Assembly (NCBI GenBank): GCA_016926255.1 | Contig: JAFGOY010000055.1 | Span: forward strand, 1-64,000 | Direction of reading: 5' to 3' | DNA: 64,000 nt | Source: Anaerolineae bacterium | GTDB taxonomy: Bacteria > Chloroflexota > Anaerolineae > Aggregatilineales > UBA3940 | Shown: positions 1 to 64,000 of the stretch, piece after piece | Layout of the letters: each line of letters begins with the position of its first letter | How positions within the stretch are numbered: the first letter of the stretch is position 1 | Translations under genes and position numbers: made by a program | The notes under the pieces: model-generated | What the model was told of the DNA's origin: nothing | The model's input: the letters and a program-made list of their open reading frames with translations, nothing else | The model's database searches: none

Positions 1-1
1 G

Positions 2-721
2 GCCACCTATACCGATGCCTTTACGTCGATCCGGAAGGCTTTCGCGGCTGTGCCCGAAGCGGTCGAGAATGGGCTTGATGCCCGGCATTTCTCGTTCAAC
101 GTTCCCGGCGGACGCTGTGATCGCTGTGAAGGTACCGGGGTGCTGTCGGTGGAAATGCACTTCCTGCCCGATGTGACGGTTCGCTGTCCGGTCTGCCGGG
201 GCCGTCGATATAAGCCGGAGGTGCTGGCTGCACGCTATCGCGGATACAGTATCGCCGATGTGCTTGAGATGACCGTCGCCGAGGCGCTCGACCTGTTTGC
301 CGATCTGCCTGCCGCCGCCAGCCGACTTCAACTCATGGCCGATGTCGGGCTGGGGTACCTGCAAATGGGCCAATCGGCCAGCACCTTTTCGGGCGGCGAG
401 GCGCAGCGCGTCAAGCTGGCGAAGGAGATCGGTCGGCGCTCGACCGGGCGCACGCTCTACCTGCTCGACGAACCGACTACCGGGATGCACCCGGACGACA
501 TCGCCCGGCTGCTCGCCGTGCTGAATCGACTGGTGGACGATGGCGGTACGGTGGTGACCATCGAACACAACCTGAGCGTGATCGCCGCCGCCGACTGGGT
601 GATCGACCTCGGCCCGGAAGGTGGGGTAGCTGGCGGGGAACTGATCGCCGAGGGCACCCCGGAGCAGATCGCCGGGGTAAGCGGTTCGTATACGGGAGTC
701 TGTCTGCAATCGCTCCTGTGA
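2..721 (+). CDS. uvrA: Excinuclease ABC subunit A, C-terminal part
   Basis: Partial: the reading frame is open from the left edge of the window, so the gene begins outside it. UvrA is the DNA-damage-sensing ATPase of nucleotide excision repair and works with UvrB in the cytoplasm. The visible part carries the second UvrA zinc finger (CDRC, about 20 residues, then CPVC), the ABC signature (TFSGGEAQRVKLAKE) and a Walker B (LYLLDEPTTGMH) followed by the EHN switch region. The end, SYTGVCLQSLL, matches the usual UvrA C-terminus, so the 3' end is intact. A hairpin terminator follows directly. A UvrA2-type paralogue cannot be excluded without the N-terminal half. Confidence 0.93.
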   Translation, partial: ATYTDAFTSIRKAFAAVPEAVENGLDARHFSFNVPGGRCDRCEGTGVLSVEMHFLPDVTVRCPVCRGRRYKPEVLAARYRGYSIADVLEMTVAEALDLFADLPAAASRLQLMADVGLGYLQMGQSASTFSGGEAQRVKLAKEIGRRSTGRTLYLLDEPTTGMHPDDIARLLAVLNRLVDDGGTVVTIEHNLSVIAAADWVIDLGPEGGVAGGELIAEGTPEQIAGVSGSYTGVCLQSLL

Positions 722-727
722 TTTGTC

Positions 728-766
728 GGTGGAGGTGCGATATTTTCGTGCCTCCACCCTTTTTAT
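728..766 (+). terminator. Intrinsic terminator after uvrA
   Basis: An 8-bp perfect stem (GGTGGAGG with CCTCCACC) around a 15-nt loop is followed by CTTTTTAT. It starts 7 bases after the uvrA stop codon. The remaining gap to the next gene (767-957) shows no convincing coding sequence. Confidence 0.75.
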
Positions 767-957
767 CTCAAACTCTCCACTTATATACCAGGGTTGTGTA
801 CATGTGCAGCGTCCCGCTGCCTCCTCCTTGAGGACTAACGGCACAACAGTTGCAATAGTTGTTAATGAGGTATCGATCAGACTACAATATCAGTTGAAAC
901 ACCAGTGATGATCCTGTTCGCAAGCAACGCCCGCCATCCCGGATAAAATGGAAAACG

Positions 958-2106
958 GTGATGACGTCTATTGAAAAACTGCCGACCCGCTACGCTCCTG
1001 CCGAACGCTATTCGCCTGATGAATTAGCCGAACAGATGCACCGGGCTTCTTCTATTGCCCTCCTTCCCGAAATATTCGACGCAATCCCTGATTTGATCAT
1101 GCTGGTGAATGATCGACGTCAGATTATCTTTGCCAACCGCGCCCTGCGGTCACTGGCCGGGATCAGTTCTTCCCCTGAATTGGATGGGAGACGCCCCGGC
1201 GAGCTGTTTGGCTGCATGCACAGTGATAAGGAGGAAGGCGGCTGCGGGACGGCTGAACCCTGTGCGACCTGTGGCGCGCTGCGGGCCGTCTTGAACAGCC
1301 AGCGGACGGGGGCTTTGGATATTCAGGAGAGTCGATTTACACGGCAGGATGGCGTCTCCTTCGATTTCCAGGTGCATGCCGTTCCCATTGATCTGGAAGG
1401 CGAGACGTATACGGTCGTTACGGTCAAAGATATCAGCCACGAAAAACGCCGACGCGCCCTGGAACGGGTCTTCTTCCACGATATCCTGAATGTCATGACT
1501 ATTGTGTTGAATAGTGCTTACATGCTCAGAGAATCCGATGCCGAAACAGAGGTTATGCTTCAAGATACGCTGGAAGAGTCAACCGAGCGTCTGCTGTGCG
1601 AGATTCTCTCGCACCAGGGATTGTTGGCAGCTGAAGATGGCGATCTGGCAGTCGAACTGGCTGCGATAGATTCGCTGGTACTTCTCACCGATCTGGTGGC
1701 TGTACACAGGCATAGCGACCTTGCCAGAGGCGTTACACTGTTTATTGATCCCGCCTCTGAGCCGGTACGCTTTGAGAGCGACCCAACCTTGCTGCGGCGA
1801 GTGCTCGGTAACATGGTAAAGAATGCTCTGGAGGCCGCACAACCCGGCGAGACGGTCACCGTCAAGTGCTTATCACAGGGTGATGAGGTGGAGTTCAGCG
1901 TACATAACTCCACTCATATTCCTCGCAATGCACAGCTTCAGATTTTCCAGCGGTCATTCTCGACCAAGGGCAAAGATCGAGGGCTGGGCACCTACGGTAT
2001 GCGCCTGCTCACTGAACAATACCTGCATGGGCGAGTCTATTTCACATCAACCAGAGAACAGGGTACAACCTTCTTTGCCTGCTATCCCATAACCCCACCA
2101 GAGTGA
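958..2106 (+). CDS. PAS-domain sensor histidine kinase with Cys-rich PAS insert
   Basis: About 382 residues, soluble, no membrane segment. A PAS domain occupies roughly residues 35-160 and contains a cysteine-rich insert (GCMHSDKEEGGCG, then CATCGALRAV), a pattern seen in a known group of soluble PAS kinases where the cysteines may bind metal or sense redox state. A phospho-acceptor helix follows (FFHDILN, about residue 173), then a HATPase_c domain with N box (MVKNALEAA, about residue 286) and G box (RGLGTYGM). It probably autophosphorylates and passes phosphate to a response regulator, but none is adjacent, so it is an orphan kinase. The start is GTG at 958 or ATG at 961; no strong ribosome-binding site separates them. 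Confidence 0.85.
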   Translation: MMTSIEKLPTRYAPAERYSPDELAEQMHRASSIALLPEIFDAIPDLIMLVNDRRQIIFANRALRSLAGISSSPELDGRRPGELFGCMHSDKEEGGCGTAEPCATCGALRAVLNSQRTGALDIQESRFTRQDGVSFDFQVHAVPIDLEGETYTVVTVKDISHEKRRRALERVFFHDILNVMTIVLNSAYMLRESDAETEVMLQDTLEESTERLLCEILSHQGLLAAEDGDLAVELAAIDSLVLLTDLVAVHRHSDLARGVTLFIDPASEPVRFESDPTLLRRVLGNMVKNALEAAQPGETVTVKCLSQGDEVEFSVHNSTHIPRNAQLQIFQRSFSTKGKDRGLGTYGMRLLTEQYLHGRVYFTSTREQGTTFFACYPITPPE

Positions 2107-2116
2107 TCGTTTCCCC

Positions 2117-2137
2117 CGCCGGATGGTAGTCCTCCGC
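2117..2137. repeat. Short inverted intergenic repeat (copy 1 of 2)
   Basis: CGCCGGATGG next to TAGTCCTCCGC forms an imperfect dyad. A closely related, more perfect copy (GGCGGACGGTAGTCCGCC) lies at 5501-5518. Both are between genes. It looks like a small dispersed palindrome rather than a terminator, because no T-run follows. Confidence 0.5.
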
Positions 2138-2222
2138 AGAAACCGGCATAATGGGTGTGGTATTTCCCATTGATAGCCATGTTCCTGGAACATCGGCTAA
2201 TAGTCTATTCGATAGGCACATT

Positions 2223-2819
2223 ATGACTCCCCGATTCATATTCGATTTATCAGAAGTACTGATATGCGGCATCGTTGGCATCGAGAAGCAGATCGCGCCC
2301 CTGGTGAATGTTCCGGAAAGCGAAGTGCTGAAGGGGCTGGAAGGCGAGCCTTTCAGAAAAGCCTTTCTTGGCCTCATCTCTGAAGATGAGTACCTGGAAG
2401 AAATACTGATCAGAGAAAAATGGCCGGTTGATGCACAGACGCTCAAAACGTTGATCAGGCGGAACTTCCACAAAGAAATCGAGGGAAGCATCGAGATAGT
2501 GAAGCATCTGTCAGATCGATACGAGATCGTGCTGCTCTCCGACCATATTCGGGAATGGGCCGACTACATCCGGTCGATTCACCCGTTTTTTGATCTGTTC
2601 ACCCGGACCTTCTTCTCGTTCGAGATCGGGGGAATGAAGAAAGACCCGCAGACCTTCCCCAAAGTGCTGAACATCATGGCCTGGCCTGCCGGTGAATGCC
2701 TGTTCGTCGACGACCTTCCGCACAATATCGCGTCGGCGGCCTCTGCCGGTATAGACGGGATACTCTTTCAGAACGCCGCCGATCTGCAAAGAGAACTGCA
2801 AGCCCGGCAGGTGTGGTGA
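2223..2819 (+). CDS. HAD-superfamily hydrolase (phosphatase-like)
   Basis: About 198 residues from the ATG at 2223. An in-frame ATG at 2151 would add 24 residues that lack family character, so the shorter form starting MTPRFIFDLSEV is preferred. HAD motifs appear in order: motif I FDLSEVL with the nucleophilic Asp, motif II LLSDH, motif III Lys in GMKKDPQTF, and motif IV FVDDLPHN. The second Asp of the usual DxD is Ser here (DLS), as in some class-IA HAD proteins related to YihX; this may change the phosphatase/transferase balance. The substrate is unknown. The gene stands alone, convergent with the export locus. Confidence 0.8.
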   Translation: MTPRFIFDLSEVLICGIVGIEKQIAPLVNVPESEVLKGLEGEPFRKAFLGLISEDEYLEEILIREKWPVDAQTLKTLIRRNFHKEIEGSIEIVKHLSDRYEIVLLSDHIREWADYIRSIHPFFDLFTRTFFSFEIGGMKKDPQTFPKVLNIMAWPAGECLFVDDLPHNIASAASAGIDGILFQNAADLQRELQARQVW

Positions 2820-2857
2820 GACTCAAGCCCCCGCGCCAATAGTCTCGCCAACCCTTG

Positions 2858-2890
2858 ATATCCGTGCAATCTGTGAAATCTGTGGATTCT
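2858..2890. repeat. ATCCGTG/ATCTGTG dispersed repeat (copies here and at 5547-5577)
   Basis: ATATCCGTG, then CAATCTGTGAAATCTGTGGA. A near-identical block lies at 5547-5577, just past the 5' end of the permease gene. Similar low-complexity repeats are common between genes in environmental bacteria. No function can be read from the sequence. Confidence 0.55.
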
Positions 2891-2893
2891 CAC

Positions 2894-5296
2894 TTATTCA
2901 TAGGCCAGCGCCTCGCGCACGCTGACCCGCGCCGCCCAGCGCGCAGGCAGCAGCGACGCCACCGTCGAGATCGCCACCACCGCCGCCAGCCAGATCAGGT
3001 ATCCCAGCGGCGTGAAAACGGGATCGATGGCGCGGTTGAGGATCAGCGGCCCGGCGAAGTGTATCCCGATGATGTTCACCGGGATGCTCACCACCGCCGC
3101 GATGATATAACTCAGCAGCCCGGTGACCATCCCCTCGGCCAGGAAAATCCCCCGCAGCGATCTGTCTGCCGAACCGATAGCCCGCATCACCCCGATCTCG
3201 CGGGTGCGTTCCAGCACGTTGAGGCTCATCGTCGTCGCCAGCCCCAGCCCGCCGACCACGCCCAGCAGCGCCGCCATCAGCAGCACGAAATACAGGAAGA
3301 AGTTGATCATCCCCACGATCATCCCGAACAGGCTGTTGATCGTCACCGCCTGATCGACCGGGATGCCCGCCTGCCGGTAGCGTTCTTCCACCGCCCGCCC
3401 GACGATCTCCTGGTCTTTCGCGGAACGGCTCTCGGTGCGGATCAGTGCCATCATCGATTGGCCCGGTGTGCCATCCAGCCGGGCAACCGTATCGTAGGGG
3501 GCATAAATCTGCTTCGTGCCGATCAGGTCTACAAAGCCGATAATCGTCATCTTGCAGTTGCGATCACCCAGATCGATATGGATTTCGTCGCCTACTTCGA
3601 GGTAGGGTTCGTAGCGCCACACTTCGCTGGTGACTACCGCCACAAGGCCGTCACCGGGCTGGAGCCAGCGCCCTTCGATCAGTGATGGGGTAAGGAACGC
3701 CGAATCATATGGCGTGCCCAGGATCGATATGCTGGAGCCTTCTTTTGATCCGCCGTATTGATCCAGTACCTCGTCCGGGCGCAGGATCGTCCCCCCGATG
3801 GCTGCCCAGCCTTCGACGGTATCGACGCCTTCGACACGGCTGGCTTCGCGCTGTAAACGCTGGATGTGCTGGGGCTGGCTCAGGGCGATTTCGATGTCGA
3901 AGTCGAACATCCCCCGGAACTCGTCGAGCACTTCCATGCCCGAAGCGTAGCCGTTGATCACGCCGAGGAACGTCACCCCGGCCACCGACAGCGCGGCGAG
4001 CGTCAGCAGCAGCCGCTTCTTTTGCCGGAACGTGTTCCTTAGCGAGAGCAGCACCGGGCGGGGCAGGCGGGATCGTTTGCCGGATCGTTCGCGTTTTCGT
4101 TTGCCGCCCGTTCCCTTGATCCCGTAGTCGCTGACCGTCTCGTAGACCGTCACCCGCGTCCCCTTCATCACCGGGATCAGCGCGGCAATCAGCGGGGCGA
4201 TGATCGCGGTGAACACCTGCAGCAGGAATACCCAGGGCGGCACCCAGAAATGCACGATATCGACGTTGAAGAAATAGGCGAGCAGGTTCGTCGCGCCCTT
4301 CGCCAGTAGAATCCCCCCCGGAATCGCGAATATCAGCGCCAGCACGCCATAAGACCCGACCAGCAGCATGTAGATGCCGATCACGTCTCGCCCGTTCGCC
4401 CCGACTGCCTTCATCATCCCCACCTGACGTTTTTGCTGCGTCATCAGCGAGTTGATCGTATTGACCACCAGCAGCCCCGACAGGCCCAGCGACAGCAGTC
4501 CCAGCCCGGCCAGCGCCAGCACGATGATGTTGATGAACTTCGCCGCCCAGTGTTCTTCCTGTAGATCGACTCCGTAGCCATTGACCACGTAGCCCTGTCC
4601 TTCCAGCCGCTTGACGATCTCCTCGGCGACCTCCTCGATCTCCGGGCGGGTGGTCAGTGATGGATCGGTGGTCAGTGCGAGGGTTCTGTACAGCGGGGTG
4701 ATCCCCAGGCTGGCCAGTGATTCTTTCGAGATGAACCCGGTCACCATCCGGGTCGAATTCGCCGCCAGCGATCCGGTATTATGGCAGATGCCCACGACTG
4801 TATATTCGTGCGCTTCCCCTTCCTCGATCTCGATCAGCACCGTATCGCCGAGTCCCACGTCGTCGAGCAGGGCTATCGACTGCCTCTCCAGCACGATCTC
4901 GCCGCGTCCCATGTCGAAGGTGCCCGCTTCCAGCCCCACGCGATCCACCGCTGCGTTCGAGAGGTCTTCGGTGTAACTCAGGTTGCCCATCAGCCAGGAT
5001 TCGCCGTTCCATACCTGCGCGGAGAAATCCTTGTAGGCCGTCACTTCGTAAACCTGGGGGATGCTGCGCACCGTTCGCAGCAGCGACTCGTTGAACGAGT
5101 TCAGATACAGGCTGACCGTCGCCGGGTTGGTGGCGGCATGGGCGGTGTTCATATTTTCGATGAGCACCTGCCGGGTGATGAACATTCCGCCGAAGGCGGA
5201 AACGCCGATGGTGATGGCGATGATGATCAGCAGGGTGCGTGCTTTCTGCTGCCACAGGTCGGCGATGACTTTCGATAGTCGTGGTCGATAATGCAT
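2894..5296 (-). CDS. ABC transporter permease, two FtsX domains (MacB-like)
   Basis: About 800 residues. The start MHYRPRLSKVIADLW is preferred over an in-frame start 45 bases upstream because it aligns with the N-terminus of the paralogue at 9918-12323. The order is: TM1 (about 18-38), a MacB-type periplasmic core domain, an FtsX domain with three TMs (about 260-385), a second TM1-like segment (about 430-455), a second core domain, and a second FtsX domain (about 670-790). The conserved turn LERTREIGVMRAIGS, typical of LolE/MacB permeases, is present. Such permeases do mechanotransmission rather than classical channel transport. The end SVREALAYE is identical to that of the paralogue. It is the last gene of the export locus; the substrate is unknown. 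Confidence 0.87.
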   Translation of the reverse strand: MHYRPRLSKVIADLWQQKARTLLIIIAITIGVSAFGGMFITRQVLIENMNTAHAATNPATVSLYLNSFNESLLRTVRSIPQVYEVTAYKDFSAQVWNGESWLMGNLSYTEDLSNAAVDRVGLEAGTFDMGRGEIVLERQSIALLDDVGLGDTVLIEIEEGEAHEYTVVGICHNTGSLAANSTRMVTGFISKESLASLGITPLYRTLALTTDPSLTTRPEIEEVAEEIVKRLEGQGYVVNGYGVDLQEEHWAAKFINIIVLALAGLGLLSLGLSGLLVVNTINSLMTQQKRQVGMMKAVGANGRDVIGIYMLLVGSYGVLALIFAIPGGILLAKGATNLLAYFFNVDIVHFWVPPWVFLLQVFTAIIAPLIAALIPVMKGTRVTVYETVSDYGIKGTGGKRKRERSGKRSRLPRPVLLSLRNTFRQKKRLLLTLAALSVAGVTFLGVINGYASGMEVLDEFRGMFDFDIEIALSQPQHIQRLQREASRVEGVDTVEGWAAIGGTILRPDEVLDQYGGSKEGSSISILGTPYDSAFLTPSLIEGRWLQPGDGLVAVVTSEVWRYEPYLEVGDEIHIDLGDRNCKMTIIGFVDLIGTKQIYAPYDTVARLDGTPGQSMMALIRTESRSAKDQEIVGRAVEERYRQAGIPVDQAVTINSLFGMIVGMINFFLYFVLLMAALLGVVGGLGLATTMSLNVLERTREIGVMRAIGSADRSLRGIFLAEGMVTGLLSYIIAAVVSIPVNIIGIHFAGPLILNRAIDPVFTPLGYLIWLAAVVAISTVASLLPARWAARVSVREALAYE

Positions 5297-5596
5297 GAAG
5301 AATCTCCGAATGTAGGATTTACAATAAAACCTGTACACCATGTAAACACTACGCCGGAAATCTTTGTGACAGCGCCGCGCTGCTCCTCACGAAAGCCGGT
5401 GGAACGATCCTTGCCCCATTCCAGGGGGAAATGTCCCGCAGGGACAAAGGGGGTAATCCAATCGCAGGCAAATCTGTCCCACCCGGTGATAATTTCTCTC
5501 GGCGGACGGTAGTCCGCCGCCTGTAATTCGTGCAATTCGCGGATAAATATCCGTGGCATCTGTGAAATCTGTGGACTGAATCCCTCCCCACTTGAC
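5297..5596. other. 300-bp non-coding gap with three repeats
   Basis: No convincing gene on either strand. It holds a GC-rich element around 5410-5455 (CCAGGGGGAAATG, then the small hairpin TGTCCCGCAGGGACA), the palindrome at 5501-5518 and the ATCTGTG repeat at 5547-5577. The element near 5410 resembles the one at 6885-6925 in the next gap. Confidence 0.5.
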
Positions 5597-6817
5597 TCAG
5601 ACCGTCTGCTGCTTTCGACTCGCCGTGATCACCAGCGGTATCGCGATCAGTTGCGCGGCGACGGAGAAAATCACCAGGGCCATCACCGATTGATCGTACA
5701 GGTAGCCCATCAATGCGCTTCCCGCAAACCAGGCGATGCCGAATCCCGTGTGGAATAATCCGTAAGCGGTCGCCCGTTTGTCGGTGGGCACCATCCCTGC
5801 CACCGCCGCCCGCATGATCGATTCCTGCACCCCCATCCCGATTCCCCACAGCACCAACCCTGCCAGCGCCAGGGGAAGACTGCCCAGGAAGACGAGCGGC
5901 GCGAACAGCGCCGCAGCGCCGAAAGCGGCAGCCATGACCTTTAGCCCCAGCCGGTCGAACAGCCGACCGAACACCAGCGCCGCAATCGCATCGAAGGCCA
6001 TCGCCAGCGCGTAAAACGTCGGCATCCAGTGATCCGGGGTCAGGTCGATTGCCCGGAAGTGATACGCCATCAGCGGGAAGTCGGCGAACCCGATTGCCAC
6101 CAGGCAGGTCGCGGCGAGATACCACCAGTAGCTCCGGCTGTATCCCCTGGTTGCAACGGTCGGGGTCTTGCTTTCGAGGTCTTCCGGGCGCGGAAACAGG
6201 AACCGCGCGGCGATCAGCACGATCAGCGCAATGCTGGCCGGGATGAACAGAATCGCAAATCCTGACTGGTAAGCGGCGATAGTCCCGTCCTTGCTTTCCT
6301 TCAGGTAGAGAATCAGGGCTACCAGCAGCGGGCCAAGCACCGCCCCGATCTGATCCATCGCCTCGTGCAGACCGAATCCCCAGCCCCGGCCCATCTCGGT
6401 GGTCGCATGGGACAGCATCGCATCACGCGCCGGGACCCGGATCGCCTTGCCGATCCGCTCGATGAACAACAGCGCGATCGCGATCTCCCACCGTCCGACG
6501 AAAGCCAGGAAGGGCAGGGCCAGCAGGTTCACAGCATACCCGCCAATGGTCAGCAGCCAGTACCGGCCCGTCCGGTCGGCGACATACCCCGTAAACAGCC
6601 GCAGGCCGTACCCCAGCAGTTCCCCGGCCCCGGCAGCCGTCCCGACCGCAAACGCGCTCGCGCCGAGAAGCTGCAAGAACTGGCCCGACAGGCTGCGACC
6701 GGCCTCATAGGTCATGTCCGAGAAGAGACTGGTCAACCCCATCAAAACGACGAATATCATGGCGCTGCTGGCTGTCAGCAGCCCTTTTATTTTGGAATCC
6801 GTACCTGTCTTTGCCAT
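5597..6817 (-). CDS. MFS transporter
   Basis: About 406 residues with about 12 hydrophobic helices. The A-like motif GYVADRTGRYW between TM2 and TM3 and a second-half counterpart (GRLFDRLGLK) are typical of major facilitator superfamily proteins. The family uses proton or solute gradients to move small molecules across the cytoplasmic membrane; the substrate is unknown. It sits on the same strand between the second adaptor gene and the last ABC permease, with 270-300 bp repeat-bearing gaps on both sides, so co-transcription is uncertain. ATG at 6817 gives a positively charged N-terminus before TM1. Confidence 0.85.
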   Translation of the reverse strand: MAKTGTDSKIKGLLTASSAMIFVVLMGLTSLFSDMTYEAGRSLSGQFLQLLGASAFAVGTAAGAGELLGYGLRLFTGYVADRTGRYWLLTIGGYAVNLLALPFLAFVGRWEIAIALLFIERIGKAIRVPARDAMLSHATTEMGRGWGFGLHEAMDQIGAVLGPLLVALILYLKESKDGTIAAYQSGFAILFIPASIALIVLIAARFLFPRPEDLESKTPTVATRGYSRSYWWYLAATCLVAIGFADFPLMAYHFRAIDLTPDHWMPTFYALAMAFDAIAALVFGRLFDRLGLKVMAAAFGAAALFAPLVFLGSLPLALAGLVLWGIGMGVQESIMRAAVAGMVPTDKRATAYGLFHTGFGIAWFAGSALMGYLYDQSVMALVIFSVAAQLIAIPLVITASRKQQTV

Positions 6818-6884
6818 TATTGCCTCTTGCTGTACCGGTGCATTTCTAATAACCCGATAATCATTGTAGCGCCAACCCGGACTT

Positions 6885-6925
6885 GCCCCCCTGGGGGAGA
6901 TGTTTCCGTAGGAAACAGAGGGGAT
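6885..6925. repeat. GC-rich intergenic element, related to 5410-5455
   Basis: CCCCCCTGGGGGAGATG, then TTTCCGTAGGAAA, then CAGAGGGG. The layout (C-run/G-run palindrome, small hairpin, G-run) is the same as at 5410-5455. The rest of the gap (6926-7091) shows only a possible hairpin near 7035-7065 (GGCGGGCCTG with CAGGCCCGCC) just downstream of the adaptor stop codon, which may be its terminator. Confidence 0.55.
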
Positions 6926-7091
6926 TGACCTTCGCCCACTCTCATTACCGGATTTAAAAGTTAAAGTACATTATCCTCAGGACTCATAAATCAGTCACTA
7001 TGAATTTTGGGCAGGCTTTCCCCCGTACAAAAAATGGCGGGCCTGTCTCAGGCCCGCCCATCTTGCGAACAGTTTATATCAAGGCAACGGC

Positions 7092-8321
7092 TTAATAGAA
7101 ATCCACGAAGGCCGTCATACCCCACAACAGGTTGTCTGGTTGCTTGTCGAGTTCCAGCGTCACCGTGTAGTTGACCCCCGCGCCTTCTTCCGCCATCGGC
7201 GAGATATTCGTCACCGTACCTTCGACGATATCGGGCAGCGCATCGAAGCTGACATCCGCCACATCGCCGACGGCAACCTGCGCCGCGTCGATCTCGTTCA
7301 GGTCGGTCGTTTCGACCACCAGGCTGTCAAGGTCGGCGATCAGCACCACCGGTTCGCCAGGGCTGACAAACTGGTTCGGCTGGATCGGCACTTCGACGAT
7401 CACGCCGTCGAACGGCGCGACGATCTGCAACCGGCTCCGGGTCACTTTGGCCGATTCGACCGCTGCTTCGGCCTGCGCGATGGCGGCCTCAGCAATGGCA
7501 ATATCTTCCGCGCGCGTTCCGGCTTCTATGTTGGCCAGGTCGGCCTGTGCCGATGCCGTCTCCGCCGATCCCGCCCAGACTTCGGCCTGTGCCGCCTGGT
7601 TGTCTTCAGGGATCGGGCCGTTGGTCAGGTCTTCGAGTCGCTCCTGCGACTCGGCCAGCGCCGCCTGCGAGGCTTCCAGGGCACGTTGCGTATCGTCGAG
7701 CATATTGTAGGTCGACCGCACTTCGAACCAGTAGAAATCGTCCTGGTTCTCCTGCGATTCGACCACGAAGCCCAGGGTACGGGTCGATTCTTCAAGTCCC
7801 TGCTCGTTGACCATCACATCCAGTTGGGCCTGTAGCACCTGGTATTCTTCGGGTGGCGCGTTAAGGTTTTGCTGCTGCGCGTAGGCTACGCTTGTATTGG
7901 ACTGGGCAGCGGCGACCCGCGCCTCGGCCTCGGCGATCTCTTCCTCGTGCGGCGGTGTGCTGACTCGCTCAAGCTCCACTTTTGCGACTTCCACCGCTGC
8001 TTCCGCCTCGGCGATCTGTGCGTCAAGCACCGACGTGTCGAGGCTGGCGATCAGGTCGCCTTCGCTGACTGCATCGCCGATCGCGACCGGCAGATCAACT
8101 ACCGTGCCGCCGCCCATAAAGCTCAATGTTGCTTCTTGAACGGGTACGACCTTGCCGGTGGCACTCACCAGCGCCGACTCTTCTGCTGCGATCGCCGCTG
8201 CTGCCTGGGTTTCCTCGTCGGTGGGGGCAGCCTCTTCGCCGCAGCCCACCAGGATGCCCAGTGATACTATTACCAGCCCGATCAACCCGATTAGTTTCCA
8301 GTAATTGTTTTGGTTTTTCAT
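7092..8321 (-). CDS. Membrane-fusion (HlyD/MacA-like) lipoprotein adaptor 2
   Basis: About 409 residues. The ATG at 8321 is chosen because GAGGT lies 5-7 bases upstream; an ATG 18 bases earlier is weaker. A signal peptide ends in a lipobox (LGILVGC, Cys about 27), so it is a lipoprotein anchored outside the membrane. The order is a biotinyl-lipoyl-like half (GDAVSEGDLIASLDTSVL), a long Ala/Glu-rich coiled-coil hairpin, the second lipoyl half (VAPFDGVIVEVPIQPNQFV) and a beta-barrel. Such adaptors link a membrane ABC or RND pump to its substrate. It is a paralogue of the next gene upstream, ending in the shared motif GMTAFVD. Confidence 0.88.
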   Translation of the reverse strand: MKNQNNYWKLIGLIGLVIVSLGILVGCGEEAAPTDEETQAAAAIAAEESALVSATGKVVPVQEATLSFMGGGTVVDLPVAIGDAVSEGDLIASLDTSVLDAQIAEAEAAVEVAKVELERVSTPPHEEEIAEAEARVAAAQSNTSVAYAQQQNLNAPPEEYQVLQAQLDVMVNEQGLEESTRTLGFVVESQENQDDFYWFEVRSTYNMLDDTQRALEASQAALAESQERLEDLTNGPIPEDNQAAQAEVWAGSAETASAQADLANIEAGTRAEDIAIAEAAIAQAEAAVESAKVTRSRLQIVAPFDGVIVEVPIQPNQFVSPGEPVVLIADLDSLVVETTDLNEIDAAQVAVGDVADVSFDALPDIVEGTVTNISPMAEEGAGVNYTVTLELDKQPDNLLWGMTAFVDFY

Positions 8322-8375
8322 GGCAACCTCATTCTCCATGTTGGTTCAATCTGTCCTGAAATCGCTTCGACGGTT

Positions 8376-8409
8376 CTATCCGAAATGAACGAAGTGAATT
8401 TTTGGATAG
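8376..8409. repeat. CTATCCG hairpin repeat, copy 1
   Basis: CTATCCGAAATGAACG, then AAGTGAATTT, then TTGGATAG; the ends pair to form a stem. It sits between the two adaptor genes. Related copies are at 12468-12504, 13361-13396 and 22502-22536. Confidence 0.7.
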
Positions 8410-8413
8410 ATGG

Positions 8414-9655
8414 CTATTCTACGACGTCGATATCGACGAAGGCCGTCATTCCCCAGCGGAGATTTTCCGGCAGGTTGTCCAGTTCGATGATGACTGTGTA
8501 GTTGACTCCTGCACCTTCGTCAGATTTGGGATTGATGCGTGTCACGACCCCGGTCGTGCCTTCTTCGGGCAGCGCGTCGAATTCCACGTTGGCCGTGCTG
8601 CCGACCGCGATCCGGGCGACGTCGATCTCGCTCAGGTCAGTCGTCTCGACCTGCAAGCCTTCCAGGTCGCCGATCTTGGCGATCACCTGCCCGGCACCGA
8701 CGAACTCACTGGCATCGACCGGGACATCGGTCACCGTGCCAGCGAAGGGGGCGGTTAGCGTCAGCTTGTCGATCTTCGCCTGGACGGAGTCAATCCCCGC
8801 CTGGGCCTGCTCGACTTTCGCTTCCGCGACCATGATCTCTTCGGGGAAGGGCTGGGCCAGCAGCAGGTCTAACTGTGCCTGTGCGACCATCACGCTGGTC
8901 GAGGCGGCGTAAATCCGCGCATTCTCGACGTCCACGCGGCTCTGTTCAGGCCCATCCTGCAATGTTTCGAGGTAAGCCTGTGCCGCAGCTAAGTCCAACT
9001 GTGCCACGTCTACCCGGTCCTGGTAGGCAGGCCAGAACCCGGCAGGGCATTCCTGTCCCAGTTCCGCGTCATAGTTTTTACACCAGTACGGGTCGAACTG
9101 CTCGATATCGCTCAACTGCCCCTGTGATTGAACCAGGAAGTTTGCCGCGTCTCTTACCCGCTGTTCGGCGGCGGTGATCTCCTGCGGCGTTACTTCGTTA
9201 TACAGCGCGTCGCGCCGCGAGACGGCGGCGGCCACGCGCGCATTGGCCGCGTTGACTGACTGCCTTGCCGCCTCGATCTCTTCCTCGGTTGGCCCGGCCT
9301 GTGTCTTTGCCAGGTTGGCCTCGGCAGCGACCAGGTTGGCCTCGGCTTCGTCGAGCGCTGCCTGTAATTCGGCGTCGTCCAGCCGGGCGATCACGTCGCC
9401 TGCCTGCACGCTGTCGCCTTCTTCGATGTTCAACTCGATGAGTGTGCCGCTTTCGGAAAAGCTGAGCACCGTCCACAGCTCCGGAACGACCTCTCCGGTT
9501 GCATTGACCACCGGGTTCACGTCCATCGGCGCGGTCAGCGCTTCCTCGGTCGGTTCTTCGGTGCCGCCGATCCCAAGCTGGGTACATCCACTGACGATCA
9601 GCGCCAGCACAATCAGGGCGCTGATCACGATCAATTTCCAGGATTTTTCTCGCAT
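8414..9655 (-). CDS. Membrane-fusion (HlyD/MacA-like) lipoprotein adaptor 1
   Basis: About 413 residues. Signal peptide with lipobox (ALIVSGC, Cys about 24), then lipoyl-like half (GDSVQAGDVIARLDDAEL), coiled-coil hairpin, second lipoyl half (TAPFAGTVTDVPVDASEFV) and beta-barrel. The middle of the hairpin holds an unusual segment with Cys and aromatic residues (FDPYWCKNYDAELGQECP) absent from its paralogue; a disulfide there is possible. The ATG at 9655 is followed by a charged then hydrophobic leader. Role as for the neighbouring adaptor: extracytoplasmic partner of the ABC permeases. Two adaptors beside two permeases suggest matched pairs. Confidence 0.88.
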   Translation of the reverse strand: MREKSWKLIVISALIVLALIVSGCTQLGIGGTEEPTEEALTAPMDVNPVVNATGEVVPELWTVLSFSESGTLIELNIEEGDSVQAGDVIARLDDAELQAALDEAEANLVAAEANLAKTQAGPTEEEIEAARQSVNAANARVAAAVSRRDALYNEVTPQEITAAEQRVRDAANFLVQSQGQLSDIEQFDPYWCKNYDAELGQECPAGFWPAYQDRVDVAQLDLAAAQAYLETLQDGPEQSRVDVENARIYAASTSVMVAQAQLDLLLAQPFPEEIMVAEAKVEQAQAGIDSVQAKIDKLTLTAPFAGTVTDVPVDASEFVGAGQVIAKIGDLEGLQVETTDLSEIDVARIAVGSTANVEFDALPEEGTTGVVTRINPKSDEGAGVNYTVIIELDNLPENLRWGMTAFVDIDVVE

Positions 9656-9708
9656 CTTATGTTCTCCGTCCTACTGCACGCAAGTTCAATTATTTGTCAG
9701 GTTATCCG

Positions 9709-9731
9709 GGGGACACAGCGTGCTGTGCCCG
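9709..9731. repeat. GACACAGCGTGCTGTGCCC palindrome
   Basis: A GGGACACAGC/GCTGTGCCC dyad. The same palindrome with a slightly different centre is at 29387-29406. Both are in non-coding gaps next to GC-rich elements. Confidence 0.6.
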
Positions 9732-9784
9732 CTGAAACAAATCATTTATAAGTTCAATGCTTCAGGATTGCATTGCGGATTTGT

Positions 9785-9885
9785 GAGCGCCCCCCTGTCC
9801 TCGCTCCGCTTGGACTTTCCTCCCCCTTGCAAAGGGGAGGAGAAGAACCGGAGGTTCGGGGGAGGGGGTTCTGAGTTCGATTAAC
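9785..9885. repeat. GC-rich dispersed element, copy in export locus
   Basis: Contains CCTCGCTCCGCTTGG, the palindrome CCCCCTTGCAAAGGGG and GGAGGGGGTTCTGAG. The same blocks in the same order occur at 15065-15200 and, less completely, at 35029-35150. It lies between the adaptor gene and the upstream permease gene. No clear flanking direct repeat was found for this copy. Confidence 0.65.
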
Positions 9886-9917
9886 TTACTCAAAATACAC
9901 CCATTAATCCGATCTGG

Positions 9918-12323
9918 CTACTCATACGCCAGTGCCTCCCTGACGCTTGTCCGGGCGGCTCTCCGCGCGGGCATCAGGCTGGCAACCGTTGATATGATCG
10001 TAACAATAATGAGCCAGATAATCACCCCCAGCGGTGAATAGGCGAATACCGCCGGGCGTTCCATGACCGCGATGCCTATCCAGTGCACCGAGAAGGCGGT
10101 CAGCGGGATGCTGACGACGATTGCCAGCGCCCAGCTGATCAGCCCGATCAGGATGCCCTCGGTCACCACGATCTGCCGCAGGCTGGGGTTCCCCGCCCCG
10201 ATCGATCGCATCACCCCGATCTCACGCGTGCGTTCCAGCACGTTCAGGCTCATCGTCCCTGCCAGTCCCAGCCCGCCGACGATGGCGATCAGGCTGGCGA
10301 GCATCAGCAGGAACAGCACCAGGAAATCGATCTGCCCGACGCTCGACTTGATCATCTCGTCGCCGGTCATCAACTGGCTGACCCCGATCCCGCGATCCTT
10401 CAGGTGTTCTTCGAGATCGAACGCGACATTCGACTGGAAGTCGCCGTCGTGCTGTTCGGTGCCCACGAATACCACGTAGGCCAGCCCGGGAATCCCCTGC
10501 ACCTGGCTCAGATACTCATAAGGTGCATAGGCGAAATAAGCATCGCCGAACGAACCAAGCAGCCCCACGATCTCCCAGCGTCGGCGCACGCCGTTTACCT
10601 CCATGATGATTTCATCACCGACTCCCACCCCCGGATCGTTGGCGAGGATGTTGTCGCTGAGTACCACCGCGTTTTTGTCACCCGGTTCCAGCCAGCGTCC
10701 ATCGATCACTTCCGCGTCGATGAAGGGCGAATCCGGCGGTGCGCCGAACAGGGTGAAAGTCGAACCTTCGCTGCCGTCCTCCCGCGTGATGGCGACGTCG
10801 GCGGCTGTCCAGGCTTCCAGGCTGGTTATCCCTTCGACCTGGCTCGCCTCGCGGATCACCGTCCGCTCCTGGTAGCCGTCGTCCAGGGCCGCTTGGATAT
10901 CGAACTGGAACAGCCTGACGATCAGGTTGATCTCTTCCAGCATCGAGGTGCGCACGTTGATCACCGAGATGAAGATCGCCCCGGCCATCGTTAGCGTGGT
11001 GAGGGTCAGCAGCAGGCGGCCTTTGCGCCGGAAGGTGTTGCGGATCGAGAGCAGCACCGGGCGTGACATCCCTCGGACGCGCGTAATCAGCCGGTCGAGC
11101 AGGCCGCGCTTTTTGCCGGTATCCGAGATGCCGTAGTCGCTCACCGCCTCGCGGACCGTCACCCGCGTGCCCGAAAGCACCGGGAAGATCGCCGCGATCA
11201 GCGGTGCGATCAGCGAGGCGATGACCTGGGCGATGATCACCCAGCGCGGTACGTTGACAATCCACGAGATGATGCCATTGTTGGCGATGTCAAAGTTCAG
11301 GTAGTCGGCGACGATCTTCGTCATCCAGTAGCCGAGGGCGATGCCAACCGGCAGCGCGACGAACAGCGCCAGTATCCCAAAGGCGGCGACCATCGTAAAG
11401 TAAACACCGCTGACCTGCCCGCCTGTGGCACCGATGGCCTTCATCATCCCGATCTGGCGCTTTTGCTGGGTCAGCACCGCTGAGATGGTGTTGACCACCA
11501 GGAAGCCGCTCAGGATCAGCGTAAAGAACCCGATCCCGGCCAGCACGACCGTGATCCCGTTGGTCGTATCGGCTCCCCAGTGTTTGGTTGGATCGGTGGT
11601 CTCACTGAACCCTACCCAGTAACCGTCATGCTGAAGGGCGGTTCTGAGGTCAGTTGCTATCTGGTCGATTTCCTCCATATCGGTAATCGAGGGATCTGTG
11701 GCGATCCGCAGTGTGGTAAAGTCCGCGTTCAACCCCAGCCATTCCAGCGTTTCGACCGTCACGTAACCGGTCATCCACGGGAACAGCGTCGGGGGAATCG
11801 CGTTGTAGTCGTGAACCGTCCCGCCGACGACCAGGTCTTTCTGCTGTCCGTCGGGCAGTTCGACGGTGATCGTGTCGCCCACGTCAGCGCCGATGAAATC
11901 CGCCGTCTGGCGCTCCAGGTAAATCCGGCGGCGCACCGGAGGCCATTCACCCTCTTCGGGGAACAGCTTGTTGACTTTAATGTCTTCATAGTCGTTGAGC
12001 GCGTACACGTCGATGTTGTAGTCGCGCTTGTCGCCGATCAGCTTGAGGGGCGCGTAGGCCAGCCCTTCGGCGGCCTCGACATTGCGCATCGAGGTGACTG
12101 CCCGCACGACGTCTTCGTCGAAGTTACTCATCGATAATGAAATGCTCGACGGTGAGGTCGCTTTCCACTGGGCATTCATATCGGCGATCATGATATCGCG
12201 TGAGATGAACACGCCGCCAAAGGCGAACACGCCCACCGCAATCGCCAGCACAACCAGCGCGGTACGGGCTTTGTTCTCCCACAGGTCATTGATTACTTTC
12301 CGCCATCGCGGACTGATGATCAT
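9918..12323 (-). CDS. ABC transporter permease, two FtsX domains (MacB-like)
   Basis: About 801 residues; paralogue of the permease at 2894-5296 with the same plan: TM1 (about 18-38), core domain, FtsX domain with three TMs, internal second TM1, second core domain, second FtsX domain, and the end SVREALAYE. The motif LERTREIGVMRSIGAG is present near residue 700. The start MIISPRWRKVINDLWENK aligns with the paralogue. It lies directly downstream of the ABC ATPase gene, so this is the permease most likely driven by that ATPase. The core domains differ clearly between the two permeases, suggesting different cargos or partners. Confidence 0.88.
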   Translation of the reverse strand: MIISPRWRKVINDLWENKARTALVVLAIAVGVFAFGGVFISRDIMIADMNAQWKATSPSSISLSMSNFDEDVVRAVTSMRNVEAAEGLAYAPLKLIGDKRDYNIDVYALNDYEDIKVNKLFPEEGEWPPVRRRIYLERQTADFIGADVGDTITVELPDGQQKDLVVGGTVHDYNAIPPTLFPWMTGYVTVETLEWLGLNADFTTLRIATDPSITDMEEIDQIATDLRTALQHDGYWVGFSETTDPTKHWGADTTNGITVVLAGIGFFTLILSGFLVVNTISAVLTQQKRQIGMMKAIGATGGQVSGVYFTMVAAFGILALFVALPVGIALGYWMTKIVADYLNFDIANNGIISWIVNVPRWVIIAQVIASLIAPLIAAIFPVLSGTRVTVREAVSDYGISDTGKKRGLLDRLITRVRGMSRPVLLSIRNTFRRKGRLLLTLTTLTMAGAIFISVINVRTSMLEEINLIVRLFQFDIQAALDDGYQERTVIREASQVEGITSLEAWTAADVAITREDGSEGSTFTLFGAPPDSPFIDAEVIDGRWLEPGDKNAVVLSDNILANDPGVGVGDEIIMEVNGVRRRWEIVGLLGSFGDAYFAYAPYEYLSQVQGIPGLAYVVFVGTEQHDGDFQSNVAFDLEEHLKDRGIGVSQLMTGDEMIKSSVGQIDFLVLFLLMLASLIAIVGGLGLAGTMSLNVLERTREIGVMRSIGAGNPSLRQIVVTEGILIGLISWALAIVVSIPLTAFSVHWIGIAVMERPAVFAYSPLGVIIWLIIVTIISTVASLMPARRAARTSVREALAYE

Positions 12324-12363
12324 TGCTTTCTTCCATTACATGGTACAACGCCCGGTTGGGCGT

Positions 12364-12449
12364 CTGTTTTATAGTTATGTTCCCTCCCCCTTGAGGGGAG
12401 GGCCGGGGTGAGGGTGAAAACACCCTCCACCTTATCCGGCTGTTTTATA
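12364..12449. repeat. GC-rich element flanked by 10-bp direct repeats
   Basis: CTGTTTTATA occurs at 12364-12373 and 12440-12449, enclosing the C-run/G-run palindrome CCCTCCCCCTTGAGGGGAGG and GGTGAGGGTGAAAAC. The inner part is shared with 13733-13790 and 63052-63120. It lies between the ATPase and permease genes. Confidence 0.6.
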
Positions 12450-12467
12450 AATCTTCACAAACTCATT

Positions 12468-12504
12468 ATCTATCTGAAACGAACGCAGGTCGTTTCAGAT
12501 AGAT
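12468..12504. repeat. CTATCTG hairpin repeat, perfect 15-bp stem
   Basis: ATCTATCTGAAACGA pairs perfectly with TCGTTTCAGATAGAT around a 7-nt loop. It begins a few bases after the ATPase stop codon (minus strand). There is no U-run, so it is more like an mRNA-stabilising or repeat hairpin than a terminator. It belongs to the same family as 8376-8409, 13361-13396 and 22502-22536. Confidence 0.75.
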
Positions 12505-12507
12505 CGA

Positions 12508-13302
12508 TTATGCAGGCGTGGCGACCAGTTCGCTGTAGTCGGCTGCTTCTTCGCGTTCGCGCCGATCATATCCGTAGTCGATCACCTGCCCGTCGGCCAG
12601 GATCACGGCCCGGTCGACCCGGTCGGAGAGATCGTTGTCATGGGTTACCATGATGATCGTTTTGCCCTCGGCGACCAGCTTTTTGAACAGCGTGAAGATG
12701 CGTTCTGCCGTCCGCGAGTCGAGGTTGCCGGTCGGTTCGTCGGTGACGATCAGCGGCGGGTCATTCGCCAGTGAACGGGCGATTGCCACGCGCTGCTGCT
12801 GTCCACCTGAAAGCGCCGTCGGCAGCTTGTAGGCTTCCTCTTCGATCCCGACCAGTTCGAGCAGTTCCATTGCTCGCTGCTCGCGCTCGCGTGCCGGGAT
12901 TACCTTGCAGAAGTCCATCGGCAGCATGACGTTCTCGATCACCGTCAGGGTGGGCAGCAGTTGGAAGAACTGGAACACGATCCCGATGTTCGTCCCGCGC
13001 CACTTGGCGATCTCGCCCTCGTTGAGTTCATGCACAGCCGTATCGTTGACGTAAACTTCACCGTCCGATGGGTGGTCGATGCCGGTGATCATGTTCAACA
13101 GTGTCGATTTTCCACAGCCTGATTTCCCGATTACGGCGACGAATTCGCCGTGTTCTACCGTTAAGTCGATCCCGTCGAGCGCGGTGAAATCACCGGCGCT
13201 GGTCTGGTAGTGTTTGCTCACTCCTCGCAGGTCGATGATGGGCTGGTTTTCCTGGCTGTTTCTACCATTCCCGTTGGTTTTCTTTCCCCTCATTCCAAAC
13301 AT
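12508..13302 (-). CDS. ABC transporter ATP-binding protein (MacB/LolD-like)
   Basis: About 264 residues. Walker [12 protein letters not shown]-loop VFQFFQLLP, signature [13 protein letters not shown], Walker [13 protein letters not shown] and switch His in MVTHD are all present. The family energises FtsX/MacB-type permeases. An N-terminal extension of about 23 polar residues (Gly/Asn-rich) and a charged C-terminal tail distinguish it from minimal LolD proteins. It is the first gene of the export locus and the only ATPase, so it probably serves both permeases. The long leader carries hairpins at 13361-13396 and 13426-13461. Confidence 0.92.
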
Positions 13303-13360
13303 TACTGTGTTCTCCTCAAGTCGTTCTTCTATAACAGCGCCACGTAGGTCTGTTTCTGTC

Positions 13361-13396
13361 CCTATCCGAAATGAACGAAGTGAATTTGCGGATAGG
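13361..13396. repeat. CTATCCG hairpin repeat in leader of the ATPase gene
   Basis: CCTATCCGAAAT pairs with ATTTGCGGATAGG (one bulge). It is almost identical to the copy at 8376-8409 but keeps better pairing. It is about 58 bases upstream of the ATPase start codon, in the 5' untranslated region. Confidence 0.72.
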
Positions 13397-13425
13397 TTTT
13401 AAATTGACTGGTCTTCAATTTTTTT

Positions 13426-13461
13426 GCCTGCTGATATCCGTCATACGGATTTCAGACAGGC
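13426..13461 (-). promoter_or_regulatory. Long leader hairpin upstream of the export locus
   Basis: GCCTGCTGATATCCGT and ACGGATTTCAGACAGGC form a stem of about 15 pairs with one bulge and one mismatch around a 3-nt loop. Read on the minus strand it precedes the ATPase gene and is followed by A residues, not U, so it is not a terminator for that strand. The rest of this 512-bp gap (13303-13814) is AT-richer and presumably holds the promoter; no clear -35/-10 pair could be assigned. Confidence 0.5.
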
Positions 13462-13732
13462 GCTTCCGTTATTTAGATACGTATAAGTCACAAAAAGGGT
13501 GCAAAAAGTTGACCAGTTTCTGATATTCCTCTTGCATTCCGACACATACCATATCTCATTCGATAAACATTGATCAACCTGTTCGATTTTGAACGCGTGT
13601 CCGGTAAATATTTAGGCACGCCAAAATATTCCCTATCTTTGTACCCGATTTGTCGTAACCTTTACCCCACATGGTGTGGGATGCCGATAACCTCATGCTC
13701 TTTTGCAAATTAATGAGGTAATCAAATTCCAC

Positions 13733-13790
13733 GTAAAATACCCCGCGATTCTGTTCCCTCTCCCTTGAGGGAGGGGGTGAAAACGATGCC
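13733..13790. repeat. GC-rich intergenic element (GTAAAAT...GTGAAAACG type)
   Basis: GTAAAATACC, CGCGATTCTGTTCCCTC, TCCCTTGAGGGAGGGGG and TGAAAACGATGCC follow each other. The same string of blocks is at 63052-63120 on the other side of the window, and partly at 12380-12427. It is located just past the stop codon of the oxidoreductase gene at 13815. Confidence 0.7.
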
Positions 13791-13814
13791 CTGTATGGAC
13801 TGGCTTCTTGCCGC

Positions 13815-14945
13815 TCACACCAGCACCGTCTCGACCGGTCTGCGCAGCGAGTACGGCATCGGCTCCGCATAGCCAAACCGGATCAATAACTGCGGGAGCA
13901 TATCGCTATCCAGGACGCGTTGCAACTCCGGGCGCAGTTCGGCGACTTCGATGGGCTGGTTTATGAACGCCATTTTGATCCCCAGCGTGGTCAGCGTCAG
14001 CGCCAGTCGTTGGGTGACTCGCCCCGCGTCGATCCATGCCTGCCGGTTGTCCTCCGCTGACGTAATCACGATCAACCCTGCCGAACTGCGGACGTTGGCC
14101 GCGTCGGTTTCCGCCTGCTGTCCGGCGCTGCCGGTCGTCACGAACATCTTGCCCAACCAGCGCGGCACCTGCGGATTGCCCGTGCAGCGAGTGAACAGGC
14201 CGTCGGCGGTGCGGGCGGCTTCGGCTTTGTTGAAGCGCAGCCACGCCACCAGCTCATCGATGAACGCCTGGTCGCCATATTGGAACCGGTCGCCTTCCAT
14301 GATCAATTCGGTGATCTGTTCGCGCTGGGTGCCGTCGGTGATGATCGCCATGTCGATCCCATTTTCGCCCGGCATCGCCGCGATCTGATCGAGTGTCTCG
14401 CCGGGAACCGGCCTGCCGTCATACGCCGACCGGGTACACTGTCGGATCGATATCGCATTGTACAGGTGATATGGGCCTTCGCTGTTCGCCGGTTTGAGCG
14501 TCACCGAAATCGCGTCGGCGCTGCCGGAGGGTAGGGCGATCTCGCTCTCGTATCCAGCAGCCTGCGCCGTGATCACCATGTTTTCCAGCGCGCAGCCCAG
14601 GCTGATCCACAGTGAGCGGTCTTCGGGATCGACTACCGGTAGTCCCCGCGAAAAGTCCGGGTGAATCTCGATTGCGTCTTCATTAATAATGAACGTCCAG
14701 GGTTGGCTGTTGTGGCTGTTGGCCGCGAGTGTCGCCGCGTGGATCGTTTCTAACTGCGCCGCTGCCATTGATTCCTCCATATCGAAAAGTGTGTTCCGGG
14801 CAAGTTCAGCCCGCCGATCTATGTTGATCCAGGGTGTATAAGTGCCTGCCAGGTGACCGGCAGCGGCGGTCGCGCCGCCAGCCGCCAGCAGCCGCAGGAA
14901 ATCCCGGCGGCTGATTCGCTTTTCAGCCGGTTGTGTTTCGGTCAA
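13815..14945 (-). CDS. Tat-exported nitroreductase-fold (Acg-family) protein
   Basis: About 376 residues. The N-terminus has a twin-arginine signal (SRRDFLRLLAAGG) followed by Ala/Gly-rich hydrophobic residues, so it is exported folded. The body resembles the Acg/Rv2032 family of FMN-binding nitroreductase-like proteins: ANSHNSQPWTF near residue 95, the central RQCTRSAYDGRPVP and the end RRPVETVLV. Acg proteins usually bind FMN but lack NAD(P)H-driven nitroreductase activity, and may sequester flavin. The gene is alone on the minus strand, divergent from the small membrane protein at 15303. Confidence 0.82.
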   Translation of the reverse strand: MTETQPAEKRISRRDFLRLLAAGGATAAAGHLAGTYTPWINIDRRAELARNTLFDMEESMAAAQLETIHAATLAANSHNSQPWTFIINEDAIEIHPDFSRGLPVVDPEDRSLWISLGCALENMVITAQAAGYESEIALPSGSADAISVTLKPANSEGPYHLYNAISIRQCTRSAYDGRPVPGETLDQIAAMPGENGIDMAIITDGTQREQITELIMEGDRFQYGDQAFIDELVAWLRFNKAEAARTADGLFTRCTGNPQVPRWLGKMFVTTGSAGQQAETDAANVRSSAGLIVITSAEDNRQAWIDAGRVTQRLALTLTTLGIKMAFINQPIEVAELRPELQRVLDSDMLPQLLIRFGYAEPMPYSLRRPVETVLV

Positions 14946-15047
14946 AGTTCTACTCCTTGAACAGGTTGTTTGTCCGGGTCTCTACATTCTACGCACAACC
15001 ACGCTCTGAGTTTCACCACCATAGATCAAATACCGTCACCACGCCGG

Positions 15048-15217
15048 TTGTGACATCCCGCAGGTTTTGGGTCTGTTTCAGTTCGGTGGGTGAACCCCCA
15101 CCTGACCTCGCTCCGGCCTTCGGTCGATGTCCTCCCCATTGCAAGGGGGAGGAGTCGAACCGGGGGTTCGGCGGAGGGGGTTCCGATAAAACCCACTAAC
15201 TTGTGACATCCCACAGG
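15048..15217. mobile_element. MITE-like GC-rich element with 17-bp flanking direct repeats
   Basis: TTGTGACATCCCGCAGG (15048-15064) and TTGTGACATCCCACAGG (15201-15217) flank a 136-bp insert. The insert has inverted ends (GGTGGG/AACCCCC and GGGGGTT/ACCCAC) and a central palindrome (CCCCATTGCAAGGGGG). The same core is at 35029-35150, flanked by a different direct repeat, and at 9785-9885. This is the pattern of a non-autonomous insertion with target duplication. No transposase is nearby. The remainder of the gap (14946-15302) shows nothing else. Confidence 0.6.
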
Positions 15218-15302
15218 ATTGGCAGTTTTTTTCTGGCCGCCCAGCATGATACACTACAAGCGGAATTGATCAACACACCAATAAGTGAGGGTTCAATACG
15301 CG

Positions 15303-15731
15303 ATGGATGCGTCCAACGGCGTCGAAGCAGGAATGAATCTGTCAAAGTGGCTGTGGCTCGTCGTGATTTCGCTGGGCGGTGCCTATGGAATCTACCGGGG
15401 GCTGCGCTTCCTGCTGATCCGGCTTCAACCTCGCACGTCCGATCCCGCCCACTGCGCGATCTGCGGCGTCGAAGAGTACGACCTGCTCAAATGTGATGAC
15501 TGCGGCCTGTCGATCTGCCGCCGCCACACGACCATCTATCGCACCGGCATCCAGGAGGAGTTGATCAAACCCACCGACAGCAGCGATCAGCATTACCGGC
15601 GGGTTCGCAGCCTGCCGCCCGGCATCCGCTGCCTGCGCTGTGACCGCAGTCGCCTGATCGCGCTGGTCATCGCCATCGTCGCCGGGAATGTCTTTTTCAT
15701 CATGATCTTTCGCTGGATGCTGTCTCCGTAG
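15303..15731 (+). CDS. Small zinc-ribbon membrane protein
   Basis: About 142 residues from ATG 15303, with GAGGG about 10 bases upstream. GTG 15285 and ATG 15333 are alternatives. One membrane segment near the N-terminus (WLWLVVISLGGAY), a cytoplasmic zinc-binding-like region with CAICGVEE, CDDCGLSICRRH and CLRCDRSR, then a second membrane segment at the C-terminus (ALVIAIVAGNVFFIMIF). The Cys pairs and CRRH resemble AN1/B-box-like zinc ribbons. I do not recognise a named family. It stands alone between repeat element 15048-15217 and the peptide importer leader. Confidence 0.65.
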   Translation: MDASNGVEAGMNLSKWLWLVVISLGGAYGIYRGLRFLLIRLQPRTSDPAHCAICGVEEYDLLKCDDCGLSICRRHTTIYRTGIQEELIKPTDSSDQHYRRVRSLPPGIRCLRCDRSRLIALVIAIVAGNVFFIMIFRWMLSP

Positions 15732-15930
15732 GTGGGGGGCGGTGTCGGTCTGTGCCGGGCCCTGCCCAAACTACCCGTTTGGGTGGGTAGCCATGCCTCG
15801 ATTTCTCTGGTAAACTTCAGACCAATCTGATTAAATAGATTATTCCTTATACTGTTTTTTTGTTATATGAAGACTGAATAGATCACTGTTGGAATTCAGG
15901 AACATTTAGCATTAGACGAGAAGGCCCGCA

Positions 15931-16018
15931 AAAACTGAATAGCACCCCTGCTGTCGCATACGCATAGACAGGGTTGTAGGGTTTTACTGTGCTATGTTCT
16001 GTAGAATGGTTCAGTTTT
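15931..16018 (+). promoter_or_regulatory. Nested inverted repeats: possible structured leader of the peptide importer
   Basis: Three nested pairings: AAAACTGAA (15931-15939) with TTCAGTTTT (16010-16018), TAGCAC (15940-15945) with GTGCTA (15989-15994), and CTGTC (15951-15955) with GACAG (15967-15971). The outer pair is followed by TTTTAAAT. It lies about 215 bases before oppD within a 501-bp gap (15732-16232) that has no convincing gene. It could be a leader switch, a small RNA or a terminator. Confidence 0.45.
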
Positions 16019-16232
16019 AAATATCTATGATCCTCTTTGAAAATTTACAGCCGCATCGAGATACCGTATACTATTTCTACAACAAAAGTTTATCACGCCT
16101 GTTAACCTGCCGGATAATTTTCCACTCAGCCTTGGTGACAGAGCCTTGTGTCGGTTCTACATTTGACCATCTGGCGGCGGGTAACGTTCCATTACATCTT
16201 GAGAATCCTATATAGAAAGGCGACCTATATCT

Positions 16233-17243
16233 ATGTCTGATCCGCCTCTGATGAAAGTAAACAACCTTACGACTCGCTTTTTTACCGAGGATGGCACCGT
16301 CTACGCCGTCAACGGCGTATCCTATGATCTTTACCAGGGCCAGACGCTCGGCATCGTCGGCGAGAGCGGCTGCGGGAAGAGCGTCCACGCCCTGTCGATC
16401 ATGCGCCTGATCCCCAGCCCTCCCGGTGAAATCGTCGACGGCGAAGTTCACTTTGCCGGGCGCAACCTGCTGGCTTTATCGGAAAGCGAAATGCGCCAGG
16501 TCAGGGGTGGCGACATTGCCATGATCTTCCAGGACCCGATGACTTCGCTCAACCCGGTCTTTACCATCGGCGATCAGATCGCCGAGGCGCTGCTTCAGCA
16601 CACCGATCTGAGCAAGAAAGCCGCGATGGATCGGGTCGCCGAACTGCTCGACCTGGTTGGCATTCCCGATGCGAAGCAGCGCCTGGGAGCCTATCCTCAC
16701 GAGTTTTCCGGCGGGATGCGCCAGCGCGCGATGATTGCGATGGGTCTCTCCTGTGATCCCCAGGTTCTGATCGCCGACGAGCCAACCACCGCCCTGGATG
16801 TGACCATCCAGGCGCAGATCATCGACCTCGTGCGCGGGCTGCGTGAAAAGATTGGCATGTCGATCATCTGGATTACCCACGACCTCGGCGTCGTCGCCGG
16901 ACTTGCCGAGCGAGTCAACGTGATGTACGCCGGGTTCATCGTCGAAAAGGCGGACGTAAACGATCTCTATGGCGACCCGCGTCACCCTTACACACTGGGG
17001 CTGTTGAAGTCGCTCCCGCGTGTCGACAAGGGCCGTGTGGCCGGTACGCGCCTGACGCCGATTGGCGGTATTCCGCCCGATCTGGTTGGCCTGCCGCAGG
17101 GCTGCCCGTTTGAGCCGCGCTGCCCCTATGCGATCAGCCGCTGCCGTTTCGAAAATCCTGCGCTGAAAGAAATCGATCCCAACCACGAGATCGCCTGCTG
17201 GGTCGACGTTCGTGAAGCCGTTCCCCAGGAGGTGACCGCATGA
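16233..17243 (+). CDS. oppD: Oligopeptide/dipeptide ABC importer ATPase (OppD-type)
   Basis: About 336 residues. Walker [11 protein letters not shown], signature [13 protein letters not shown], Walker [12 protein letters not shown] and switch His in WITHDLG. The C-terminal oligo_HPY region is present with the four-cysteine pattern ([14 protein letters not shown] and CWV) that in Opp/Dpp ATPases binds a [4Fe-4S] cluster. It hydrolyses ATP to drive peptide uptake through the permeases at 20445 and 21524, at the inner face of the membrane. First gene of a five-gene operon; its end overlaps the next start by 4 bases (ATGA). Dpp or nickel-type specificity cannot be told from sequence alone. Confidence 0.92.
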
Positions 17244-18250
17244 GCCAGGAACAAACCAACGGCCAGGTCATCCTGCGTGTCGAAAATCTCAAGAAGTATT
17301 TCCCGATCACCAAGGGTGTTTTCAAGCAAACCGTCGGCCATGTGCGGGCGGTCGACGACGTTACACTGGAGATCAAACAGGGCGAGACGCTTGGACTGGT
17401 CGGCGAGAGCGGCTGCGGCAAATCGACGCTTGGCCGGACGATCCTGCGGCTTCACAAGCCCACCGAGGGCCGCGTCTTCTTCGAAGGCGTCGACCTTTCT
17501 GGCCTGTCCAACCGTGAATTGCGCCACTATCGCAAGCAGATGCAGATCATTTTCCAGGACCCGTTCTCGTCGCTCAACCCGCGCATGACCGTCGGCGCGA
17601 TGATCGCCGAGCCGTTGCAAATCCACGGTGTTGGCGACGGTGAGTCGCGGCGGGCAAGAGTCAACGAGCTGCTGGAGCGTGTCGGCCTCGGTCCGCTGTG
17701 CGCCGGGCGCTTCGCCCACGAATTTTCGGGCGGGCAGCGCCAGCGCATCGGCATCGCCCGCGCCCTCGCCCTGAACCCGTCCTTCATCATTGCCGACGAG
17801 CCGATTACCTCCCTCGACGTTTCGATCCAGGCACAGGTTGTCAACCTGATGGAAGACCTTCAGGATGAGCTTGGCCTCACTTACCTGTTCATCACCCACG
17901 ACCTCAGTATGGTACGTCACATCTGCGATCGTGTCGCGGTGATGTATCTGGGTAAGATCGTCGAACTGGCCGATGTTGGCGAGTTGTACAACAACCCGCA
18001 GCATCCTTATACGAAGGCGCTGCTGTCGGCCATTCCGGTGCCCGATCCAGAAGCCGAGGCGACCCGCCAGCGCACCATTCTCGAAGGTGACGTCCCGAAT
18101 CCGGCCAACCCACCCACGGGCTGCAACTTCAACACCCGCTGCCCGGTGGCAACGGAGCGCTGTTTCCGTGACGAGCCGGAACTGATTGAGTTAACGCCAA
18201 AACACTTTACTTCTTGTTTTGTTGCTGAAGAACAAATAAAGGGTGCTTAG
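17240..18250 (+). CDS. oppF: Oligopeptide/dipeptide ABC importer ATPase (OppF-type)
   Basis: About 336 residues. The second ATPase of the importer, forming a heterodimer with OppD. Walker [14 protein letters not shown], signature [13 protein letters not shown], Walker [14 protein letters not shown] and switch FITHDLSMV. The OppF hallmark [19 protein letters not shown] is near the N-terminus, and a C-terminal cysteine set ([14 protein letters not shown] and C) may again carry an Fe-S cluster. Translationally coupled to oppD by a 4-base overlap. It is followed by a 111-bp spacer holding a small hairpin and a strong ribosome-binding site for the binding-protein gene. Confidence 0.92.
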
Positions 18251-18361
18251 AGCATCTGTAAGCAGACGACAAAGGAGGTGCCTATCGCCGGTTACTCAGT
18301 ATGGTAACTGTTTTGGCCAAAACGAGTTACGTTAATCTACACAAAGAGGAGAAGTTAACAG

Positions 18362-20341
18362 ATGTTTAACAAAAAGATTGCTATCTTCCTGCTCCTGCTG
18401 ACGGCTTTGCTGGTTATCTCTGGCTGCGCGCCAGTTGAACAACCGGCAGAAGAAGAGGCCGCTCCGGCAGAAGAAGGGGAAGAAATGGGGACTTACTCAG
18501 TCGAGTTTAAGAACCCCGACACGCTCACCTATCTGTCCATCGCTGAGCCTGAATCGCTTGACCCGGCAGTGACCTACGAGTCCTCCGGTATCAGCACCTT
18601 GCGCAATATCTACGATACGCTGGTCTTCTTCAAGGGCAGCGAGGTCGACGAGTTCGTCCCCATGCTGGCTACGGAGTGGGATGTCAGTGATGACGGCTTG
18701 ACCTACACCTTCCAGATCCGCGAAGGCGTCACCTTCCACGATGGTGGCACGCTTGAACCCCATGACGTGGCCTACACCTTCCAGCGCAACCTGCTCCTGG
18801 GTTGGGACTTCCTGGAAATGGGTGGCCCAATGGGTCTCTACTTCGACCCCTTCTTTAACGGTTTTGCCGATTCGTCTGAGTATGGTCTGGGCATGGGCGG
18901 CGAAGACGGCTACGGCCTGCTTGCTGCCGAAGGCATCGACGGCGACGACGTTGCCGTCTGCGAGCTGATCAAAGACACCATCTCGGCTGATGACGCCGCT
19001 GGCACAGTTACCATGAATCTGGCCTATGATGCTGGCTACTTCCCGCAGCTTCTGGCCCAGCCCTGGGCTGGTATCCAGGACATGGAGTGGATGGTCGAGC
19101 AGGGTGCCTGGGATGGCGACTGCTCCACCTGGCGTGATTGGTACGCCCCGGATGTTTCCGCTTCAACCCTCTACGACAAAGCCAACGGTACCGGCCCCTA
19201 CAAGCTCGATCACTGGACCGCCGGTGAAGAGCTGGTTCTGGCCGCCAACGAAGACTGGTGGCTCGACGAACCCCTGTGGGAAGGCTCCACAGTTGATGGC
19301 GTTCCCGCAATCAAGACCGTCGTCACCAGCGTAGTTGAGGAATGGGGCACCCGCCTGGCCTCTGTCCAGGCTGGCGATGCTGACCTGTTCGACGCGGAGA
19401 TCGCGTTCGCTTCTCAGACCGACGATATGGTCAAAGAGTGGACGGTCTATGGTGGGGAAACCACCGAGCACAACCCCAACGGTATCCTCCGTCTGGTTCA
19501 GGGCCTGCCACGGCCACAGTCCGATGACATGTTCATGAACTTCGACATCGACACCGAGGGCGGCAACTCGTGGCTCGGCTCCGGTGAACTGAACGGCATG
19601 GGCATTCCCGCCGACTTCTTCAGTGACATTCATGTTCGCAAGGCCTTCAACTACTGCTTCGACCGTGACACCTTCATTCAGGAGGTTGCTCAGGGCGAAG
19701 GCATCCCGCATCGCGGCCCGATCATCGCTGATATGATGGGCTATGATGAAAACTCCGAAATCTATGACTTCGACCTGGCGAAGTGTGAAGAAGAATTCAA
19801 GCTGGCCTGGGACGGTGCAGTCTGGGAGAACGGTTTCCAGATGACCCTGGCCTACAACTCCGGCAATGACTCCCGCCGTATCGCCAACGAAATCCTGCGT
19901 GACAATATCTCATCACTGAATGAGAACTTTGTCATCATCATCGCCGACCTGCCCTGGCCGACCTACCTGGCCGAGCGTCGTGCTGGCCGTCTGCCCGTCC
20001 ACCTCACCGGCTGGATCGAGGACTTCCATCACCCGCACAACTGGGTGCTGCCTTACATGAGCTGCCACGGTGACTTCTCCGGCGCGCAGCACTTCCCCGA
20101 AGAAATGTGCGGCCCCTGGGATGATATGATCGGCGATGCAGTGCGTCTGTCCGGGCCTGATCCGGATGCCGCCGAAGCGATCTACAAAGAGCTCCAGGCC
20201 GCCTCGATGGAGAATGCAATCGACATCTTCATCGACCAGTCGACCGGACGCCACTACGAGCAGTTGTGGATCGAAGGTTGGTACTACCATCCAATGTTCA
20301 GCGATCCGTACTATGCTTCACTTAGCAAGGTCGCTCCCTAA
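18362..20341 (+). CDS. Peptide ABC transporter substrate-binding lipoprotein (SBP_bac_5)
   Basis: About 659 residues, longer than the usual 500-550. The signal peptide ends in lipobox LVISGC (Cys about 22), so the protein is anchored by lipid outside the membrane. After an Ala/Glu-rich linker, the family-5 binding domain begins with SIAEPESLDPAVTYE, with LATEWDVSDDGLTYTF and IREGVTFHDGG typical of OppA/DppA folds. It delivers peptides to the permease pair. The start is backed by a strong site (AAAGAGGAGAAG). Hairpins lie on both sides, which fits the usual higher expression of the binding protein. The extra length includes an acidic, Gly-rich insert near residues 165-190. Confidence 0.92.
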   Translation: MFNKKIAIFLLLLTALLVISGCAPVEQPAEEEAAPAEEGEEMGTYSVEFKNPDTLTYLSIAEPESLDPAVTYESSGISTLRNIYDTLVFFKGSEVDEFVPMLATEWDVSDDGLTYTFQIREGVTFHDGGTLEPHDVAYTFQRNLLLGWDFLEMGGPMGLYFDPFFNGFADSSEYGLGMGGEDGYGLLAAEGIDGDDVAVCELIKDTISADDAAGTVTMNLAYDAGYFPQLLAQPWAGIQDMEWMVEQGAWDGDCSTWRDWYAPDVSASTLYDKANGTGPYKLDHWTAGEELVLAANEDWWLDEPLWEGSTVDGVPAIKTVVTSVVEEWGTRLASVQAGDADLFDAEIAFASQTDDMVKEWTVYGGETTEHNPNGILRLVQGLPRPQSDDMFMNFDIDTEGGNSWLGSGELNGMGIPADFFSDIHVRKAFNYCFDRDTFIQEVAQGEGIPHRGPIIADMMGYDENSEIYDFDLAKCEEEFKLAWDGAVWENGFQMTLAYNSGNDSRRIANEILRDNISSLNENFVIIIADLPWPTYLAERRAGRLPVHLTGWIEDFHHPHNWVLPYMSCHGDFSGAQHFPEEMCGPWDDMIGDAVRLSGPDPDAAEAIYKELQAASMENAIDIFIDQSTGRHYEQLWIEGWYYHPMFSDPYYASLSKVAP

Positions 20342-20366
20342 CTCGGACGGTAACGTTTAATAATGG

Positions 20367-20398
20367 GTGCCTGGGTGGTGTAAAAACCACCCAGGCAC
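20367..20398 (+). terminator. Intercistronic 13-bp hairpin after the binding-protein gene
   Basis: GTGCCTGGGTGGT pairs perfectly with ACCACCCAGGCAC around a 6-nt loop (GTAAAA). Only TTCTCT follows, so termination is probably partial. Such hairpins typically stabilise the upstream message and lower expression of downstream permeases. Confidence 0.7.
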
Positions 20399-20444
20399 TT
20401 CTCTGCCACCCTGCGCCCATTACCGGAATAGTTGGAGAAGTTTT

Positions 20445-21527
20445 ATGCTGACTTACATCACAAGACGTTTATTGCAGCTTCCGATCATCCTGTTCGGTGT
20501 GACGCTGCTTATCTTTGCCATGTTGATGCTGCTCACGCCTTACGAGCGGCTTGGGCTTTATGTCCCCGACCGCCCCGAACGCGGCGACATCGAAGGCATC
20601 ATTGACCACTACGGGCTGAACGACCCGATCCCGGTTCAATATGCCCGTTGGCTCCTGGGCGATGATTACCTGGGTACGAAAGAGGTCCCGGAGCAGGAGA
20701 TGCGCTCGCGCGGCGTGCTGCGCGGCGATCTGGGTTTCTCGTTCCGCGGGCACCAGCCGGTTGCCTCCGCCCTCATGCAGTATCTACCGGCCACATTGGA
20801 ATTGACCCTCTGGTCAGCCTTCCCGGTGCTTGGCATCGGGATTCAACTGGGGGTCTGGTCGGCGGTCAACCATGACAAGCTGCAAGACCATGTCCTGCGG
20901 GTTTTCAGCATCATCGGTTGGTCCTTCCCGACTTATGTTTTTGGCCTGCTCGTCCTGATGATCTTCTACGCCAAGTGGGACATTTTCCCCGCCGGGCGAA
21001 TATCGGAGGTCTTCAAACGTATCATCGAGGACCCGCTGTTGTATACACAATACACCGGCATGTATTCCGTCGATTCGCTGCTCAACGGCAGGCTGGATGT
21101 CTTCATCGACGCCATCCGTCACCTTGTGCTGCCCGTCATCACACTTTCTTACCTGTGGTGGGCGCAGATTTTGCGCGTCACGCGCTCCTCGATGCTTGAG
21201 GCGCTCCGCCAGGACTACGTGACGACGGCTCGCGCCAAGGGGCTGCCCGAACGGGTGGTGATCAACAAGCACGTCAAACGGAACGCCCTGATCCCGGTCG
21301 CCACGATTGGTGGCCTGGTGATCATCGGCTTGATGAGCGGTGTGGTGATCACCGAGACGGTGTTCAACATTCGCGGGTTGGGCTATTTCTTTGCCGACTC
21401 GGCCCTCAACCTCGACGTGATCTCCGTCCTTGGCTTCACCCTCTTCTATGCCGTCCTGGTTGTGGTCGGCAACCTCGCCGCCGATATTCTGTATGCGTTC
21501 CTTGATCCAAGGGTGAGATACACATGA
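20445..21527 (+). CDS. oppB: Oligopeptide/dipeptide ABC importer permease (OppB/DppB-type)
   Basis: About 360 residues. The ATG at 20445 has GGAGAAG 4-5 bases upstream and gives the classic N-terminus MLTYITRRLLQLPIILFGV; an upstream in-frame start would place the hairpin inside the gene and is rejected. TM1, a periplasmic loop enlarged by about 35 residues around DDYLGTKEVPEQE, then the BPD_transp_1 domain with the EAA loop (ALRQDYVTTARAKGLPERVV). It ends RVRYT and overlaps the next gene by 4 bases. It forms the membrane channel with the OppC-type permease. Confidence 0.92.
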   Translation: MLTYITRRLLQLPIILFGVTLLIFAMLMLLTPYERLGLYVPDRPERGDIEGIIDHYGLNDPIPVQYARWLLGDDYLGTKEVPEQEMRSRGVLRGDLGFSFRGHQPVASALMQYLPATLELTLWSAFPVLGIGIQLGVWSAVNHDKLQDHVLRVFSIIGWSFPTYVFGLLVLMIFYAKWDIFPAGRISEVFKRIIEDPLLYTQYTGMYSVDSLLNGRLDVFIDAIRHLVLPVITLSYLWWAQILRVTRSSMLEALRQDYVTTARAKGLPERVVINKHVKRNALIPVATIGGLVIIGLMSGVVITETVFNIRGLGYFFADSALNLDVISVLGFTLFYAVLVVVGNLAADILYAFLDPRVRYT

Positions 21528-22486
21528 CCGAACAGGCACCCACACTAACTACTTCAGAGCAGGCCGAAGAAGAACGCCGTTTCCTCGGCATTTATATTGA
21601 CGACCGGACGCGCTACATCATCCGCCAATTCTTTACCCGGCCCACTTCGCTGGTCGGGATCGTGCTGGTGGCTTTCTTCATTGTGATTGCAATTGCTGCG
21701 CCGTTGCTGGCCCCACCCGCCAATCCCAATGACCCGATGATCATCCCCCACGATGGCTACCGATCCGAACCGCAGGCACCCAGTGCCGAGCATCCCTTCG
21801 GTACCACCGAGCGCCAGTACGATGTCTACTACGGGGTGATCTGGGGCACGCGCACCGCGTTCCGCGTTGGCCTGATCATCACCTTCGCGACGATGGCGAT
21901 TGGTATCCTGTTTGGGTCGCTGGCGGCCTACTACGGCGGTGCCCTCGACGACATCCTGATGCGCATCGTCGAGATCATCCAGGCGTTCCCCTTCCTGCTT
22001 GCCGCGCTGACTCTCGCCTCGGTGCTCCGCACTCGGATCGGCACCAGTCTGGTCGCTGGGATGATCGCCCTGATCGCGTTTGGCTGGCCGCAGTACGCCC
22101 GCCTGATCCGGGGTGATATCCTGGCTGTCAAAGAGCGTGACTATGTGCAGGCGGCCCGCGCGTTGGGTGCCAGCGACATGCGCATCCTGATCCGCCACAT
22201 CATCCCCAACGCCATCTTCCCGACGCTCGTTATCGCCTCGATGGACATCGGCACCTATGTGCTGACCTTCGCCTCGTTGAGCTTCCTGGGGTTGGGCGCA
22301 GAGCCGGGCTATGCCGACTGGGGGCAGATGATCAGCTTTGCCCGCAACTGGATTCCCTCGCTGTCGACCTACCCGCACATCCTGCTGTATCCGGGGATGG
22401 CGATCCTGCTCTTTGTGCTGGGCTGGAACCTGATCGGCGATGCCTTCCGCGACATCATCGACCCCCGCCTTGCCGGAACGCGTTAA
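21524..22486 (+). CDS. oppC: Oligopeptide/dipeptide ABC importer permease (OppC/DppC-type)
   Basis: About 320 residues. N-terminal cytoplasmic stretch, TM1 (GIVLVAFFIVIAIAAPLLAPP), the HPFGTTERQYDVYYGVIWGTR segment typical of OppC, then the BPD_transp_1 domain with EAA loop (KERDYVQAARALGASDMRIL). Ends with FRDIIDPRLAGTR, the usual OppC tail. Translationally coupled to oppB through ATGA. Last gene of the operon; a hairpin repeat and a strong terminator follow. Confidence 0.93.
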   Translation: MTEQAPTLTTSEQAEEERRFLGIYIDDRTRYIIRQFFTRPTSLVGIVLVAFFIVIAIAAPLLAPPANPNDPMIIPHDGYRSEPQAPSAEHPFGTTERQYDVYYGVIWGTRTAFRVGLIITFATMAIGILFGSLAAYYGGALDDILMRIVEIIQAFPFLLAALTLASVLRTRIGTSLVAGMIALIAFGWPQYARLIRGDILAVKERDYVQAARALGASDMRILIRHIIPNAIFPTLVIASMDIGTYVLTFASLSFLGLGAEPGYADWGQMISFARNWIPSLSTYPHILLYPGMAILLFVLGWNLIGDAFRDIIDPRLAGTR

Positions 22487-22501
22487 GCAAAAACTTTTCC
22501 A

Positions 22502-22536
22502 CCTATGCGATATGAGCGCAGCGAATTTTGCATAGG
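22502..22536. repeat. CTATGCG hairpin repeat, copy with compensatory stem change
   Basis: CCTATGCGATAT pairs with AATTTTGCATAGG. Compared with 13361-13396, the stem bases CC/GG have become GC/GC on both arms, so pairing is kept. It lies 16 bases after the oppC stop codon. Confidence 0.7.
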
Positions 22537-22550
22537 TTTCTTTGGGCGCA

Positions 22551-22590
22551 AAAGCGCGAGAGGGATGGTTTCCTCTCGCGCTTTTCTATT
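22551..22590 (+). terminator. Intrinsic terminator of the peptide importer operon
   Basis: AAAGCGCGAGAGG pairs perfectly with CCTCTCGCGCTTT around GATGGTTT and runs into TTTCTATTTCTCTTT. It serves the plus-strand operon; the convergent gene ends at 22611. Confidence 0.88.
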
Positions 22591-22610
22591 TCTCTTTACC
22601 TGTACAGACT

Positions 22611-23072
22611 TTATCTACAGGCCATGATCAACCCCTGCCGCTCGAAAAAACCGGTCGACGTACACCAGTGGATGACCAGTTTTTGCCCCTCTTTTGTGAA
22701 CCAGTCCTTTTCGATATCGGCATGGCACTTCTCACCCTTGCCCTGGCGGGCGTGGTGACAGTATCGACATTCCAGCGGTTGAATACCCGTGCCGTACAGT
22801 TCGCAGAGATTGTCTTTCAGGAAAGTGCATCCCATAGGGGTAAAAAATTGCAGGGCAAGATTCCCCTCGCAGCCTTTGAAGGCAGGCGCGAGAACGCCAA
22901 AAGTATATTCCGGCGACATTTCGAGCATCATTCGACCGGCATAACCGGCCTCGATTGCCCGCGCCGCCTCCTCGACCGTCCACCAGCCGGGACGCTTGCA
23001 GTAGCTCAGGCAGATGTCGCACGAGCATGGTTTCGATGGTGGGTATTTCCTGGCGAGATCGATGCTGCTCAT
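22611..23072 (-). CDS. Conserved Cys-rich protein, unknown function
   Basis: About 153 residues, no signal peptide or membrane segment. Nine or more cysteines in ordered motifs: CSCDICLSYCKRPGWW near the N-terminus, CEGN, GCTFLKDNLCELYG, CRYCHH and KCHADIEKDW. I recognise this as a widespread hypothetical family in bacteria and archaea that recalls the YkgJ-type zinc or iron-sulfur proteins; no activity is established. The motif LEMSPEYTFGVLAPAFKGC is highly conserved in that family. It is followed upstream, 17 bases away, by the small gene at 23090, suggesting a two-gene operon. Confidence 0.75.
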   Translation of the reverse strand: MSSIDLARKYPPSKPCSCDICLSYCKRPGWWTVEEAARAIEAGYAGRMMLEMSPEYTFGVLAPAFKGCEGNLALQFFTPMGCTFLKDNLCELYGTGIQPLECRYCHHARQGKGEKCHADIEKDWFTKEGQKLVIHWCTSTGFFERQGLIMACR

Positions 23073-23089
23073 CGGACTGACTTACCGGC

Positions 23090-23290
23090 CTACCCGAATT
23101 TATAACCGACCCTGGTCTTGGTGATCCGCCAGCCGGTTTCCGAAGGAATCGATTCGATGCGTGATACACGGAAGATCGCCAGTATCAGCCCCAGCAGGAC
23201 GATAATCACCCCGCGCAGAGCCAGTACTCCGATCCGGCGCACGACATGGCTGTCAGCTTCCTTTTTATTGAGCGCTGCCCTTCTACGCAT
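23090..23290 (-). CDS. Small single-TM protein, unknown
   Basis: About 66 residues from ATG 23290, chosen because GAGGAG lies 8 bases upstream; the longer in-frame start at 23350 lacks this. A basic N-terminus (MRRRAALNKKEAD) precedes one membrane helix (VLALRGVIIVLLGLILAIF), followed by a short tail with SETGWRITKTRVGYKF. I do not recognise the family. The small spacing to the Cys-rich gene suggests co-transcription. Confidence 0.6.
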   Translation of the reverse strand: MRRRAALNKKEADSHVVRRIGVLALRGVIIVLLGLILAIFRVSRIESIPSETGWRITKTRVGYKFG

Positions 23291-23448
23291 AAATTTTCTC
23301 CTCAACCACCCGATTAGAATTGCTGCCGCGTTGCACAATCTTCTACGCAAAGACTCAATTAAAGTTCCAGCCCGTCAGGATGCGTTACAATAATAATAAC
23401 ACGGAGACGAGCGATTCGTCTCCGTCGATTTGTGAAAGAGAGGTCCCC

Positions 23449-24399
23449 ATGTCCTACCCGCTGATCCGCCACCCGGATCGGTTCACCTGGGATTTCTGGT
23501 ATCATTTCGACCCGGACGAGCAGGTTTTTCACCTGCTTTATCTCAACGCCGACCCCGCGCTGGTGCCTGGCGACAGGCACCACAACGCGGCGCAGGTGGG
23601 CTATGCCATCACCCGCGATTTCACATCGATTGACTGGATCGACGACGACGTTTTCCACGCCCGCAAAGATGGCTGGGACAACAGGGCGATCTGGTCGGGG
23701 GACGTGATCAGCACGCGTGATGGCTGCGTGATGTTCTACACCTCGCGTGATGGCGATCAGGATGACGGCATGACCCAGCAGGTCGGGATCGCGGTGTCGC
23801 AGGATTTCCGCACCTGGGAAAGAGTCGAGGGATTCCGCCTTGCCGCCGACCCCGCCTTCTACGAGGTTCGATCCGTCGAAGGCGACGCGATGGCCCACGC
23901 ATGGCGCGATCCTTTCCTGTTTCGGGACGGCGGCGATAGTTATATGGTCATCGTCGCCAACAGCCGGTCGCAGCCGCTCAGGCATAAGGGATCGGTAGGG
24001 CTGCTGAGATCGGTCGATGGATCGTTGACGCGATGGGAAGCGCTGCCGCCTGCTTTTTCGCCGGGAACGTTCAGCCAGTGCGAAGTCCCTCAGGTCTACC
24101 GGAAAGACGGGCGGCTGGTGGTGGTCTTTTCATGCCTGGGGCGGTTCTGCTTCGACGCGGAAACGGGTGGGCTGCACGCGGCAGTCGGGCCGCCGGTCGG
24201 GGAGATCGATGCGGGCTTCGATGCCCCGGCGCAGGTGATCCTCCCTGAATCGGAAGGACTGTACGCCGCGCGGGTAATCCCCGAACTGGGCGGCGACATC
24301 GTCGGCTTCGATCTCAGGCTGGGCGGGCTGCGCCGCGTCCCGGCGCAGACGGGTTACCAGCATGTCGACCGCGATTTTTCGATGATTGGCATTGATTAG
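23449..24399 (+). CDS. GH32/68-like five-bladed beta-propeller protein
   Basis: About 316 residues from ATG 23449 (GAGAGG 5-6 bases upstream); earlier in-frame codons give a low-complexity N-terminus and are rejected. No signal peptide, so probably cytoplasmic. The motif order matches clan GH-J (families 32 and 68): an early Asp in FTWDFWYHFDPDEQVFHLLY where the nucleophile sits, HAWRDPFLF for the RDP transition-state motif, and SQCEVPQV where the acid/base Glu of the ECP motif would lie. GH-J enzymes act on fructosides; activity here is unproven because the first motif departs from NDPNG. The ketopantoate reductase-like gene follows 18 bases later. Confidence 0.65.
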   Translation: MSYPLIRHPDRFTWDFWYHFDPDEQVFHLLYLNADPALVPGDRHHNAAQVGYAITRDFTSIDWIDDDVFHARKDGWDNRAIWSGDVISTRDGCVMFYTSRDGDQDDGMTQQVGIAVSQDFRTWERVEGFRLAADPAFYEVRSVEGDAMAHAWRDPFLFRDGGDSYMVIVANSRSQPLRHKGSVGLLRSVDGSLTRWEALPPAFSPGTFSQCEVPQVYRKDGRLVVVFSCLGRFCFDAETGGLHAAVGPPVGEIDAGFDAPAQVILPESEGLYAARVIPELGGDIVGFDLRLGGLRRVPAQTGYQHVDRDFSMIGID

Positions 24400-24417
24400 T
24401 CAGATAGGAAAGGTTCA

Positions 24418-25329
24418 GTGACAGAAAATCCAAACGTAGCGATTTTAGGTGCGGGCGCGCTCGGCGCGATGTACGCCGCCAGTTTTTACGATGCCGGTAT
24501 ACCGGTCGGGTTCATTGCACGCGGGGATCGATACAACCGGCTCAAAGCCGGTGGATTGGTGATCAACGAGAAGGCATACACGATCCCCGTCTACGATCCC
24601 GATCATGCACCCGGCCCCGCCGACCTGATCATCGTGGCGCTGAAGGATCAACACCTGCGCGGGGCGGCTGCCGACCTCGCCCCGTTTGTCGGCGCGGAGA
24701 CGCAGATCATCTCGGTGATGAACGGGCTGGGCAGCGAGGAAGTGATCGGCGAGGCGGTTGGCCCCGACAGGGTGCTGTACTGCATCGCGCTGGGGATGGA
24801 CGCAGTGCGGGAGGACAGCGCGATCAGCTACGCGCATGTCGGCAAGCTGGTGTTCGGCGAGGCCCGCAACGACTCGATCAGCGGGCGGGTGCGGCGCGTC
24901 CAGGCGATCCTCGACCGGGCAGGGCTGGCCCACGAAACCCCGCCGGACATGATCAAGATGCTGTGGTGGAAGTTCATGATCAACGTGGGGATGAATCAAC
25001 TGACCGGGGCGCTCGGTGCGCCTTACGGCGTCGTGCAGACCTCGCCCGATGCCCAGGCATTGATGGAGGCGCTGATGGGCGAGGTGATCGCGCTGGCGCA
25101 GGCGGTGGGCGTCGATCTGAGCGAACAGGATATTCAGAACTGGTACCCGGTGATGAACAGCCTCTCCCCCGATGGCAAGACCTCGCTTTTGCAGGATATC
25201 GAGGCGGGGCGCAAAACCGAAGTCGGGATTTTCGGCGGCAAAGTGCTCGAACTGGGCCGCGAATACGGGATCGATACGCCGGTCAACGAGACGTTCTACC
25301 GGATCGTGCGGGTGCTGGAAGGCGGGTAA
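24418..25329 (+). CDS. 2-dehydropantoate 2-reductase family protein
   Basis: About 303 residues. GTG start at 24418 with AGGAAAGG upstream. Rossmann motif ILGAGALGAMYA at the N-terminus, the NADPH-binding region, and the C-terminal helical domain with the catalytic-lysine segment MLWWKFMINVGMNQLTGAL. The family reduces ketopantoate to pantoate in coenzyme A synthesis, but many members act on other 2-oxo acids, and no other pan gene is adjacent; the symbol panE is therefore not assigned. The C-terminal EVGIFGGKVLELGREYGIDTP is typical of the family. Confidence 0.85.
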   Translation: MTENPNVAILGAGALGAMYAASFYDAGIPVGFIARGDRYNRLKAGGLVINEKAYTIPVYDPDHAPGPADLIIVALKDQHLRGAAADLAPFVGAETQIISVMNGLGSEEVIGEAVGPDRVLYCIALGMDAVREDSAISYAHVGKLVFGEARNDSISGRVRRVQAILDRAGLAHETPPDMIKMLWWKFMINVGMNQLTGALGAPYGVVQTSPDAQALMEALMGEVIALAQAVGVDLSEQDIQNWYPVMNSLSPDGKTSLLQDIEAGRKTEVGIFGGKVLELGREYGIDTPVNETFYRIVRVLEGG

Positions 25330-25354
25330 TGTGGGGCGCAGCCAAAACTCCTGT

Positions 25355-25375
25355 TTATCAGCCGAAGGCTGATAA
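25355..25375. other. Perfect hairpin between convergent genes
   Basis: TTATCAGCC pairs with GGCTGATAA around GAA. It overlaps the stop codon of the restriction-modification gene. No U-run on either strand, so terminator function is doubtful; it may block the 3' ends of both transcripts. Confidence 0.5.
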
Positions 25376-28300
25376 TCCAACCTCCTCGATCTCGTCATAC
25401 ACGCTCAAAAGCGCCTCTTTCTTTGCGTGGCCTTCCCCGTCGTTCGGGAACACCAGCGGGAACGTCCCCAGGATGTGCTCGAAGTCGTCCCGGCCCAGGC
25501 CGTAGAGATGCGCCACCAGCGCGTCGATCTCGTCCCGCAGCCGCTGGCGCTCTGCCGGGTCGGTCGCCCCCTTTGTCTCGTCCCACGGCTCGCCCATCAC
25601 TTCCTGCCATAGGTCGGCGAAAGCGGGTGTGGTGCAGGTCAGCCGCGCGGCGCGCGGGACGAGCGCGTCGAAGTACGGGTCGCCGGGGGTGAGTCGGGGC
25701 ATTGGGTTTTCGTTTAAAACAAACTGATTTAAGTGCAGCTTTGTTCGAAAACGGATTGAGTAATCAAAGATCATACTATTCAATATGGAGACACAATAAA
25801 TTGCAGTTCGGCTTTCCAGAGTGTTAAGTTCTTGATCATTGAGTTCGCTTTTATAATCATGATCAATATCAACAACTGCCGTATTGATCGTGTTACCTAT
25901 CCCAGCGTCCATAGGAAGCATGGCAGCAATGGTGGTACGTCGATTTGTTGGCGCAGTCACATCACAGATACCAATGCGCCAGCACCGACGCCCATATTTA
26001 GCTTCCTGCTTTTCAATTGCATCTATAGGATCAATATAGTATTGTGCTCTCCACGAATATTGTGGCAAAAAACGCTCCGGTGAAGCAGAGTAGTTCCAAG
26101 TTGCACTTCTTCCATGCCCACTTACCCAGTACGCTACGCGATGATCAAATTGATCTATCATGCGTCCTTCATATACCGGCCAACCCACGACTTTTTCGGT
26201 GAACAGTTTTCTATCACTAGTCATATGAAATTCACTGTTCAAAACGAACTGCCATGAACCCGGCTCATTGAAACCTAGTAAAGGGCCTACATTAAACACT
26301 TTTGTGAGAATATCTATGTCGCGCTGAGATTTTAATTCCAGCACAACATTGTAATGCGGGCTGAAGAATCGTAGTTGATCCATTGTAAGCAATATGAGAT
26401 TATTTCTACCGTTGGCTACTTCGCCAAAACTATCAACGTCAACTGCGTCTTCGACAGTTACCCGAAAGAGAACCGAAAATGAATCTGTGGGAGAGCCTTT
26501 TCTAAATCCTAGAAGTACAAACTTAAATGATGGATGGATGTCTGCGAAAATCCTCTTGTTATTAGCGAAACTAAGTAGATATAGAATTTCACTTTGTTCG
26601 TATAGAAGATTCCGCAGAGGCTGTGTTCCAAGATCGGAATATATGCCTGACGGAATTACAAGCCCTGAAAGCCCACCATTCCGAAGAAGCGAATGACAAC
26701 GTTCAAGGAATAACTTGTAAGTATTTTTATCACTGCCTCCCTGCTCCGTATACTCACCGCTTGTGTCGTAGTAGCTTATTGTCTCCGAATATGCTGTATT
26801 TAAAGACTCCCAGTCTTTTCTCAATACAGGTTCTTGTGAAAAAGTTTCTGCGATTATTCCGTCTGCATCTCTTCGGGAATGCTCTTTCCAGAAAGTTTCA
26901 TCGAATCGGTAGAAAAAGAAATCTCTAAGACTCGGCTTCACGATCTCCCAGGGTGGGTTGCCGACGATCACGTCGAACCCCGCGCCATCGCCAAGCCACT
27001 GCCCATTTTCATCCACAAAGCACTCCGGGAAGGCCGCCGCCCAGTTCAGCGGGCGGCGGGCGTCCACGTCCTCGAAATGCCCGTCGAGGTGGGCGTTGAG
27101 TTTCGCGTTTACCCCCGCCTCGGTCTCCGCGATCTGCTTGATCACCGCCTCGTCGTGCGAGTTTCGCGCCAGTCGCTCGCGCAGCCGCCGCAGGTCGGCC
27201 AGTGCCCCGGCGATTTCCCCGCCGTCGACTCCTTCCGGCAGCCGGTCGAGCGTCCCGATCAGGGCGTTGCCGCATTTGATGTTCTGGTTCAGGATCAGCG
27301 GCAGCTTTTTGTCGCTCCCCATCCGCCGCATGTCTTCCATCGCCCGGAAGATCAGGTTCACCGCCGCCAGTTCCGCCGCCTGCGGGTCGAGATCGACCCC
27401 GTACAGGTGCCGTTCGAGGATCAGGTGTGGGTAGCTCTGGAGATAGGGCAGGTGTTCGCCCGTGTAAGCGTTAATGACTCCTTCGATTTCCAGCAGGCTG
27501 ATCCCCTCCGCCGCCCGTTCCTGCCCGTAGGCGTCGGCTTCCTGCCTGATCCGTGCGATCTCCGCCCGGTAGAACTCGGCCAGCACTTCGTAGGCGTAGA
27601 TCAAAAACGAGCCGGAGCCGCAGGCCGGGTCGAGCACCCGCAGCTTTTCGATCTCGTCGTATCGCTTGCGCTGCTCCCCTTTGATCTTTTCGCCGTCCGG
27701 TTTGCCGTTCGCCGTCCCGTAGAGATAGCGCCCTAATGAGTGATCGACGAGGTAGCGGACGATCACCTGCGGGGTGTAATAGCTGCCCTGCTTTTTTCGC
27801 GTTTCCAGGTTCGAGCGTGTCCCAATTTCCCCGTTCACCTGCACCAGCGCCGTGCCGAGATACTGCTCGTAGGTATTGCCCATGATGTCGGGTGGCATGG
27901 CGCGGTAGCGGGCCTCGTAGAGCTTGTCGACCAGCCGCAAAATCAAATCCTCGTCGAAATCGGCCTCGTGGTCGATGATCTGGTCGTAGGCAAACAGCGC
28001 CGAGTTGTGCTGCTCGTCGAAGCGGCGGAAGAACTGCCGCATCACGATGTTGAGCGAGAAGCCGTAATCGCTGTTGCGGTTCGATTCGATCAGGTTGCGC
28101 AGCGTGCCCGGCTTCAGCACGAAGTGATCTTCGGCAAATCGCGCCACCACCAGCCGGTCGAGGAATCGCTGCACCACGTCCCGCAGTTTTGGCAGGTCGA
28201 CCCGGTCGCTCTCCTCGATGAACGCCCAGCGGTTCGCCCCGTGCCGGGCGATGATCGATTGGGCCAGCAGTTGGCGATATTCGTTGATGAAGCTCAGGTA

Positions 28301-28903
28301 ATCGGCGTCCACGTCTTCGCGGTGGCGCTGGCTGCTCAGCCGGTCGAGTTCGCCGTTCAGGATGCACTCGTAAGAAAGCTGCCACAAATAGTCGAACTGG
28401 GATAAGTAAGCTGCCGGAGTCTCGAAAGAAAGCACCAGCCAGTCGCGCCGGGCGTTGAACAGGCGCAGCTTCTCGAAGTTGGTCAAAATCGCCCAGGTGC
28501 CGTTGTTCTCGAAGGCATAGTTGATCGCCTGCTGTTCCTGCGGGGTGCGGTCGGCGGCCATGCCGGGCAGGGTCAGTTGTCCCGGCGTCACGATCCCGCT
28601 CACCGTTTTGCGGGCCTCTTTGAGTTCCTTGATTACCCCGAATCGCTTCGCCTCGACGAAAATCGTGCCCCCTTCTTCGGGAATCAGCGTCAGGTCGGGT
28701 CTGCCTGCTCCCGTGTGCAGTTCCTTCACATAGCGACCCGGTTCTCTGGTCGGCCAGCCCAATGCTTCCAGCAAAGGCTCGATGAACTGAGTTACCACGC
28801 TGGCCTCGGTCATGTTGTCGCGGGTTTCGTCGTTCAGTCCGTTGTATTTGTCGATCAGTGCTTTGATGCTTTCCTGCGCGATTCGTTGTTCGTCTGAAAC
28901 CAT
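25358..28903 (-). CDS. Type IIG restriction-modification enzyme (Eco57I-like), single chain
   Basis: About 1181 residues combining nuclease, methylase and recognition functions. N-terminal PD-(D/E)xK nuclease: Glu61, Asp70 in GRPDLTL, and FVEAK (Glu84, Lys86). A helical linker follows, then an N6-adenine methylase with motif I VLDPACGSGSFLIY (about residue 421) and motif IV VGNPPWEIV (about residue 649). The C-terminal third is the target-recognition region with the TaqI-like specificity domain. DNA for residues about 657-1062 (25715-26935) is visibly AT-rich against GC-rich flanks, which suggests exchange of the recognition module. No separate methylase or specificity gene is adjacent, as expected for type IIG. 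Target sequence unknown. Flanked by a 547-bp gap with repeated motifs. Confidence 0.88.
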   Translation of the reverse strand: MVSDEQRIAQESIKALIDKYNGLNDETRDNMTEASVVTQFIEPLLEALGWPTREPGRYVKELHTGAGRPDLTLIPEEGGTIFVEAKRFGVIKELKEARKTVSGIVTPGQLTLPGMAADRTPQEQQAINYAFENNGTWAILTNFEKLRLFNARRDWLVLSFETPAAYLSQFDYLWQLSYECILNGELDRLSSQRHREDVDADYLSFINEYRQLLAQSIIARHGANRWAFIEESDRVDLPKLRDVVQRFLDRLVVARFAEDHFVLKPGTLRNLIESNRNSDYGFSLNIVMRQFFRRFDEQHNSALFAYDQIIDHEADFDEDLILRLVDKLYEARYRAMPPDIMGNTYEQYLGTALVQVNGEIGTRSNLETRKKQGSYYTPQVIVRYLVDHSLGRYLYGTANGKPDGEKIKGEQRKRYDEIEKLRVLDPACGSGSFLIYAYEVLAEFYRAEIARIRQEADAYGQERAAEGISLLEIEGVINAYTGEHLPYLQSYPHLILERHLYGVDLDPQAAELAAVNLIFRAMEDMRRMGSDKKLPLILNQNIKCGNALIGTLDRLPEGVDGGEIAGALADLRRLRERLARNSHDEAVIKQIAETEAGVNAKLNAHLDGHFEDVDARRPLNWAAAFPECFVDENGQWLGDGAGFDVIVGNPPWEIVKPSLRDFFFYRFDETFWKEHSRRDADGIIAETFSQEPVLRKDWESLNTAYSETISYYDTSGEYTEQGGSDKNTYKLFLERCHSLLRNGGLSGLVIPSGIYSDLGTQPLRNLLYEQSEILYLLSFANNKRIFADIHPSFKFVLLGFRKGSPTDSFSVLFRVTVEDAVDVDSFGEVANGRNNLILLTMDQLRFFSPHYNVVLELKSQRDIDILTKVFNVGPLLGFNEPGSWQFVLNSEFHMTSDRKLFTEKVVGWPVYEGRMIDQFDHRVAYWVSGHGRSATWNYSASPERFLPQYSWRAQYYIDPIDAIEKQEAKYGRRCWRIGICDVTAPTNRRTTIAAMLPMDAGIGNTINTAVVDIDHDYKSELNDQELNTLESRTAIYCVSILNSMIFDYSIRFRTKLHLNQFVLNENPMPRLTPGDPYFDALVPRAARLTCTTPAFADLWQEVMGEPWDETKGATDPAERQRLRDEIDALVAHLYGLGRDDFEHILGTFPLVFPNDGEGHAKKEALLSVYDEIEEVGLSAFG

Positions 28904-29071
28904 GCTGATGACCTTTGTATACTGGTTTTATCAATTCACCAAGATCGGGCAAATGAGAATCTTCGGCCCGGCTTCACTATTGTAGTGACCCCACTTCCAA
29001 CCGGCAAACAAATCGCGCCATACCTGATCGCCTCCGGGTTTGGGGAATGTATGTTATTACACAATGAGAAT

Positions 29072-29163
29072 CGTGTTACAAAACCCCGGCATTGGCCCGT
29101 TATACCCAGCCCCAAAAACCACGTTACGAAACGTCCATATCCCCAATTTCGTGACGTAACGAA
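29072..29163. promoter_or_regulatory. Repeated CGTTACGAAAC-type motifs upstream of the restriction gene
   Basis: Three related sites: CGTGTTACAAAAC (29072-29084), CACGTTACGAAACGT (29120-29134) and the near-palindrome TTCGTGACGTAACGAA (29148-29163). They lie 170-260 bases upstream of the restriction-modification start, where a promoter would be, and may be operators. No controller (C) gene is seen nearby. The region is open in one minus frame but without coding character. Confidence 0.4.
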
Positions 29164-29339
29164 TATCCGGCCACAGATGGCGAACATAACCAGAACATCT
29201 GTTCCATTATATCGAATCAATTGAAACAAGTCAAGCCCTGCCCGATTGTCGGGTGCATTTCAAGTTGGTGCGATCTGATTCAAGAACCAGCGCATTGGCC
29301 TGATCTTTCGACAGATCGCTGTTCCGATCCCGTCTCGTA

Positions 29340-29406
29340 GGGGCGGGGCTTGTCCCCGCCCAGGGGTCGACCTGTGGTCGACCAGCGGGCACAGCACGCT
29401 GTGCCC
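29340..29406. repeat. Triple palindrome intergenic repeat
   Basis: Three consecutive dyads: GGGGCGGGGCTTGTCCCCGCC, then two copies of GGTCGACC separated by TGT, then GGGCACAGCACGCTGTGCCC. The last is shared with 9709-9731. It sits just past the stop codon of the transporter gene at 29451; the rest of the gap (28904-29450) has no convincing gene. Confidence 0.6.
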
Positions 29407-29450
29407 GTACTGAGCAAATTCCGCACTGAAGTGAAATACACCCCCGATTG

Positions 29451-31202
29451 TCAGCCCCCGAAGATCGAGAAGTGGATCAGCAGCCACAGCGACCCCACCG
29501 CAACGGTGAGCAGCATGGCGGGGAACCCCACCTTGAGAAACTCCATATAGGTGATCCGGTAGCCCGCCCGCTCCGAGATTCCCGCCGTGACCATATTGGC
29601 CGAGGCACCGATCAGTGAACTGTTGCCGCCCATCGCCGATCCGACCGAGAGGGTATAGAACAGCACCATGCTGTCGGCTCCGGGGATGGTACGTGTCAGG
29701 AATCCGACCACCGGCAGCATCGCCGCCGTGAAGGGGATATTGGCGATCACCCCTGAGAGAATCGCCGCCGACCAGACAAGCACCAGCACCGCCGCCAGCA
29801 AACTGTCACCAACCAGCGTGCCAATCGCACCGGCGACGATACTCAACAGCCCCACTTCTTGAATTGCCCCGACCAGAATGAACAGTGCAATGAAGAACAT
29901 CAGCGTCGTCCAGTCGACAACCTGCATCATCGTCTCGACGTCGGGCGCAACCCACAGCAGCATCAGCACCGCGCCGACAATCGCAATGACTGCCGGGGCC
30001 ATGTGGAACTTCTCGCCGATGACGAAGCCGAAGATCATCAACGCAAACACGATCCCGCCCCTGAGCAGCTTTTTCGGCTCTTTGATCTTCCCCGCCTCGG
30101 CCAATCGTTCGAGCAGCGCCTCGCTTAGCTCGCCCCCGGTCGCCTTTGACCAGCCCTTGCGGTAGCGCAGCACCACGTAGATGATCAGCACGGCCTGGGC
30201 CAGCAGCACGCCGACCGTCAGGTTGGCGAGGAAGTCGTTGAAACCCAGCCCGGCATAGGAGCCGATCAGGATGTTGGTCGGGGTGCCGATCAGCGTGGCG
30301 ATGCCGCCCACGTTCGAGGCCATCACTTCGGGGATGAGGAGCGAGATCGGGTTGACGCCCAGCGCAAGGGATATCTGGATGGTGAGCGGGGTCATCAGGA
30401 GCATCGTGGTGATGTTGTCGAGCAGCGCCGAGGTGACGGCGGTAGTACACATCAGGATGATCACCAGCAGCCACACTTTGCCGCCGGAGAGTCGATACGA
30501 CTGGTAGGTGAGCCACTGGAAAATACCGGTTTCTTCGATGGCGGCGATGACGATCATCATGCCCATGACGAGGAAGATGACTTCAAAGTCGACATACGAC
30601 AGCGCATGTTCGAAATCGAAAATGAACAGGCCGGGGATGAAGCGGCTGAACGCGCCGGTCATCAGGACGACGGCGACACCCAGCAGCGCGGCGAGCGTGT
30701 TGTGCAGCAGTTCGGCAGCGATGAAGACCAGCACGGCGACGAAAACCAGCGTGGCGATCCAGAATGCGATGGTAATGTGGCGCTCCAGGACGATCGTCTC
30801 CACGCGGGCGGTCGCGCCGAGATTCAGGCGGGCCAGATCGGCAGAACCGGCATCCCATTCGAAGGCATCGAAATGGGGGTGCTCGATCTCGACGTGGAGA
30901 GAATAAATCTCCTCGCCGGGAGCAAACTCGATGAAGAACGATCCGTCGTCGCAGTGGGTGGGAACCGTATCGTAGGGTTCTTCACTGCCGTTGATCATGA
31001 CGGAAACTTCGGCATCACAGACTGCCTGATCCTGCGCATCCAGCACCACACCCGTCAGGCTGGCCCCATCGCCCTGGGCACTGACCGGGGCCGGGTCGCC
31101 GAACGAGAGGGCCAGCGCGCCGATCAAACAGATCAGCAGCACCAGCAGCAGGATGATCCGGCGAGTTTTACCCTGGATACGCGGAAAAGGGAGCATTGGC
31201 AT
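29451..31202 (-). CDS. ArsB/NhaD-type ion transporter with extracytoplasmic N-terminal domain
   Basis: About 583 residues. A signal-like first helix (IILLLVLLICLIGALAL) precedes about 100 residues resembling a carboxypeptidase-regulatory/Ig-like beta-sandwich (SLTGVVLDAQDQAVCDAEVSV, two Cys that could pair). Then about 11 membrane helices of the ArsB/NhaD ion-transporter superfamily, related to the P/OCA2 proteins: TSALLDNITTMLLMTPLTI and GGIATLIGTPTNILIGS are diagnostic. The family moves anions such as arsenite or exchanges Na+ and H+; the substrate is unknown. The N-terminal fusion is unusual for the family. It is divergent from the membrane protein at 31455. Confidence 0.83.
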   Translation of the reverse strand: MPMLPFPRIQGKTRRIILLLVLLICLIGALALSFGDPAPVSAQGDGASLTGVVLDAQDQAVCDAEVSVMINGSEEPYDTVPTHCDDGSFFIEFAPGEEIYSLHVEIEHPHFDAFEWDAGSADLARLNLGATARVETIVLERHITIAFWIATLVFVAVLVFIAAELLHNTLAALLGVAVVLMTGAFSRFIPGLFIFDFEHALSYVDFEVIFLVMGMMIVIAAIEETGIFQWLTYQSYRLSGGKVWLLVIILMCTTAVTSALLDNITTMLLMTPLTIQISLALGVNPISLLIPEVMASNVGGIATLIGTPTNILIGSYAGLGFNDFLANLTVGVLLAQAVLIIYVVLRYRKGWSKATGGELSEALLERLAEAGKIKEPKKLLRGGIVFALMIFGFVIGEKFHMAPAVIAIVGAVLMLLWVAPDVETMMQVVDWTTLMFFIALFILVGAIQEVGLLSIVAGAIGTLVGDSLLAAVLVLVWSAAILSGVIANIPFTAAMLPVVGFLTRTIPGADSMVLFYTLSVGSAMGGNSSLIGASANMVTAGISERAGYRITYMEFLKVGFPAMLLTVAVGSLWLLIHFSIFGG

Positions 31203-31454
31203 TTCTCCGTTGAAACAACCTGTAGATCAGTCGATAAGTCACAGCGGAAATCCGGAAATTCGTACCGGCACCGGCATCTATTGTACGCGCTCCGGGGCCG
31301 GGGATCAAAGGGAGGTCGGGAGAATGGTGGCTGGTACCGGCCAGCAGGCGTAAGGGTGTTACCTTAGCCTACTACGCGCTATACTGGTGTCAATAACCCA
31401 ATCGGGGGATAGTATTCAGCCCATCGGGCAGCGATCATCCAGGAACGAAAGAGA

Positions 31455-32141
31455 ATGGTCAATAAAACGAAAAAGCGTAAAAGTGGATTCCTGTCCGGGC
31501 AGGGATTTGCGGTATTTATCTTCCTGCTTGGAGCGATGGTAACATTTGTTATCGCGCCGACCTCGGCGGCGAAAAGCACGATGATCCAGGAATCGCAGGA
31601 GATCGACGCGCTGCTGTTCGACTATATCGAACCGGGCACTCAGGTGGTGATCAGCGGCGTGCTGGAAGGCAATCCAGCCGTCGAGGGGGATTTCGTGACG
31701 ATAGCCCCACTGATCTGGACGGTGAACCAGGAATTTGCCAACGGTGCGTGGTTGGAAGGTGGTAAGTTTGTGCCCGAACTTAACGTGATCGCCGGGAGCG
31801 GGACGATCCCTACCGCACAGGGGGTCAACCCGGCATTCAGCGGGCGGCTCCACGAGGTGAAAGACTCGCTGGAAGGCCAGCCGGTCAACGGCGACCGGTG
31901 GGTGCGCGGATTCTATAACGGCGACACGGTAACGATCATCGGGGAGACAACCGCCGACGGGAAACTGCGTCCCAACGAAATCTATGGGGGTAACCGGGAG
32001 CAGATGGTTGACGAACTGTCGCGGCCTTCCCGCGTCTGGCGCTGGATCGGGTTTGGGATCATGGCATCGGGGGTCGGCACGGGGCTGCTCGTGTCGAGGC
32101 GGCGGCGTGAGAGGGAGCGGCAGCGGCAGATGGCGATGTAA
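31455..32141 (+). CDS. Two-TM membrane protein, unknown
   Basis: About 228 residues with AAAGAGA just before ATG 31455. N-terminal membrane helix (AVFIFLLGAMVTFVIAP), an extracytoplasmic domain of about 150 residues containing GTQVVISGVLEGNP and GDTVTIIGETTADGKLRP, and a C-terminal helix (IGFGIMASGVGTGLLV) followed by a very basic tail. The two short beta motifs recall the GIDE-type domain of membrane-anchored proteins, but this is only an inference. A possible -10 (TATACT at 31380-31385) lies upstream. The stop codon is followed by a hemerythrin remnant. Confidence 0.65.
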   Translation: MVNKTKKRKSGFLSGQGFAVFIFLLGAMVTFVIAPTSAAKSTMIQESQEIDALLFDYIEPGTQVVISGVLEGNPAVEGDFVTIAPLIWTVNQEFANGAWLEGGKFVPELNVIAGSGTIPTAQGVNPAFSGRLHEVKDSLEGQPVNGDRWVRGFYNGDTVTIIGETTADGKLRPNEIYGGNREQMVDELSRPSRVWRWIGFGIMASGVGTGLLVSRRRRERERQRQMAM

Positions 32142-32204
32142 GGTCGGTCGGCGGTAGCATGACAAAGTGGGGGGGGATGAGGCAAGCATATGAACTCTGC
32201 TTGA

Positions 32205-32447
32205 AGTGCCCGACAGGACATAGCCAATGCCCTCATCCTCATGGAGCAGCACCGCTGCCCGGCGGCTGAAGCGAACAGGAAAGCCCATGCGCAGTTCATC
32301 GAGATGTTCGGCCAGTTTTATGACCAGTGGCAGGAATCCGAGATCGCCCCGGCGCTGGTGCGGCAGACCTACGTGGGACTCGGAGACTGGATCAAAAATC
32401 ACATCATGGGGATCGACACACAGTTACGGCGATGTGTGAAGGGGTGA
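32205..32447 (+). pseudogene. Hemerythrin-domain C-terminal remnant
   Basis: The open stretch after a stop codon at 32202 encodes about 80 residues with the typical C-terminal half of a bacteriohemerythrin: LMEQHRCPAAEANRKAHAQF, then a helix, then LGDWIKNHIMGIDTQLRR. The His residues in HRCP, AHAQF and NHIMGID match known di-iron ligands (H, H and H/D). The N-terminal helices with the remaining ligands are absent and no good ribosome-binding site precedes the in-frame ATG at 32241. It is best read as a truncated relic left next to the methylase gene; a short expressed peptide cannot be ruled out. Confidence 0.72.
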
Positions 32448-32448
32448 A

Positions 32449-33300
32449 TCAGTAATTCAGCACCACCACCTCGTCGACCGGGCCGCGATTGTCGGCGTTT
32501 GAATTGATCCGCCGCTGCGACTGCACCGTCTCGATCCGGTAGCCTTCGAATAGTTCCCGGACGAATGGCGTATCGGAGTTGCTGAGCATCAACAAACAGC
32601 GCCGCCGGTCGATGTCTTTGAAGATCATCGCCAGTTCGCGCTGATCCTCCGCGCTGAAACCACCCTCGTAGTAAGCGGTAAAATCCGACGTTTCGTTGAG
32701 CGGCACATAGGGCGGATCAAAGTAAACGAAATCGCCTGCCCCCGCATCGCGCATCGCCTCGTTGATAGGCGCAGCGGTGATCGAAACCCCTTGCAGCACC
32801 GCCGACGCCGCCCGCAGGCGTTCTTCGTCGTGGATGGGCGGATTATCATAGCGTCCCATTGGTACGTTGAACTGTCCCTGGCTGTTGACCCGCCACAGCC
32901 CGTTGTAGCAGGTCTTGTTGAGGTAGATCATCCGCGCAGCGCGGGCGACCACGTCCGCCGACTGCGGCCAACCGTCCATCCGATCCACCTCGCGCACCGC
33001 GTAATAATGCTCCTCGCCGTGCATCGCCTGGTGATAGGCAAGCAGGGCCAGCAGTTCGTCGGGCCGGTCGCGCAGAATGCGGTAGGCGTTGATCAATTCC
33101 TCGTTGATGTCGGAAAGGCAGTACTGTCGGGCGATATCGTTGGCCCGTAAATAGAAGAAGACCGCGCCGCTGCCCAGGAACGGCTCGAAATAGGTATTGA
33201 TCCTCTCCTCAGGGAAGAAGACCTGGTACTGCTCGATCATGCTGCTTTTGCCGCCCGCCCACTTGAGAAATGGCCCGGCGGCTGAATCGTTCTCTGTCAC
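32449..33300 (-). CDS. D12-class DNA N6-adenine methyltransferase (Dam-like)
   Basis: About 283 residues. The GTG at 33300 is chosen because GGGGAGGG lies 6-7 bases upstream and the protein then starts right before motif X; an in-frame ATG at 33402 would add 34 unconserved residues. Motifs: FLKWAGGK (residues 11-18), FEPFLGSGAVFFY for SAM binding (38-50), and the catalytic DPPY (195-198). The family transfers methyl from SAM to adenine N6, often in GATC. No partner endonuclease is adjacent, so it is likely an orphan regulator or defence remnant. It ends 1 base after the hemerythrin remnant on the opposite strand. Confidence 0.9.
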   Translation of the reverse strand: MTENDSAAGPFLKWAGGKSSMIEQYQVFFPEERINTYFEPFLGSGAVFFYLRANDIARQYCLSDINEELINAYRILRDRPDELLALLAYHQAMHGEEHYYAVREVDRMDGWPQSADVVARAARMIYLNKTCYNGLWRVNSQGQFNVPMGRYDNPPIHDEERLRAASAVLQGVSITAAPINEAMRDAGAGDFVYFDPPYVPLNETSDFTAYYEGGFSAEDQRELAMIFKDIDRRRCLLMLSNSDTPFVRELFEGYRIETVQSQRRINSNADNRGPVDEVVVLNY

Positions 33301-33487
33301 ACATACCCTCCCCGGTTTACGATCATCATCATACACCGATTCGGCGCGAAAGGATATTCGTGGCGGGATTCCGTCCGTGAATTGCATGAATTTTCTATTC
33401 ATCCCGATTATGTCCCCGCCGCGTTCTAAGCTATACTAGCCCGTAAATATCCGACTGTAAATATTGGTACTGACTGTTGAGTTGGAT

Positions 33488-33550
33488 GTTTCGGCGCAGC
33501 CGAAACTCCCTGGCAATTGAGAACAATTGCCCAATTAAAAAACAATTGCC
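33488..33550 (+). promoter_or_regulatory. murF leader with overlapping alternative hairpins
   Basis: Hairpin 1: GTTTCGGC pairs with GCCGAAAC (33488-33506). Then GGCAATTG (33512-33519) can pair with CAATTGCC at 33524-33531 or with the identical CAATTGCC at 33543-33550, which ends 1 base before the murF start codon. The two pairings exclude each other, and no ribosome-binding site is visible, so translation control is plausible. A possible -10 (TATACT) lies at 33432-33437. Confidence 0.5.
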
Positions 33551-33551
33551 T

Positions 33552-35009
33552 ATGGCCAAACTAACGCTCGAATTTTTCATAGAAGCCCTGCGCGGCGTTG
33601 AGATAAAGGGCCGCACACGGATCACTACCCCGGTTTTCGATTCACGCGAGGCGGGGCCGGGATTGATCTTCGTTGCGCTGCGCGGCGAAAACACCGACGG
33701 TCACGAATATGTCGAGACGGCGCTGAAACAGGGTGCCACCGCCGCGCTGGTCGATCGGCACCTTGGCCTTCCATACCCGGTCGTCGACCTGCGTCCCGGA
33801 TCGGAAATTCCTTCCACCCTCCCGCCGACCCCGCTCCTCCTTCGCGTCGATGATGCGCTGATCGCGCTTCAGCAGGCGGCTCGCGAATGGTGCCACCGCT
33901 GGCTCGAAGCCGATTCCTCCCGCCGGATCATCGGGATTACCGGCAGCGTCGGCAAGACGACCACCAAGGAACTCGTCGCCCGCGTGCTTTCCATGCGTTA
34001 CAAGACGCTTAAAAGCGAAAAATCCTACAACAACGAGATCGGCATCCCGGTCACCGTGCTGAACCTGCGCGATCACCAGCGGGCCGTGCTTGAGATGAGT
34101 ATGTACGTCCCCGGCGAGATCAAGCTGCTGGCAGGCATCGCTCCACCTCATACCGGCGTCGTCACGCTGATCGCCCCCGTCCATCTCGAACGGGCCGGTA
34201 CGATGGAGGCGATTGTCAACGCCAAAGCCGAACTCGTCGAAGCTCTGCCGCCCGCCCCGGATGGGGTCGCTGTTCTGAACGCCGACGACCAGCGGGTCAT
34301 GTCGATGATGGGCCGCACTCAGGCGCGCGTCTTCACCTACGGGTTGGGCGAAACCGCCGACCTGTGGGCCGACCGCATCGAGGGGTTGGGCCTGGAAGGT
34401 ATTCGCTTCTGGATTCATTACGAGGATAAAGGCTACCTCGTCAAGCTCCCGATGTTGGGCCGTCACAGCGTCCATACCGCGCTGCGCGCCGTCGCCGTCG
34501 GACTGGTCGAGGGCCTGACCTGGGACGAGGTGATCGGCGGCCTCCACGCCGGGCGCTCCCAGCTTCGCCTGTTTGCCGTCAAGGGGCCGAACGAGTCGGT
34601 CATCCTCGACGATACCTATAACGCCAGCCCGCCCTCGACGATTGCGGCGCTCAACCTGCTCAATGATCTCGTCGAGGGCCGCCGGATCGCCGTCCTGGGC
34701 GATATGCTTGAGCTGGGCAATTTCGAGGAGCGCGGACATCGCGATGTCGGGATACGGGCAGCGGCAGTCGCGTCGCTGCTGGTGACCGTCGGCGAACGTG
34801 GCCGCATCATTGCCGATGAAGCCGTCCGGGGCCTGATGCCGCCGGAGGACGTGGTATCGTTCGATACGGCGGAAGAGGCCGCCGCCTACCTTCAGGACGT
34901 GGTGGAGCAGGGGGATACGATCCTGGTCAAGGGGTCGCGGGCGGTGGGCATGGATCGCATCGTCTCGATCTTGCAGGAGTCGGCGCTTGGCGGGGCAGAC
35001 AGCAAATGA
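33552..35009 (+). CDS. murF: UDP-N-acetylmuramoyl-tripeptide--D-alanyl-D-alanine ligase
   Basis: About 485 residues from ATG 33552, which follows the leader hairpins; upstream in-frame codons encode no family sequence. Cytoplasmic enzyme that adds D-Ala-D-Ala to the UDP-MurNAc tripeptide using ATP. N-terminal substrate domain (SREAGPGLIFVALRGENTDGH), ATP-binding loop GITGSVGKTTTKE (about 129-141), the EKSYNNEIGIPV motif, and the C-terminal domain with DDTYNASPPS. It heads a murF-mraY pair as in canonical division/cell-wall clusters, but a MITE-like element lies between the two genes. Confidence 0.95.
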   Translation: MAKLTLEFFIEALRGVEIKGRTRITTPVFDSREAGPGLIFVALRGENTDGHEYVETALKQGATAALVDRHLGLPYPVVDLRPGSEIPSTLPPTPLLLRVDDALIALQQAAREWCHRWLEADSSRRIIGITGSVGKTTTKELVARVLSMRYKTLKSEKSYNNEIGIPVTVLNLRDHQRAVLEMSMYVPGEIKLLAGIAPPHTGVVTLIAPVHLERAGTMEAIVNAKAELVEALPPAPDGVAVLNADDQRVMSMMGRTQARVFTYGLGETADLWADRIEGLGLEGIRFWIHYEDKGYLVKLPMLGRHSVHTALRAVAVGLVEGLTWDEVIGGLHAGRSQLRLFAVKGPNESVILDDTYNASPPSTIAALNLLNDLVEGRRIAVLGDMLELGNFEERGHRDVGIRAAAVASLLVTVGERGRIIADEAVRGLMPPEDVVSFDTAEEAAAYLQDVVEQGDTILVKGSRAVGMDRIVSILQESALGGADSK

Positions 35010-35012
35010 CAA

Positions 35013-35166
35013 TCAACGCAAGAGATGTTTTTCAGATTTGGCGACAAAACCCCCTCTTGACCTTGCTTCGCTCTTTCAAGGGGGAGGTGCCGCAGGCGGA
35101 GGGGGTTCCAGGCTCGAATAAAACATCTGTCCGCAAGATTGAAGTACACCTCAACGCAAGAGATGT
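35013..35166. mobile_element. MITE-like GC-rich element with perfect 16-bp flanking direct repeats
   Basis: TCAACGCAAGAGATGT is present at 35013-35028 and 35151-35166. Between them are 122 bases with blocks shared with 15065-15200 and 9785-9885: CTTGACCTTGCTTCGCTC, CAAGGGGGAGG, GGCGGAGGGGGTTCC and AATAAAAC. The flanking repeat differs from the one at 15048, as expected for target duplication. It splits the murF-mraY operon without disrupting either gene. Confidence 0.65.
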
Positions 35167-35181
35167 GATGATGAGGCTCCG

Positions 35182-36198
35182 ATGAGAGATACTGCTTTCG
35201 CGCTGGCTATCGGCGGGTTGACCTTCCTGGTGACCGTCATCTGGGGTGACCCCTTTATCGAGATTCTTCGGCGGCTCGGAATCGGCAAGCAGGTGCGCAT
35301 CGAGCTTGCCGACGTGCATTCGAGCAAAATCGGCACCCCGACGATGGGCGGTCTGCTGATCCTCTTCCCGGTGCTGATCGTGACTCTCGGTATGAATCTC
35401 GTCAATCTTGTCGGCCCGAACATCACGCTCACGGGTCGTTCGATCCTGCTGCCGCTGGCGGTGCTGGTTTACTTCGGCGGGCTGGGCGCGCTCGACGACT
35501 GGGAGGGAATACGCGGGACACGGGCGGTCGGCGAGGGGATTTCGGCGCGAGTCAAGTTCGCGCTCCAACTAGTCGGCGCGGTCGGCGTGACCCTCGTCCT
35601 CTATTTCGGCCTTGACGTTCACTCGCTGGCAATACCGGGCATTCCCTTCAAGTTCGACCTGGGACTGATGTACATGCCGATTGCCATCACCGCCATCGTC
35701 GGGATGTCGAACGCGGTCAACCTGACCGACGGCCTCGACGGGCTGTCGGGGATCATCAGCGCAAGTGCGTTTGCCGCTTACGGGATCATCGCCCAACTTC
35801 AGGGGCAGACCTACCTTGTGATGTTCTGCTTTACGATGGTCGGTGCTTGCTTTGCCTTCTTGTGGTTCAACGCGCTCCCCGCGCAGTTGTTCATGGGCGA
35901 TACCGGGTCGCTGGCATTAGGCGCAGTCTTGGCGACCGTCGCCCTGATGACCGGGCAGTGGTTGATCCTCCCCCTGATCGCGATCATCCCGGTTGCAGAG
36001 GTAATGTCGGTGGTTTTGCAGGTTTTGTCGGCGCAGTTCTCTCGGCGCTTCCTGGGCGAAGATCGCCGCCTGTTCCGCCGGGCACCGCTCCACCATCACT
36101 TCGAACTGGGCGGCTGGAGCGAAACGCAGATCGTGCAGCGCTTCTGGCTGATCGGCATCCTCGCGGCGATCATCGGGGTGGCGCTGGCGCTGTTGTAG
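35182..36198 (+). CDS. mraY: Phospho-N-acetylmuramoyl-pentapeptide-transferase
   Basis: About 338 residues, about 10 membrane helices. It makes lipid I by moving phospho-MurNAc-pentapeptide to undecaprenyl phosphate. Diagnostic motifs: KIGTPTMGGLLILFP near residue 50, GALDDWEG, NAVNLTDGLDGLSG, NALPAQLFMGDTGSLALG, and the C-terminal RAPLHHHFELGGWSETQIV. The start ATG 35182 has GAGG a few bases upstream. It follows murF across the element at 35013-35166. A small dyad (CACGATCGAAATCGTG) lies about 20 bases after the stop codon. Confidence 0.96.
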   Translation: MRDTAFALAIGGLTFLVTVIWGDPFIEILRRLGIGKQVRIELADVHSSKIGTPTMGGLLILFPVLIVTLGMNLVNLVGPNITLTGRSILLPLAVLVYFGGLGALDDWEGIRGTRAVGEGISARVKFALQLVGAVGVTLVLYFGLDVHSLAIPGIPFKFDLGLMYMPIAITAIVGMSNAVNLTDGLDGLSGIISASAFAAYGIIAQLQGQTYLVMFCFTMVGACFAFLWFNALPAQLFMGDTGSLALGAVLATVALMTGQWLILPLIAIIPVAEVMSVVLQVLSAQFSRRFLGEDRRLFRRAPLHHHFELGGWSETQIVQRFWLIGILAAIIGVALALL

Positions 36199-36275
36199 GG
36201 CCGGGTGTTTTGCACGATCGAAATCGTGACAATAGAATACGGGCTGTTCTGTTCACTGAAATCCGGGAGCGAAAA

Positions 36276-37130
36276 ATGGATTTTGGATCACTCTTTGCCT
36301 TCGTATACTTCGGCGCAATCGCCCTGTTTGTAGTGATTGTTATTGTCGCCGGTGTCCGCGTCGCGGCCAGGAAAAAGGCCGCTCAAAAACCATTGGTCGT
36401 TGATGGCGTCGAAATTTCTCCGCCGCGCCGAAATCCTGGCAGCCTGTCAGACGAGAAAATCATAGACGCCTACCGGAAAATGCCGATCCAGGTGCGTAAT
36501 TTCGGCTTTGTGCTGATTGGCCTCGCGATCTTCAACTCCTTTGTCTGGTTCAGTCAATTATTGATGATCGAGGAGTATCCCGGCCTGGCGATTGCGTTCC
36601 CGGCCAGCCTCGTTTTTCTGCTGAGCGGCGTGCTGGCGCTCTTCATCCGGGAACCGGCTTCGATGGGTCTGCTGTATCTTGTGTTTATCGCTGATTCGAT
36701 CCGCCAGTTCATTCTGTATCGCCAGAATTTCAATATATGGCAGTTGATTTCTATTATCATATGCTTGATGTTTTTTGTTTTCTTCCTGACCCAGCGCAAT
36801 ATTTTCTACGCCTACACCACCCTGCCGGAAGAGATGAAATCCGTCCCTGTAACGAACCGGGCTGATCGGGTTTTTCCAATCGTCAGTATCCTGTCGGGTG
36901 GTGCCAGTATATTTGTTGTACTGGCGGCAATTGTGCTGATGGTCGTGTTTGGCAGCGGCCCACTGATCGGCTCTGTATGGTTTGGCCTGTTTACCAGCCT
37001 GGGCCTGATATTGGGGATTTTTGCAGCAGCATTGGGCGCTTCCGGTCTATACTACGGGCTGAAGCAGCAGCGGGCACTTCTGATTATTGGCTTGCTGACC
37101 GGAGCCGTCTCGATCTATTTTCTATTCTGA
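36276..37130 (+). CDS. Polytopic membrane protein, unknown
   Basis: About 284 residues from ATG 36276 (GGGAGCG upstream); the longer frame runs back through mraY and is a shadow there. One N-terminal helix (FAFVYFGAIALFVVIVIVAGV), a short cytoplasmic stretch, then about six more helices, several Phe/Ile-rich. The final part resembles DUF4190-like helical hairpins (FPIVSILSGGASIFVVLAAI). Base composition is slightly more AT-rich than the neighbours. I do not recognise a function. The Ntn-hydrolase-like gene starts 47 bases downstream on the same strand. Confidence 0.65.
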   Translation: MDFGSLFAFVYFGAIALFVVIVIVAGVRVAARKKAAQKPLVVDGVEISPPRRNPGSLSDEKIIDAYRKMPIQVRNFGFVLIGLAIFNSFVWFSQLLMIEEYPGLAIAFPASLVFLLSGVLALFIREPASMGLLYLVFIADSIRQFILYRQNFNIWQLISIIICLMFFVFFLTQRNIFYAYTTLPEEMKSVPVTNRADRVFPIVSILSGGASIFVVLAAIVLMVVFGSGPLIGSVWFGLFTSLGLILGIFAAALGASGLYYGLKQQRALLIIGLLTGAVSIYFLF

Positions 37131-37177
37131 CGGCACCCCCTTTACGCTCGCGTACGCATCGAACTGAGGAGTCAACT

Positions 37178-37897
37178 ATGTCGTTCATAATTACACTTTA
37201 CGTCCGCGAGGGGATCGTCATGGCGAGCGACAGCCGCCTGATCCTCTCCGCCAAGCAGGTGCAGGAAGGCCGCGAGATCATCCAGTTCGGCGTCGGCCTT
37301 TCCGACTCAACCTACAAGACCTTCCTGACGTTGAACCATATCGGCATATCGTCGTTCGGCGCGCCGGAGGTGCAGGGTGTGCCGATCTCCGGCTATATCG
37401 AGTCCTTCATCAGCGACGAACTCTATCGCAACGACCTCCAGGTCGACGAGGTGCCCCAGGCATTGGTCGACTACTTCCGGCAGTTCGACGCTTCGCCCGA
37501 TTCGGGCTTCATCGTCGCCGGTTACAAACCCGGCGAATACGGGGCCGAACAGCATGTCTGGGAGGCGCTGATCAAGTCTGAGCGGGTGACCCGCCTGAAC
37601 AAGCCGGACAAGTGGGGAGCCTCGTGGCGCGGCGTCACCGACATCCTCACCCGGTTGATCATGCCCGTGTCGATCACCGCGCCTGACGAAGAACCCAAAC
37701 CGCTGCCTAACTACCCGGTGCAGTGGGGATTCTTCACCTTGCAAGACGCCATCGACTACGCCCAGTACGCCGTCCAGGTGACCATCGATACGATGCGCTT
37801 CCACCCGCGCCCCAAGACGGTCGGCGGCCCGGTTGACATCCTGGTGATCAAGCCGCAGGCGGCATTCTGGGTCAAGAATAAAGACCTGGAGGCATAA
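37178..37897 (+). CDS. Predicted proteasome-like Ntn hydrolase with Ser nucleophile
   Basis: About 239 residues; ATG 37178 has GAGGAG 7 bases upstream. After removal of Met, residue 1 would be Ser and the segment SFIITLYVREGIVMASDSR places Asp at position 17, the same spacing as Thr1-Asp17 in proteasome beta/HslV subunits. A later STYKTFLTLNHIGISSFGA matches the KxxxxxxxHIGIxxxG strand that carries the catalytic Lys, shifted by an insert of about 13 residues. This suggests a proteasome-fold N-terminal-nucleophile hydrolase of the cytoplasm. Substrate and assembly are unknown. It is followed 9 bases later by an FGE-fold gene, likely one operon. The match rests on motif spacing only. Confidence 0.55.
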   Translation: MSFIITLYVREGIVMASDSRLILSAKQVQEGREIIQFGVGLSDSTYKTFLTLNHIGISSFGAPEVQGVPISGYIESFISDELYRNDLQVDEVPQALVDYFRQFDASPDSGFIVAGYKPGEYGAEQHVWEALIKSERVTRLNKPDKWGASWRGVTDILTRLIMPVSITAPDEEPKPLPNYPVQWGFFTLQDAIDYAQYAVQVTIDTMRFHPRPKTVGGPVDILVIKPQAAFWVKNKDLEA

Positions 37898-37906
37898 GTT
37901 GCCGGC

Positions 37907-38665
37907 ATGGTTCAAAACCAACCCTTTATCGACAATACCCTTCTCCCGCCCCCGTTCGAGTGGATCGCGATCCCCGGCGGGCAGGTGACTCTCAAAGCGG
38001 GCGGCTACCTGCCCGAACCGGCCACCTTCGATGTCGCGCCCTTCGCCATCGGAAAGTACCCGATCACCAATCGGCAGTACGAATTGTTCATTGCGGCAGG
38101 CGGTTATGCGAATCAGGCGTGGTGGACTGTATCAGGCTGGAAGTTCCGGGAGCGCAATGGATGGATCGAGCCGCGTTTCTGGGGTCAGTCTGACTACGAT
38201 CATCCCGATGCGCCGGTAATCGGCGTGACCTGGTTCGAGGCGATGGCTTACTGCCGCTGGTTGAGTGCCGAATCGGGGCAGCCGGTCACTATCCCGACCG
38301 AGCAGCAGTGGCAGTGGGCAGCACAGGGCGACGATGGGCGGCTCTTCCCATGGGGCGATGTCGATCCAACGCCGGATATCTGCAACTGGGCGCGTCGATA
38401 TGACGGCACCGCACCGGTCACCGCGTACCCGGAAAACGTCAGCCCGTTCGGGGTGATGGATATGTGCGGGAACGTCTGGGAATGGTGCCGCACCGGTTGG
38501 GAGTCCGGCACCACCGATCTCGAAGGCAGCGAGCGGCGGATCGTGCGCGGCGGTAGCTGGGTCAATGACAGCCTGCTTAACCTGATGATCACGCTCCGGG
38601 ATGGACCGTATCCGGTCGATGGCTACCACCTGTGTGGATTTCGGATAGCGCTTCAAGCAGACTGA
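37907..38665 (+). CDS. FGE-sulfatase-domain protein without catalytic cysteines
   Basis: About 252 residues. Formylglycine-generating-enzyme (SUMF1) fold: FEWIAIPGGQVTL, KYPITNRQYELFIAAGGY, VIGVTWFEAMAYCRWLSAE, IPTEQQWQWAAQG, VMDMCGNVWEWC and RRIVRGGSWVNDSLLNLM, ending GFRIALQ. In true FGE the GGS motif region carries two copper-binding Cys; here that stretch is VNDSLLNLMITLRDG with no Cys, so sulfatase activation is unlikely. Such domains often serve as ligand-binding or scaffolding modules in Chloroflexota and cyanobacterial signalling systems. It probably shares a transcript with the Ntn-hydrolase-like gene. Confidence 0.83.
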   Translation: MVQNQPFIDNTLLPPPFEWIAIPGGQVTLKAGGYLPEPATFDVAPFAIGKYPITNRQYELFIAAGGYANQAWWTVSGWKFRERNGWIEPRFWGQSDYDHPDAPVIGVTWFEAMAYCRWLSAESGQPVTIPTEQQWQWAAQGDDGRLFPWGDVDPTPDICNWARRYDGTAPVTAYPENVSPFGVMDMCGNVWEWCRTGWESGTTDLEGSERRIVRGGSWVNDSLLNLMITLRDGPYPVDGYHLCGFRIALQAD

Positions 38666-38686
38666 TGCGCTGTACCGAAGGTCTTC

Positions 38687-39088
38687 TCAAGTGACTCCCC
38701 TATCCATTTGCCGCTTGAGAAGTTCTTCCCGGTAGTCGTGGATCATCTCATAGACTTCGTCCATCGACTCGACCAGAAAAATGTTGATATACACCCGCGA
38801 AAAAATGTTGACCACCGTACGCACCCTGCCGAACGCACCGAGGGCGAACGCCATGTGCTGATTTGTGGGGACATCGGCAGCGGCTATCGAGAGCAGTTTG
38901 AAAATATCGTTGGGAAGTTCCACCAACCGGCGGACGTCGAACACGGTGGTCACATCGTAGGAAACTGAATCGTGGCATTCATGGCTGACCCGGCTCGCCT
39001 GGTAGTATTCGGCAACGGTGACCGCTCCACTGATCGTCCAGACGAGCACCGTTTTCTCCCTGTCATGCCAGCCGACTTCGATTGCCAC
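38687..39088 (-). CDS. Small STAS/SpoIIAA-like protein, unknown
   Basis: About 133 residues, soluble. Pattern: VGWHDREKTVLVWTISGAVTV, EYYQASRVSHECHDSVSYDV, TVFDVRRLVELPNDI, then an alpha/beta C-terminus with FLVESMDEVYEMIHDYREE. A clear paralogue is at 56123-56509 with the same order (WHDADHTIIYQEYT, EYLAA, DSVDH, TPDDI, FKSIEEAEKFIE). The alternation of strands and helices suggests an SpoIIAA/STAS-like fold; this is inference. It ends convergently 22 bases from the FGE-fold gene. Confidence 0.6.
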   Translation of the reverse strand: MAIEVGWHDREKTVLVWTISGAVTVAEYYQASRVSHECHDSVSYDVTTVFDVRRLVELPNDIFKLLSIAAADVPTNQHMAFALGAFGRVRTVVNIFSRVYINIFLVESMDEVYEMIHDYREELLKRQMDRGVT

Positions 39089-39141
39089 ACCGGGTCTCTT
39101 TCGTTATGACATAATCAAGTAAGTTTATCGTAGCATATTTT

Positions 39142-39214
39142 CCTGGCAGGGGGAACGTTCGAAACAGGCGAACAACCTATGCTCCGAGAGAATTGGTGGT
39201 GAAACCCTGCCAGG
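39142..39214. repeat. 10-bp inverted repeat upstream of HEAT gene
   Basis: CCTGGCAGGG (39142-39151) and CCCTGCCAGG (39205-39214) are perfect inverted repeats 53 bases apart, each itself nearly palindromic. They lie in the 256-bp gap between the divergent small gene and the HEAT-repeat gene and may be operator half-sites. Confidence 0.45.
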
Positions 39215-39344
39215 GGGCATGGGCAATGTCGGTGAGTGGATAATATTTTGTGTTTGGCAGTACAAAGCGTGAGAGTCATAATACACTGCGCTGTCGGGGA
39301 TACCACACTGAATCAACATTTCAAACATACGAAAAGAGGAGCGC

Positions 39345-41582
39345 ATGTACACCTGTGACATCTGTAGTTCATCAATGTCGTCTATCGCAAAAAAGGTTTC
39401 AGCCGACCAGATGCGTGCTGCCGTCCGGGCGGGCTACCGTCCGCCGGGCAGTTCCAGCCAGAGGATGAGCGAACTCGGAGTATCGACCGACGCTTTTCAT
39501 GCCCAATGGGTTCAGCAGGTGATGAGCGACAACACCGATTGGGGATTGTGCGCAGCCTGCGCTGCCCGTTTCGAACAATATGCCGGACAAGCCGGTATGT
39601 CCTCAGCCCCAGACAAGGCTGTCAGCACACAGGAAATCGAGGCGCTGCTCGCCAGGCTCAAGGATAATGATAAAGATGCCATCAGGGAAGTCGAGGAAAC
39701 GATTGTTGCAATCGGTGAACCTGCTGTAGAACCGCTCATTGCCATACTAAAAAGCGAGGATGTGCTGGCCAGTTTGTATGTCACCCCGATACTTGTTGGA
39801 ATTGGCGCGCCAGCCGTCGAGCCGCTCATTGATTTACTTGACGACCCCACTGCCCGTATACAGGTTGGGGTAATACTATTGAAGATCAGGGACGTAAGGG
39901 CTGTAAAGCCGCTCATTAAGTTGCTCGCGGGTGAATTGAGCATGGTGCGCGGCCAGTCTCTTCCAGAGTTAATCCAGTTCGGAGAGCCTGCGATAGCGCC
40001 ACTGTCAGAGCTGCTCGAAGATGAGGATCAAAACGTTCGCGCCCTTGCCGCTGAGGTGCTGGAAGGAATTCGTTCAGATAGCTCACATGTGTCTGTATCC
40101 GAAGGCAAGACCATCGTGTCACCTGATAAACAGCCGCCTCCCGGCAAAGAGTCCCAGAACAGCATGGCCACCAAAACGACCGGAACGTGTGATATCACCG
40201 GGAAAGAGGGGCCAGTTTACGAACTGCCGCTCTATAAGATCGAGCAGCCGAGGAGCGATGCTGATGAACTTGGCAAACTTACTATGGCTGGCCTGCAAAA
40301 GGTGAAAGTCAGTGAGTCGGTCATTGAGGAGTGCCGAGGTGAAGCTGGAAAAAACGGAGCGATAAAATCCGGAGGTGGACTTCTCGGCCTTGTATTACTG
40401 ATAATAGTTGCCAATAATCTGCCGGATGATTCCTGGTTAAATACAATAGTATGTATCTTATCACCAGTTCCCTTCGTCTTGGCCTTTATGGGGCTTCCCG
40501 GTTTGACTGCGCTGACAACTACAAGAGAAAAGTATCTCCAGATGAATCTTCTGGCTAAACAACTCACGCAGCTATCGGGTAAATATATGTACTACACCGA
40601 AGCGCTGCGTGAAGCCCGCCTCAAACGGCTGAAACGCCGGGTGAAGGTCGCACCTTCCCCATCTACCGGAGCAGCCGCAGAGATCGAAATTCAGACCGAA
40701 ATTCCCGATTCACCGGTTGCCGCCGAAACCCCGAAAGAGACTGTCGACGATCGGGTGGAGGAAGCCCCGGCTGCCGGTAAAGAAGACTCACAGGTTCAAC
40801 AGGAAAAGGCCGATACCCCGGCCCCGGACAGGAGCGGCGATCTACGTATCATCGAACGGCACATTGCTGATTTCAGGAAAACGGATGTCGATGCCCGGTG
40901 GAAGGCTGTCCAGGCCCTTGTCAAAATCGGGACTCCGGCAGTGGAACCGCTCATCGCCGCCCTTGAGGATGAAGATGAGAATGCACGCCGGAGTGCTGCT
41001 GAGACTCTGGGATACATTCGGGATGTGCGGGCTGTCGATCCGCTCATTGACACGATCAGGCATGAGGACACGGTTTTTGGTGGGATTGCGACTGCGGCCC
41101 TGGGAGACATCGGGGATGCACGGGCGGTTGAGCCGCTCATTGCTGTCCTTGACGATGAAAAGCTTCGAAGTTCGGCTTACAATGCCCTGGTCAAGATTGG
41201 CAGTGCGGCGGTCGAGCCGCTTGCTGCGGCCCTTCAGAGCAGGGATTGGAGTGTCCGGGAGACAGCGGCCAGAATACTGGGCCAGAGCAGGGATGCGCGG
41301 GCGGTCGAGCCGCTTATTGCTGCGCTCAAGGATCGAGATGAGGATGTTCGCCGTGAAGTCTATATCGCTTTGAAGAATATTGGCCGCCCTGCGGTCGAGC
41401 CGCTTATCGCTGTACTCAAGGATGGAGATAATCCGGTGCGGGTCAAGGCGATCTGTCTTTTAGCGGAGAACGAAGACCCTCGTGCGGTTCAGCCGCTTTT
41501 AGCCATGCTTGAGGATGAGGATGAGGAAGTTCGTCGGACAGCCGCCTTTTGCCTGAGAAAGATGGGACATGCACCACAATAA
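39345..41582 (+). CDS. HEAT-repeat protein with zinc ribbon and central membrane helices
   Basis: About 745 residues; AAGAGGAG precedes ATG 39345. N-terminal Cys motifs (CDICSSSM and CAACAARF) suggest a zinc ribbon. A first HEAT/PBS-lyase-like block (about 95-235, e.g. GAPAVEPLIDLLDD) is followed by a CDITGKEGPVYELP segment, two membrane helices (about 350-395), an acidic linker, and a second HEAT block of about eight repeats (about 515-745, e.g. DARAVEPLIAALKDRDEDVRR). Both HEAT blocks probably face the cytoplasm, acting as protein-binding scaffolds. It heads a same-strand set with the WD40 and second HEAT genes. Function unknown. Confidence 0.78.
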   Translation: MYTCDICSSSMSSIAKKVSADQMRAAVRAGYRPPGSSSQRMSELGVSTDAFHAQWVQQVMSDNTDWGLCAACAARFEQYAGQAGMSSAPDKAVSTQEIEALLARLKDNDKDAIREVEETIVAIGEPAVEPLIAILKSEDVLASLYVTPILVGIGAPAVEPLIDLLDDPTARIQVGVILLKIRDVRAVKPLIKLLAGELSMVRGQSLPELIQFGEPAIAPLSELLEDEDQNVRALAAEVLEGIRSDSSHVSVSEGKTIVSPDKQPPPGKESQNSMATKTTGTCDITGKEGPVYELPLYKIEQPRSDADELGKLTMAGLQKVKVSESVIEECRGEAGKNGAIKSGGGLLGLVLLIIVANNLPDDSWLNTIVCILSPVPFVLAFMGLPGLTALTTTREKYLQMNLLAKQLTQLSGKYMYYTEALREARLKRLKRRVKVAPSPSTGAAAEIEIQTEIPDSPVAAETPKETVDDRVEEAPAAGKEDSQVQQEKADTPAPDRSGDLRIIERHIADFRKTDVDARWKAVQALVKIGTPAVEPLIAALEDEDENARRSAAETLGYIRDVRAVDPLIDTIRHEDTVFGGIATAALGDIGDARAVEPLIAVLDDEKLRSSAYNALVKIGSAAVEPLAAALQSRDWSVRETAARILGQSRDARAVEPLIAALKDRDEDVRREVYIALKNIGRPAVEPLIAVLKDGDNPVRVKAICLLAENEDPRAVQPLLAMLEDEDEEVRRTAAFCLRKMGHAPQ

Positions 41583-41737
41583 GACACTCCTCCGAAAGAA
41601 CATCGGGGCAGCCTGTCGTTGCCAGAGAATCTGAAATACCTCGTGCAGGAATTGATATTGGCGAGGGGTATTTCGCGTTCACCAGCACAAGATGACCGGT
41701 AGGCTTTAACCTGTCATACGAAAGAGGAATTCCGAAA

Positions 41738-43462
41738 ATGAGTACAGACGACCGCTATAATTTGATTCATCGTGCCACTAGTTCTTTTATCGAGTCTCGG
41801 GACGAAATCGATCTGCTGCGGAGAATGATCCAGGAACCGGTCATGAACACGGAATCCTTCGTGATTACGGTTCAGGCGGCGATTTTAGCTGAGAATGCGG
41901 GAGTATTGCAGGGCAAGCTGATAAAACTCAAGGAACTGCAGAGCGAAGCTGGCACAACGATAGATAAGCTGGCGAAAGATGATCGCTACCGTGATGCCTG
42001 TGTCGCCCTCCTTGACTTCGATCCGAACGCAAATCCCAATCACGAACGCGAGGTGCCCGCCCTGGCAAAGCGTTACCCGGTGCTGTTATCGCAGGGTTTT
42101 GAAGATTTGTACGCCGACCTGGTTCGCTGCTTTCCGGGAACTGGCCTGCAAGTCCAGTTGATCTCCCGGCAGCTGCCGCTGCTCGATCCCGATTTGAAGC
42201 TGCCTGAGAGTTCGAAGGCCCCGGCAGATTCGATGCTGCCGGAGAAGAAAAACAAACTGCCTTCCTGGGGGTGGATTGGGATAGTCGGGGTCGCGGCGGT
42301 GTTGTGCATCGTCATTGCTGCTGCGATTTCGTCCCTGGGGAGCAAAGAGGGCAGCGCCGCGACTGCTTCGGAGCCTCTGGCGACCGAGGCCCCGGCGAAA
42401 ACTTCCACGCCAAGCGATACGCCGGAGCCGAACGAAGCCCCGGCGAGTACTCCCACACCAAGCGATACGCCGGAGCCGAGCGAAACCCCGGCGAGTACTC
42501 CCACACCAACCAATACACCGGAGCCGAGCGAAACCCCCACCCTGACCGCGACGCTGACTCTCACATCGATGCCGGTATCTGTCGAAGCCATTCTCTCCCT
42601 GGAAGGTCACACCAGCTTTGTGAGCAGCGTGGCTTTTTCGCCTGATGGTCACTATGCTCTATCAAGCTCTGGGGATAATACACTGCGGCTGTGGGATGTC
42701 GAGACTGGCGAACTGGTTCATGTACTGGAAGGCCATACTGGATTTGTAACCGATGCGGCTTTTTCGCCTGATGGTCACTATGCTCTATCGACCTCCGGGG
42801 ATAATACACTGCGGCTGTGGGATGTCGAGACCGGCGAGGAACTCCGCGTGATGGAGAATTTTGTCGGCGTGAGCAGTATAGATTTCTCGCCCGATGGCTG
42901 CTGTATCCTTTCCAACGGGCCGGATCAAACGCTGCGGCTGTGGGATATAGAGACCGGTGAGGAGATTCGCATCATGGAGGGCCATACTGATGATGTAGTC
43001 AGCGTGGCTTTCTCACCCGATGGTCAATACACGCTCTCCGGTTCGTGGGACAATACGCTGCGGCTGTGGGATGTAGAGACAGGTGAGACGGTACACGAAA
43101 TGAAGGGGCATACGGATGTTGTACGTGGTGTGGCTTTCTCGCCTGATGGCCGCTATGCTCTCTCCGGTTCGTGGGACAAAACGCTGCGGCTCTGGGACGT
43201 AGAGACAGGTGATATGGTGCGCGAGATGAGAGGCCATACCGATTTCGTGACTGCCGTGACCTTCTCGCCCGATGGCCGCTACGCGCTCTCCGGTTCGTAT
43301 GACAATACACTGCGGCTGTGGGATGTAGAGACGGGCGAGACGATCCGTGTGCTGAACGAACACACGGATGTCGTGCGTGCCGTGGCCTTTTCGCCGGATG
43401 GCCGCTATATCCTCTCCGGCTCGGATGATGAAACCGTGCGGCTGTGGGAACTAATTGATTAG
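41738..43462 (+). CDS. Membrane-anchored WD40 propeller protein
   Basis: About 574 residues. A helical N-terminal cytoplasmic domain (1-150, MSTDDRYNLIHRATSSFIES) of unknown type, possibly an effector-associated domain, precedes one membrane helix (about 184-205, GWIGIVGVAAVLCIVIAAAI), then a Thr/Pro-rich stalk with a 16-residue repeat (TPTPSDTPEPSETPAS), and a seven-bladed WD40 propeller (about 285-574; blades of the type VAFSPDGRYALSGS and LRLWDVETGE). The propeller should lie outside the cell. Blades are very alike at DNA level, suggesting recent amplification. A terminator follows. Partner genes are probably the flanking HEAT proteins. Confidence 0.8.
   Translation: MSTDDRYNLIHRATSSFIESRDEIDLLRRMIQEPVMNTESFVITVQAAILAENAGVLQGKLIKLKELQSEAGTTIDKLAKDDRYRDACVALLDFDPNANPNHEREVPALAKRYPVLLSQGFEDLYADLVRCFPGTGLQVQLISRQLPLLDPDLKLPESSKAPADSMLPEKKNKLPSWGWIGIVGVAAVLCIVIAAAISSLGSKEGSAATASEPLATEAPAKTSTPSDTPEPNEAPASTPTPSDTPEPSETPASTPTPTNTPEPSETPTLTATLTLTSMPVSVEAILSLEGHTSFVSSVAFSPDGHYALSSSGDNTLRLWDVETGELVHVLEGHTGFVTDAAFSPDGHYALSTSGDNTLRLWDVETGEELRVMENFVGVSSIDFSPDGCCILSNGPDQTLRLWDIETGEEIRIMEGHTDDVVSVAFSPDGQYTLSGSWDNTLRLWDVETGETVHEMKGHTDVVRGVAFSPDGRYALSGSWDKTLRLWDVETGDMVREMRGHTDFVTAVTFSPDGRYALSGSYDNTLRLWDVETGETIRVLNEHTDVVRAVAFSPDGRYILSGSDDETVRLWELID
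42401..42540 (+). repeat. 48-bp tandem repeat encoding the Thr/Pro stalk
   Basis: A unit beginning ACTCCCACACCAAGCGATAC and ending CCCCGGCGAGT recurs about 2.8 times, each unit coding for 16 residues. Copies differ by a few bases only. Confidence 0.75.
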
Positions 43463-43479
43463 CCGGTCTGGTTCGTTTG

Positions 43480-43518
43480 GAGGTGGAGGTTGTGGAGGTC
43501 TCCACCTCTTTCCTTTTC
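43480..43518 (+). terminator. Intrinsic terminator after the WD40 gene
   Basis: GAGGTGGAG pairs perfectly with CTCCACCTC and is followed by TTTCCTTTT. The rest of the 441-bp gap (43519-43903) shows no convincing gene. Confidence 0.75.
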
Positions 43519-43903
43519 CCCCGATCTGTATCCCGATTATCTCACCGGCGATTTTCCCCCACGCACGGATTGGCCCGCCGGGAGGGCGTTTCGACTTTGC
43601 ATCAGATAGTAAATGCGTCCCTTCGAAACCATTGACTCGCCTGTGGGGATTGTCTTACAATGCTTTTGGATTGGAGCGCCGGAAATCTCTTCACTGGCGG
43701 GAAGCCTTGGCAGCAGATCAAGATTTTCACAGCCGTACCGGCCTGATTGTTACCGCAGGACGGTATAGTCGGTTTTTGGTTATCGCGGGCAGGCATACGA
43801 GGTGTATTTCGCGTCAGCATCGCGAAGTAGAATCGGGGACGGATACCTTCACCTGTGAAGGGTTTTATCATTTATTCAAGCAAATTAATAGGGAGAGATA
43901 GCA

Positions 43904-45460
43904 ATGCCATTATTCGGGCCACCTAATATCGAGAAGATGAGAAAAAGGCGCGATATCAAAGGGTTGATCAAGGCGCTGGAGAACGAAGAGTCAGATATTC
44001 GCAAAGATGCAGCAGAAGCACTTGGCGAGATCGGTGACGAACGGGCAGTAGAACCACTCATCGCTGCCCTCAATGACCCGGAGACTGTTAATTACGCTGC
44101 CAAGTCCTTGGGCGAAATCGGTGATGCGCGGGCAGTGGAACCACTCATTGTTGCCCTCAAAGATCATAGTTCAGCGGCTGCCAGGGCCTTGGGCGAAATC
44201 GGTGATGCGCGGGCAGTGGAACCACTCATCGCTGTCTTCAGAATACAGTATGGTAAGTGGTGGGAAGAATCGGCTGCTGAGGCTCTGGTCGAATTCGGTA
44301 GTGTGGCAGTAGACCCACTCATCGCTGCCCTCAAAGATCAAGAGAGGAATGTCCGTGGGCGGGTTGCCGAAGTTCTGGGCAAAATCGGTGACGCACGGGC
44401 AGTCGAGTCGCTCATCGCTGCCCTCAGAGATGAGGATTTATGGGTCGGCATGCTGGCTGCCACGGCCTTGGGCGAAATCGGTGATGCGCGGGCAGTAGAC
44501 CCACTCAGCGCTGCCTTCAAAGAGGGTTTCTTAGGGGCAGCTGAGTTGGCTCTGATCAAGATCGGTAGTGCGGGAGACCCACTCATTGCTGCCCTCAAAG
44601 ATGAGGATTCCTCAAAACGCAAGTCGGCTGTCGAGCTTCTGGGCAAAATCGGTGATGTGCGGGCAGTGGAACCGCTCATCGCTGCCCTCAAAGATCAAGA
44701 GAGTAATGTCCGTATCGAGGTTGTCAGTTCCCTGGGCAAAATTGGTGATGCGCAGGCAGTGGAACCGCTCATCGCTGCCCTCAAAGATGATGACCGGAAT
44801 GTCCGTAGCCACGTTGCCGAAGCTCTGGGTAAAATCGGTGATGCGCGGGCAGTGGAACCGCTCATCGCTGCCCTCAAAGATCTAGAAAAGCTTGTCCGTA
44901 GCTGCGTTGCCGAAGCTCTGGGTAAAATCGGTGATGCACGGGCAGTGGAACCTCTTATTGCTGCCCTCAGATTCGGGGTCCGCAAGGAGGCTATCAAGTC
45001 CTTGGGCGAAATCGGTGATGCGCGGGCAGTGGAACCACTCATCGCTGCCCTCAAAGATGAGGATTCATTGGTCCGCAGGAAGGCTGCCGAAGCTCTCCAG
45101 CATTTTGGGGATCCACGCGCAATCAAAGCCCTGGAAGAAGTCAGAGAAAAAGAAGAAGAAAAAGCCAGAGAAAAAGCCAGAGAAAAAGAGGCGCTCAGCA
45201 AACTGGCTACAGATTGGGTGAATGAACTTTTGGCCATTGCCAGCTCTTATCCTGAGAGAGGGGTATGGGGTCGGAAAGAAGAACACAGGGTTAAAGAGAT
45301 CGGACGAGACATCAATGCCAGGGGTGGTATGGGCCTGATGCGGCAGATTCATGCCAGTTTTTCGGGGTGCCTGAAAGCCCGCAGCCCGCGAGCCTACCAG
45401 GAGGGATGGAGTCGCCATCTCGATAGTTTGTGGGACGGAATCGGGGACTGGCAGGGTTGA
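43904..45460 (+). CDS. HEAT-repeat protein
   Basis: About 518 residues with GGGAGAGAT before ATG 43904. Nearly the whole protein is a solenoid of about 13 HEAT/PBS-lyase-like repeats of 31 residues (consensus ALGEIGDARAVEPLIAALKD). A highly charged Lys/Glu helix follows (about 405-430), then a C-terminal domain of about 85 residues (LATDWVNELLAIASSYPERG) of unknown type. No membrane segment, so cytoplasmic; a protein-protein scaffold is likely. PBS-lyase-type proteins act on bilins, but no bilin biosynthesis gene is present and the repeats lack lyase-specific context. DNA copies of the repeat are almost identical, which suggests recent expansion. Confidence 0.8.
   Translation: MPLFGPPNIEKMRKRRDIKGLIKALENEESDIRKDAAEALGEIGDERAVEPLIAALNDPETVNYAAKSLGEIGDARAVEPLIVALKDHSSAAARALGEIGDARAVEPLIAVFRIQYGKWWEESAAEALVEFGSVAVDPLIAALKDQERNVRGRVAEVLGKIGDARAVESLIAALRDEDLWVGMLAATALGEIGDARAVDPLSAAFKEGFLGAAELALIKIGSAGDPLIAALKDEDSSKRKSAVELLGKIGDVRAVEPLIAALKDQESNVRIEVVSSLGKIGDAQAVEPLIAALKDDDRNVRSHVAEALGKIGDARAVEPLIAALKDLEKLVRSCVAEALGKIGDARAVEPLIAALRFGVRKEAIKSLGEIGDARAVEPLIAALKDEDSLVRRKAAEALQHFGDPRAIKALEEVREKEEEKAREKAREKEALSKLATDWVNELLAIASSYPERGVWGRKEEHRVKEIGRDINARGGMGLMRQIHASFSGCLKARSPRAYQEGWSRHLDSLWDGIGDWQG
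43964..45110 (+). repeat. 93-bp tandem coding repeats
   Basis: Units containing GATGCGCGGGCAGTGGAACC and CTCATCGCTGCCCTCAAAG recur about 13 times at roughly 93-bp spacing. Identity between neighbours is high at DNA level, so copy number could change by recombination. Confidence 0.8.
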
Positions 45461-45488
45461 TTTCTGCCGGTTTTTTTTCATACTCAAC

Positions 45489-45525
45489 GAGGTGGAGGCT
45501 CCCAACAGCCTTCGCCTCTTTCCTT
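45489..45525 (+). terminator. Intrinsic terminator after the second HEAT gene
   Basis: GAGGTGGAGGCT pairs with AGCCTTCGCCTC (12 pairs, two of them G-U) around CCCAAC, followed by TTTCCTT. Confidence 0.65.
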
Positions 45526-45582
45526 CGCCAATGTAACCCCGCCTACTTTCCCCCGCGCTGTGATTGCGGTATCTTTTGGGGT

Positions 45583-46176
45583 ATGACCCAACGACGCAGC
45601 GACGAATGGTTCAAACAGGCATTACGGCAGGCCCCCTGGCGCACGCAAACCCAGGCGACTTCGCTGGTGCTGGCGGTGGTGATCATGGTGCTGGTGATTG
45701 GTGCCCTGTATCTCGCCCAGGCCAGCCGCACGGCTGCTGCCGGACGGCGCTTGCAAGACCTCGAAGCGCAGCGTAAGGCGCTCGAACAGCAGAACGCCCA
45801 GCTTCGGGCCGAAATCGCCGCGCTGCAATCGGTGCCGCGCCTGACCGAACAGGCCGAGGCGCTCGGCTATCGCCTTGCCGACAATGAAGACGTCGAGTAC
45901 GTTGCACTGTCCGATCTTCCTCCGCGCCGCTCGTCCGTGGTGGTGGCCGAACCAGAACCCGAAGACGATCTGGTCATCCCCTACGACGAATCGCTGGGCG
46001 GCTGGCTGGCGCATCAGGTTACTGCGCTAAGGGAGGAATCCACCATCTTCTTCGACCGGACTTTCGGTACGCCCGAAGCCGACGACACGGACGAGGATCG
46101 ACCGGAAGAGGAAGAAGAAATCGAGATACTCCCTGGCCTTGAACTCCCGACCCCGGAGGCGACCCCCGATGCATGA
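45583..46176 (+). CDS. FtsL-like cell-division protein
   Basis: About 197 residues from ATG 45583; upstream in-frame codons lie in the terminator gap. A short basic N-terminus, one membrane helix (TSLVLAVVIMVLVIGALYLAQ, about 29-50), then a leucine-zipper-like coiled coil (RRLQDLEAQRKALEQQNAQL). This is the plan of FtsL/DivIC bitopic divisome proteins. An unusual acidic, Pro-rich C-terminal tail of about 100 residues extends beyond the family's usual length. It overlaps the FtsI/PBP start by 8 bases, the classic ftsL-ftsI order. Sequence identity in this family is low, so the call rests on topology and context. Confidence 0.78.
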   Translation: MTQRRSDEWFKQALRQAPWRTQTQATSLVLAVVIMVLVIGALYLAQASRTAAAGRRLQDLEAQRKALEQQNAQLRAEIAALQSVPRLTEQAEALGYRLADNEDVEYVALSDLPPRRSSVVVAEPEPEDDLVIPYDESLGGWLAHQVTALREESTIFFDRTFGTPEADDTDEDRPEEEEEIEILPGLELPTPEATPDA

Positions 46177-47860
46177 GACTCTTTCGCGGCGTCTGGGCTT
46201 CATCGGCCTGATCCTGATCAGCCTGGCCGGGCTGATCGTCTACCGGCTGGTCTCGCTGCAGTTTGAGATCGACACCGCCTATTTTGCCGAAACTGCTCTC
46301 ACCGAGTACACCTATAAAGTGACGTCGCGGCCCCCTCGCGGCGAAATCTACGACCGCAACGGCCTGCTGCTGGCGACCAACGCCATCGAGTACGAGATCG
46401 GCATTTCCCCGGTTCTGATCTACGACCGCGAAGGCACCGCCGAGAAGCTCTCCGAGATCATGGGCCTGCCATTGGAAGAACTCGAAGAGGCGATGGCAAG
46501 CCCTCAGCAGTACGTTCTGCTTGAACGCAATGCCCCGGCAACGGTCGGGCAGAAAATCCTCGAACTCGACCTCGACGGCGTGGTCGTGACGCCCACCCCC
46601 CGGCGATACTATCCACACGGGACGCTTTGCTCGCACGTGATAGGCTTCGTGGCGATGGACGATATCGGCTATTATGGCATCGAAGGCTACTACAACAACA
46701 TCCTCCAGGGCGAAGTCGAAGTCGATGACCAGTCGCGCATTCCCTTCGAGGCGACCGGCGGCCAGGGTTGGCGCTCCGGTTCCGATCTCTACCTGACCAT
46801 CGACAGCGAAATCCAGTATTTAGCCGAAACGACTCTCGCCGATGCGCTGGTCGAGCATGGCGCGCAGAGCGGGACGATCATCGTCCTCCAGCCGCAAACC
46901 GGCGAAATCCTGGCAATGGCCAGCCTGCCAACCTTCGATCCGAACCAGTTTACCACCACCGACGCCAGCCTGTTCGAGAACCCGGCGATCAACAAGCAGT
47001 ACGAGCCGGGAAGCGTCTTCAAGGTAGTAACGATGGCGCTGGCCCTGGAAGAAGGCGTGGTCGAGCCGGACAGCACTTACAACGATACCGACATGCTGGA
47101 AGTCGCCGGGGTAGAAATCCGGAACTGGGACCGGCAGGGGCACGGCGTCATGACAATGACCGACCTGCTGGCGAAGTCGCTCAACGTCGGCGCGGCGACT
47201 CTCAGCCTGCGCATCGGGCCGATTGATTTCTACCAGGGCCTTGACGATTTCATGCTGGGCGAGCGCACCGGCATTGATCTCGAAGGCGAGATCACCGGGA
47301 TGATCCGGCGGCCCGGCAACGAAAACTGGTTCGAATCAGACCTGGCGACCAATTCCTTCGGCCAGGGCCTGGCGATCACGCCCCTGCAAATGATCACCGC
47401 AGTGGGAGCAGTCGCCAACGACGGCCTGCTGATGCAGCCGCACATGGTCACCCGGCGCATCGATCCCGACGGTGAGACCTCGGATAGTGAACCCTGGGTG
47501 CTGGGACGGGCGATTTCGGCGGAGACGGCCAGCGACCTCACCCGGATGCTCTCTACGGCGCTGCGCCAGGAATCCTCGGATGCGCTGGTCGAGGGATATG
47601 CCATCGCCGGGAAGACGGGCACCTCGGAAATTCCGATCCCCGGCGGCTATGACCCGGAAAAGACGATTGCCAGCTTCGTGGGCTACGGGCCGATTGACAA
47701 CCCGCAGTTCGTGGTGTTGATCAAGCTCGATAAGCCGACCTCCTCGCGCTGGGGTTCGCAGACTGCCGCCCCGGTGTTCAGCCAGTTCGTCTCGCGGCTG
47801 GTCGTGCTGATGGAAATCCCCCCGGACTCCGTGCGCGGATCGCTCGCATCAGGGCAGTAG
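46169..47860 (+). CDS. ftsI: Penicillin-binding protein, FtsI/PBP2-type transpeptidase
   Basis: About 563 residues. ATG 46169 (MHETLSRRLGFIG) is preferred; a TTG 30 bases upstream is an alternative. One N-terminal membrane helix, PBP dimerisation domain (VTSRPPRGEIYDRNGLLLAT), and a transpeptidase domain with SxxK in YEPGSVFKVVTMAL, SxN in LLAKSLNVGAATLSL and KTG in IAGKTGTSEI. It cross-links peptidoglycan outside the membrane, probably at the septum given the ftsL neighbour. Adjacent murE, normally next in such clusters, is missing; a protein of unknown function follows. Confidence 0.92.
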   Translation: MHETLSRRLGFIGLILISLAGLIVYRLVSLQFEIDTAYFAETALTEYTYKVTSRPPRGEIYDRNGLLLATNAIEYEIGISPVLIYDREGTAEKLSEIMGLPLEELEEAMASPQQYVLLERNAPATVGQKILELDLDGVVVTPTPRRYYPHGTLCSHVIGFVAMDDIGYYGIEGYYNNILQGEVEVDDQSRIPFEATGGQGWRSGSDLYLTIDSEIQYLAETTLADALVEHGAQSGTIIVLQPQTGEILAMASLPTFDPNQFTTTDASLFENPAINKQYEPGSVFKVVTMALALEEGVVEPDSTYNDTDMLEVAGVEIRNWDRQGHGVMTMTDLLAKSLNVGAATLSLRIGPIDFYQGLDDFMLGERTGIDLEGEITGMIRRPGNENWFESDLATNSFGQGLAITPLQMITAVGAVANDGLLMQPHMVTRRIDPDGETSDSEPWVLGRAISAETASDLTRMLSTALRQESSDALVEGYAIAGKTGTSEIPIPGGYDPEKTIASFVGYGPIDNPQFVVLIKLDKPTSSRWGSQTAAPVFSQFVSRLVVLMEIPPDSVRGSLASGQ

Positions 47861-48063
47861 CGTTATTTTCTTTCCATAGATTTCATAAGGGAGAGGGGGC
47901 GATCAAGGAGCGCTCGATTTTGTGCGTGACGGAGCACCCCCTCTGGGCCTCCGGCCCATCTCCCGCACGGGGCGATCTGCGCTTCCACGCCAGTTGACCA
48001 TAACCAATATCCGGGTTAGCATGGGGGGACACACACAGGTATTCACGAAGATTCAGGGGAAAT

Positions 48064-49578
48064 ATGCTAGAAACTATCGAGCAGGCCGTCAAGCCGCACG
48101 ACCAATTCCAGGTTGAACTCAAGCTGGATTATGAGCTGCAGGATGGCAAACGAACGCACTACAAGATTGCGACCTTCATCTTCATCCCCCGGACACTGAT
48201 AATCGCGCCGGACACCTATGAAAAAGCCGACTTTTACCGGGACATCAAGAATTATATCCGCCTGAAAACGCCCCATTTGATCCTGAGGGATTTCACCGAG
48301 CACGAGGCTTCGCCGCTGAACACGCTCCGCCAGATTATCGAACAACCGGAATGGTCGAACGACCCGGCTGCCTGCGAAACGGCGATTGTCAGCCTCAAGT
48401 TCCTGGGGGTGCTGCTGCGCACATCGCTGCGCGAGCACATCAACCTGGTTTACCAGCGGATTGCCGAAGCCAAACCCGACAGCAAAGTCCACGTGCAGGT
48501 CGGGAACCTGTTCGAGTCGTACCTGGAGGAAATCGACATCATCACGGAGGCATTCCGCGCCTTCTACGCCGATCTCAACCTGCCGAACATCGATCCGCGC
48601 GTCTATGAGGCGTACCGCTTCACCGACGAGGCGATCAGTATGCTGGTCGAGGACAGCGCGATCGAACTCTACCAGATCGTCGACGAGAATATCGAGAAGA
48701 AAACCGACCGCGAGGCTTTCATGGCGGCGCTGAGCGACCGCGTCAAAGCTGAGATGAAACACCGGCGGGCGCATGGCTACGGCATCATATTCGAGGACGA
48801 CGAACAGAGCCGTGAAGAATATATCTTCAGGACATCGGTCCTGAAGAAATACATCGGCAGCATCCTCTACCTGTCGACCGACCGGCGGCGGGAAGGGACG
48901 GGCCGCGAGCAGGTTTTTTACGCGCTGGCAGCCGGGATCGCGATGCTGTTCGCGACCATGACCGCGTTCTATTTTCAGCAGAAGCTGGGGAATTTCTCAT
49001 TCCCGCTGGTGATCGCGCTGGTGATCGGCTACATGTTCAAGGATCGGATCAAGGAAGCGGTGCGGAGCGTCTTTTCCTCGTATCTCCAGGAGCGAATCTA
49101 CGATCACCGGATCATCATCAATGCCCAGAATAGCAAAAGAAAGTTAGGCGTTCTGCGCGAGAAGATGACCTATGTCAGCGAAGAAGATTTGCCCGGCGGC
49201 ATCCGCAAACGCCGCCAGCGGGATCAGCTCACCGACCTGGACAACGAGAGCCAGGGCGAGACGATCATTCGCCACGACAAGGACATTATCCTCTACAACG
49301 ATGCATTCGAGGCGGTGTTCCCCAACATGCCGAAGATCACCGGGATCAACGACATCACCCGCTACGACATTCATCCCTTCCTGGGCAAAATGGGCGACCC
49401 GGTGCAGACGCGGCTCATCCTCGATTCCGACGGACTGCAGGAAGTCACCTTCAACAAGGTGTATCACATCAACCTGCTCTCGCGGTACAAGTCAGTGGCA
49501 CCTGAGAAGGAAAAGACCTTCAGCCGGATTCGATTGGTGCTGAACCGGGACGGGATTCGGCGCGTGGAGCATCTCTGA
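48064..49578 (+). CDS. Membrane protein of unknown function with two central helices
   Basis: About 504 residues. A long cytoplasmic N-terminal part (1-280, starting MLETIEQAVKPHDQFQVELK, mostly helical), two adjacent membrane helices (about 285-325, VFYALAAGIAMLFATMTAFYF and FPLVIALVIGYMF), and a C-terminal cytoplasmic part with beta-rich KTFSRIRLVLNRDGIRRVEHL. I recall similar hypothetical proteins in other bacteria but no defined role. It may follow ftsI in a transcript, although a 200-bp gap with a GC-rich repeat lies between (near 47885-47980). Confidence 0.68.
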   Translation: MLETIEQAVKPHDQFQVELKLDYELQDGKRTHYKIATFIFIPRTLIIAPDTYEKADFYRDIKNYIRLKTPHLILRDFTEHEASPLNTLRQIIEQPEWSNDPAACETAIVSLKFLGVLLRTSLREHINLVYQRIAEAKPDSKVHVQVGNLFESYLEEIDIITEAFRAFYADLNLPNIDPRVYEAYRFTDEAISMLVEDSAIELYQIVDENIEKKTDREAFMAALSDRVKAEMKHRRAHGYGIIFEDDEQSREEYIFRTSVLKKYIGSILYLSTDRRREGTGREQVFYALAAGIAMLFATMTAFYFQQKLGNFSFPLVIALVIGYMFKDRIKEAVRSVFSSYLQERIYDHRIIINAQNSKRKLGVLREKMTYVSEEDLPGGIRKRRQRDQLTDLDNESQGETIIRHDKDIILYNDAFEAVFPNMPKITGINDITRYDIHPFLGKMGDPVQTRLILDSDGLQEVTFNKVYHINLLSRYKSVAPEKEKTFSRIRLVLNRDGIRRVEHL

Positions 49579-49619
49579 GAGACGAAACAGGCCACACTGT
49601 CTGGAGCCTGTTATGTACT

Positions 49620-49890
49620 TTTTGGCCCTCACCCTGAATCCGTCTCCCTCAGGGCGAGGGACTTTAATCTGCTTATTCTCCCTTCTCCATGAGGGAGGAG
49701 GGCCGGGGATGCGGGCTTCCGACGTCTGCTTCATACCAGACACGCTCAACGGAGTTCATAACATCACTCCAGGTTCTGTTGACATTTAGGATTGGTTTGA
49801 TTACCAAAACCCTCTCCGCCCGAACCCCAGGTTCGACTTCTTCCTCTTGCAAGGGGGAGGTCAGGTGGGGGGTCACCTGCTGAACTGAAA
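49620..49890. repeat. Cluster of GC-rich intergenic elements
   Basis: Three blocks with alternating C-runs and G-runs: around 49625-49665 (CCCTCAGGGCGAGGG), 49680-49735 (TCCATGAGGGAGGAGGGCC) and 49808-49885 (CTTCCTCTTGCAAGGGGGAGG next to GGTTCG). The last is an inverted copy of the core in 9785-9885. The gap 49579-50030 has no gene. Confidence 0.55.
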
Positions 49891-49911
49891 CACACCCCCT
49901 CTCCGAAACGC

Positions 49912-49969
49912 TTGACAGGTAACGACTGCGGCGTTATTATAGACCGAGCGGTCTAGACTGATCAGTCTA
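49912..49969 (+). promoter_or_regulatory. Strong promoter with tandem TetR-type operators
   Basis: TTGACA (49912-49917), 17-bp spacer, TATTAT (49935-49940). The dyad TAGACCGAGCGGTCTA (49940-49955) starts at the last base of the -10 and is followed by the perfect palindrome TAGACTGATCAGTCTA (49954-49969). Such AGACCG/CGGTCT boxes are typical of TetR-family repressors. No tetR gene is adjacent, so control is probably from elsewhere. It should drive the gene at 50031. Confidence 0.8.
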
Positions 49970-50030
49970 CAAGCTCCGCATACCGGTCAGCCAGCCGCGC
50001 GGAACCGTCTGACATCGAAAAGGGTGATCC

Positions 50031-50555
50031 ATGAACGAGACAACAACTGATACAGCCTACGAGTGGACCGGGCGCGACAAGGCCCTCTATGCCCTGTCAT
50101 TGGTGCCATTTCTGATCGGTTTCTTAGGAGCGGCGTACCTGATGGGGACGATCTCGATCATTTTGACCGTGATCCTGTTCGGGCTGTACGGCGTGGTCTG
50201 TGTGTTTATGGCCTACTGCTGCGTCCCCTGCCCGTACCGGGGACGCTTCTGCCCAGCACTGTTCGGTGTGTATCCGGGGAATATGCTGTCACCGGTGCTG
50301 TATCCGAAAGCCGAATACAGCGAGAAGGCATACAACTTCAACGTGACGGCGGGGGAGATCACCACGATCGTCATTCTGATCTATATGTGTGTCGGGCTGG
50401 CGCTGATCAGGTGGTGGTACATACCGATTTTGCTGGCCCTGACAGCGATCCATATCGTGATGTTCTATGCCTTCTTCTGCCCCAAATGCGGCAATCGACG
50501 CCTGTGCCCGATGGGGATCAGCGCGTGCAAGATGTGTGGTCAGTCCGAAGGCTGA
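50031..50555 (+). CDS. Cys-rich membrane protein under TetR-type control
   Basis: About 174 residues, four membrane helices in two pairs (about 22-62 and 108-150). Cysteines are placed in motifs on the membrane edge: CCVPCPYRGRFC after helix 2 and CPKCGNRRLCPMG with CKMCG at the C-terminus, suggesting a bound metal or iron-sulfur site. A redox or metal role is possible but unproven. It is preceded by the tandem-operator promoter, so its expression is probably tightly regulated. No partner gene is on the same strand directly downstream. Confidence 0.7.
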   Translation: MNETTTDTAYEWTGRDKALYALSLVPFLIGFLGAAYLMGTISIILTVILFGLYGVVCVFMAYCCVPCPYRGRFCPALFGVYPGNMLSPVLYPKAEYSEKAYNFNVTAGEITTIVILIYMCVGLALIRWWYIPILLALTAIHIVMFYAFFCPKCGNRRLCPMGISACKMCGQSEG

Positions 50556-50575
50556 TCGATTGTGGGGTTCGCGGT

Positions 50576-51127
50576 TTACGTGTAGTAGAAGAATGCCCAG
50601 ATCAGCACCGCGACGAGCATCAATGTGAACAGGGTCAGTGCCAGGCCGATCACGATCTGCGCCGTCGGTATACGCCACAGGGACGCGTCATTCAGATCGG
50701 GCATCAGGCCGGAATAACCGTGCCCGGAGAGCACCGCCGCGATCTGCCCGGCGATTTTACGGGTTTGTCTGCGCTGCGGCACGCCGCTCCCGCGCACCTG
50801 AATCCACTGCTGGCCCTGTTCGGCTTCGGGCTGCTCCAGCCTGATGACCGGGAATTTGACCCAGCGACCGGCCAGTGTCGCAGCCGTGTAAGCGAACAGC
50901 CCGCCGCCGTAGATACCGGCCAGCAGGCGCGGCTCGGCGATCATCTCGATGGTGAAGCTGGTAACCTTTGCCGGGTCAAAGGCGAAGCTCACCATCCTGC
51001 CCGGCGTCGCCGATTCAAAGCGAATCGTACCGCCGCCGGTGACCATCCGCGCTATCAGCCAGTGCGTCCACCTTTTACCCGCGGCACGTTCGTAGGCAAT
51101 ATAGACTCCCACCGGGCGATCTGTCAT
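50576..51127 (-). CDS. Single-TM membrane protein, unknown
   Basis: About 183 residues from ATG 51127 with AGGAGC 7 bases upstream; a longer frame to 51184 lacks such a site. The N-terminal part holds a beta-rich domain (PVGVYIAYERAAGKRWTHWL, then GGGTIRFESATPGRMVSF) and one C-terminal membrane helix (TAQIVIGLALTLFTLMLVAVLIW). Function unknown. It is convergent with the Cys-rich membrane protein (20-bp gap). Confidence 0.62.
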   Translation of the reverse strand: MTDRPVGVYIAYERAAGKRWTHWLIARMVTGGGTIRFESATPGRMVSFAFDPAKVTSFTIEMIAEPRLLAGIYGGGLFAYTAATLAGRWVKFPVIRLEQPEAEQGQQWIQVRGSGVPQRRQTRKIAGQIAAVLSGHGYSGLMPDLNDASLWRIPTAQIVIGLALTLFTLMLVAVLIWAFFYYT

Positions 51128-51263
51128 CAGTTTGCTCCTGAATACCTGTTTGATAGACATTTTAAAAAAGAAGGGCAATCGCATCCCGGGAGAATCCTAC
51201 GTGATGCATTACCCTCCGTTTGACTGTTCGATTGTCCCGGTGACTGATCACCGGGCGGCTATC

Positions 51264-51338
51264 GACGACCCTGTCGTCAACTACCCTGTCGTCGACGACC
51301 CTGTAGTTGACTACCCTGTCGTCGACTACCCTGTAGTT
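51264..51338. repeat. Five 15-bp tandem repeats made of short palindromes
   Basis: The unit GACGACCCTGTCGTC and variants (AACTACCCTGTCGTC, GACGACCCTGTAGTT, GACTACCCTGTCGTC, GACTACCCTGTAGTT) lie head to tail. Junctions form GTCGTCGACGAC, GTAGTTGACTAC and related palindromes. The last unit contains the stop codon and last codons of the surface-protein gene on the minus strand. Confidence 0.85.
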
Positions 51339-53833
51339 AACTCGTCGTCGGGATTCTCTTCTTCCTCGTCGTCGCGTTTGCGCTTGACGAAGATCACGAT
51401 GATCAGCCAGATCAGCAGGCCAATCAGTATCAGGATGCCGAGCAGCGGGATAACAATTCCCTGGATGACTACCGCCATAGGCACCAGCGCGAACGTGCAG
51501 CCATTGTCGCAGATCGGGTGGCGGCTCCAACCGGCGCGGAAGGTGAGCAGGCCATCCTCGAACCCTTCGACGTGGTACATCCGGCAGCGATTTTCGTTGC
51601 AGTCGAGCAGCCGAATCTGGTTGATATCGTTATCGGTCAGCGTAATGCCCTCGACTGCCAGCATCACCGAGTCGGGCGGAGTCTGGCAGATCAGCCAGAG
51701 CGTCACCGCGCCATTTGTTCGCTCCGAGTCGAATGCTTCCAGGACGTCGAGCGGAATCTCGGACTGGGGGACGATCCGGCAGTTAGCCGCCGGTGGTTCG
51801 GGGGTCGGTTCGGGGGTCGGTTCCGGGGTCGGCTCCTCGGTGGGTTCCTCGGTCGGTTCTTCGGTTGGCTCCTCGGTCGGCTCCTCGGTGGGTTCTTCAG
51901 TCGGCTCCTCGGTGGGTTCCTCGGTCGGTTCTTCGGTCTCTTCCGGTTCCTGAGTTTCTTCCGGCTCCTGAGTGGTTGTCTCGGTCGGCTCCTCGGTTAC
52001 TTCTTCGGTGGGCGTCTCGGTTTCGGTGGGTGTTTCGGTCACTTCTTCGGTGGGCGTTTCGGTCTCGGTGGGCGTTTCGGTCGGGTTATCCTTATTGTCG
52101 CCGCCGCCACCGATCTTAAACTCAAGCTCGTACGAGTTGTTATCGCCGTTGATATCGGGGGCCATAGCGTACGTTATCTCGACGAAGTTAGTAAAGGTGC
52201 CGGTGACATCCACCGGCGGCGCAACGGTGATCGTCCAGATGTGGCTGTCACCTGCCAGGAGGGGACTGACCGAGCAGACATATTCATCCCCGCTTCCCGG
52301 GAAACATTCACTCGCCGGTGAGGTGGAAACAACATACGATCCCCACCCCGAGGGCAGTGTGTCGCGGATTTCGACGTAGGACTCGTCGAGCGGGCCGGTG
52401 TTGTAGACCGTGATTGTAAATGTGATCTGCTCGCCGGGTTCAGCTGGGTCGGGGGATGCCGATTTCGTGACCGATAGGTCAAGGTAATTGACTTCAATTG
52501 CACCAATATCACAGTTCGATCCGGCGGGCCGGAAGGTGCCGATATTGTCCATTTCCTCCATGCAGTAGTATTGATCGATCAGCGGGCTGCCGCCGCCCGG
52601 AAAATGCACCCAGTGGCCGCCGGTCAATACAGCAGCCGCCAGATTTGGGTCCTGGTGCAGCGACGACGAATCAGTGAAAGAACAGCTTCCCGGTGGCGAT
52701 CCACTGATCGGCCATTCGAGGTTGTAGCCGTTGTCGGTCAGCGCGCCGCCCCCGGCGCAGTGTCCCCCGCTCGAATCCCCGGTGACGACGGTTGAATCGA
52801 AGGTCGCGCCGCCGCCGTGATAGACCGCGCTGCCGATCCCGCTGGCCTGGTTGTTCTTCAGTGTGCTGCGGATGAATCTGACGCTTCCTCCTGCATTGAT
52901 ATACACCGCGCCGCCGTTGCCGCCCGTGCTGTTCGTGCTGAAGGTGCTGTCGTAGACCCACATCGTATCGGTAGTGCCGATCCAGACCGCCCCGCCGCCG
53001 CTTGATGCGGTGTTGTTGTAAAATGAAGACTGGCTGGCTAAGGTGCCTTCCGGCACGGATGTTCCGTGGATCGCTCCACCAGCCCCGGCGCTGTTGCCGA
53101 CAAAGCTTGTATCGGCGATAGTTATGTAAGACTGATCAACGGATACCGCGCCGCCACCGCCAATTGCAGCGTTGCCTGAAAAACTTGTACCCCAGGTAGA
53201 GATCGATCCGCCGATGCCAACAAATATCGCGCCGCCATTGCCCTGTGCGCCGTTGTCCCGGAGTGTGCTGCTGTCGATGTAGATCGCGTTGTTCGACCCG
53301 GCGAAGATTCCGCCGCCGTACCCGGCGATGCCTGCCCCGTACGCACACCCCCGCCTGATCGTCCCGTCCATGAACGAAAAATCGATCCCCGGTGCAATAT
53401 GGAAAATGCGGAAGTTGGTCGAGCCGGGGCACCCGGATTCGCTGCGCGCGATGGTCGAGCCGTTCGCCCATATATCCAGGGGCTGGGTGATCGAGGGCAG
53501 GCCGTTGCTCCCATCAGTGGTGTTGTTGATGACCGTCACCGCGTAGTTCGAACCGGACGCCAGGTCGAGTACATCGGTCACGGCAGGACTGGGATCGCCT
53601 GCGGCGCAGTCGCTGTGTGGCGGCGTGCTGACCGAGTTGGCGTTCTCGATCGCCTCAATCAGCGAGCACTGCCCATCCGAGCCATTGATCTCGACCACGC
53701 CGGGATCGACGGTGATCGTCGCCGCGTAAACGGGCGGGGGCTGGCTAAAGACAAACGTCAAAACACAAAAGAGGAGAACAACTAAGGCTATTCCAACGCC
53801 TTTGATCGGGAACGGGGAACGTTTCACGGTCAT
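51326..53833 (-). CDS. Cell-surface beta-helix/DUF11 protein with Glu-Pro-Thr stalk
   Basis: About 835 residues from ATG 53833 (AGGAAGAG just upstream); a longer frame to 53917 is less likely. Signal helix (IALVVLLFCVLTFVFS), a CSLIEAIENANS motif, right-handed beta-helix repeats with Gly-rich turns (about 90-420, polymorphic outer-membrane-type), a DUF11 domain (LSVTKSASPDPAEPGEQITFTI), then a stalk of EEPTEEPTEEP repeats, a small domain (CRIVPQSEIPLDVLEAF) and a C-terminal membrane helix with a basic/acidic tail (KRKRDDEEEENP). It should be anchored in the membrane and display the helix outside. Probable adhesion or envelope role. The stop codon lies within a tandem repeat. Confidence 0.85.
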   Translation of the reverse strand: MTVKRSPFPIKGVGIALVVLLFCVLTFVFSQPPPVYAATITVDPGVVEINGSDGQCSLIEAIENANSVSTPPHSDCAAGDPSPAVTDVLDLASGSNYAVTVINNTTDGSNGLPSITQPLDIWANGSTIARSESGCPGSTNFRIFHIAPGIDFSFMDGTIRRGCAYGAGIAGYGGGIFAGSNNAIYIDSSTLRDNGAQGNGGAIFVGIGGSISTWGTSFSGNAAIGGGGAVSVDQSYITIADTSFVGNSAGAGGAIHGTSVPEGTLASQSSFYNNTASSGGGAVWIGTTDTMWVYDSTFSTNSTGGNGGAVYINAGGSVRFIRSTLKNNQASGIGSAVYHGGGATFDSTVVTGDSSGGHCAGGGALTDNGYNLEWPISGSPPGSCSFTDSSSLHQDPNLAAAVLTGGHWVHFPGGGSPLIDQYYCMEEMDNIGTFRPAGSNCDIGAIEVNYLDLSVTKSASPDPAEPGEQITFTITVYNTGPLDESYVEIRDTLPSGWGSYVVSTSPASECFPGSGDEYVCSVSPLLAGDSHIWTITVAPPVDVTGTFTNFVEITYAMAPDINGDNNSYELEFKIGGGGDNKDNPTETPTETETPTEEVTETPTETETPTEEVTEEPTETTTQEPEETQEPEETEEPTEEPTEEPTEEPTEEPTEEPTEEPTEEPTEEPTPEPTPEPTPEPPAANCRIVPQSEIPLDVLEAFDSERTNGAVTLWLICQTPPDSVMLAVEGITLTDNDINQIRLLDCNENRCRMYHVEGFEDGLLTFRAGWSRHPICDNGCTFALVPMAVVIQGIVIPLLGILILIGLLIWLIIVIFVKRKRDDEEEENPDDELTTG
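51790..51960 (-). repeat. Coding tandem repeat for the Glu-Pro-Thr stalk
   Basis: About 12-bp units coding for E-P-T-E (GAGGAGCCGACC and variants), around ten in a row, then PEPT variants. The repeat also makes a long false open frame on the plus strand. Confidence 0.8.
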
Positions 53834-54069
53834 CTCTTCCTGCTGATGGGTCTGGTCATCGGGCCAACTGCGCTGGCCGCCTGAATGATAGTTTACCGTT
53901 TCTATCAATTTTGGCAATTTTACGGGCGGCGTTCTTTGTGTATATTTCTCCCCGCTTCTAATCTGTGTTATGATTCTCCGAGTCGACTGGCTCTCCTGTC
54001 GGAGGAACTAAATCATCCAGGGTGAGTTTATATATATGTGACTCTTCGCAAATTTAGGTATTTCCTTTA

Positions 54070-54120
54070 AGAAGGAGTAAAGGCGCACCCGCCATGTAAG
54101 GCCGGAGCGCCGATGTTATG
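54070..54120 (+). promoter_or_regulatory. Leader hairpin before nitronate monooxygenase
   Basis: GGCGC (54082-54086) pairs with GCGCC (54107-54111), with inner pairs CC/GG and GCC/GGC around the loop ATGTAA, which is itself a minimal start-stop pair. The hairpin buries the GGAG nearest the start codon, while a stronger AGAAGGAG lies just upstream of it (54070-54076). If folded, that upstream site would come close to ATG 54118. Confidence 0.45.
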
Positions 54121-55572
54121 GAACTTCCAACTATAATTCAAGGTGGTATGGGTGTGGGTATCTCTACCTGGCAGCTGGCTAACGCCGTCTCCTCGCAGGG
54201 ATACCTGGGTGTCGTGTCCGGCACAGGTGTCGGGAGCCTGCTGATCGCCCGTTTGATGCAGGGTGACATCGGCGGCGACGTCCGCCGGGCATTGGAACAC
54301 TTTCCCTTTCAGGAGCCGGTCAAGAAAATACTGGATAAATACTACGTCGCCAAAGGCATCGCAGAGAACGAAGCGCACAAAGTCGCTACCATGTGGACCG
54401 CCAACCCGCCGCAGGTGCTCAACGAACTGACGGTCATCGCCAACTATGTCGAAGTCTTCCTGGCCAAAGAAGGCCACGACAACCCGGTCGGGATCAACCT
54501 GCTGGAAAAGGTGCAGCTTCCTAACCTGGCATCGCTGTATGGCGCGATGCTCGCCAATGTCTCCGTCGTGCTCATGGGGGCAGGCATCCCCATGCAAATC
54601 CCCGGTGTGCTGGACAAATTCAAGAATCACGAACCCGCCAGCTACCAGCTTGACGTCGATGATACAGGCAAAGACGACGAATTCCGCATCCACTTCGACC
54701 CTGAATCCGTCTTCCCCGGCATTACCGAAAAAGTCCAGTCGCTGACTCGGCCTTTGTTCCTGCCGATTGTCTCTTCGGTTGTCTTAGCCAAGGCGCTGAT
54801 CAAACGTGCCACCGGGAGCATCGAGGGTTTTGTGATTGAGGCCCCGATTGCGGGAGGCCATAACGCCCCGCCGCGCGGGGGAGTAGAACTGAATGAAAAC
54901 GGCGAGCCGATCTACGGCGAAAAGGACGAGGTCGACCTGGAGAGGATGAAGGGTCTTGGACTTCCCTTCTGGCTGGCCGGTGGATTCGGCAGCCCGGAGA
55001 AGCTCAAAGAGGCGCTTTCGCTGGGGGCCGCCGGTATCCAGGTTGGGACGGCTTTTGCCTTCTGCGACGAATCCGGCATGGTCGACTGGGTGAAAAAGGC
55101 GATCATTAAAAAGGTTCTCAAAGAAGAAGCGGAGGTCCATACCAGCCCGGCAGCATCGCCGACCGGGTTCCCGTTCAAAGTCGCCAAACTCGAAGGCACC
55201 CTTTCTGACAGGGAAGTCTACGACGCACGCAATCGAGTCTGCGATCTGGGGTTCCTGCGCCAGCCCTACAAAAAGGAGAATGGCGAGCTGGGTTATCGCT
55301 GCCCGGCAGAGCCAATCGATCAGTATGTCAGCAAGGGCGGCAAAGAAGAGGACACCGAAAACCGCTCCTGCCTGTGCAACAACCTGTTTGCCACGGCTGG
55401 CTTCCCCATGCACCGGAAAGACGGTTCGGTCGAACCGGGCATCGTGACCACCGGGGACGATCTGCCGAACATCGTCCGCCTGCTCAAACCCGGCAAACTC
55501 AGCTACACCGCCGAGGATGTGCTCAACTACCTGACCGGCAAGCCGCCGAAAGCTGACGCGGCACCGGCATAA
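54118..55572 (+). CDS. Nitronate monooxygenase family flavoprotein
   Basis: About 484 residues, longer than classical 2-nitropropane dioxygenases (about 320-370). TIM-barrel FMN protein: IIQGGMGVGISTWQLANAV at the N-terminus, GFVIEAPIAGGHNAPPRGG with the catalytic-type His in AGGH, LPFWLAGGFGSPEKL, and GAAGIQVGTAFAFC for phosphate binding. A C-terminal extension of about 150 residues with Cys motifs (CDLGFLRQPY, RCPAEP, CLCNNLFATAG) is typical of the longer subgroup. The family oxidises alkyl nitronates or reduces enoyl-ACP; the true substrate is unknown. It is preceded by the leader hairpin and ends before a terminator. Confidence 0.88.
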   Translation: MELPTIIQGGMGVGISTWQLANAVSSQGYLGVVSGTGVGSLLIARLMQGDIGGDVRRALEHFPFQEPVKKILDKYYVAKGIAENEAHKVATMWTANPPQVLNELTVIANYVEVFLAKEGHDNPVGINLLEKVQLPNLASLYGAMLANVSVVLMGAGIPMQIPGVLDKFKNHEPASYQLDVDDTGKDDEFRIHFDPESVFPGITEKVQSLTRPLFLPIVSSVVLAKALIKRATGSIEGFVIEAPIAGGHNAPPRGGVELNENGEPIYGEKDEVDLERMKGLGLPFWLAGGFGSPEKLKEALSLGAAGIQVGTAFAFCDESGMVDWVKKAIIKKVLKEEAEVHTSPAASPTGFPFKVAKLEGTLSDREVYDARNRVCDLGFLRQPYKKENGELGYRCPAEPIDQYVSKGGKEEDTENRSCLCNNLFATAGFPMHRKDGSVEPGIVTTGDDLPNIVRLLKPGKLSYTAEDVLNYLTGKPPKADAAPA

Positions 55573-55600
55573 ATCGCCGCATAAAATTCGAACCATTCAC

Positions 55601-55629
55601 ATGGGCGACCTTCACGATCGCCCATTTTT
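55601..55629 (+). terminator. Intrinsic terminator after nitronate monooxygenase
   Basis: ATGGGCGA pairs perfectly with TCGCCCAT around CCTTCACGA, followed by TTTTG. Confidence 0.85.
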
Positions 55630-55701
55630 GTTGCCGCTTGAACTCTCTCTCCGTACGTGATACCGTCAGTACAAACCGTTACCTAATTCAGGAGACAAAC
55701 C

Positions 55702-56115
55702 ATGAAGCAAACCTACACGCTGTCGCATCGCGATGCACAGACGATCGTCAACACGATTGTCGAGAAGCTCGAAGCCGACAACCTCGGCGCGGCGGTCGCT
55801 GTCTGCGATGCGCACGGCGAATTGATCGCCTTTCTGCGCACCGATGGCTGCCCGCTGACCTCGATCACTATCGCTCAGAACAAGGCGTTCACAGCGGCGA
55901 GAGAACGCAAACCGTCGAAGGCTGTGGGCGAGGCTTCGAAAAACGAGGGCTTCCCGATGACCAACTTCGGTGACCCGCGCTTCCTGACCTGGGGTGGGGG
56001 GATGCCGGTGTTCTACGAGGGCGAGGTCGTCGGGGCGGTGGGCGTCAGCGGGCTGCCCGAAGCGGTCGATATGGAACTTGTCGCACAGGGGGTTGCCAGT
56101 TTAGAGCAGCCGTGA
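55702..56115 (+). CDS. GlcG/HbpS-like (DUF336) protein
   Basis: About 137 residues. Single-domain protein with the family's core: AVAVCDAHGELIAFLRTDG, TSITIAQNKAFTAARERKPSK and GGMPVFYEGEVVGAVGVSGLPEAVD. Members form octamers; HbpS from streptomycetes binds heme extracellularly, while GlcG from the glycolate locus has no known activity. No signal peptide is visible here, so cytoplasmic. The ATG 55702 has GGAGAC upstream. It stands alone between the terminator and a convergent small gene. Confidence 0.85.
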   Translation: MKQTYTLSHRDAQTIVNTIVEKLEADNLGAAVAVCDAHGELIAFLRTDGCPLTSITIAQNKAFTAARERKPSKAVGEASKNEGFPMTNFGDPRFLTWGGGMPVFYEGEVVGAVGVSGLPEAVDMELVAQGVASLEQP

Positions 56116-56122
56116 AGGGCGA

Positions 56123-56509
56123 CTACCGGGGCGGCTGCCAGGCTTCGATGAACTTTTCGGCTTCTTCAATCGATTTGAACAGATGGAATGGCTGGTAGAC
56201 CATCCCATAAATGCGGGCAATACTTTTCACCAGCGGCACGGTCGTGACGATCACGCTCGCCCCTATCCGGGGATGATTAAGGGAGGGAGTACAATTGATT
56301 TCATGCAGCCGGACGAGGATATCGTCGGGAGTGCTTTTTGCGTCCACCACACCAAGCCAATGGACGATATGATCGACCGAATCCATCATCTGCTGAACCT
56401 CAGTCGAGGCGGCTAAATACTCATCTACATCCCAGGGATCGGTGTACTCCTGGTAGATGATTGTATGGTCAGCGTCGTGCCACCGGGTGAGAATCGGCAT
56501 CACGGGCAC
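56123..56509 (-). CDS. Small STAS/SpoIIAA-like protein, paralogue of 38687-39088
   Basis: About 128 residues, soluble. The layout WHDADHTIIYQEYT, EYLAASTEVQQMMDSVDHIV, STPDDILVRL, then FHLFKSIEEAEKFIEAW is the same as in the paralogue 17 kb away, with about the same spacing. No known function; an STAS-like fold is inferred. It ends 7 bases from the GlcG/HbpS-like gene, convergently. The paralogue pair suggests a lineage-specific family. Confidence 0.6.
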   Translation of the reverse strand: MPVMPILTRWHDADHTIIYQEYTDPWDVDEYLAASTEVQQMMDSVDHIVHWLGVVDAKSTPDDILVRLHEINCTPSLNHPRIGASVIVTTVPLVKSIARIYGMVYQPFHLFKSIEEAEKFIEAWQPPR

Positions 56510-56783
56510 TCCTGAATAGCAACGTCAAATATCTGCTGTTTAGTCAAAAGATAAATAGAATGAACCCTGGTGTGGGGGGAAAATCCATCGCTCCCACCTA
56601 CCCTCGCCCGCGTCGAGTGTAACACAGCGGTAATACGAAGCGCAAGTAAATAGAGACCTCTTATTTCCCCCCTGCATTGATTTGTGCTTCTCTTGTGGAC
56701 TATAATGGCAGCAAGGATAATTTCCTCTGTGGGGAGCATGAAAAACTGTCACCCCCTCGACTGTTCAGTATCGGGGACTTCCT

Positions 56784-58679
56784 ATGCCCAGTGTTCTCAT
56801 CTTCGCTATCCAAATCTGCTTCTTTGGCGCAGCCGCCCTCTACCTGCACTACCGGTCGGAGGACTATGGCCTTTCCCCCCTGTTGTTTTTTGTGGCCGGT
56901 ATCATGGGGGTGCTCAACATCATCGAGTTGATGACCCTGTATGTTGAACCTGTGCCGGGCATTGTCATCCGGCCTGGGGGGCATGTCTATGTCCCGATTA
57001 TCCTGCTGATAGTGCTCATCATTTACATCACAAGCGGCACGCGCACAGCGCAGATTACCATCGCCGGTTTGATCGGCGTCGACGTACTGATCCTCTGCGT
57101 CCTGACTTTTTTGCTGCTGTACTTGAACGTCAGGGACTCGTCGACCAGCATTCAGGGACTTCTGACCGAAGAACAAATTCTCACCCCCCTGTTTTTGCGC
57201 GGCGTTCTTGCTTCGACAATCGCGTTCACTGCCGATATGTTTGTGATCACGATTGTCTACCAGGGAATCCAGAATGCCCTTCCATCATGTCCCAGGGGCC
57301 TTGTCCCCGGCGTGGCGCTGCTCGTCGCGCTCTGGGTCGATTCCACGCTGTTCAATATTCTGTCATTTGTCGGTACATCGCATTTCGTTTTAGAAATTCC
57401 GGGCGATATTCTCATGAAAACGCTGGCCGGGCTTTTGCTGTCGGTGATGGCTGGCTGGTACCTGGTTCGGATCGCGCCCAACTTAACCCAGTACCGGGGA
57501 GCGGCTAACCGCTCGACGTTCGATATATTGTTCGGCGAGGGGCGGATTACTTCCCGCGTCGCAAAACTCGAAAGCGAACTACAGGTCAGCCGCGCGATAT
57601 ACGAACAGCTCGTCAGCCACATCGAAGAGGTTTTCTGGCTGGTCGATATCGAACAGAAACGCCTGCTGTATCTCAGCCCCAACTTTGAAAAAATCACCGG
57701 GAAACCGGCAAAAATGTTCTACAAGAATCCCGATGCTTTGATCGACTTGGTGCATCCAGAGGATCGCACGGAAGGTTTTTTCAGGCAGCTGCTGCTTTCC
57801 CCGGAAACAGAATTCTGCATAGAGCGTGAGGATGGGGGCATTTGCTGGCTGCGCAACCGCTCGTTTCCAATTGTGACCGTAGACGGACAGGTTGTCCGGT
57901 ACGCCGGGATTACAGAAGATGTCACGGAGCGGAAGGAGGCGCAGGCGAAGACCTTCGCACTGGAACTTTCCCGTGAAAAAGTACGGCTGCTGCACCAGTT
58001 TATCAACGACGCTTCACATGATTTACGAACGCCGCTTTCAATCATCATGCTCAAGGTGCATCAGATAGAAAAGGCCAGCACTCCCCGGCGAAAGACACTG
58101 CTGGACGAACTGCATCAGGCTGCAATCCGCCTGAGTGATCTGATCGACGACCTGTTTACATTATCCCGCATCGAGGGCGGGGAGCAGATCAGACCGGAAA
58201 GGATAGATTTGAATGAAATTGCCCAACAGGTCTGTGATAATCACCAGATCATTGTAGAAGCCAAAGGGCTGAGCCTGGTTGTGCATCCGGCGGGCGAAGT
58301 CATCCCGGTCACGGGCAGCCGGGATCAACTGTGCAGGTTGACGGCCAACCTGGTAGAAAATGCCATTCATTATACTGAACAGGGAACCATCAATGTAAAA
58401 ACGCTGGTCGAGGACGATCAGGCTGTGCTGGAAGTGGCCGATACCGGGATCGGCATTGCCCAGGATCATATCGACTCGATCTTCGAGCGGTTCTACCGGA
58501 CAGAACAGGCACGCGAGATACGGCGCGACGGTACGGGGCTTGGACTGGCAATTTCAAAAGCGATTGTCGACCAGCACAGAGGGACGATCAGCGTGCAGAG
58601 CGCGCCGGGAGAAGGAACGACCATTCGGGTCACACTCCCTATCGAGAGATCGGGGGGCGATCAGGCCGGGGGAGAATGA
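56784..58679 (+). CDS. Multi-TM PAS sensor histidine kinase
   Basis: About 631 residues. Seven hydrophobic helices (1-240) form a membrane sensor of the MASE/7TM kind, then a PAS domain with PAC (about 265-385, FWLVDIEQKRLLYLSPNFEKIT), a HisKA helix (FINDASHDLRTPLSIIM, His about 413) and HATPase_c with NLVENAIHYTEQG, DTGIGI, FERFYRTEQ and GTGLGLAISKAI. It senses an unknown membrane or intracellular signal. No response regulator is adjacent, so it is an orphan kinase. The downstream MerR gene is behind its own promoter. Confidence 0.9.
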   Translation: MPSVLIFAIQICFFGAAALYLHYRSEDYGLSPLLFFVAGIMGVLNIIELMTLYVEPVPGIVIRPGGHVYVPIILLIVLIIYITSGTRTAQITIAGLIGVDVLILCVLTFLLLYLNVRDSSTSIQGLLTEEQILTPLFLRGVLASTIAFTADMFVITIVYQGIQNALPSCPRGLVPGVALLVALWVDSTLFNILSFVGTSHFVLEIPGDILMKTLAGLLLSVMAGWYLVRIAPNLTQYRGAANRSTFDILFGEGRITSRVAKLESELQVSRAIYEQLVSHIEEVFWLVDIEQKRLLYLSPNFEKITGKPAKMFYKNPDALIDLVHPEDRTEGFFRQLLLSPETEFCIEREDGGICWLRNRSFPIVTVDGQVVRYAGITEDVTERKEAQAKTFALELSREKVRLLHQFINDASHDLRTPLSIIMLKVHQIEKASTPRRKTLLDELHQAAIRLSDLIDDLFTLSRIEGGEQIRPERIDLNEIAQQVCDNHQIIVEAKGLSLVVHPAGEVIPVTGSRDQLCRLTANLVENAIHYTEQGTINVKTLVEDDQAVLEVADTGIGIAQDHIDSIFERFYRTEQAREIRRDGTGLGLAISKAIVDQHRGTISVQSAPGEGTTIRVTLPIERSGGDQAGGE

Positions 58680-58747
58680 CCGGCACGACCGTCCTGTCAT
58701 ATAGATTTCGCCGCAGTTTCCCCGCCAGAAGAAACTCAAAATCCCTC

Positions 58748-58778
58748 TTGACTTAGAGCGCACTCTAAGTGTTATCCT
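58748..58778 (+). promoter_or_regulatory. MerR-type promoter with 19-bp spacer and dyad operator
   Basis: TTGACT (58748-58753), 19-bp spacer, TATCCT (58773-58778). The dyad ACTTAGAG (58751-58758) and CTCTAAGT (58763-58770), separated by four bases, fills the spacer. The overlong spacer with a central dyad is the hallmark of MerR-activated promoters; it precedes the MerR gene itself, indicating autoregulation with the aldo/keto reductase. Confidence 0.85.
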
Positions 58779-58828
58779 TGAATTGTCATGACTTCAAAAC
58801 TTAGTTTCACCGGTGAAAAGAGCGAACC

Positions 58829-59224
58829 ATGGAAGCGATCAAACAGTTTACGATTCAGCAGGCATCCGATCAGACGGGGCTGACCGAACATACCCTTCGA
58901 TACTACGAAAAGATCGGGTTGATCGAGGGGATCGACCGGGCCGACAACGGTCACCGGCGGTATACGGCCAACGATGTGGGATGGATCGAGTTCCTGAAGT
59001 GCCTGCGGGCAACCGGGATGCCGATCTCGCAGATGAAGGAATACTCCGACCTGACGCGCCTGGGATCGCACACGCTGGAAGGCCGGATCGAACTGCTCAC
59101 GGAGCGCCGTGACGAGGTGATCCGGCAGATCGACGAATTGAATCAATACCTGAAAGTATTGCAGTACAAGATCGACTACTACGAAAACGAGAAAACACTT
59201 CTCGAAGAAGCAGAAATGAGGTAA
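58829..59224 (+). CDS. MerR-family transcriptional regulator
   Basis: About 131 residues. N-terminal winged helix (FTIQQASDQTGLTEHTLRYYEKIGLI), DNGHRRYTANDVGWIEFLKCLRATGMP, then a long dimerisation helix (LEGRIELLTERRDEVIRQIDEL). No metal-binding Cys cluster in the C-terminal part, so it is not a mercury or copper sensor; the sequence resembles the group that controls oxidoreductases in response to organic or oxidative stress. It probably binds the dyad at 58751-58770. The aldo/keto reductase begins 6 bases after its stop codon, giving a two-gene operon. Confidence 0.92.
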   Translation: MEAIKQFTIQQASDQTGLTEHTLRYYEKIGLIEGIDRADNGHRRYTANDVGWIEFLKCLRATGMPISQMKEYSDLTRLGSHTLEGRIELLTERRDEVIRQIDELNQYLKVLQYKIDYYENEKTLLEEAEMR

Positions 59225-59230
59225 CGAACG

Positions 59231-60208
59231 ATGAAACGAGTTTTAGGACGATCTGGAATCGAAGTATCGGCGCTGGGGATGGGCTGCTGGGCCATCGGCG
59301 GGGTGTGGAGCTTTCTCGGCAGCCCCGGCGGATGGGGCGAAACCGACGACAATGAATCAATCGCCGCGCTGCATGCGGCTTACGACAACGGGATCACGTT
59401 CTATGATACGGCGGCCAACTACGGCGCGGGCCACAGCGAGCACCTGCTGGCGAAAGCCTTCAAAGACCGGCGCGACAGAGTGGTGATCGCCACCAAATTC
59501 GGCTACGCGGTCGACGAGGCCGGGAAAGCCGTCAGCGAATATGGCGACGGCAAAACCGGCGACGTGGCCGGGCACCTTGCGGCGGACGTCGAGGCGAGTT
59601 TGCGCCGCCTGGAAACCGACGTGATCGACCTGTTCCAGTTCCACGTCAACGAGTACGACGCGGAAAAGTCGGCGGAAGTGCGCGACGCGCTGGAAGGGCT
59701 GGTCAGGCAGGGGAAAATCCGGGCCTACGGGTGGAGCACCGACTACCCGGAGCGGATGAAGGTGTTCGTCAAGGGGCCGAACTGCACGTCGGTGCAGTGC
59801 AACCTGAATGTGGTCATGCGCAACCCGGAGATGCTCACCCTGTGCGACGAGTACGACCAGGCATGCATCAACCGGGCACCGCTGGCGATGGGCATCCTGA
59901 CCGGCAAGTACAATAAAGAGTCGACCTGGGTAAAGACGGATGTCCGGTCAGAGGACTGGTTCCAGGACTGGATGTTCGAACCGGCGCTCGACGCGCTGTC
60001 GAAGGTCAGGGAGATTTTTACCAGCGATGGTCGGACGCTGGCGCAGGGTGCGCTGGCCTGGCTGTGGGGGCACAGCGAGCGGACGATCCCGATCCCCGGA
60101 ATCAGGACGGTGGCGCAGGCGGAGGAAAACGCCGGGGCGATGCGCTTCGGGCCGCTGACGGCGTCGCAGATGAAGGAGGTCGATGCGCTGCTGGGGATCG
60201 ACAAATAG
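59231..60208 (+). CDS. Aldo/keto reductase
   Basis: About 325 residues, TIM-barrel NADPH-dependent oxidoreductase. VLGRSGIEVSALGMGCWAIGG at the N-terminus, the catalytic tetrad around YDTAANYGAGHSEHLLAKA (Asp, Tyr), VIATKFGY (Lys) and FQFHVNEYD (His), and the cofactor-binding C-terminal part SERTIPIPGIRTVAQAEENAG. It reduces aldehydes or ketones in the cytoplasm; the substrate is unknown. Its expression is probably induced through the MerR regulator. Followed by a repeat and a terminator. Confidence 0.93.
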   Translation: MKRVLGRSGIEVSALGMGCWAIGGVWSFLGSPGGWGETDDNESIAALHAAYDNGITFYDTAANYGAGHSEHLLAKAFKDRRDRVVIATKFGYAVDEAGKAVSEYGDGKTGDVAGHLAADVEASLRRLETDVIDLFQFHVNEYDAEKSAEVRDALEGLVRQGKIRAYGWSTDYPERMKVFVKGPNCTSVQCNLNVVMRNPEMLTLCDEYDQACINRAPLAMGILTGKYNKESTWVKTDVRSEDWFQDWMFEPALDALSKVREIFTSDGRTLAQGALAWLWGHSERTIPIPGIRTVAQAEENAGAMRFGPLTASQMKEVDALLGIDK

Positions 60209-60240
60209 GTTAACCGCAAAGAGCGCGAAGGGCGCAAAGG
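60208..60240. repeat. CGCAAAG-type dispersed repeat
   Basis: AACCGCAAAGAGCGCGAAGG followed by GCGCAAAGG. This CGCAAAG/GCGAAG pattern is a common intergenic repeat in environmental bacteria. It starts right at the stop codon of the aldo/keto reductase gene. The 302-bp gap otherwise holds the terminator at 60341-60403. Confidence 0.6.
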
Positions 60241-60340
60241 AAAAGCAAGAAAAAAGGATAAAGGAAAAAGAAAAAAGAGGATTTAGCCCGGCGGCTTCAG
60301 CCCCGGGATCGGACATCAAACTGACAATTATATAAAGGGG

Positions 60341-60403
60341 AAAGCAGACCCCAATCAGCGGGCGGCTGCCTGCGACTCCGGTTGCAGGCGGTCGTCTGCT
60401 TTT
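60341..60403 (+). terminator. Long two-level terminator hairpin
   Basis: AAAGCAGAC (60341-60349) pairs with GTCTGCTTT (60394-60402), and the inner GCCTGC (60368-60373) with GCAGGC (60384-60389). Followed by TTGTG. Confidence 0.65.
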
Positions 60404-60510
60404 GTGTGTGGAGTGAACATCATAACCCCCACTGTCGGCAACCGTTTTGCGGCTGCATACATCATCCCCCAGTATTGGGGGAGGTCAGTATTCCGAATTG
60501 TATGAAGGTC

Positions 60511-60804
60511 TCAGAGCAGGCTCAGAGTGCTGCGAACAAACCATAGTAGTTCGCAAGTCAGCACATAGGCGATAGGGACAAAAATCAATAGTCCAAAGAG
60601 AAAGAAGACAACGCTTGCAATTTTATATGACACGAGGGTCAGGATGCTTACCTTCTCCGGGTTGTGCCGGAATGGCTTCGGTGTAAACCTGTTCTGGAAC
60701 CTGACCAGACGCGGTGGATCGGTCCACACCAGATAGCCAGACCAGGCAGAGGAAACCATCGTAACGATTGACCAGAGCAGCATCCCCGCAATGAAAATCG
60801 CCAT
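60511..60804 (-). CDS. Small two-TM membrane protein, unknown
   Basis: About 97 residues. Two membrane helices (FIAGMLLWSIVTMVSSAWSGYLV and IASVVFFLFGLLIFVPIAYVL) separated by a basic, Pro-containing loop (RFQNRFTPKPFRHNPEK). ATG 60804 follows murC closely (12-bp gap) on the same strand, so it may be a short last gene of that transcript. I do not recognise the family. Confidence 0.58.
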   Translation of the reverse strand: MAIFIAGMLLWSIVTMVSSAWSGYLVWTDPPRLVRFQNRFTPKPFRHNPEKVSILTLVSYKIASVVFFLFGLLIFVPIAYVLTCELLWFVRSTLSLL

Positions 60805-60816
60805 ATAAACGCTCGT

Positions 60817-62217
60817 CTAGCCGGACTCGCCCCGCAAGCCCTCGAGCAGGCGGTCGGCGACCTGGGTGGCATCGCCCGCGCTCATCACGATCACCACGTC
60901 ACCGGGCTGGACGTTCGTCTCCAGATACTCGACCACCTCGTCGAGGGTGGGGATGTGGCAGGCGTCGCGGTGATACTGCATCCGGGCAAGGATGTCGTCC
61001 GGGCCGATGCCGAACGTCTCCACGTCGCGCGAGCGGTACACGTCGGTGATGATCACGTGGTCGGCCTCGAAGAAACTGGCGGCGAACTCGTCGAGGAGTG
61101 TTTTTGTCCGGCTGTAGGTATGCGGCTGCCAGACCGCCCAGATCGACTGCTCGACAAACCGCAGGCGGGCTGCGTCGAGCGTGGCGCGGATGGCGGTGGG
61201 ATGGTGGGCATAATCGTCGATGATAGTCACACCCTGGGCCTCGCCTTTCACCTCGAAGCGGCGGCCCACACCGGTGAAGGTCGACAGGCCCATCGCGGCC
61301 TTGTTGATGTCAACGCCAAGTGCATCGACGACGGCGATCACCGCCAGGGCGTTCTGAACGTTGTGCAGACCGGGCAGACGCAGCGATATCGACCCGGCTT
61401 CCTTGCCGGATTTCATGGCAGTGAAGCTCATGCCGCCCTCGGCATTGGGCCGGATATCGGCGGCAGTCCAGTCACCATTGTTGAGGCCGTAGGTGACGAC
61501 CGGCAGTCCGGCCTCGCGGCGTCTATCGGCGAGTTTCCGCGCACCGTGTTCGCCCACACCGGCAACGAGCAGCCCCTCGTCGCCAAGCAGACCGACGAAC
61601 TCGGTAAACAGGGCTTCGACATCGGCGAGGCTCTCGAACATATCGGGGTGATCGTGTTCGAGGGTGGTGACGATGGCGATCTTCGGCTTCAGGCCCATAA
61701 ACATCCGGTCGTACTCGTCGGCCTCGATCACGAAGGGTTCGCCCTTTCCCGCGCGGGCGTTGACCCGGACATTGTTCAGCACCCCGCCGACGATGAACGA
61801 GGGATCAAGCTCACACACGTCGAGCGTCCAGGCGAGCAGCGCGCTGGTGGTGGTTTTGCCGTGCGTCCCGGCGACGGCGATCCCTTTGCGGTCGGCCATC
61901 AGCAGGCCGAGAATGTCGGAACGCTTGTAGACGGGGATTTTCAGTTCTCTGGCCTTCGCTACTTCCGTGTTGTCCTTCGGAATCGCCGAGGAGATCACCA
62001 GGGCGTCGGGCTGATAGGTTTCCAGGTGGGCGGGCGAATGCCCGATCTCGACCGTGATCCCTGCATCCCGCAAAGGGGCGATCAGCGGCGACTCGATGAG
62101 ATCGCAGCCGGTGACGGTGTAGCCCATCTGGCGCATGACGCGCGCAATGGGATTCATGCCGAATCCGCCGATGCCCATGATGTGGACTTTTCCGCCGGGT
62201 TTAAGGACTTCTGCCAT
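60817..62217 (-). CDS. murC: UDP-N-acetylmuramate--L-alanine ligase
   Basis: About 466 residues. First Mur ligase of the peptide stem, joining L-Ala to UDP-MurNAc with ATP in the cytoplasm. N-terminal VHIMGIGGFGMNPIARVM, ATP loop VAGTHGKTTTSALLAW, EADEYDRMFMGLKPKIAIV, TTLEHDHPDMF, the DDYAHHPTAIRATL motif and the C-terminal HTYSRTKTLLDEFA. The related Mpl ligase is possible but the VITDVYRSRDVETFGI stretch favours MurC. AGGAG lies about 11 bases before ATG. It lies downstream of murG and cvpA on the minus strand, with a GNAT gene between. Confidence 0.92.
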   Translation of the reverse strand: MAEVLKPGGKVHIMGIGGFGMNPIARVMRQMGYTVTGCDLIESPLIAPLRDAGITVEIGHSPAHLETYQPDALVISSAIPKDNTEVAKARELKIPVYKRSDILGLLMADRKGIAVAGTHGKTTTSALLAWTLDVCELDPSFIVGGVLNNVRVNARAGKGEPFVIEADEYDRMFMGLKPKIAIVTTLEHDHPDMFESLADVEALFTEFVGLLGDEGLLVAGVGEHGARKLADRRREAGLPVVTYGLNNGDWTAADIRPNAEGGMSFTAMKSGKEAGSISLRLPGLHNVQNALAVIAVVDALGVDINKAAMGLSTFTGVGRRFEVKGEAQGVTIIDDYAHHPTAIRATLDAARLRFVEQSIWAVWQPHTYSRTKTLLDEFAASFFEADHVIITDVYRSRDVETFGIGPDDILARMQYHRDACHIPTLDEVVEYLETNVQPGDVVIVMSAGDATQVADRLLEGLRGESG

Positions 62218-62244
62218 AGTGAGCGGTTCTCCTGGTTGATTACA

Positions 62245-62979
62245 TTAACGACGAACACGATACCAGTACTGGTAGACCTCTTGAAAGCCGAGCTTCTCGT
62301 AACAGTTCAATGCTGCCGGATTATTGCACATGACGCTCAACCACGCACGTGACGCGCCGGTGGATTTTCCCCAGGCGAGCAGGGCCAGCATGATCCGGGT
62401 GGCGAAGCCGCGCCGCCGCTTTGCCGGGTCGGTGACGATATCGTATATGCCGATCATATCACGGTCGGCGGCGGCCATACCAACGGCAGTGATTTCGTCG
62501 CCATCGGTCAGGGCGGCGTAGACGTGATCGGTGACGATGTTGTTGTGAATCGCGGTCATGGTGGGGATGGCGGCCAGGTTGAGCGTGGTCAGGCGGCAGA
62601 AGGTGCCGATCCAGGTTGGGGAGAGCGATGGTGTGAGGTCGACATCGGGCATGGCGACGGCGTGATCGGGAGTCAGGTCGAGCAGTTGGACGCTCGTGCG
62701 GCTGTTCTCGACGTAGCCGGACCGGGCAAGACGCGAATCGAGATCGGGCGGGCAGGCGGCGTCGGTGAGCTTGAAGACGGTCGGGAGGCCGAGGGAGGTA
62801 TAGAGCGCCTCACAGTAGGCGATCTTGTGATCGAGGTCGAGGGACGATCCGTACAGCGGGCTGACGCTGTTGGATCGCCTGGTATAGCCACCTGCAAAGC
62901 GGATCACCCAGCCGTCGTAGAGAATGGTTTTCAGCGCGGGCCAGGTGTTCAGGGCGGTTTCTTCGAGTGATTGGATCAT
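62245..62979 (-). CDS. GNAT-family N-acetyltransferase
   Basis: About 244 residues from ATG 62979 (AAGGAAT upstream). The earlier in-frame ATG at 63063 falls inside a repeat element and is rejected. A variable N-terminal half (LYDGWVIRFAGGYTRRSNSVSPL) is followed by the GNAT core: VGMAAADRDMIGIYDIVT, the acetyl-CoA motif PAKRRRGFATRIMLALL and the end CNNPAALNCYEKLGFQEVYQYW. It transfers acetyl from acetyl-CoA to an unknown amine. It lies between cvpA and murC on the same strand, probably in one transcript. Confidence 0.85.
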   Translation of the reverse strand: MIQSLEETALNTWPALKTILYDGWVIRFAGGYTRRSNSVSPLYGSSLDLDHKIAYCEALYTSLGLPTVFKLTDAACPPDLDSRLARSGYVENSRTSVQLLDLTPDHAVAMPDVDLTPSLSPTWIGTFCRLTTLNLAAIPTMTAIHNNIVTDHVYAALTDGDEITAVGMAAADRDMIGIYDIVTDPAKRRRGFATRIMLALLAWGKSTGASRAWLSVMCNNPAALNCYEKLGFQEVYQYWYRVRR

Positions 62980-63051
62980 GGGTGGATGGATTCCTTTTGA
63001 GTTCCTGCGGATATTGTACTTCAACAAATTGATGAGGATATCGAATGTTGT

Positions 63052-63120
63052 GTAAAATGCCACGCGATTCTGTTCCCTCTCCCTTGAGGGGGAGGGACAG
63101 GGAGGGGGTGAAAACGTTGC
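63052..63120. repeat. GC-rich intergenic element (GTAAAAT...GTGAAAACG type)
   Basis: GTAAAATGCCACGCGATTC, TGTTCCCTCTCCCTTGAGGG, GGAGGGACAGGGAGGGGG and TGAAAACGTTGCC. Same string of blocks as 13733-13790. It lies between cvpA and the GNAT gene. Confidence 0.7.
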
Positions 63121-63185
63121 CTTCTATTGTCTCACTATTTTATAAATCTTTAACAGCCCCAGGTATTATCCGGAGTTACGCAGAA

Positions 63186-63758
63186 TCAGATAACCGCCAC
63201 GATCACGATCAGGAAAAAGATCACGACCAGAATCTCAAGCCAGGGACTGGCGAGATAGCGCAGCGGGAGCATGGAGATCATCGCGGCGCTGGCCGATTCG
63301 GGGAAGTTCAGGGGACTGATCATCCAGTCGAAGGGGTACTGCCCGACGTGGACGTACCACCACAGCGCGCCGATGATCAGGTAGCCGTTGAGCAGGCCGA
63401 CCATCAGGCCGAGGATGCCTTCCTGGATCGATTCGCGGGGGCGGTTGGATTTCGAGCGGCCCTTGGTGGCGAACTGGACGAGCACCGGCCCCTGATAGCC
63501 AAAGAAGACGACGATCATCAGGACAGCGGCCTTGAGCATCACCAACCGGCGCAGCGTGCCCAGCGGATCGCTGGCGAGCAGTTCGGCGGGGGTGCGCTGA
63601 ACGAGCACCGACCATACCCACGGGCTGCTCTGCTCGATGATAAACATCGCGAGGACGGCGGCGGCGGTCGCCTGAATTTCGCGCACCCAGCCGCGCATCA
63701 GGCCGATCACGCCAAAGAGAAGAACCGAGAACCAGAAGACAGCCGAGAATTCGATCAC
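63186..63758 (-). CDS. CvpA-family membrane protein
   Basis: About 190 residues with four membrane helices. FSVLLFGVIGLMRGWVREI at the N-terminus (the GxxxGxxRE-type CvpA start), a helix at 75-95, and the terminal helix LEILVVIFFLIVIVAVI. CvpA proteins are needed for colicin V production in enteric bacteria and are more generally linked to the envelope; the biochemical role is not known. It follows murG by 6 bases, so it is co-transcribed with peptidoglycan genes. Confidence 0.78.
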   Translation of the reverse strand: MIEFSAVFWFSVLLFGVIGLMRGWVREIQATAAAVLAMFIIEQSSPWVWSVLVQRTPAELLASDPLGTLRRLVMLKAAVLMIVVFFGYQGPVLVQFATKGRSKSNRPRESIQEGILGLMVGLLNGYLIIGALWWYVHVGQYPFDWMISPLNFPESASAAMISMLPLRYLASPWLEILVVIFFLIVIVAVI

Positions 63759-63764
63759 AGAGTC

Positions 63765-64000
63765 TCAGCCTTCCGCTTGGGCGGAAGCGTCCGCCGCGAC
63801 ATCGAGCAGCAGGGAAGCGATCCGGGCTGCCGCGCCGGGGCGCTTCAACGCGCCGCTGGCAGTGCTCATCGCGATTAGCTGCGACGGCTCAAGCAGTGCG
63901 GTGATCCGGGTTGTCAGTTGGTCATGCAGCTTATCATCGTCAAGGCGCACGGCTGCCCCCCGAGAGTCAAGGTAATCGGCATTGGTTTTCTGATACCGCC
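63765..64000 (-). CDS. murG: UDP-N-acetylglucosamine transferase MurG, C-terminal fragment
   Basis: Partial: it runs off the right edge of the window. The 78 visible residues begin RYQKTNADYLDSRGAAVRLD and continue with LLEPSQLIAMSTASGALKRP and AAARIASLLLDVA. This matches the C-terminal end of MurG, where the QxxNAxxLxxxGAA motif contacts UDP-GlcNAc. MurG makes lipid II at the inner face of the membrane. Followed by cvpA on the same strand. Confidence 0.8.
   Translation of the reverse strand, partial: RYQKTNADYLDSRGAAVRLDDDKLHDQLTTRITALLEPSQLIAMSTASGALKRPGAAARIASLLLDVAADASAQAEG

Follow-up and report, generated by a model that had tools for sequence, protein, structure and literature searches.

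ISKra4 is a known family of transposons related to plant Mutator. As described in PMC3942029, elements of this family and of its relatives carry inverted repeats of 18–39 bp and are flanked by target duplications of 8 or 9 bp, and the ISLre2 and TnGBS elements, as well as several elements of the ISKra4 group, are inserted upstream of sigma-A promoters at a constant distance from them. This distance is 13–17 bp for several ISKra4-group members, whose group is the only one within p-MULT 4 with reported promoter targeting (PMC3942029), while ISLre2 and TnGBS (p-MULT 3) insert in a defined orientation about 16 bp upstream of such promoters. A -1 two-frame arrangement is reported in the same paper for the ISMich2 group.

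We compared with these systems a set of short, GC-rich elements found in a 64,000-nucleotide stretch of DNA from an Anaerolineae bacterium (hereafter the window). A sequence-only reading of the window had described some of them as MITE-like, inserted with target duplication, and had drawn attention to flanking repeats of 16–17 bp as unusually long duplications. With a probability of roughly 0.9, we consider these elements to be MITEs, i.e. non-autonomous derivatives of an insertion sequence of the ISKra4 family (prokaryotic Mutator-like group p-MULT 4), presumably mobilized in trans, which duplicate 9 bp of the target and insert upstream of promoters. They resemble ISKra4 (PMC3942029) in the length of their inverted repeats and duplications, and in that the transposase of their autonomous relatives matches the ISKra4 model NF033572. 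Unlike ISKra4 insertion sequences, the copies in the window are only 129–193 bp long and lack a transposase gene, which together with their 23-bp termini qualifies them as MITEs, and no such gene is found in the rest of their own genome either. The MITE family itself is new, of a kind already known. In the literature searched, which took in only a minority of the subscription journals, we found no description of ISKra4-derived MITEs.

Alignment of copies from the whole genome, as proposed in the earlier reading, yielded about 24 related cores and a shared 23-bp terminal inverted repeat, GGGTSTGTTTCARKTYRGTGGGT (wider consensus GGGTGYRTTTCA); the left end GGGTCTGTTTCAGTTCGGTGGGT and the right end read inward, GGGTGTGTTTCAAGTTAGTGGGT, represent one and the same repeat. 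At up to three mismatches GGGTSTGTTTCARKTYRGTGGGT matches 13 times in the window's genome, and the reversed control does not match at all. The sequence blocks said to be shared by several elements are real (GGMGGGGGTTCY has three occurrences in the window, against an expectation of 0.00). The boundaries given earlier, 15065–15200 and 35029–35150, are a few bases off; the alignment of full-length copies places the outer termini beyond them (Table 1). Two copies had been overlooked, one at 29251–29443, which differs in its interior and has an exact 9-bp duplication, and one near 49808–49897. The copy suggested at 9785–9885 can be recognized by its right end, ACTTACTCAAAATACACCC, which ends at 9902, but its left end is degenerate and is not accompanied by a clear duplication. 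Copy 1 has an RNA folding z-score of -4.0, and copy 2 has a Mur ligase gene on one side and a gene for a glycosyltransferase-4 (MraY-like) on the other. As had been noted, none of the copies in the window carries a transposase. Searches of the window against Rfam families found none, and the element was not found by DNA similarity in 60 relatives.

Table 1. Copies of the element in the window, with their termini, target duplications and neighboring promoter-like sequences (TIR, terminal inverted repeat).
Feature	Position	Strand	Remarks
MITE copy 1, 144 bp	15069..15212	+	termini aligned with genome-wide copies
Copy 1, left TIR GGGTCTGTTTCAGTTCGGTGGGT	15069-15091	+	
Copy 1, right TIR, degenerate	15190-15212	+	
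Copy 1, palindromic core CCTCCCC..GGGGGAGG	about 15131-15152	+	
Copy 1, left 9-bp target duplication GCAGGTTTT	15060..15068		6/9 match to the right one
Copy 1, right 9-bp target duplication ACAGGATTG	15213..15221		
TTGTGACATCCC, outside the left duplication of copy 1	15048..15059	+	identical to the final 12 bp at the right end (15201-15212)
Extended -10-like box TACACT, preceded by TGA	15250..15255	+	37 bp from copy 1 junction; weak -35
MITE copy 2, 129 bp	35023..35151	+	left TIR AGATGTTTTTCAGATTTGG; right TIR (reverse complement) AGGTGTACTTCAATCTTGCGG
Copy 2, left 9-bp target duplication CAACGCAAG	35014..35022		exact
Copy 2, right 9-bp target duplication CAACGCAAG	35152..35160		exact
MITE copy 3, 193 bp	29251..29443	-	different interior; termini GGGTGCATTTCAAGTTGGTGCG / GGGTGTATTTCACTTCAGTGCG
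Copy 3, target duplication CCGATTGTC	29242..29250		exact, 9 bp
Copy 3, target duplication CCGATTGTC	29444..29452		exact, 9 bp
Predicted promoter TTGACT-17-TATAAT	29206..29234	-	16 bp between copy 3 junction and -35 box
MITE copy 4	49808..49897	-	one well-preserved terminus, GGGTGTGTTTCAGTTCAGCAGGT (49875-49897); decay at the other end
Promoter-like TTGACA-17-TATTAT near copy 4	starts 49912		14 bp from junction; read from sequence
MITE copy 5	9766..9902	+	core and right end retained; degenerate left end; target duplication not clear

The duplications have a constant length of 9 bp and a different sequence at each site, as expected for MITEs, which supports insertion with target duplication. They are exact for copies 2 and 3 in the window and for three copies elsewhere in the genome (C55:140140, C50:146189 and C74:67740), the last of which is core-less and only about 48 bp long; at C19:85955 the match is 8/9. 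Many core copies in the window's genome (L007, L009, L010, L012-L015, L017-L022 and L025) have no recognizable termini; they may be MITEs in decay, or else a repeat unit of their own. These core-only copies (window's genome, G000) display palindromic cores CTCCCCCTTGCAAGGGGGAG bounded by GAACCCC/GGGGTTC. The segment at 12364–12449, reported earlier as a related element with a 10-bp pair (12364/12440), contains a CCCTCCCCC..GGGTGAGGG palindrome; we dropped it from the family, as the pair is at the noise level (other loci reach 8–11 by chance) and the segment shows no two matching termini flanked by a duplication.

The long flanking repeats that had attracted attention do exist: the 17-bp repeat with one mismatch (15048–15064/15201–15217) and the exact 16-bp repeat (35013–35028/35151–35166) have direct-repeat scores of 14 and 16, compared to 6–10 typically obtained for the highest-scoring direct repeats at most of the other core copies. 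Nonetheless, they are 9-bp duplications lengthened by bases that are equal to the element's own ends, and do not represent a new mode of insertion. The 16-bp repeat consists of T, CAACGCAAG and AGATGT, i.e. one base that matches the right end of the element and six that match its left end, placed around the 9-bp duplication; the AGATGT that follows the right duplication (35161–35166) is identical to the first 6 bp of copy 2. The 17-bp repeat is composed of TTGTGACATCCC, corresponding to the terminal 12 bp of the right end, and the beginning of the imperfect duplication GCAGGTTTT/ACAGGATTG.

To analyze the target preference we pooled 44 insertions validated by their duplications and scored their flanks with a simple count of matches to the -35/-10 consensus, a score of at least 9 being regarded as strong. 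In 24 of the 44 cases (0.4 expected) the junction lay 15–17 bp from the -35 box of a strong sigma-70-type promoter, and the mean best score at this distance was 8.36, compared to 5.63 (sd 0.17) in shuffled flanks; at other offsets the scores were at the background level. By inspection, the CAAGTT end faces the promoter in most copies. The fixed distance applies to the pooled elements; copies 1 and 2 in the window, taken individually, exhibit only a weak promoter match downstream, roughly at the right place. The position 15–17 bp from the -35 box corresponds to the specificity published for ISKra4, ISLre2 and TnGBS (PMC3942029).

The search for a transposase gene whose element has matching ends, also suggested in the earlier reading, led to the ISKra4 family, in relatives and not in the window's own genome. 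Two related genomes (G052 and G059) contain complete insertion sequences of 1.39–1.40 kb; their termini are GGGTGCATTTCA, and their 9-bp duplications are exact (GCAAAATTC, TCGAGAAAG and AGGGTTGAG). In G027, from the same order, two copies with the family termini extend across contig ends and are flanked by duplications TATTCCTAG and ATTCGGCAA; their transposase matches NF033572 with an e-value of 2.8e-45 (1.3e-10 for the N-terminal part), the pieces being fragments of a split gene that fall below NCBI's cut-off for full-length proteins. In G002, a member of the window's own family, transposase fragments adjoin the termini GGGTGCATTTCAACTTTGTGGGT/GGGTGCATTTCAATTTCGTGGGT, and the same right end also bounds a transposase-less element with a GC-rich interior. 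The termini are thus common to autonomous ISKra4-encoding elements in relatives, including G002. No ISKra4 transposase was detected in the window's genome, a draft of 82 contigs and 96% completeness in which loss of the gene is indistinguishable from its non-assembly.

In the full ISKra4-type elements (L178, L179, L188, L189 and L197, as well as L159/L160 in G027) the transposase is encoded in two overlapping frames, the second in +1 relative to the first, and the split falls on a conserved T4-5/C5 run, TTTTTCCCCC. A layout with two overlapping frames was given for the ISMich2 group in PMC3942029; here it is found together with promoter targeting.

At the level of the class, the terminus GGGTGYRTTTCANNTT was found, strongly enriched, in 147 of 396 genomes, with up to 81 matches per genome and about 0–1 per genome for the controls, whereas the interiors vary between genomes. 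Among the fetched sites the duplication length peaks sharply at 9 bp, and at 8 bp in one genome (G500), in agreement with the direct repeats of 8 or 9 bp of the ISKra4 family. The sites from G500 (L294-L313 and L334-L353) have the same termini, and their duplications are mostly of 8 bp rather than 9. The left end and the core of the element were not found in the named genome collection, from which the records of the window's own genome are perhaps absent.

If the direct repeats of 16–17 bp, or the 22-bp repeat at one site in another genome (L129), were taken at face value, they would indicate a truly long or variable duplication, made either by a small element not yet described or by an ISKra4 machinery that cuts the ends imprecisely. 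In favor of this, direct repeats extend by at least 3 bp into an element end on 7 of 48 element sides (about 0.75 expected), and the bases that copies 1 and 2 have in common with the flank differ from the consensus of the termini. We regard it as improbable, since most copies have duplications of exactly 9 (or 8) bp next to conserved full termini, and since only a junction set at the 9-bp duplication yields a promoter spacing in line with the other family members: L129 and copy 3 then both give 16. Early cases suggested that terminal bases which deviate are always copied from the opposite flank, but in the larger set only 4 of 7 matched it. It is conceivable, although doubtful, that a real step of this transposition lies behind the excess of extensions (15048, 12 bp; 35013, 7 bp; L129, 13 bp; C50 and C74, 4–6 bp). 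Such a step could be the choice of end-like targets, the persistence of end-spacer-end circle junctions or tandem remnants, or the conversion of an end from the flank. The extensions are longest in copy 1 and in L129, where the 13 bp correspond to 9 + 4 bp. The flank of L129 is similar to the terminus and partly coincides with the -35 box, and hence target resemblance may be a part of the answer; remnants of tandems or circle junctions may be an alternative source. We know of no description of any such step for Mutator-like elements.

Two other classes of mobile elements were also considered. The short, GC-rich palindromic interiors, the intergenic location and the multiple copies are reminiscent of REP/REPIN sequences, which would be moved by a RAYT (Y1) transposase and whose flanking repeats would be incidental; the roughly 24 palindromic cores, many of them without recognizable inverted-repeat ends, could be viewed in this light. 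However, inverted-repeat termini with exact 9-bp duplications do not suit REP elements, and the proposed RAYT search revealed no Y1_Tnp domain (PF01797) in the window's genome, while five control genomes were positive, so that this explanation appears very unlikely. Still less credible is a derivation from the IS256 family, which is also Mutator-like and has duplications of the same class, 8–9 bp (PMC3942029): no Transposase_mut domain (PF00872) is found in the window's genome, the autonomous elements with matching ends encode ISKra4-type transposases, and IS256 lacks the promoter targeting (PMC3942029) exhibited by the present elements. ISLre2 and TnGBS do share the oriented insertion upstream of promoters, but the transposase from the relatives matches their model NF033529 far more weakly than that of ISKra4 (3.2e-14 vs 2.8e-45).

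Under the preferred reading of the elements as ISKra4-derived MITEs, a transposase of the ISKra4 type acting in trans would bind the termini of about 23 bp, and the element would move, probably via a circular form as published for relatives. It would be inserted by a 9-bp staggered cut near a housekeeping promoter, 15–17 bp upstream of its -35 box, usually with the CAAGTT end towards the promoter, and the GC-rich palindromic interior, different between copies, would be the cargo. The action in trans would have taken place in this lineage, and the transposase gene would presumably have been lost from the genome analyzed here. The lack of a transposase in the own genome, the scores of the G027 transposase pieces below NCBI's cut-off, the many core-only copies, the weak promoters of copies 1 and 2 and the 6/9 match of the copy 1 duplication count against this explanation.

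An apparently new kind of insertion is thereby replaced by a known one, and the elements turn out to be placed immediately upstream of promoters, where they can matter. Since the termini are abundant throughout the class, they amount to an extensive natural collection of small elements, each dropped a set distance upstream of a promoter. This collection can be used to study how Mutator-like transposases target promoters and how such targeting affects the regulation of genes in these bacteria.

Follow-up and report, generated by a model that had tools for sequence, protein, structure and literature searches.

Introduction

The closest described counterparts of the protein analyzed here are found in the proteasome-like superfamily. 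Fuchs, Alva and Lupas (2021, PMC8665760) reported 22 new families of proteasome-like proteins, among them the PMI clusters (Proteasome homolog with Multiple Insertions), which are spread over bacteria and Euryarchaeota. As described there, PMI-2 to PMI-6 have an insertion between helices H3 and H4, propeptides are limited to the proteasome beta subunit and HslV, and the superfamily includes connectase, which is a ligase. Their account, as far as its description of the new families goes, gives no telling genome context for them. The study appears in the reference lists of PMC10936438 and PMC13022661.

The locus under study lies in a stretch of 64,000 nucleotides from the genome of an Anaerolineae bacterium of the phylum Chloroflexota, and this whole stretch is called here the window. 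The original prediction, made from the sequence, described a Ser-1 proteasome-like hydrolase followed by a gene for an FGE-fold protein. Our analysis leads us to consider the first protein as a likely stand-alone Ntn hydrolase of the proteasome-like superfamily, placed on its Anbu-like 'group II' side and having no dedicated FGE partner. The features of the locus are the following:

37167..37171, + strand: AGGAG ribosome-binding site, 6 nt 5' of the ATG (direct reading)
37178..37897, + strand: predicted proteasome-like Ser-1 Ntn hydrolase, 239 aa (AlphaFold2 model, fold search, family)
37181..37183, + strand: Ser codon, putative nucleophile (Ser1 once Met is removed; alignment)
37229..37231, + strand: Asp codon (Asp17; 53/53 alignment rows)
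37238..37303, + strand: strand hairpin, residues 21-42, with the Asp17-Lys insert, at lower confidence (model)
37316..37318, + strand: codon of the Lys33 equivalent (ORF residue 47, or Lys46 without the Met; 52/53 rows)
37661..37738, + strand: long H3-H4 loop, residues 162-187 (between model helices 155-161 and 188-206)
37907..38665, + strand: protein of 252 aa with an FGE-sulfatase domain (PF03781) that lacks the FGE Cys pair; considered an incidental neighbor

Homologs of the hydrolase and their distribution

Searches with the hydrolase gave no family match in NCBIfam at E up to 1 and nothing above cut-off in Pfam, where PF00227 in particular gave no match with an E of 1 or less. Of 301 genomes in the phylum, 68 match PF00227, but the window's genome does not. 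Among solved structures in the PDB, the single sequence had no significant match and a profile of 7 rows had sub-significant matches at most (best E of 0.48). As a counterpoint to our best explanation, the link of the single sequence to proteasome families is thus not significant.

Homologs of the hydrolase itself are found in 4 of the 61 genomes around the window's genome, its own included. In a survey of 400 genomes of the phylum, they were identified in 6 with the single sequence and in 25 with the 7-row profile. A scan of the GTDB species genomes confirmed none with the single sequence; with the profile it reported 161 relatives, from which 80 bacterial and archaeal loci were retained. Their hosts include Methanoregula, a Thermoplasmatales archaeon, Clostridia, Prevotellaceae and other Bacteroidota, Acidobacteriota, Caldisericota, and Chloroflexota. 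Two of the hosts, Prolixibacter bellariivorans (L059) and Profundicola chukchiensis (L060), can be cultivated. As read from these searches, the distribution of the family is sporadic. In a tree of 60 rows, the nearest relative (L019, 59% identity) groups with the window protein with support 100/97, amid rows of mixed phyla, and the Chloroflexota rows undergo 5 label changes, at least 3 of which are forced by well-supported branches. Transfer of the gene is likely, judging from the tree, although paralogy or wrong binning could mimic it.

A few family members depart from the common pattern. Three distant Chloroflexota homologs (L126, which is G137:C12, as well as G177:C3 and G093:C65) align with the profile only in their two terminal parts. 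As both parts fall in a single open frame (462-484 codons), the predicted fold would seem to be interrupted by a large insertion. At L017:10146-10966 (genome G075), the family member is split over two reading frames, which corresponds to a decayed gene or to an assembly error.

We also searched for the family among mobile elements and defense genes. A phage or plasmid gene was rejected: when 50,697 phage records and 72,556 plasmid records were searched with the single sequence by tblastn, no hit had an E of 0.001 or less. Two family loci, L169:2-691 (39% identical) and L170:6001-6789 (31%), are on putatively viral contigs from IMG/VR. PHROGs gave a single weak match (phrog_5990, E of 0.026). 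A defense system was likewise rejected, as neither the hydrolase nor the FGE-fold protein matched PADLOC at E up to 0.01.

Gene start and catalytic residues

The ORF at 37178-37897 on the + strand starts with MSFIITLYVREGIVMASDSR. Once Met is removed, Ser is residue 1 and Asp is residue 17. In the window this frame is open further 5', with 343 codons from stop to stop and an upstream ATG at 36977, so the window alone would allow a longer start and relatives are needed to place it. An in-frame stop lies at most 10 codons upstream of the matching start position in 53 of 78 family loci, a count that includes one fragment, L096. Of 79 family loci, 75 have Ser as residue 2, two have Thr, one has Ala, and one, the same fragment, has Asp. 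Because the frames are closed upstream in relatives, Ser is at the N-terminus of the hydrolase after the predicted removal of Met; the original prediction had named a true start further upstream as the finding that would speak against it. Met-Ser is a good substrate of Met aminopeptidase, and there is no space for a propeptide in the relatives. Hence, Met aminopeptidase would expose Ser1.

To assess conservation we used an alignment of 53 rows, made of the window protein and 52 of the 80 family loci, from which near-copies and truncated copies were excluded by hand. At the nucleophile position, 50 rows have Ser, two have Thr and one has Ala; Asp17 is found in all 53 and the Lys33 equivalent in 52. 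The conservation of these predicted triad residues is far beyond chance. This agrees with the Ser1 and Asp17 at proteasome/HslV spacing, and with the Lys33-like strand carrying an insert, that had been read from the ORF: the spacing from Asp to Lys is 29 residues in the hydrolase versus 16 in proteasome numbering (Asp17, Lys33). Gln-Asp-Ala at 189-191 is also kept in 53/53 rows. By its spacing, residue 61 is a possible equivalent of the oxyanion-hole Gly47; here 46 rows have Gly, 6 have Asp and one has Asn, a less uniform pattern than that of the triad and a point against our best explanation.

The exception at the nucleophile position comes from a Chloroflexaceae bin (L032:4810-5652), in which Ala replaces the nucleophile and Arg replaces the Lys, each unique among the 53 rows. 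This member may be a pseudoenzyme and has the look of a decayed copy. That both residues are missing together fits the idea that the two act jointly.

Predicted fold

The AlphaFold2 model built from the 53-row alignment has a pLDDT of 91.7 and a pTM of 0.88. Foldseek found 413 PDB matches at E of at most 0.001 (best 3.6e-8), and the best 50 of these 413 are 20S proteasome entries; as such entries fill the 50 matches listed, the absence of Anbu and HslV names there is no counter-evidence. In VIA-align, the 50 rows listed have Z of 20.0-21.0 against 20S beta subunits, for example 2.5 A over 182 residues, and Ser2 of the model superposes on the first residues of the beta chains, at the Thr1 position. 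We conclude with high confidence, on the strength of the model, that the 37178-37897 product has the fold of a proteasome beta subunit, where a fold unlike that of Ntn hydrolases would have contradicted the original prediction. The top match of the model among viral folds is a phage protein, A0A8S5LJV3.

The model includes helices H1-H2 (70-85 and 89-101), directly followed by a strand region. The insert between Asp17 and Lys is modeled as two strands, 21-29 and 32-42, with a pLDDT of 74 in the block 21-30 and 59 in the block 31-40. Helices H3 (155-161) and H4 (188-206) are joined by a loop of 26 residues, 162-187. The protein ends with a C-terminal strand (229-233) and has no helix beyond residue 206 in the model.

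Placement within the proteasome-like superfamily

We compared the family with other members of the superfamily using hhalign. Against eight PF00227-positive Chloroflexota proteins, a mixed set in which two members are Anbu-like by eye, the family profile scored 97.7% over nearly its full length (E of 2.4e-12, one comparison). The control, hydrolase family against FGE, gave 0.2%. The comparison with HslV, represented by a shallow alignment of ten HslV-like proteins from Chloroflexota, gave 0.3%. Three of the eight PF00227-positive loci (G222, G261 and G262) were already reached by the 7-row hydrolase profile, with E from 4e-5 to 6e-4. By profile comparison, this puts the family near the Anbu-like 'group II' homologs. 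The resemblance to Anbu lies in the near-full-length profile similarity to this mixed set and in the C-terminal strand ('VGGPxD' versus 'VGPPID'), whereas the long C-terminal helix H5 of Anbu is absent from the model and the insert before Lys is longer in the hydrolase than in Anbu. To the 20S proteasome beta subunit and HslV, the protein is similar in fold (Z of about 21 to 20S beta) and catalytic triad; unlike them, it has no propeptide, no PF00227 match, and a length of 239 aa with extra insertions.

Set against their published description (PMC8665760), we infer that the PMI clusters are the probable best fit for the hydrolase. As described there, these share with it the proteasome-like fold, the Ser/Thr1-Asp-Lys residues and the lack of a propeptide, and they resemble its family in being spread over bacteria and Euryarchaeota with no informative genome context. 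The H3/H4 insertion of PMI-2 to PMI-6 is matched by the 26-residue loop of the hydrolase. PMI-3 and PMI-4 are described with long pore-loop insertions, whereas the model has none. By the same description, the superfamily to which the hydrolase belongs has already been reported, and the family is not new in kind.

Connectase deserves separate consideration, since its reaction differs. If the hydrolase were a specific, connectase-like protein ligase or transpeptidase, the Ser1 acyl-enzyme would be passed to an amine and not to water. The two proteins share the superfamily, in which connectase stands as an example of a ligase (PMC8665760), a stand-alone gene, and an insert near the active site, which in the hydrolase is the modeled segment between Asp17 and Lys. 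In addition, residues 1-28 faintly match the Pfam connectase N-terminal domain (E of 0.18). Yet this match is far under the cut-off (11.8 bits versus 26.8) and spans only a strand motif that is superfamily-wide. The architecture is the reverse of the one described for connectase, which has a two-helix insertion between S3 and S4 and no H1-H2, whereas in the hydrolase the first two helices are present and the insert is a strand hairpin. We thus regard a ligase of this kind as very unlikely and keep the proteasome-like hydrolase as the preferred reading.

The downstream FGE-fold gene

The FGE-fold gene starts 9 bases after the stop codon of the hydrolase, on the same strand. Its product matches PF03781 with an E of 5.5e-45 (154.5 bits versus a cut-off of 23.3), and resembles FGE-sulfatase proteins (SUMF1/2, EgtB-like) by sequence matches in the PDB, where EgtB (9.1e-25) and SUMF2 (6e-19) rank first. 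The formylglycine-generating enzyme has a Cys pair after its RGGS motif. In the FGE-fold protein Cys is found at 116, 159, 187, 194 and 243, and only Cys 243 comes after RGGSW, which starts at residue 214. Hence, the Cys pair is absent, as had been noticed originally, and by that test of its sequence the protein differs from the enzymes of the group and is not an FGE enzyme.

The original prediction went further and suggested that the hydrolase may be recruited or regulated by the FGE-fold protein; the two genes would then form a functional system. Their arrangement, on one strand and so close together, speaks for it, and the loss of the Cys pair would suit a binding role. The survey of family neighborhoods gave the opposite picture. 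With phmmer, no FGE homolog was found among 3593 ORFs of at least 60 aa in about 895 kb of flanking DNA at the 80 family loci; for 68 of these, the flanks on both sides measure 1 kb or more. None was found either at 39 further, partly overlapping loci (222 kb), from which the window's own copy (L101) was excluded and among which L011 is on the same contig as L019. The positive control recovered 20/20 FGE stretches of the window's genome. The nearest hydrolase relative, L019, has other flanking genes, one of them for ribosomal protein L25, and no FGE. Conversely, genomes G013 and G017, which contain the two best relatives of the FGE-fold protein (61%), gave no match to the hydrolase at E up to 0.001. 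Published titles combining FGE-sulfatase and proteasome were unrelated, and those listed on Ntn hydrolases and conflict systems included none on such a pairing.

FGE domains are also abundant in the window's genome, with 32 matches, 31 of them over the cut-off. We estimate that, with about 29 FGE genes among some 4,000, a given downstream neighbor would be one by chance in less than 1% of cases, which is uncommon for one gene and unremarkable across a scan of many. The hydrolase-FGE system was therefore rejected, the pair being absent from every other family locus that was surveyed while the controls were recovered, and we consider recruitment or regulation by the FGE-fold protein extremely unlikely. 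The gene, one of many of its kind in the genome, seems to adjoin the hydrolase by chance, as judged from these sequence comparisons, and a shared transcript is possible given the distance and common direction. Elsewhere in the same genome, three FGE-sulfatase domains occur in a row (G000:C50:112710-115605).

Other neighboring genes

To search for other partners, we scanned 62 of the 80 loci, less than 90% alike, and retained 118 neighbor proteins, taken as ORFs of at least 90 aa picked by length and with no gene calling. Among the first 25 neighbor clusters, and among the 25 of 135 Pfam families listed, there was no partner common to all lineages, and the neighbors are lineage-bound. The commonest Pfam domains among the 118 proteins, within these 25 of 135 families, are those of S-adenosylhomocysteinase, with 8 members. 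In 11 Caldiserica/Caldisericum loci (L062, L064, L066, L068, L069 and L072-L077), a same-strand S-adenosylhomocysteinase gene lies upstream of the hydrolase, mostly less than 200 bases away. In the window, genes for HEAT-repeat, WD40-repeat and HEAT-repeat proteins follow in tandem downstream, at 39345-45460.

The metabolic setting in Caldisericota might indicate an amidase whose substrate is a small metabolite or a modified peptide and which would not degrade proteins. Against this, the fold matches listed are 20S beta subunits, and the metabolic neighbors vary by lineage and indicate no single substrate. There is accordingly only a slim chance that this is the function of the family.

Discussion

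The evidence above is best explained by a stand-alone proteasome-like hydrolase. In this protein, Ser1, aided by Lys46 and Asp17 (numbering without the Met), would attack an amide bond, as we infer from the conservation of the triad and from the fold. The enzyme would work with no dedicated FGE partner and probably with no dedicated AAA+ unfoldase, the latter suggested by the neighborhoods and by the description of the superfamily in PMC8665760. It would most likely be an ATP-independent peptidase acting on small, unfolded or specific protein substrates.

These results remove a spurious two-gene system of hydrolase and FGE-fold protein from consideration. They also assign a protein with no Pfam or NCBIfam match, and hence no annotation, to a superfamily in which hardly any function has been described for the prokaryotic branches. 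With 239 aa, a Met-Ser start and no propeptide, the hydrolase is a compact test protein for them. One may also consider a wider reading, doubtful and on the whole unlikely, in which the members of the family, shared by Euryarchaeota and many bacterial phyla, are Ser-1 enzymes that stand alone, have no propeptide, and act on a defined cellular protein by processing or ligating it. If true, this would add a third use of the proteasome fold to those known from the degrading barrel and from connectase.
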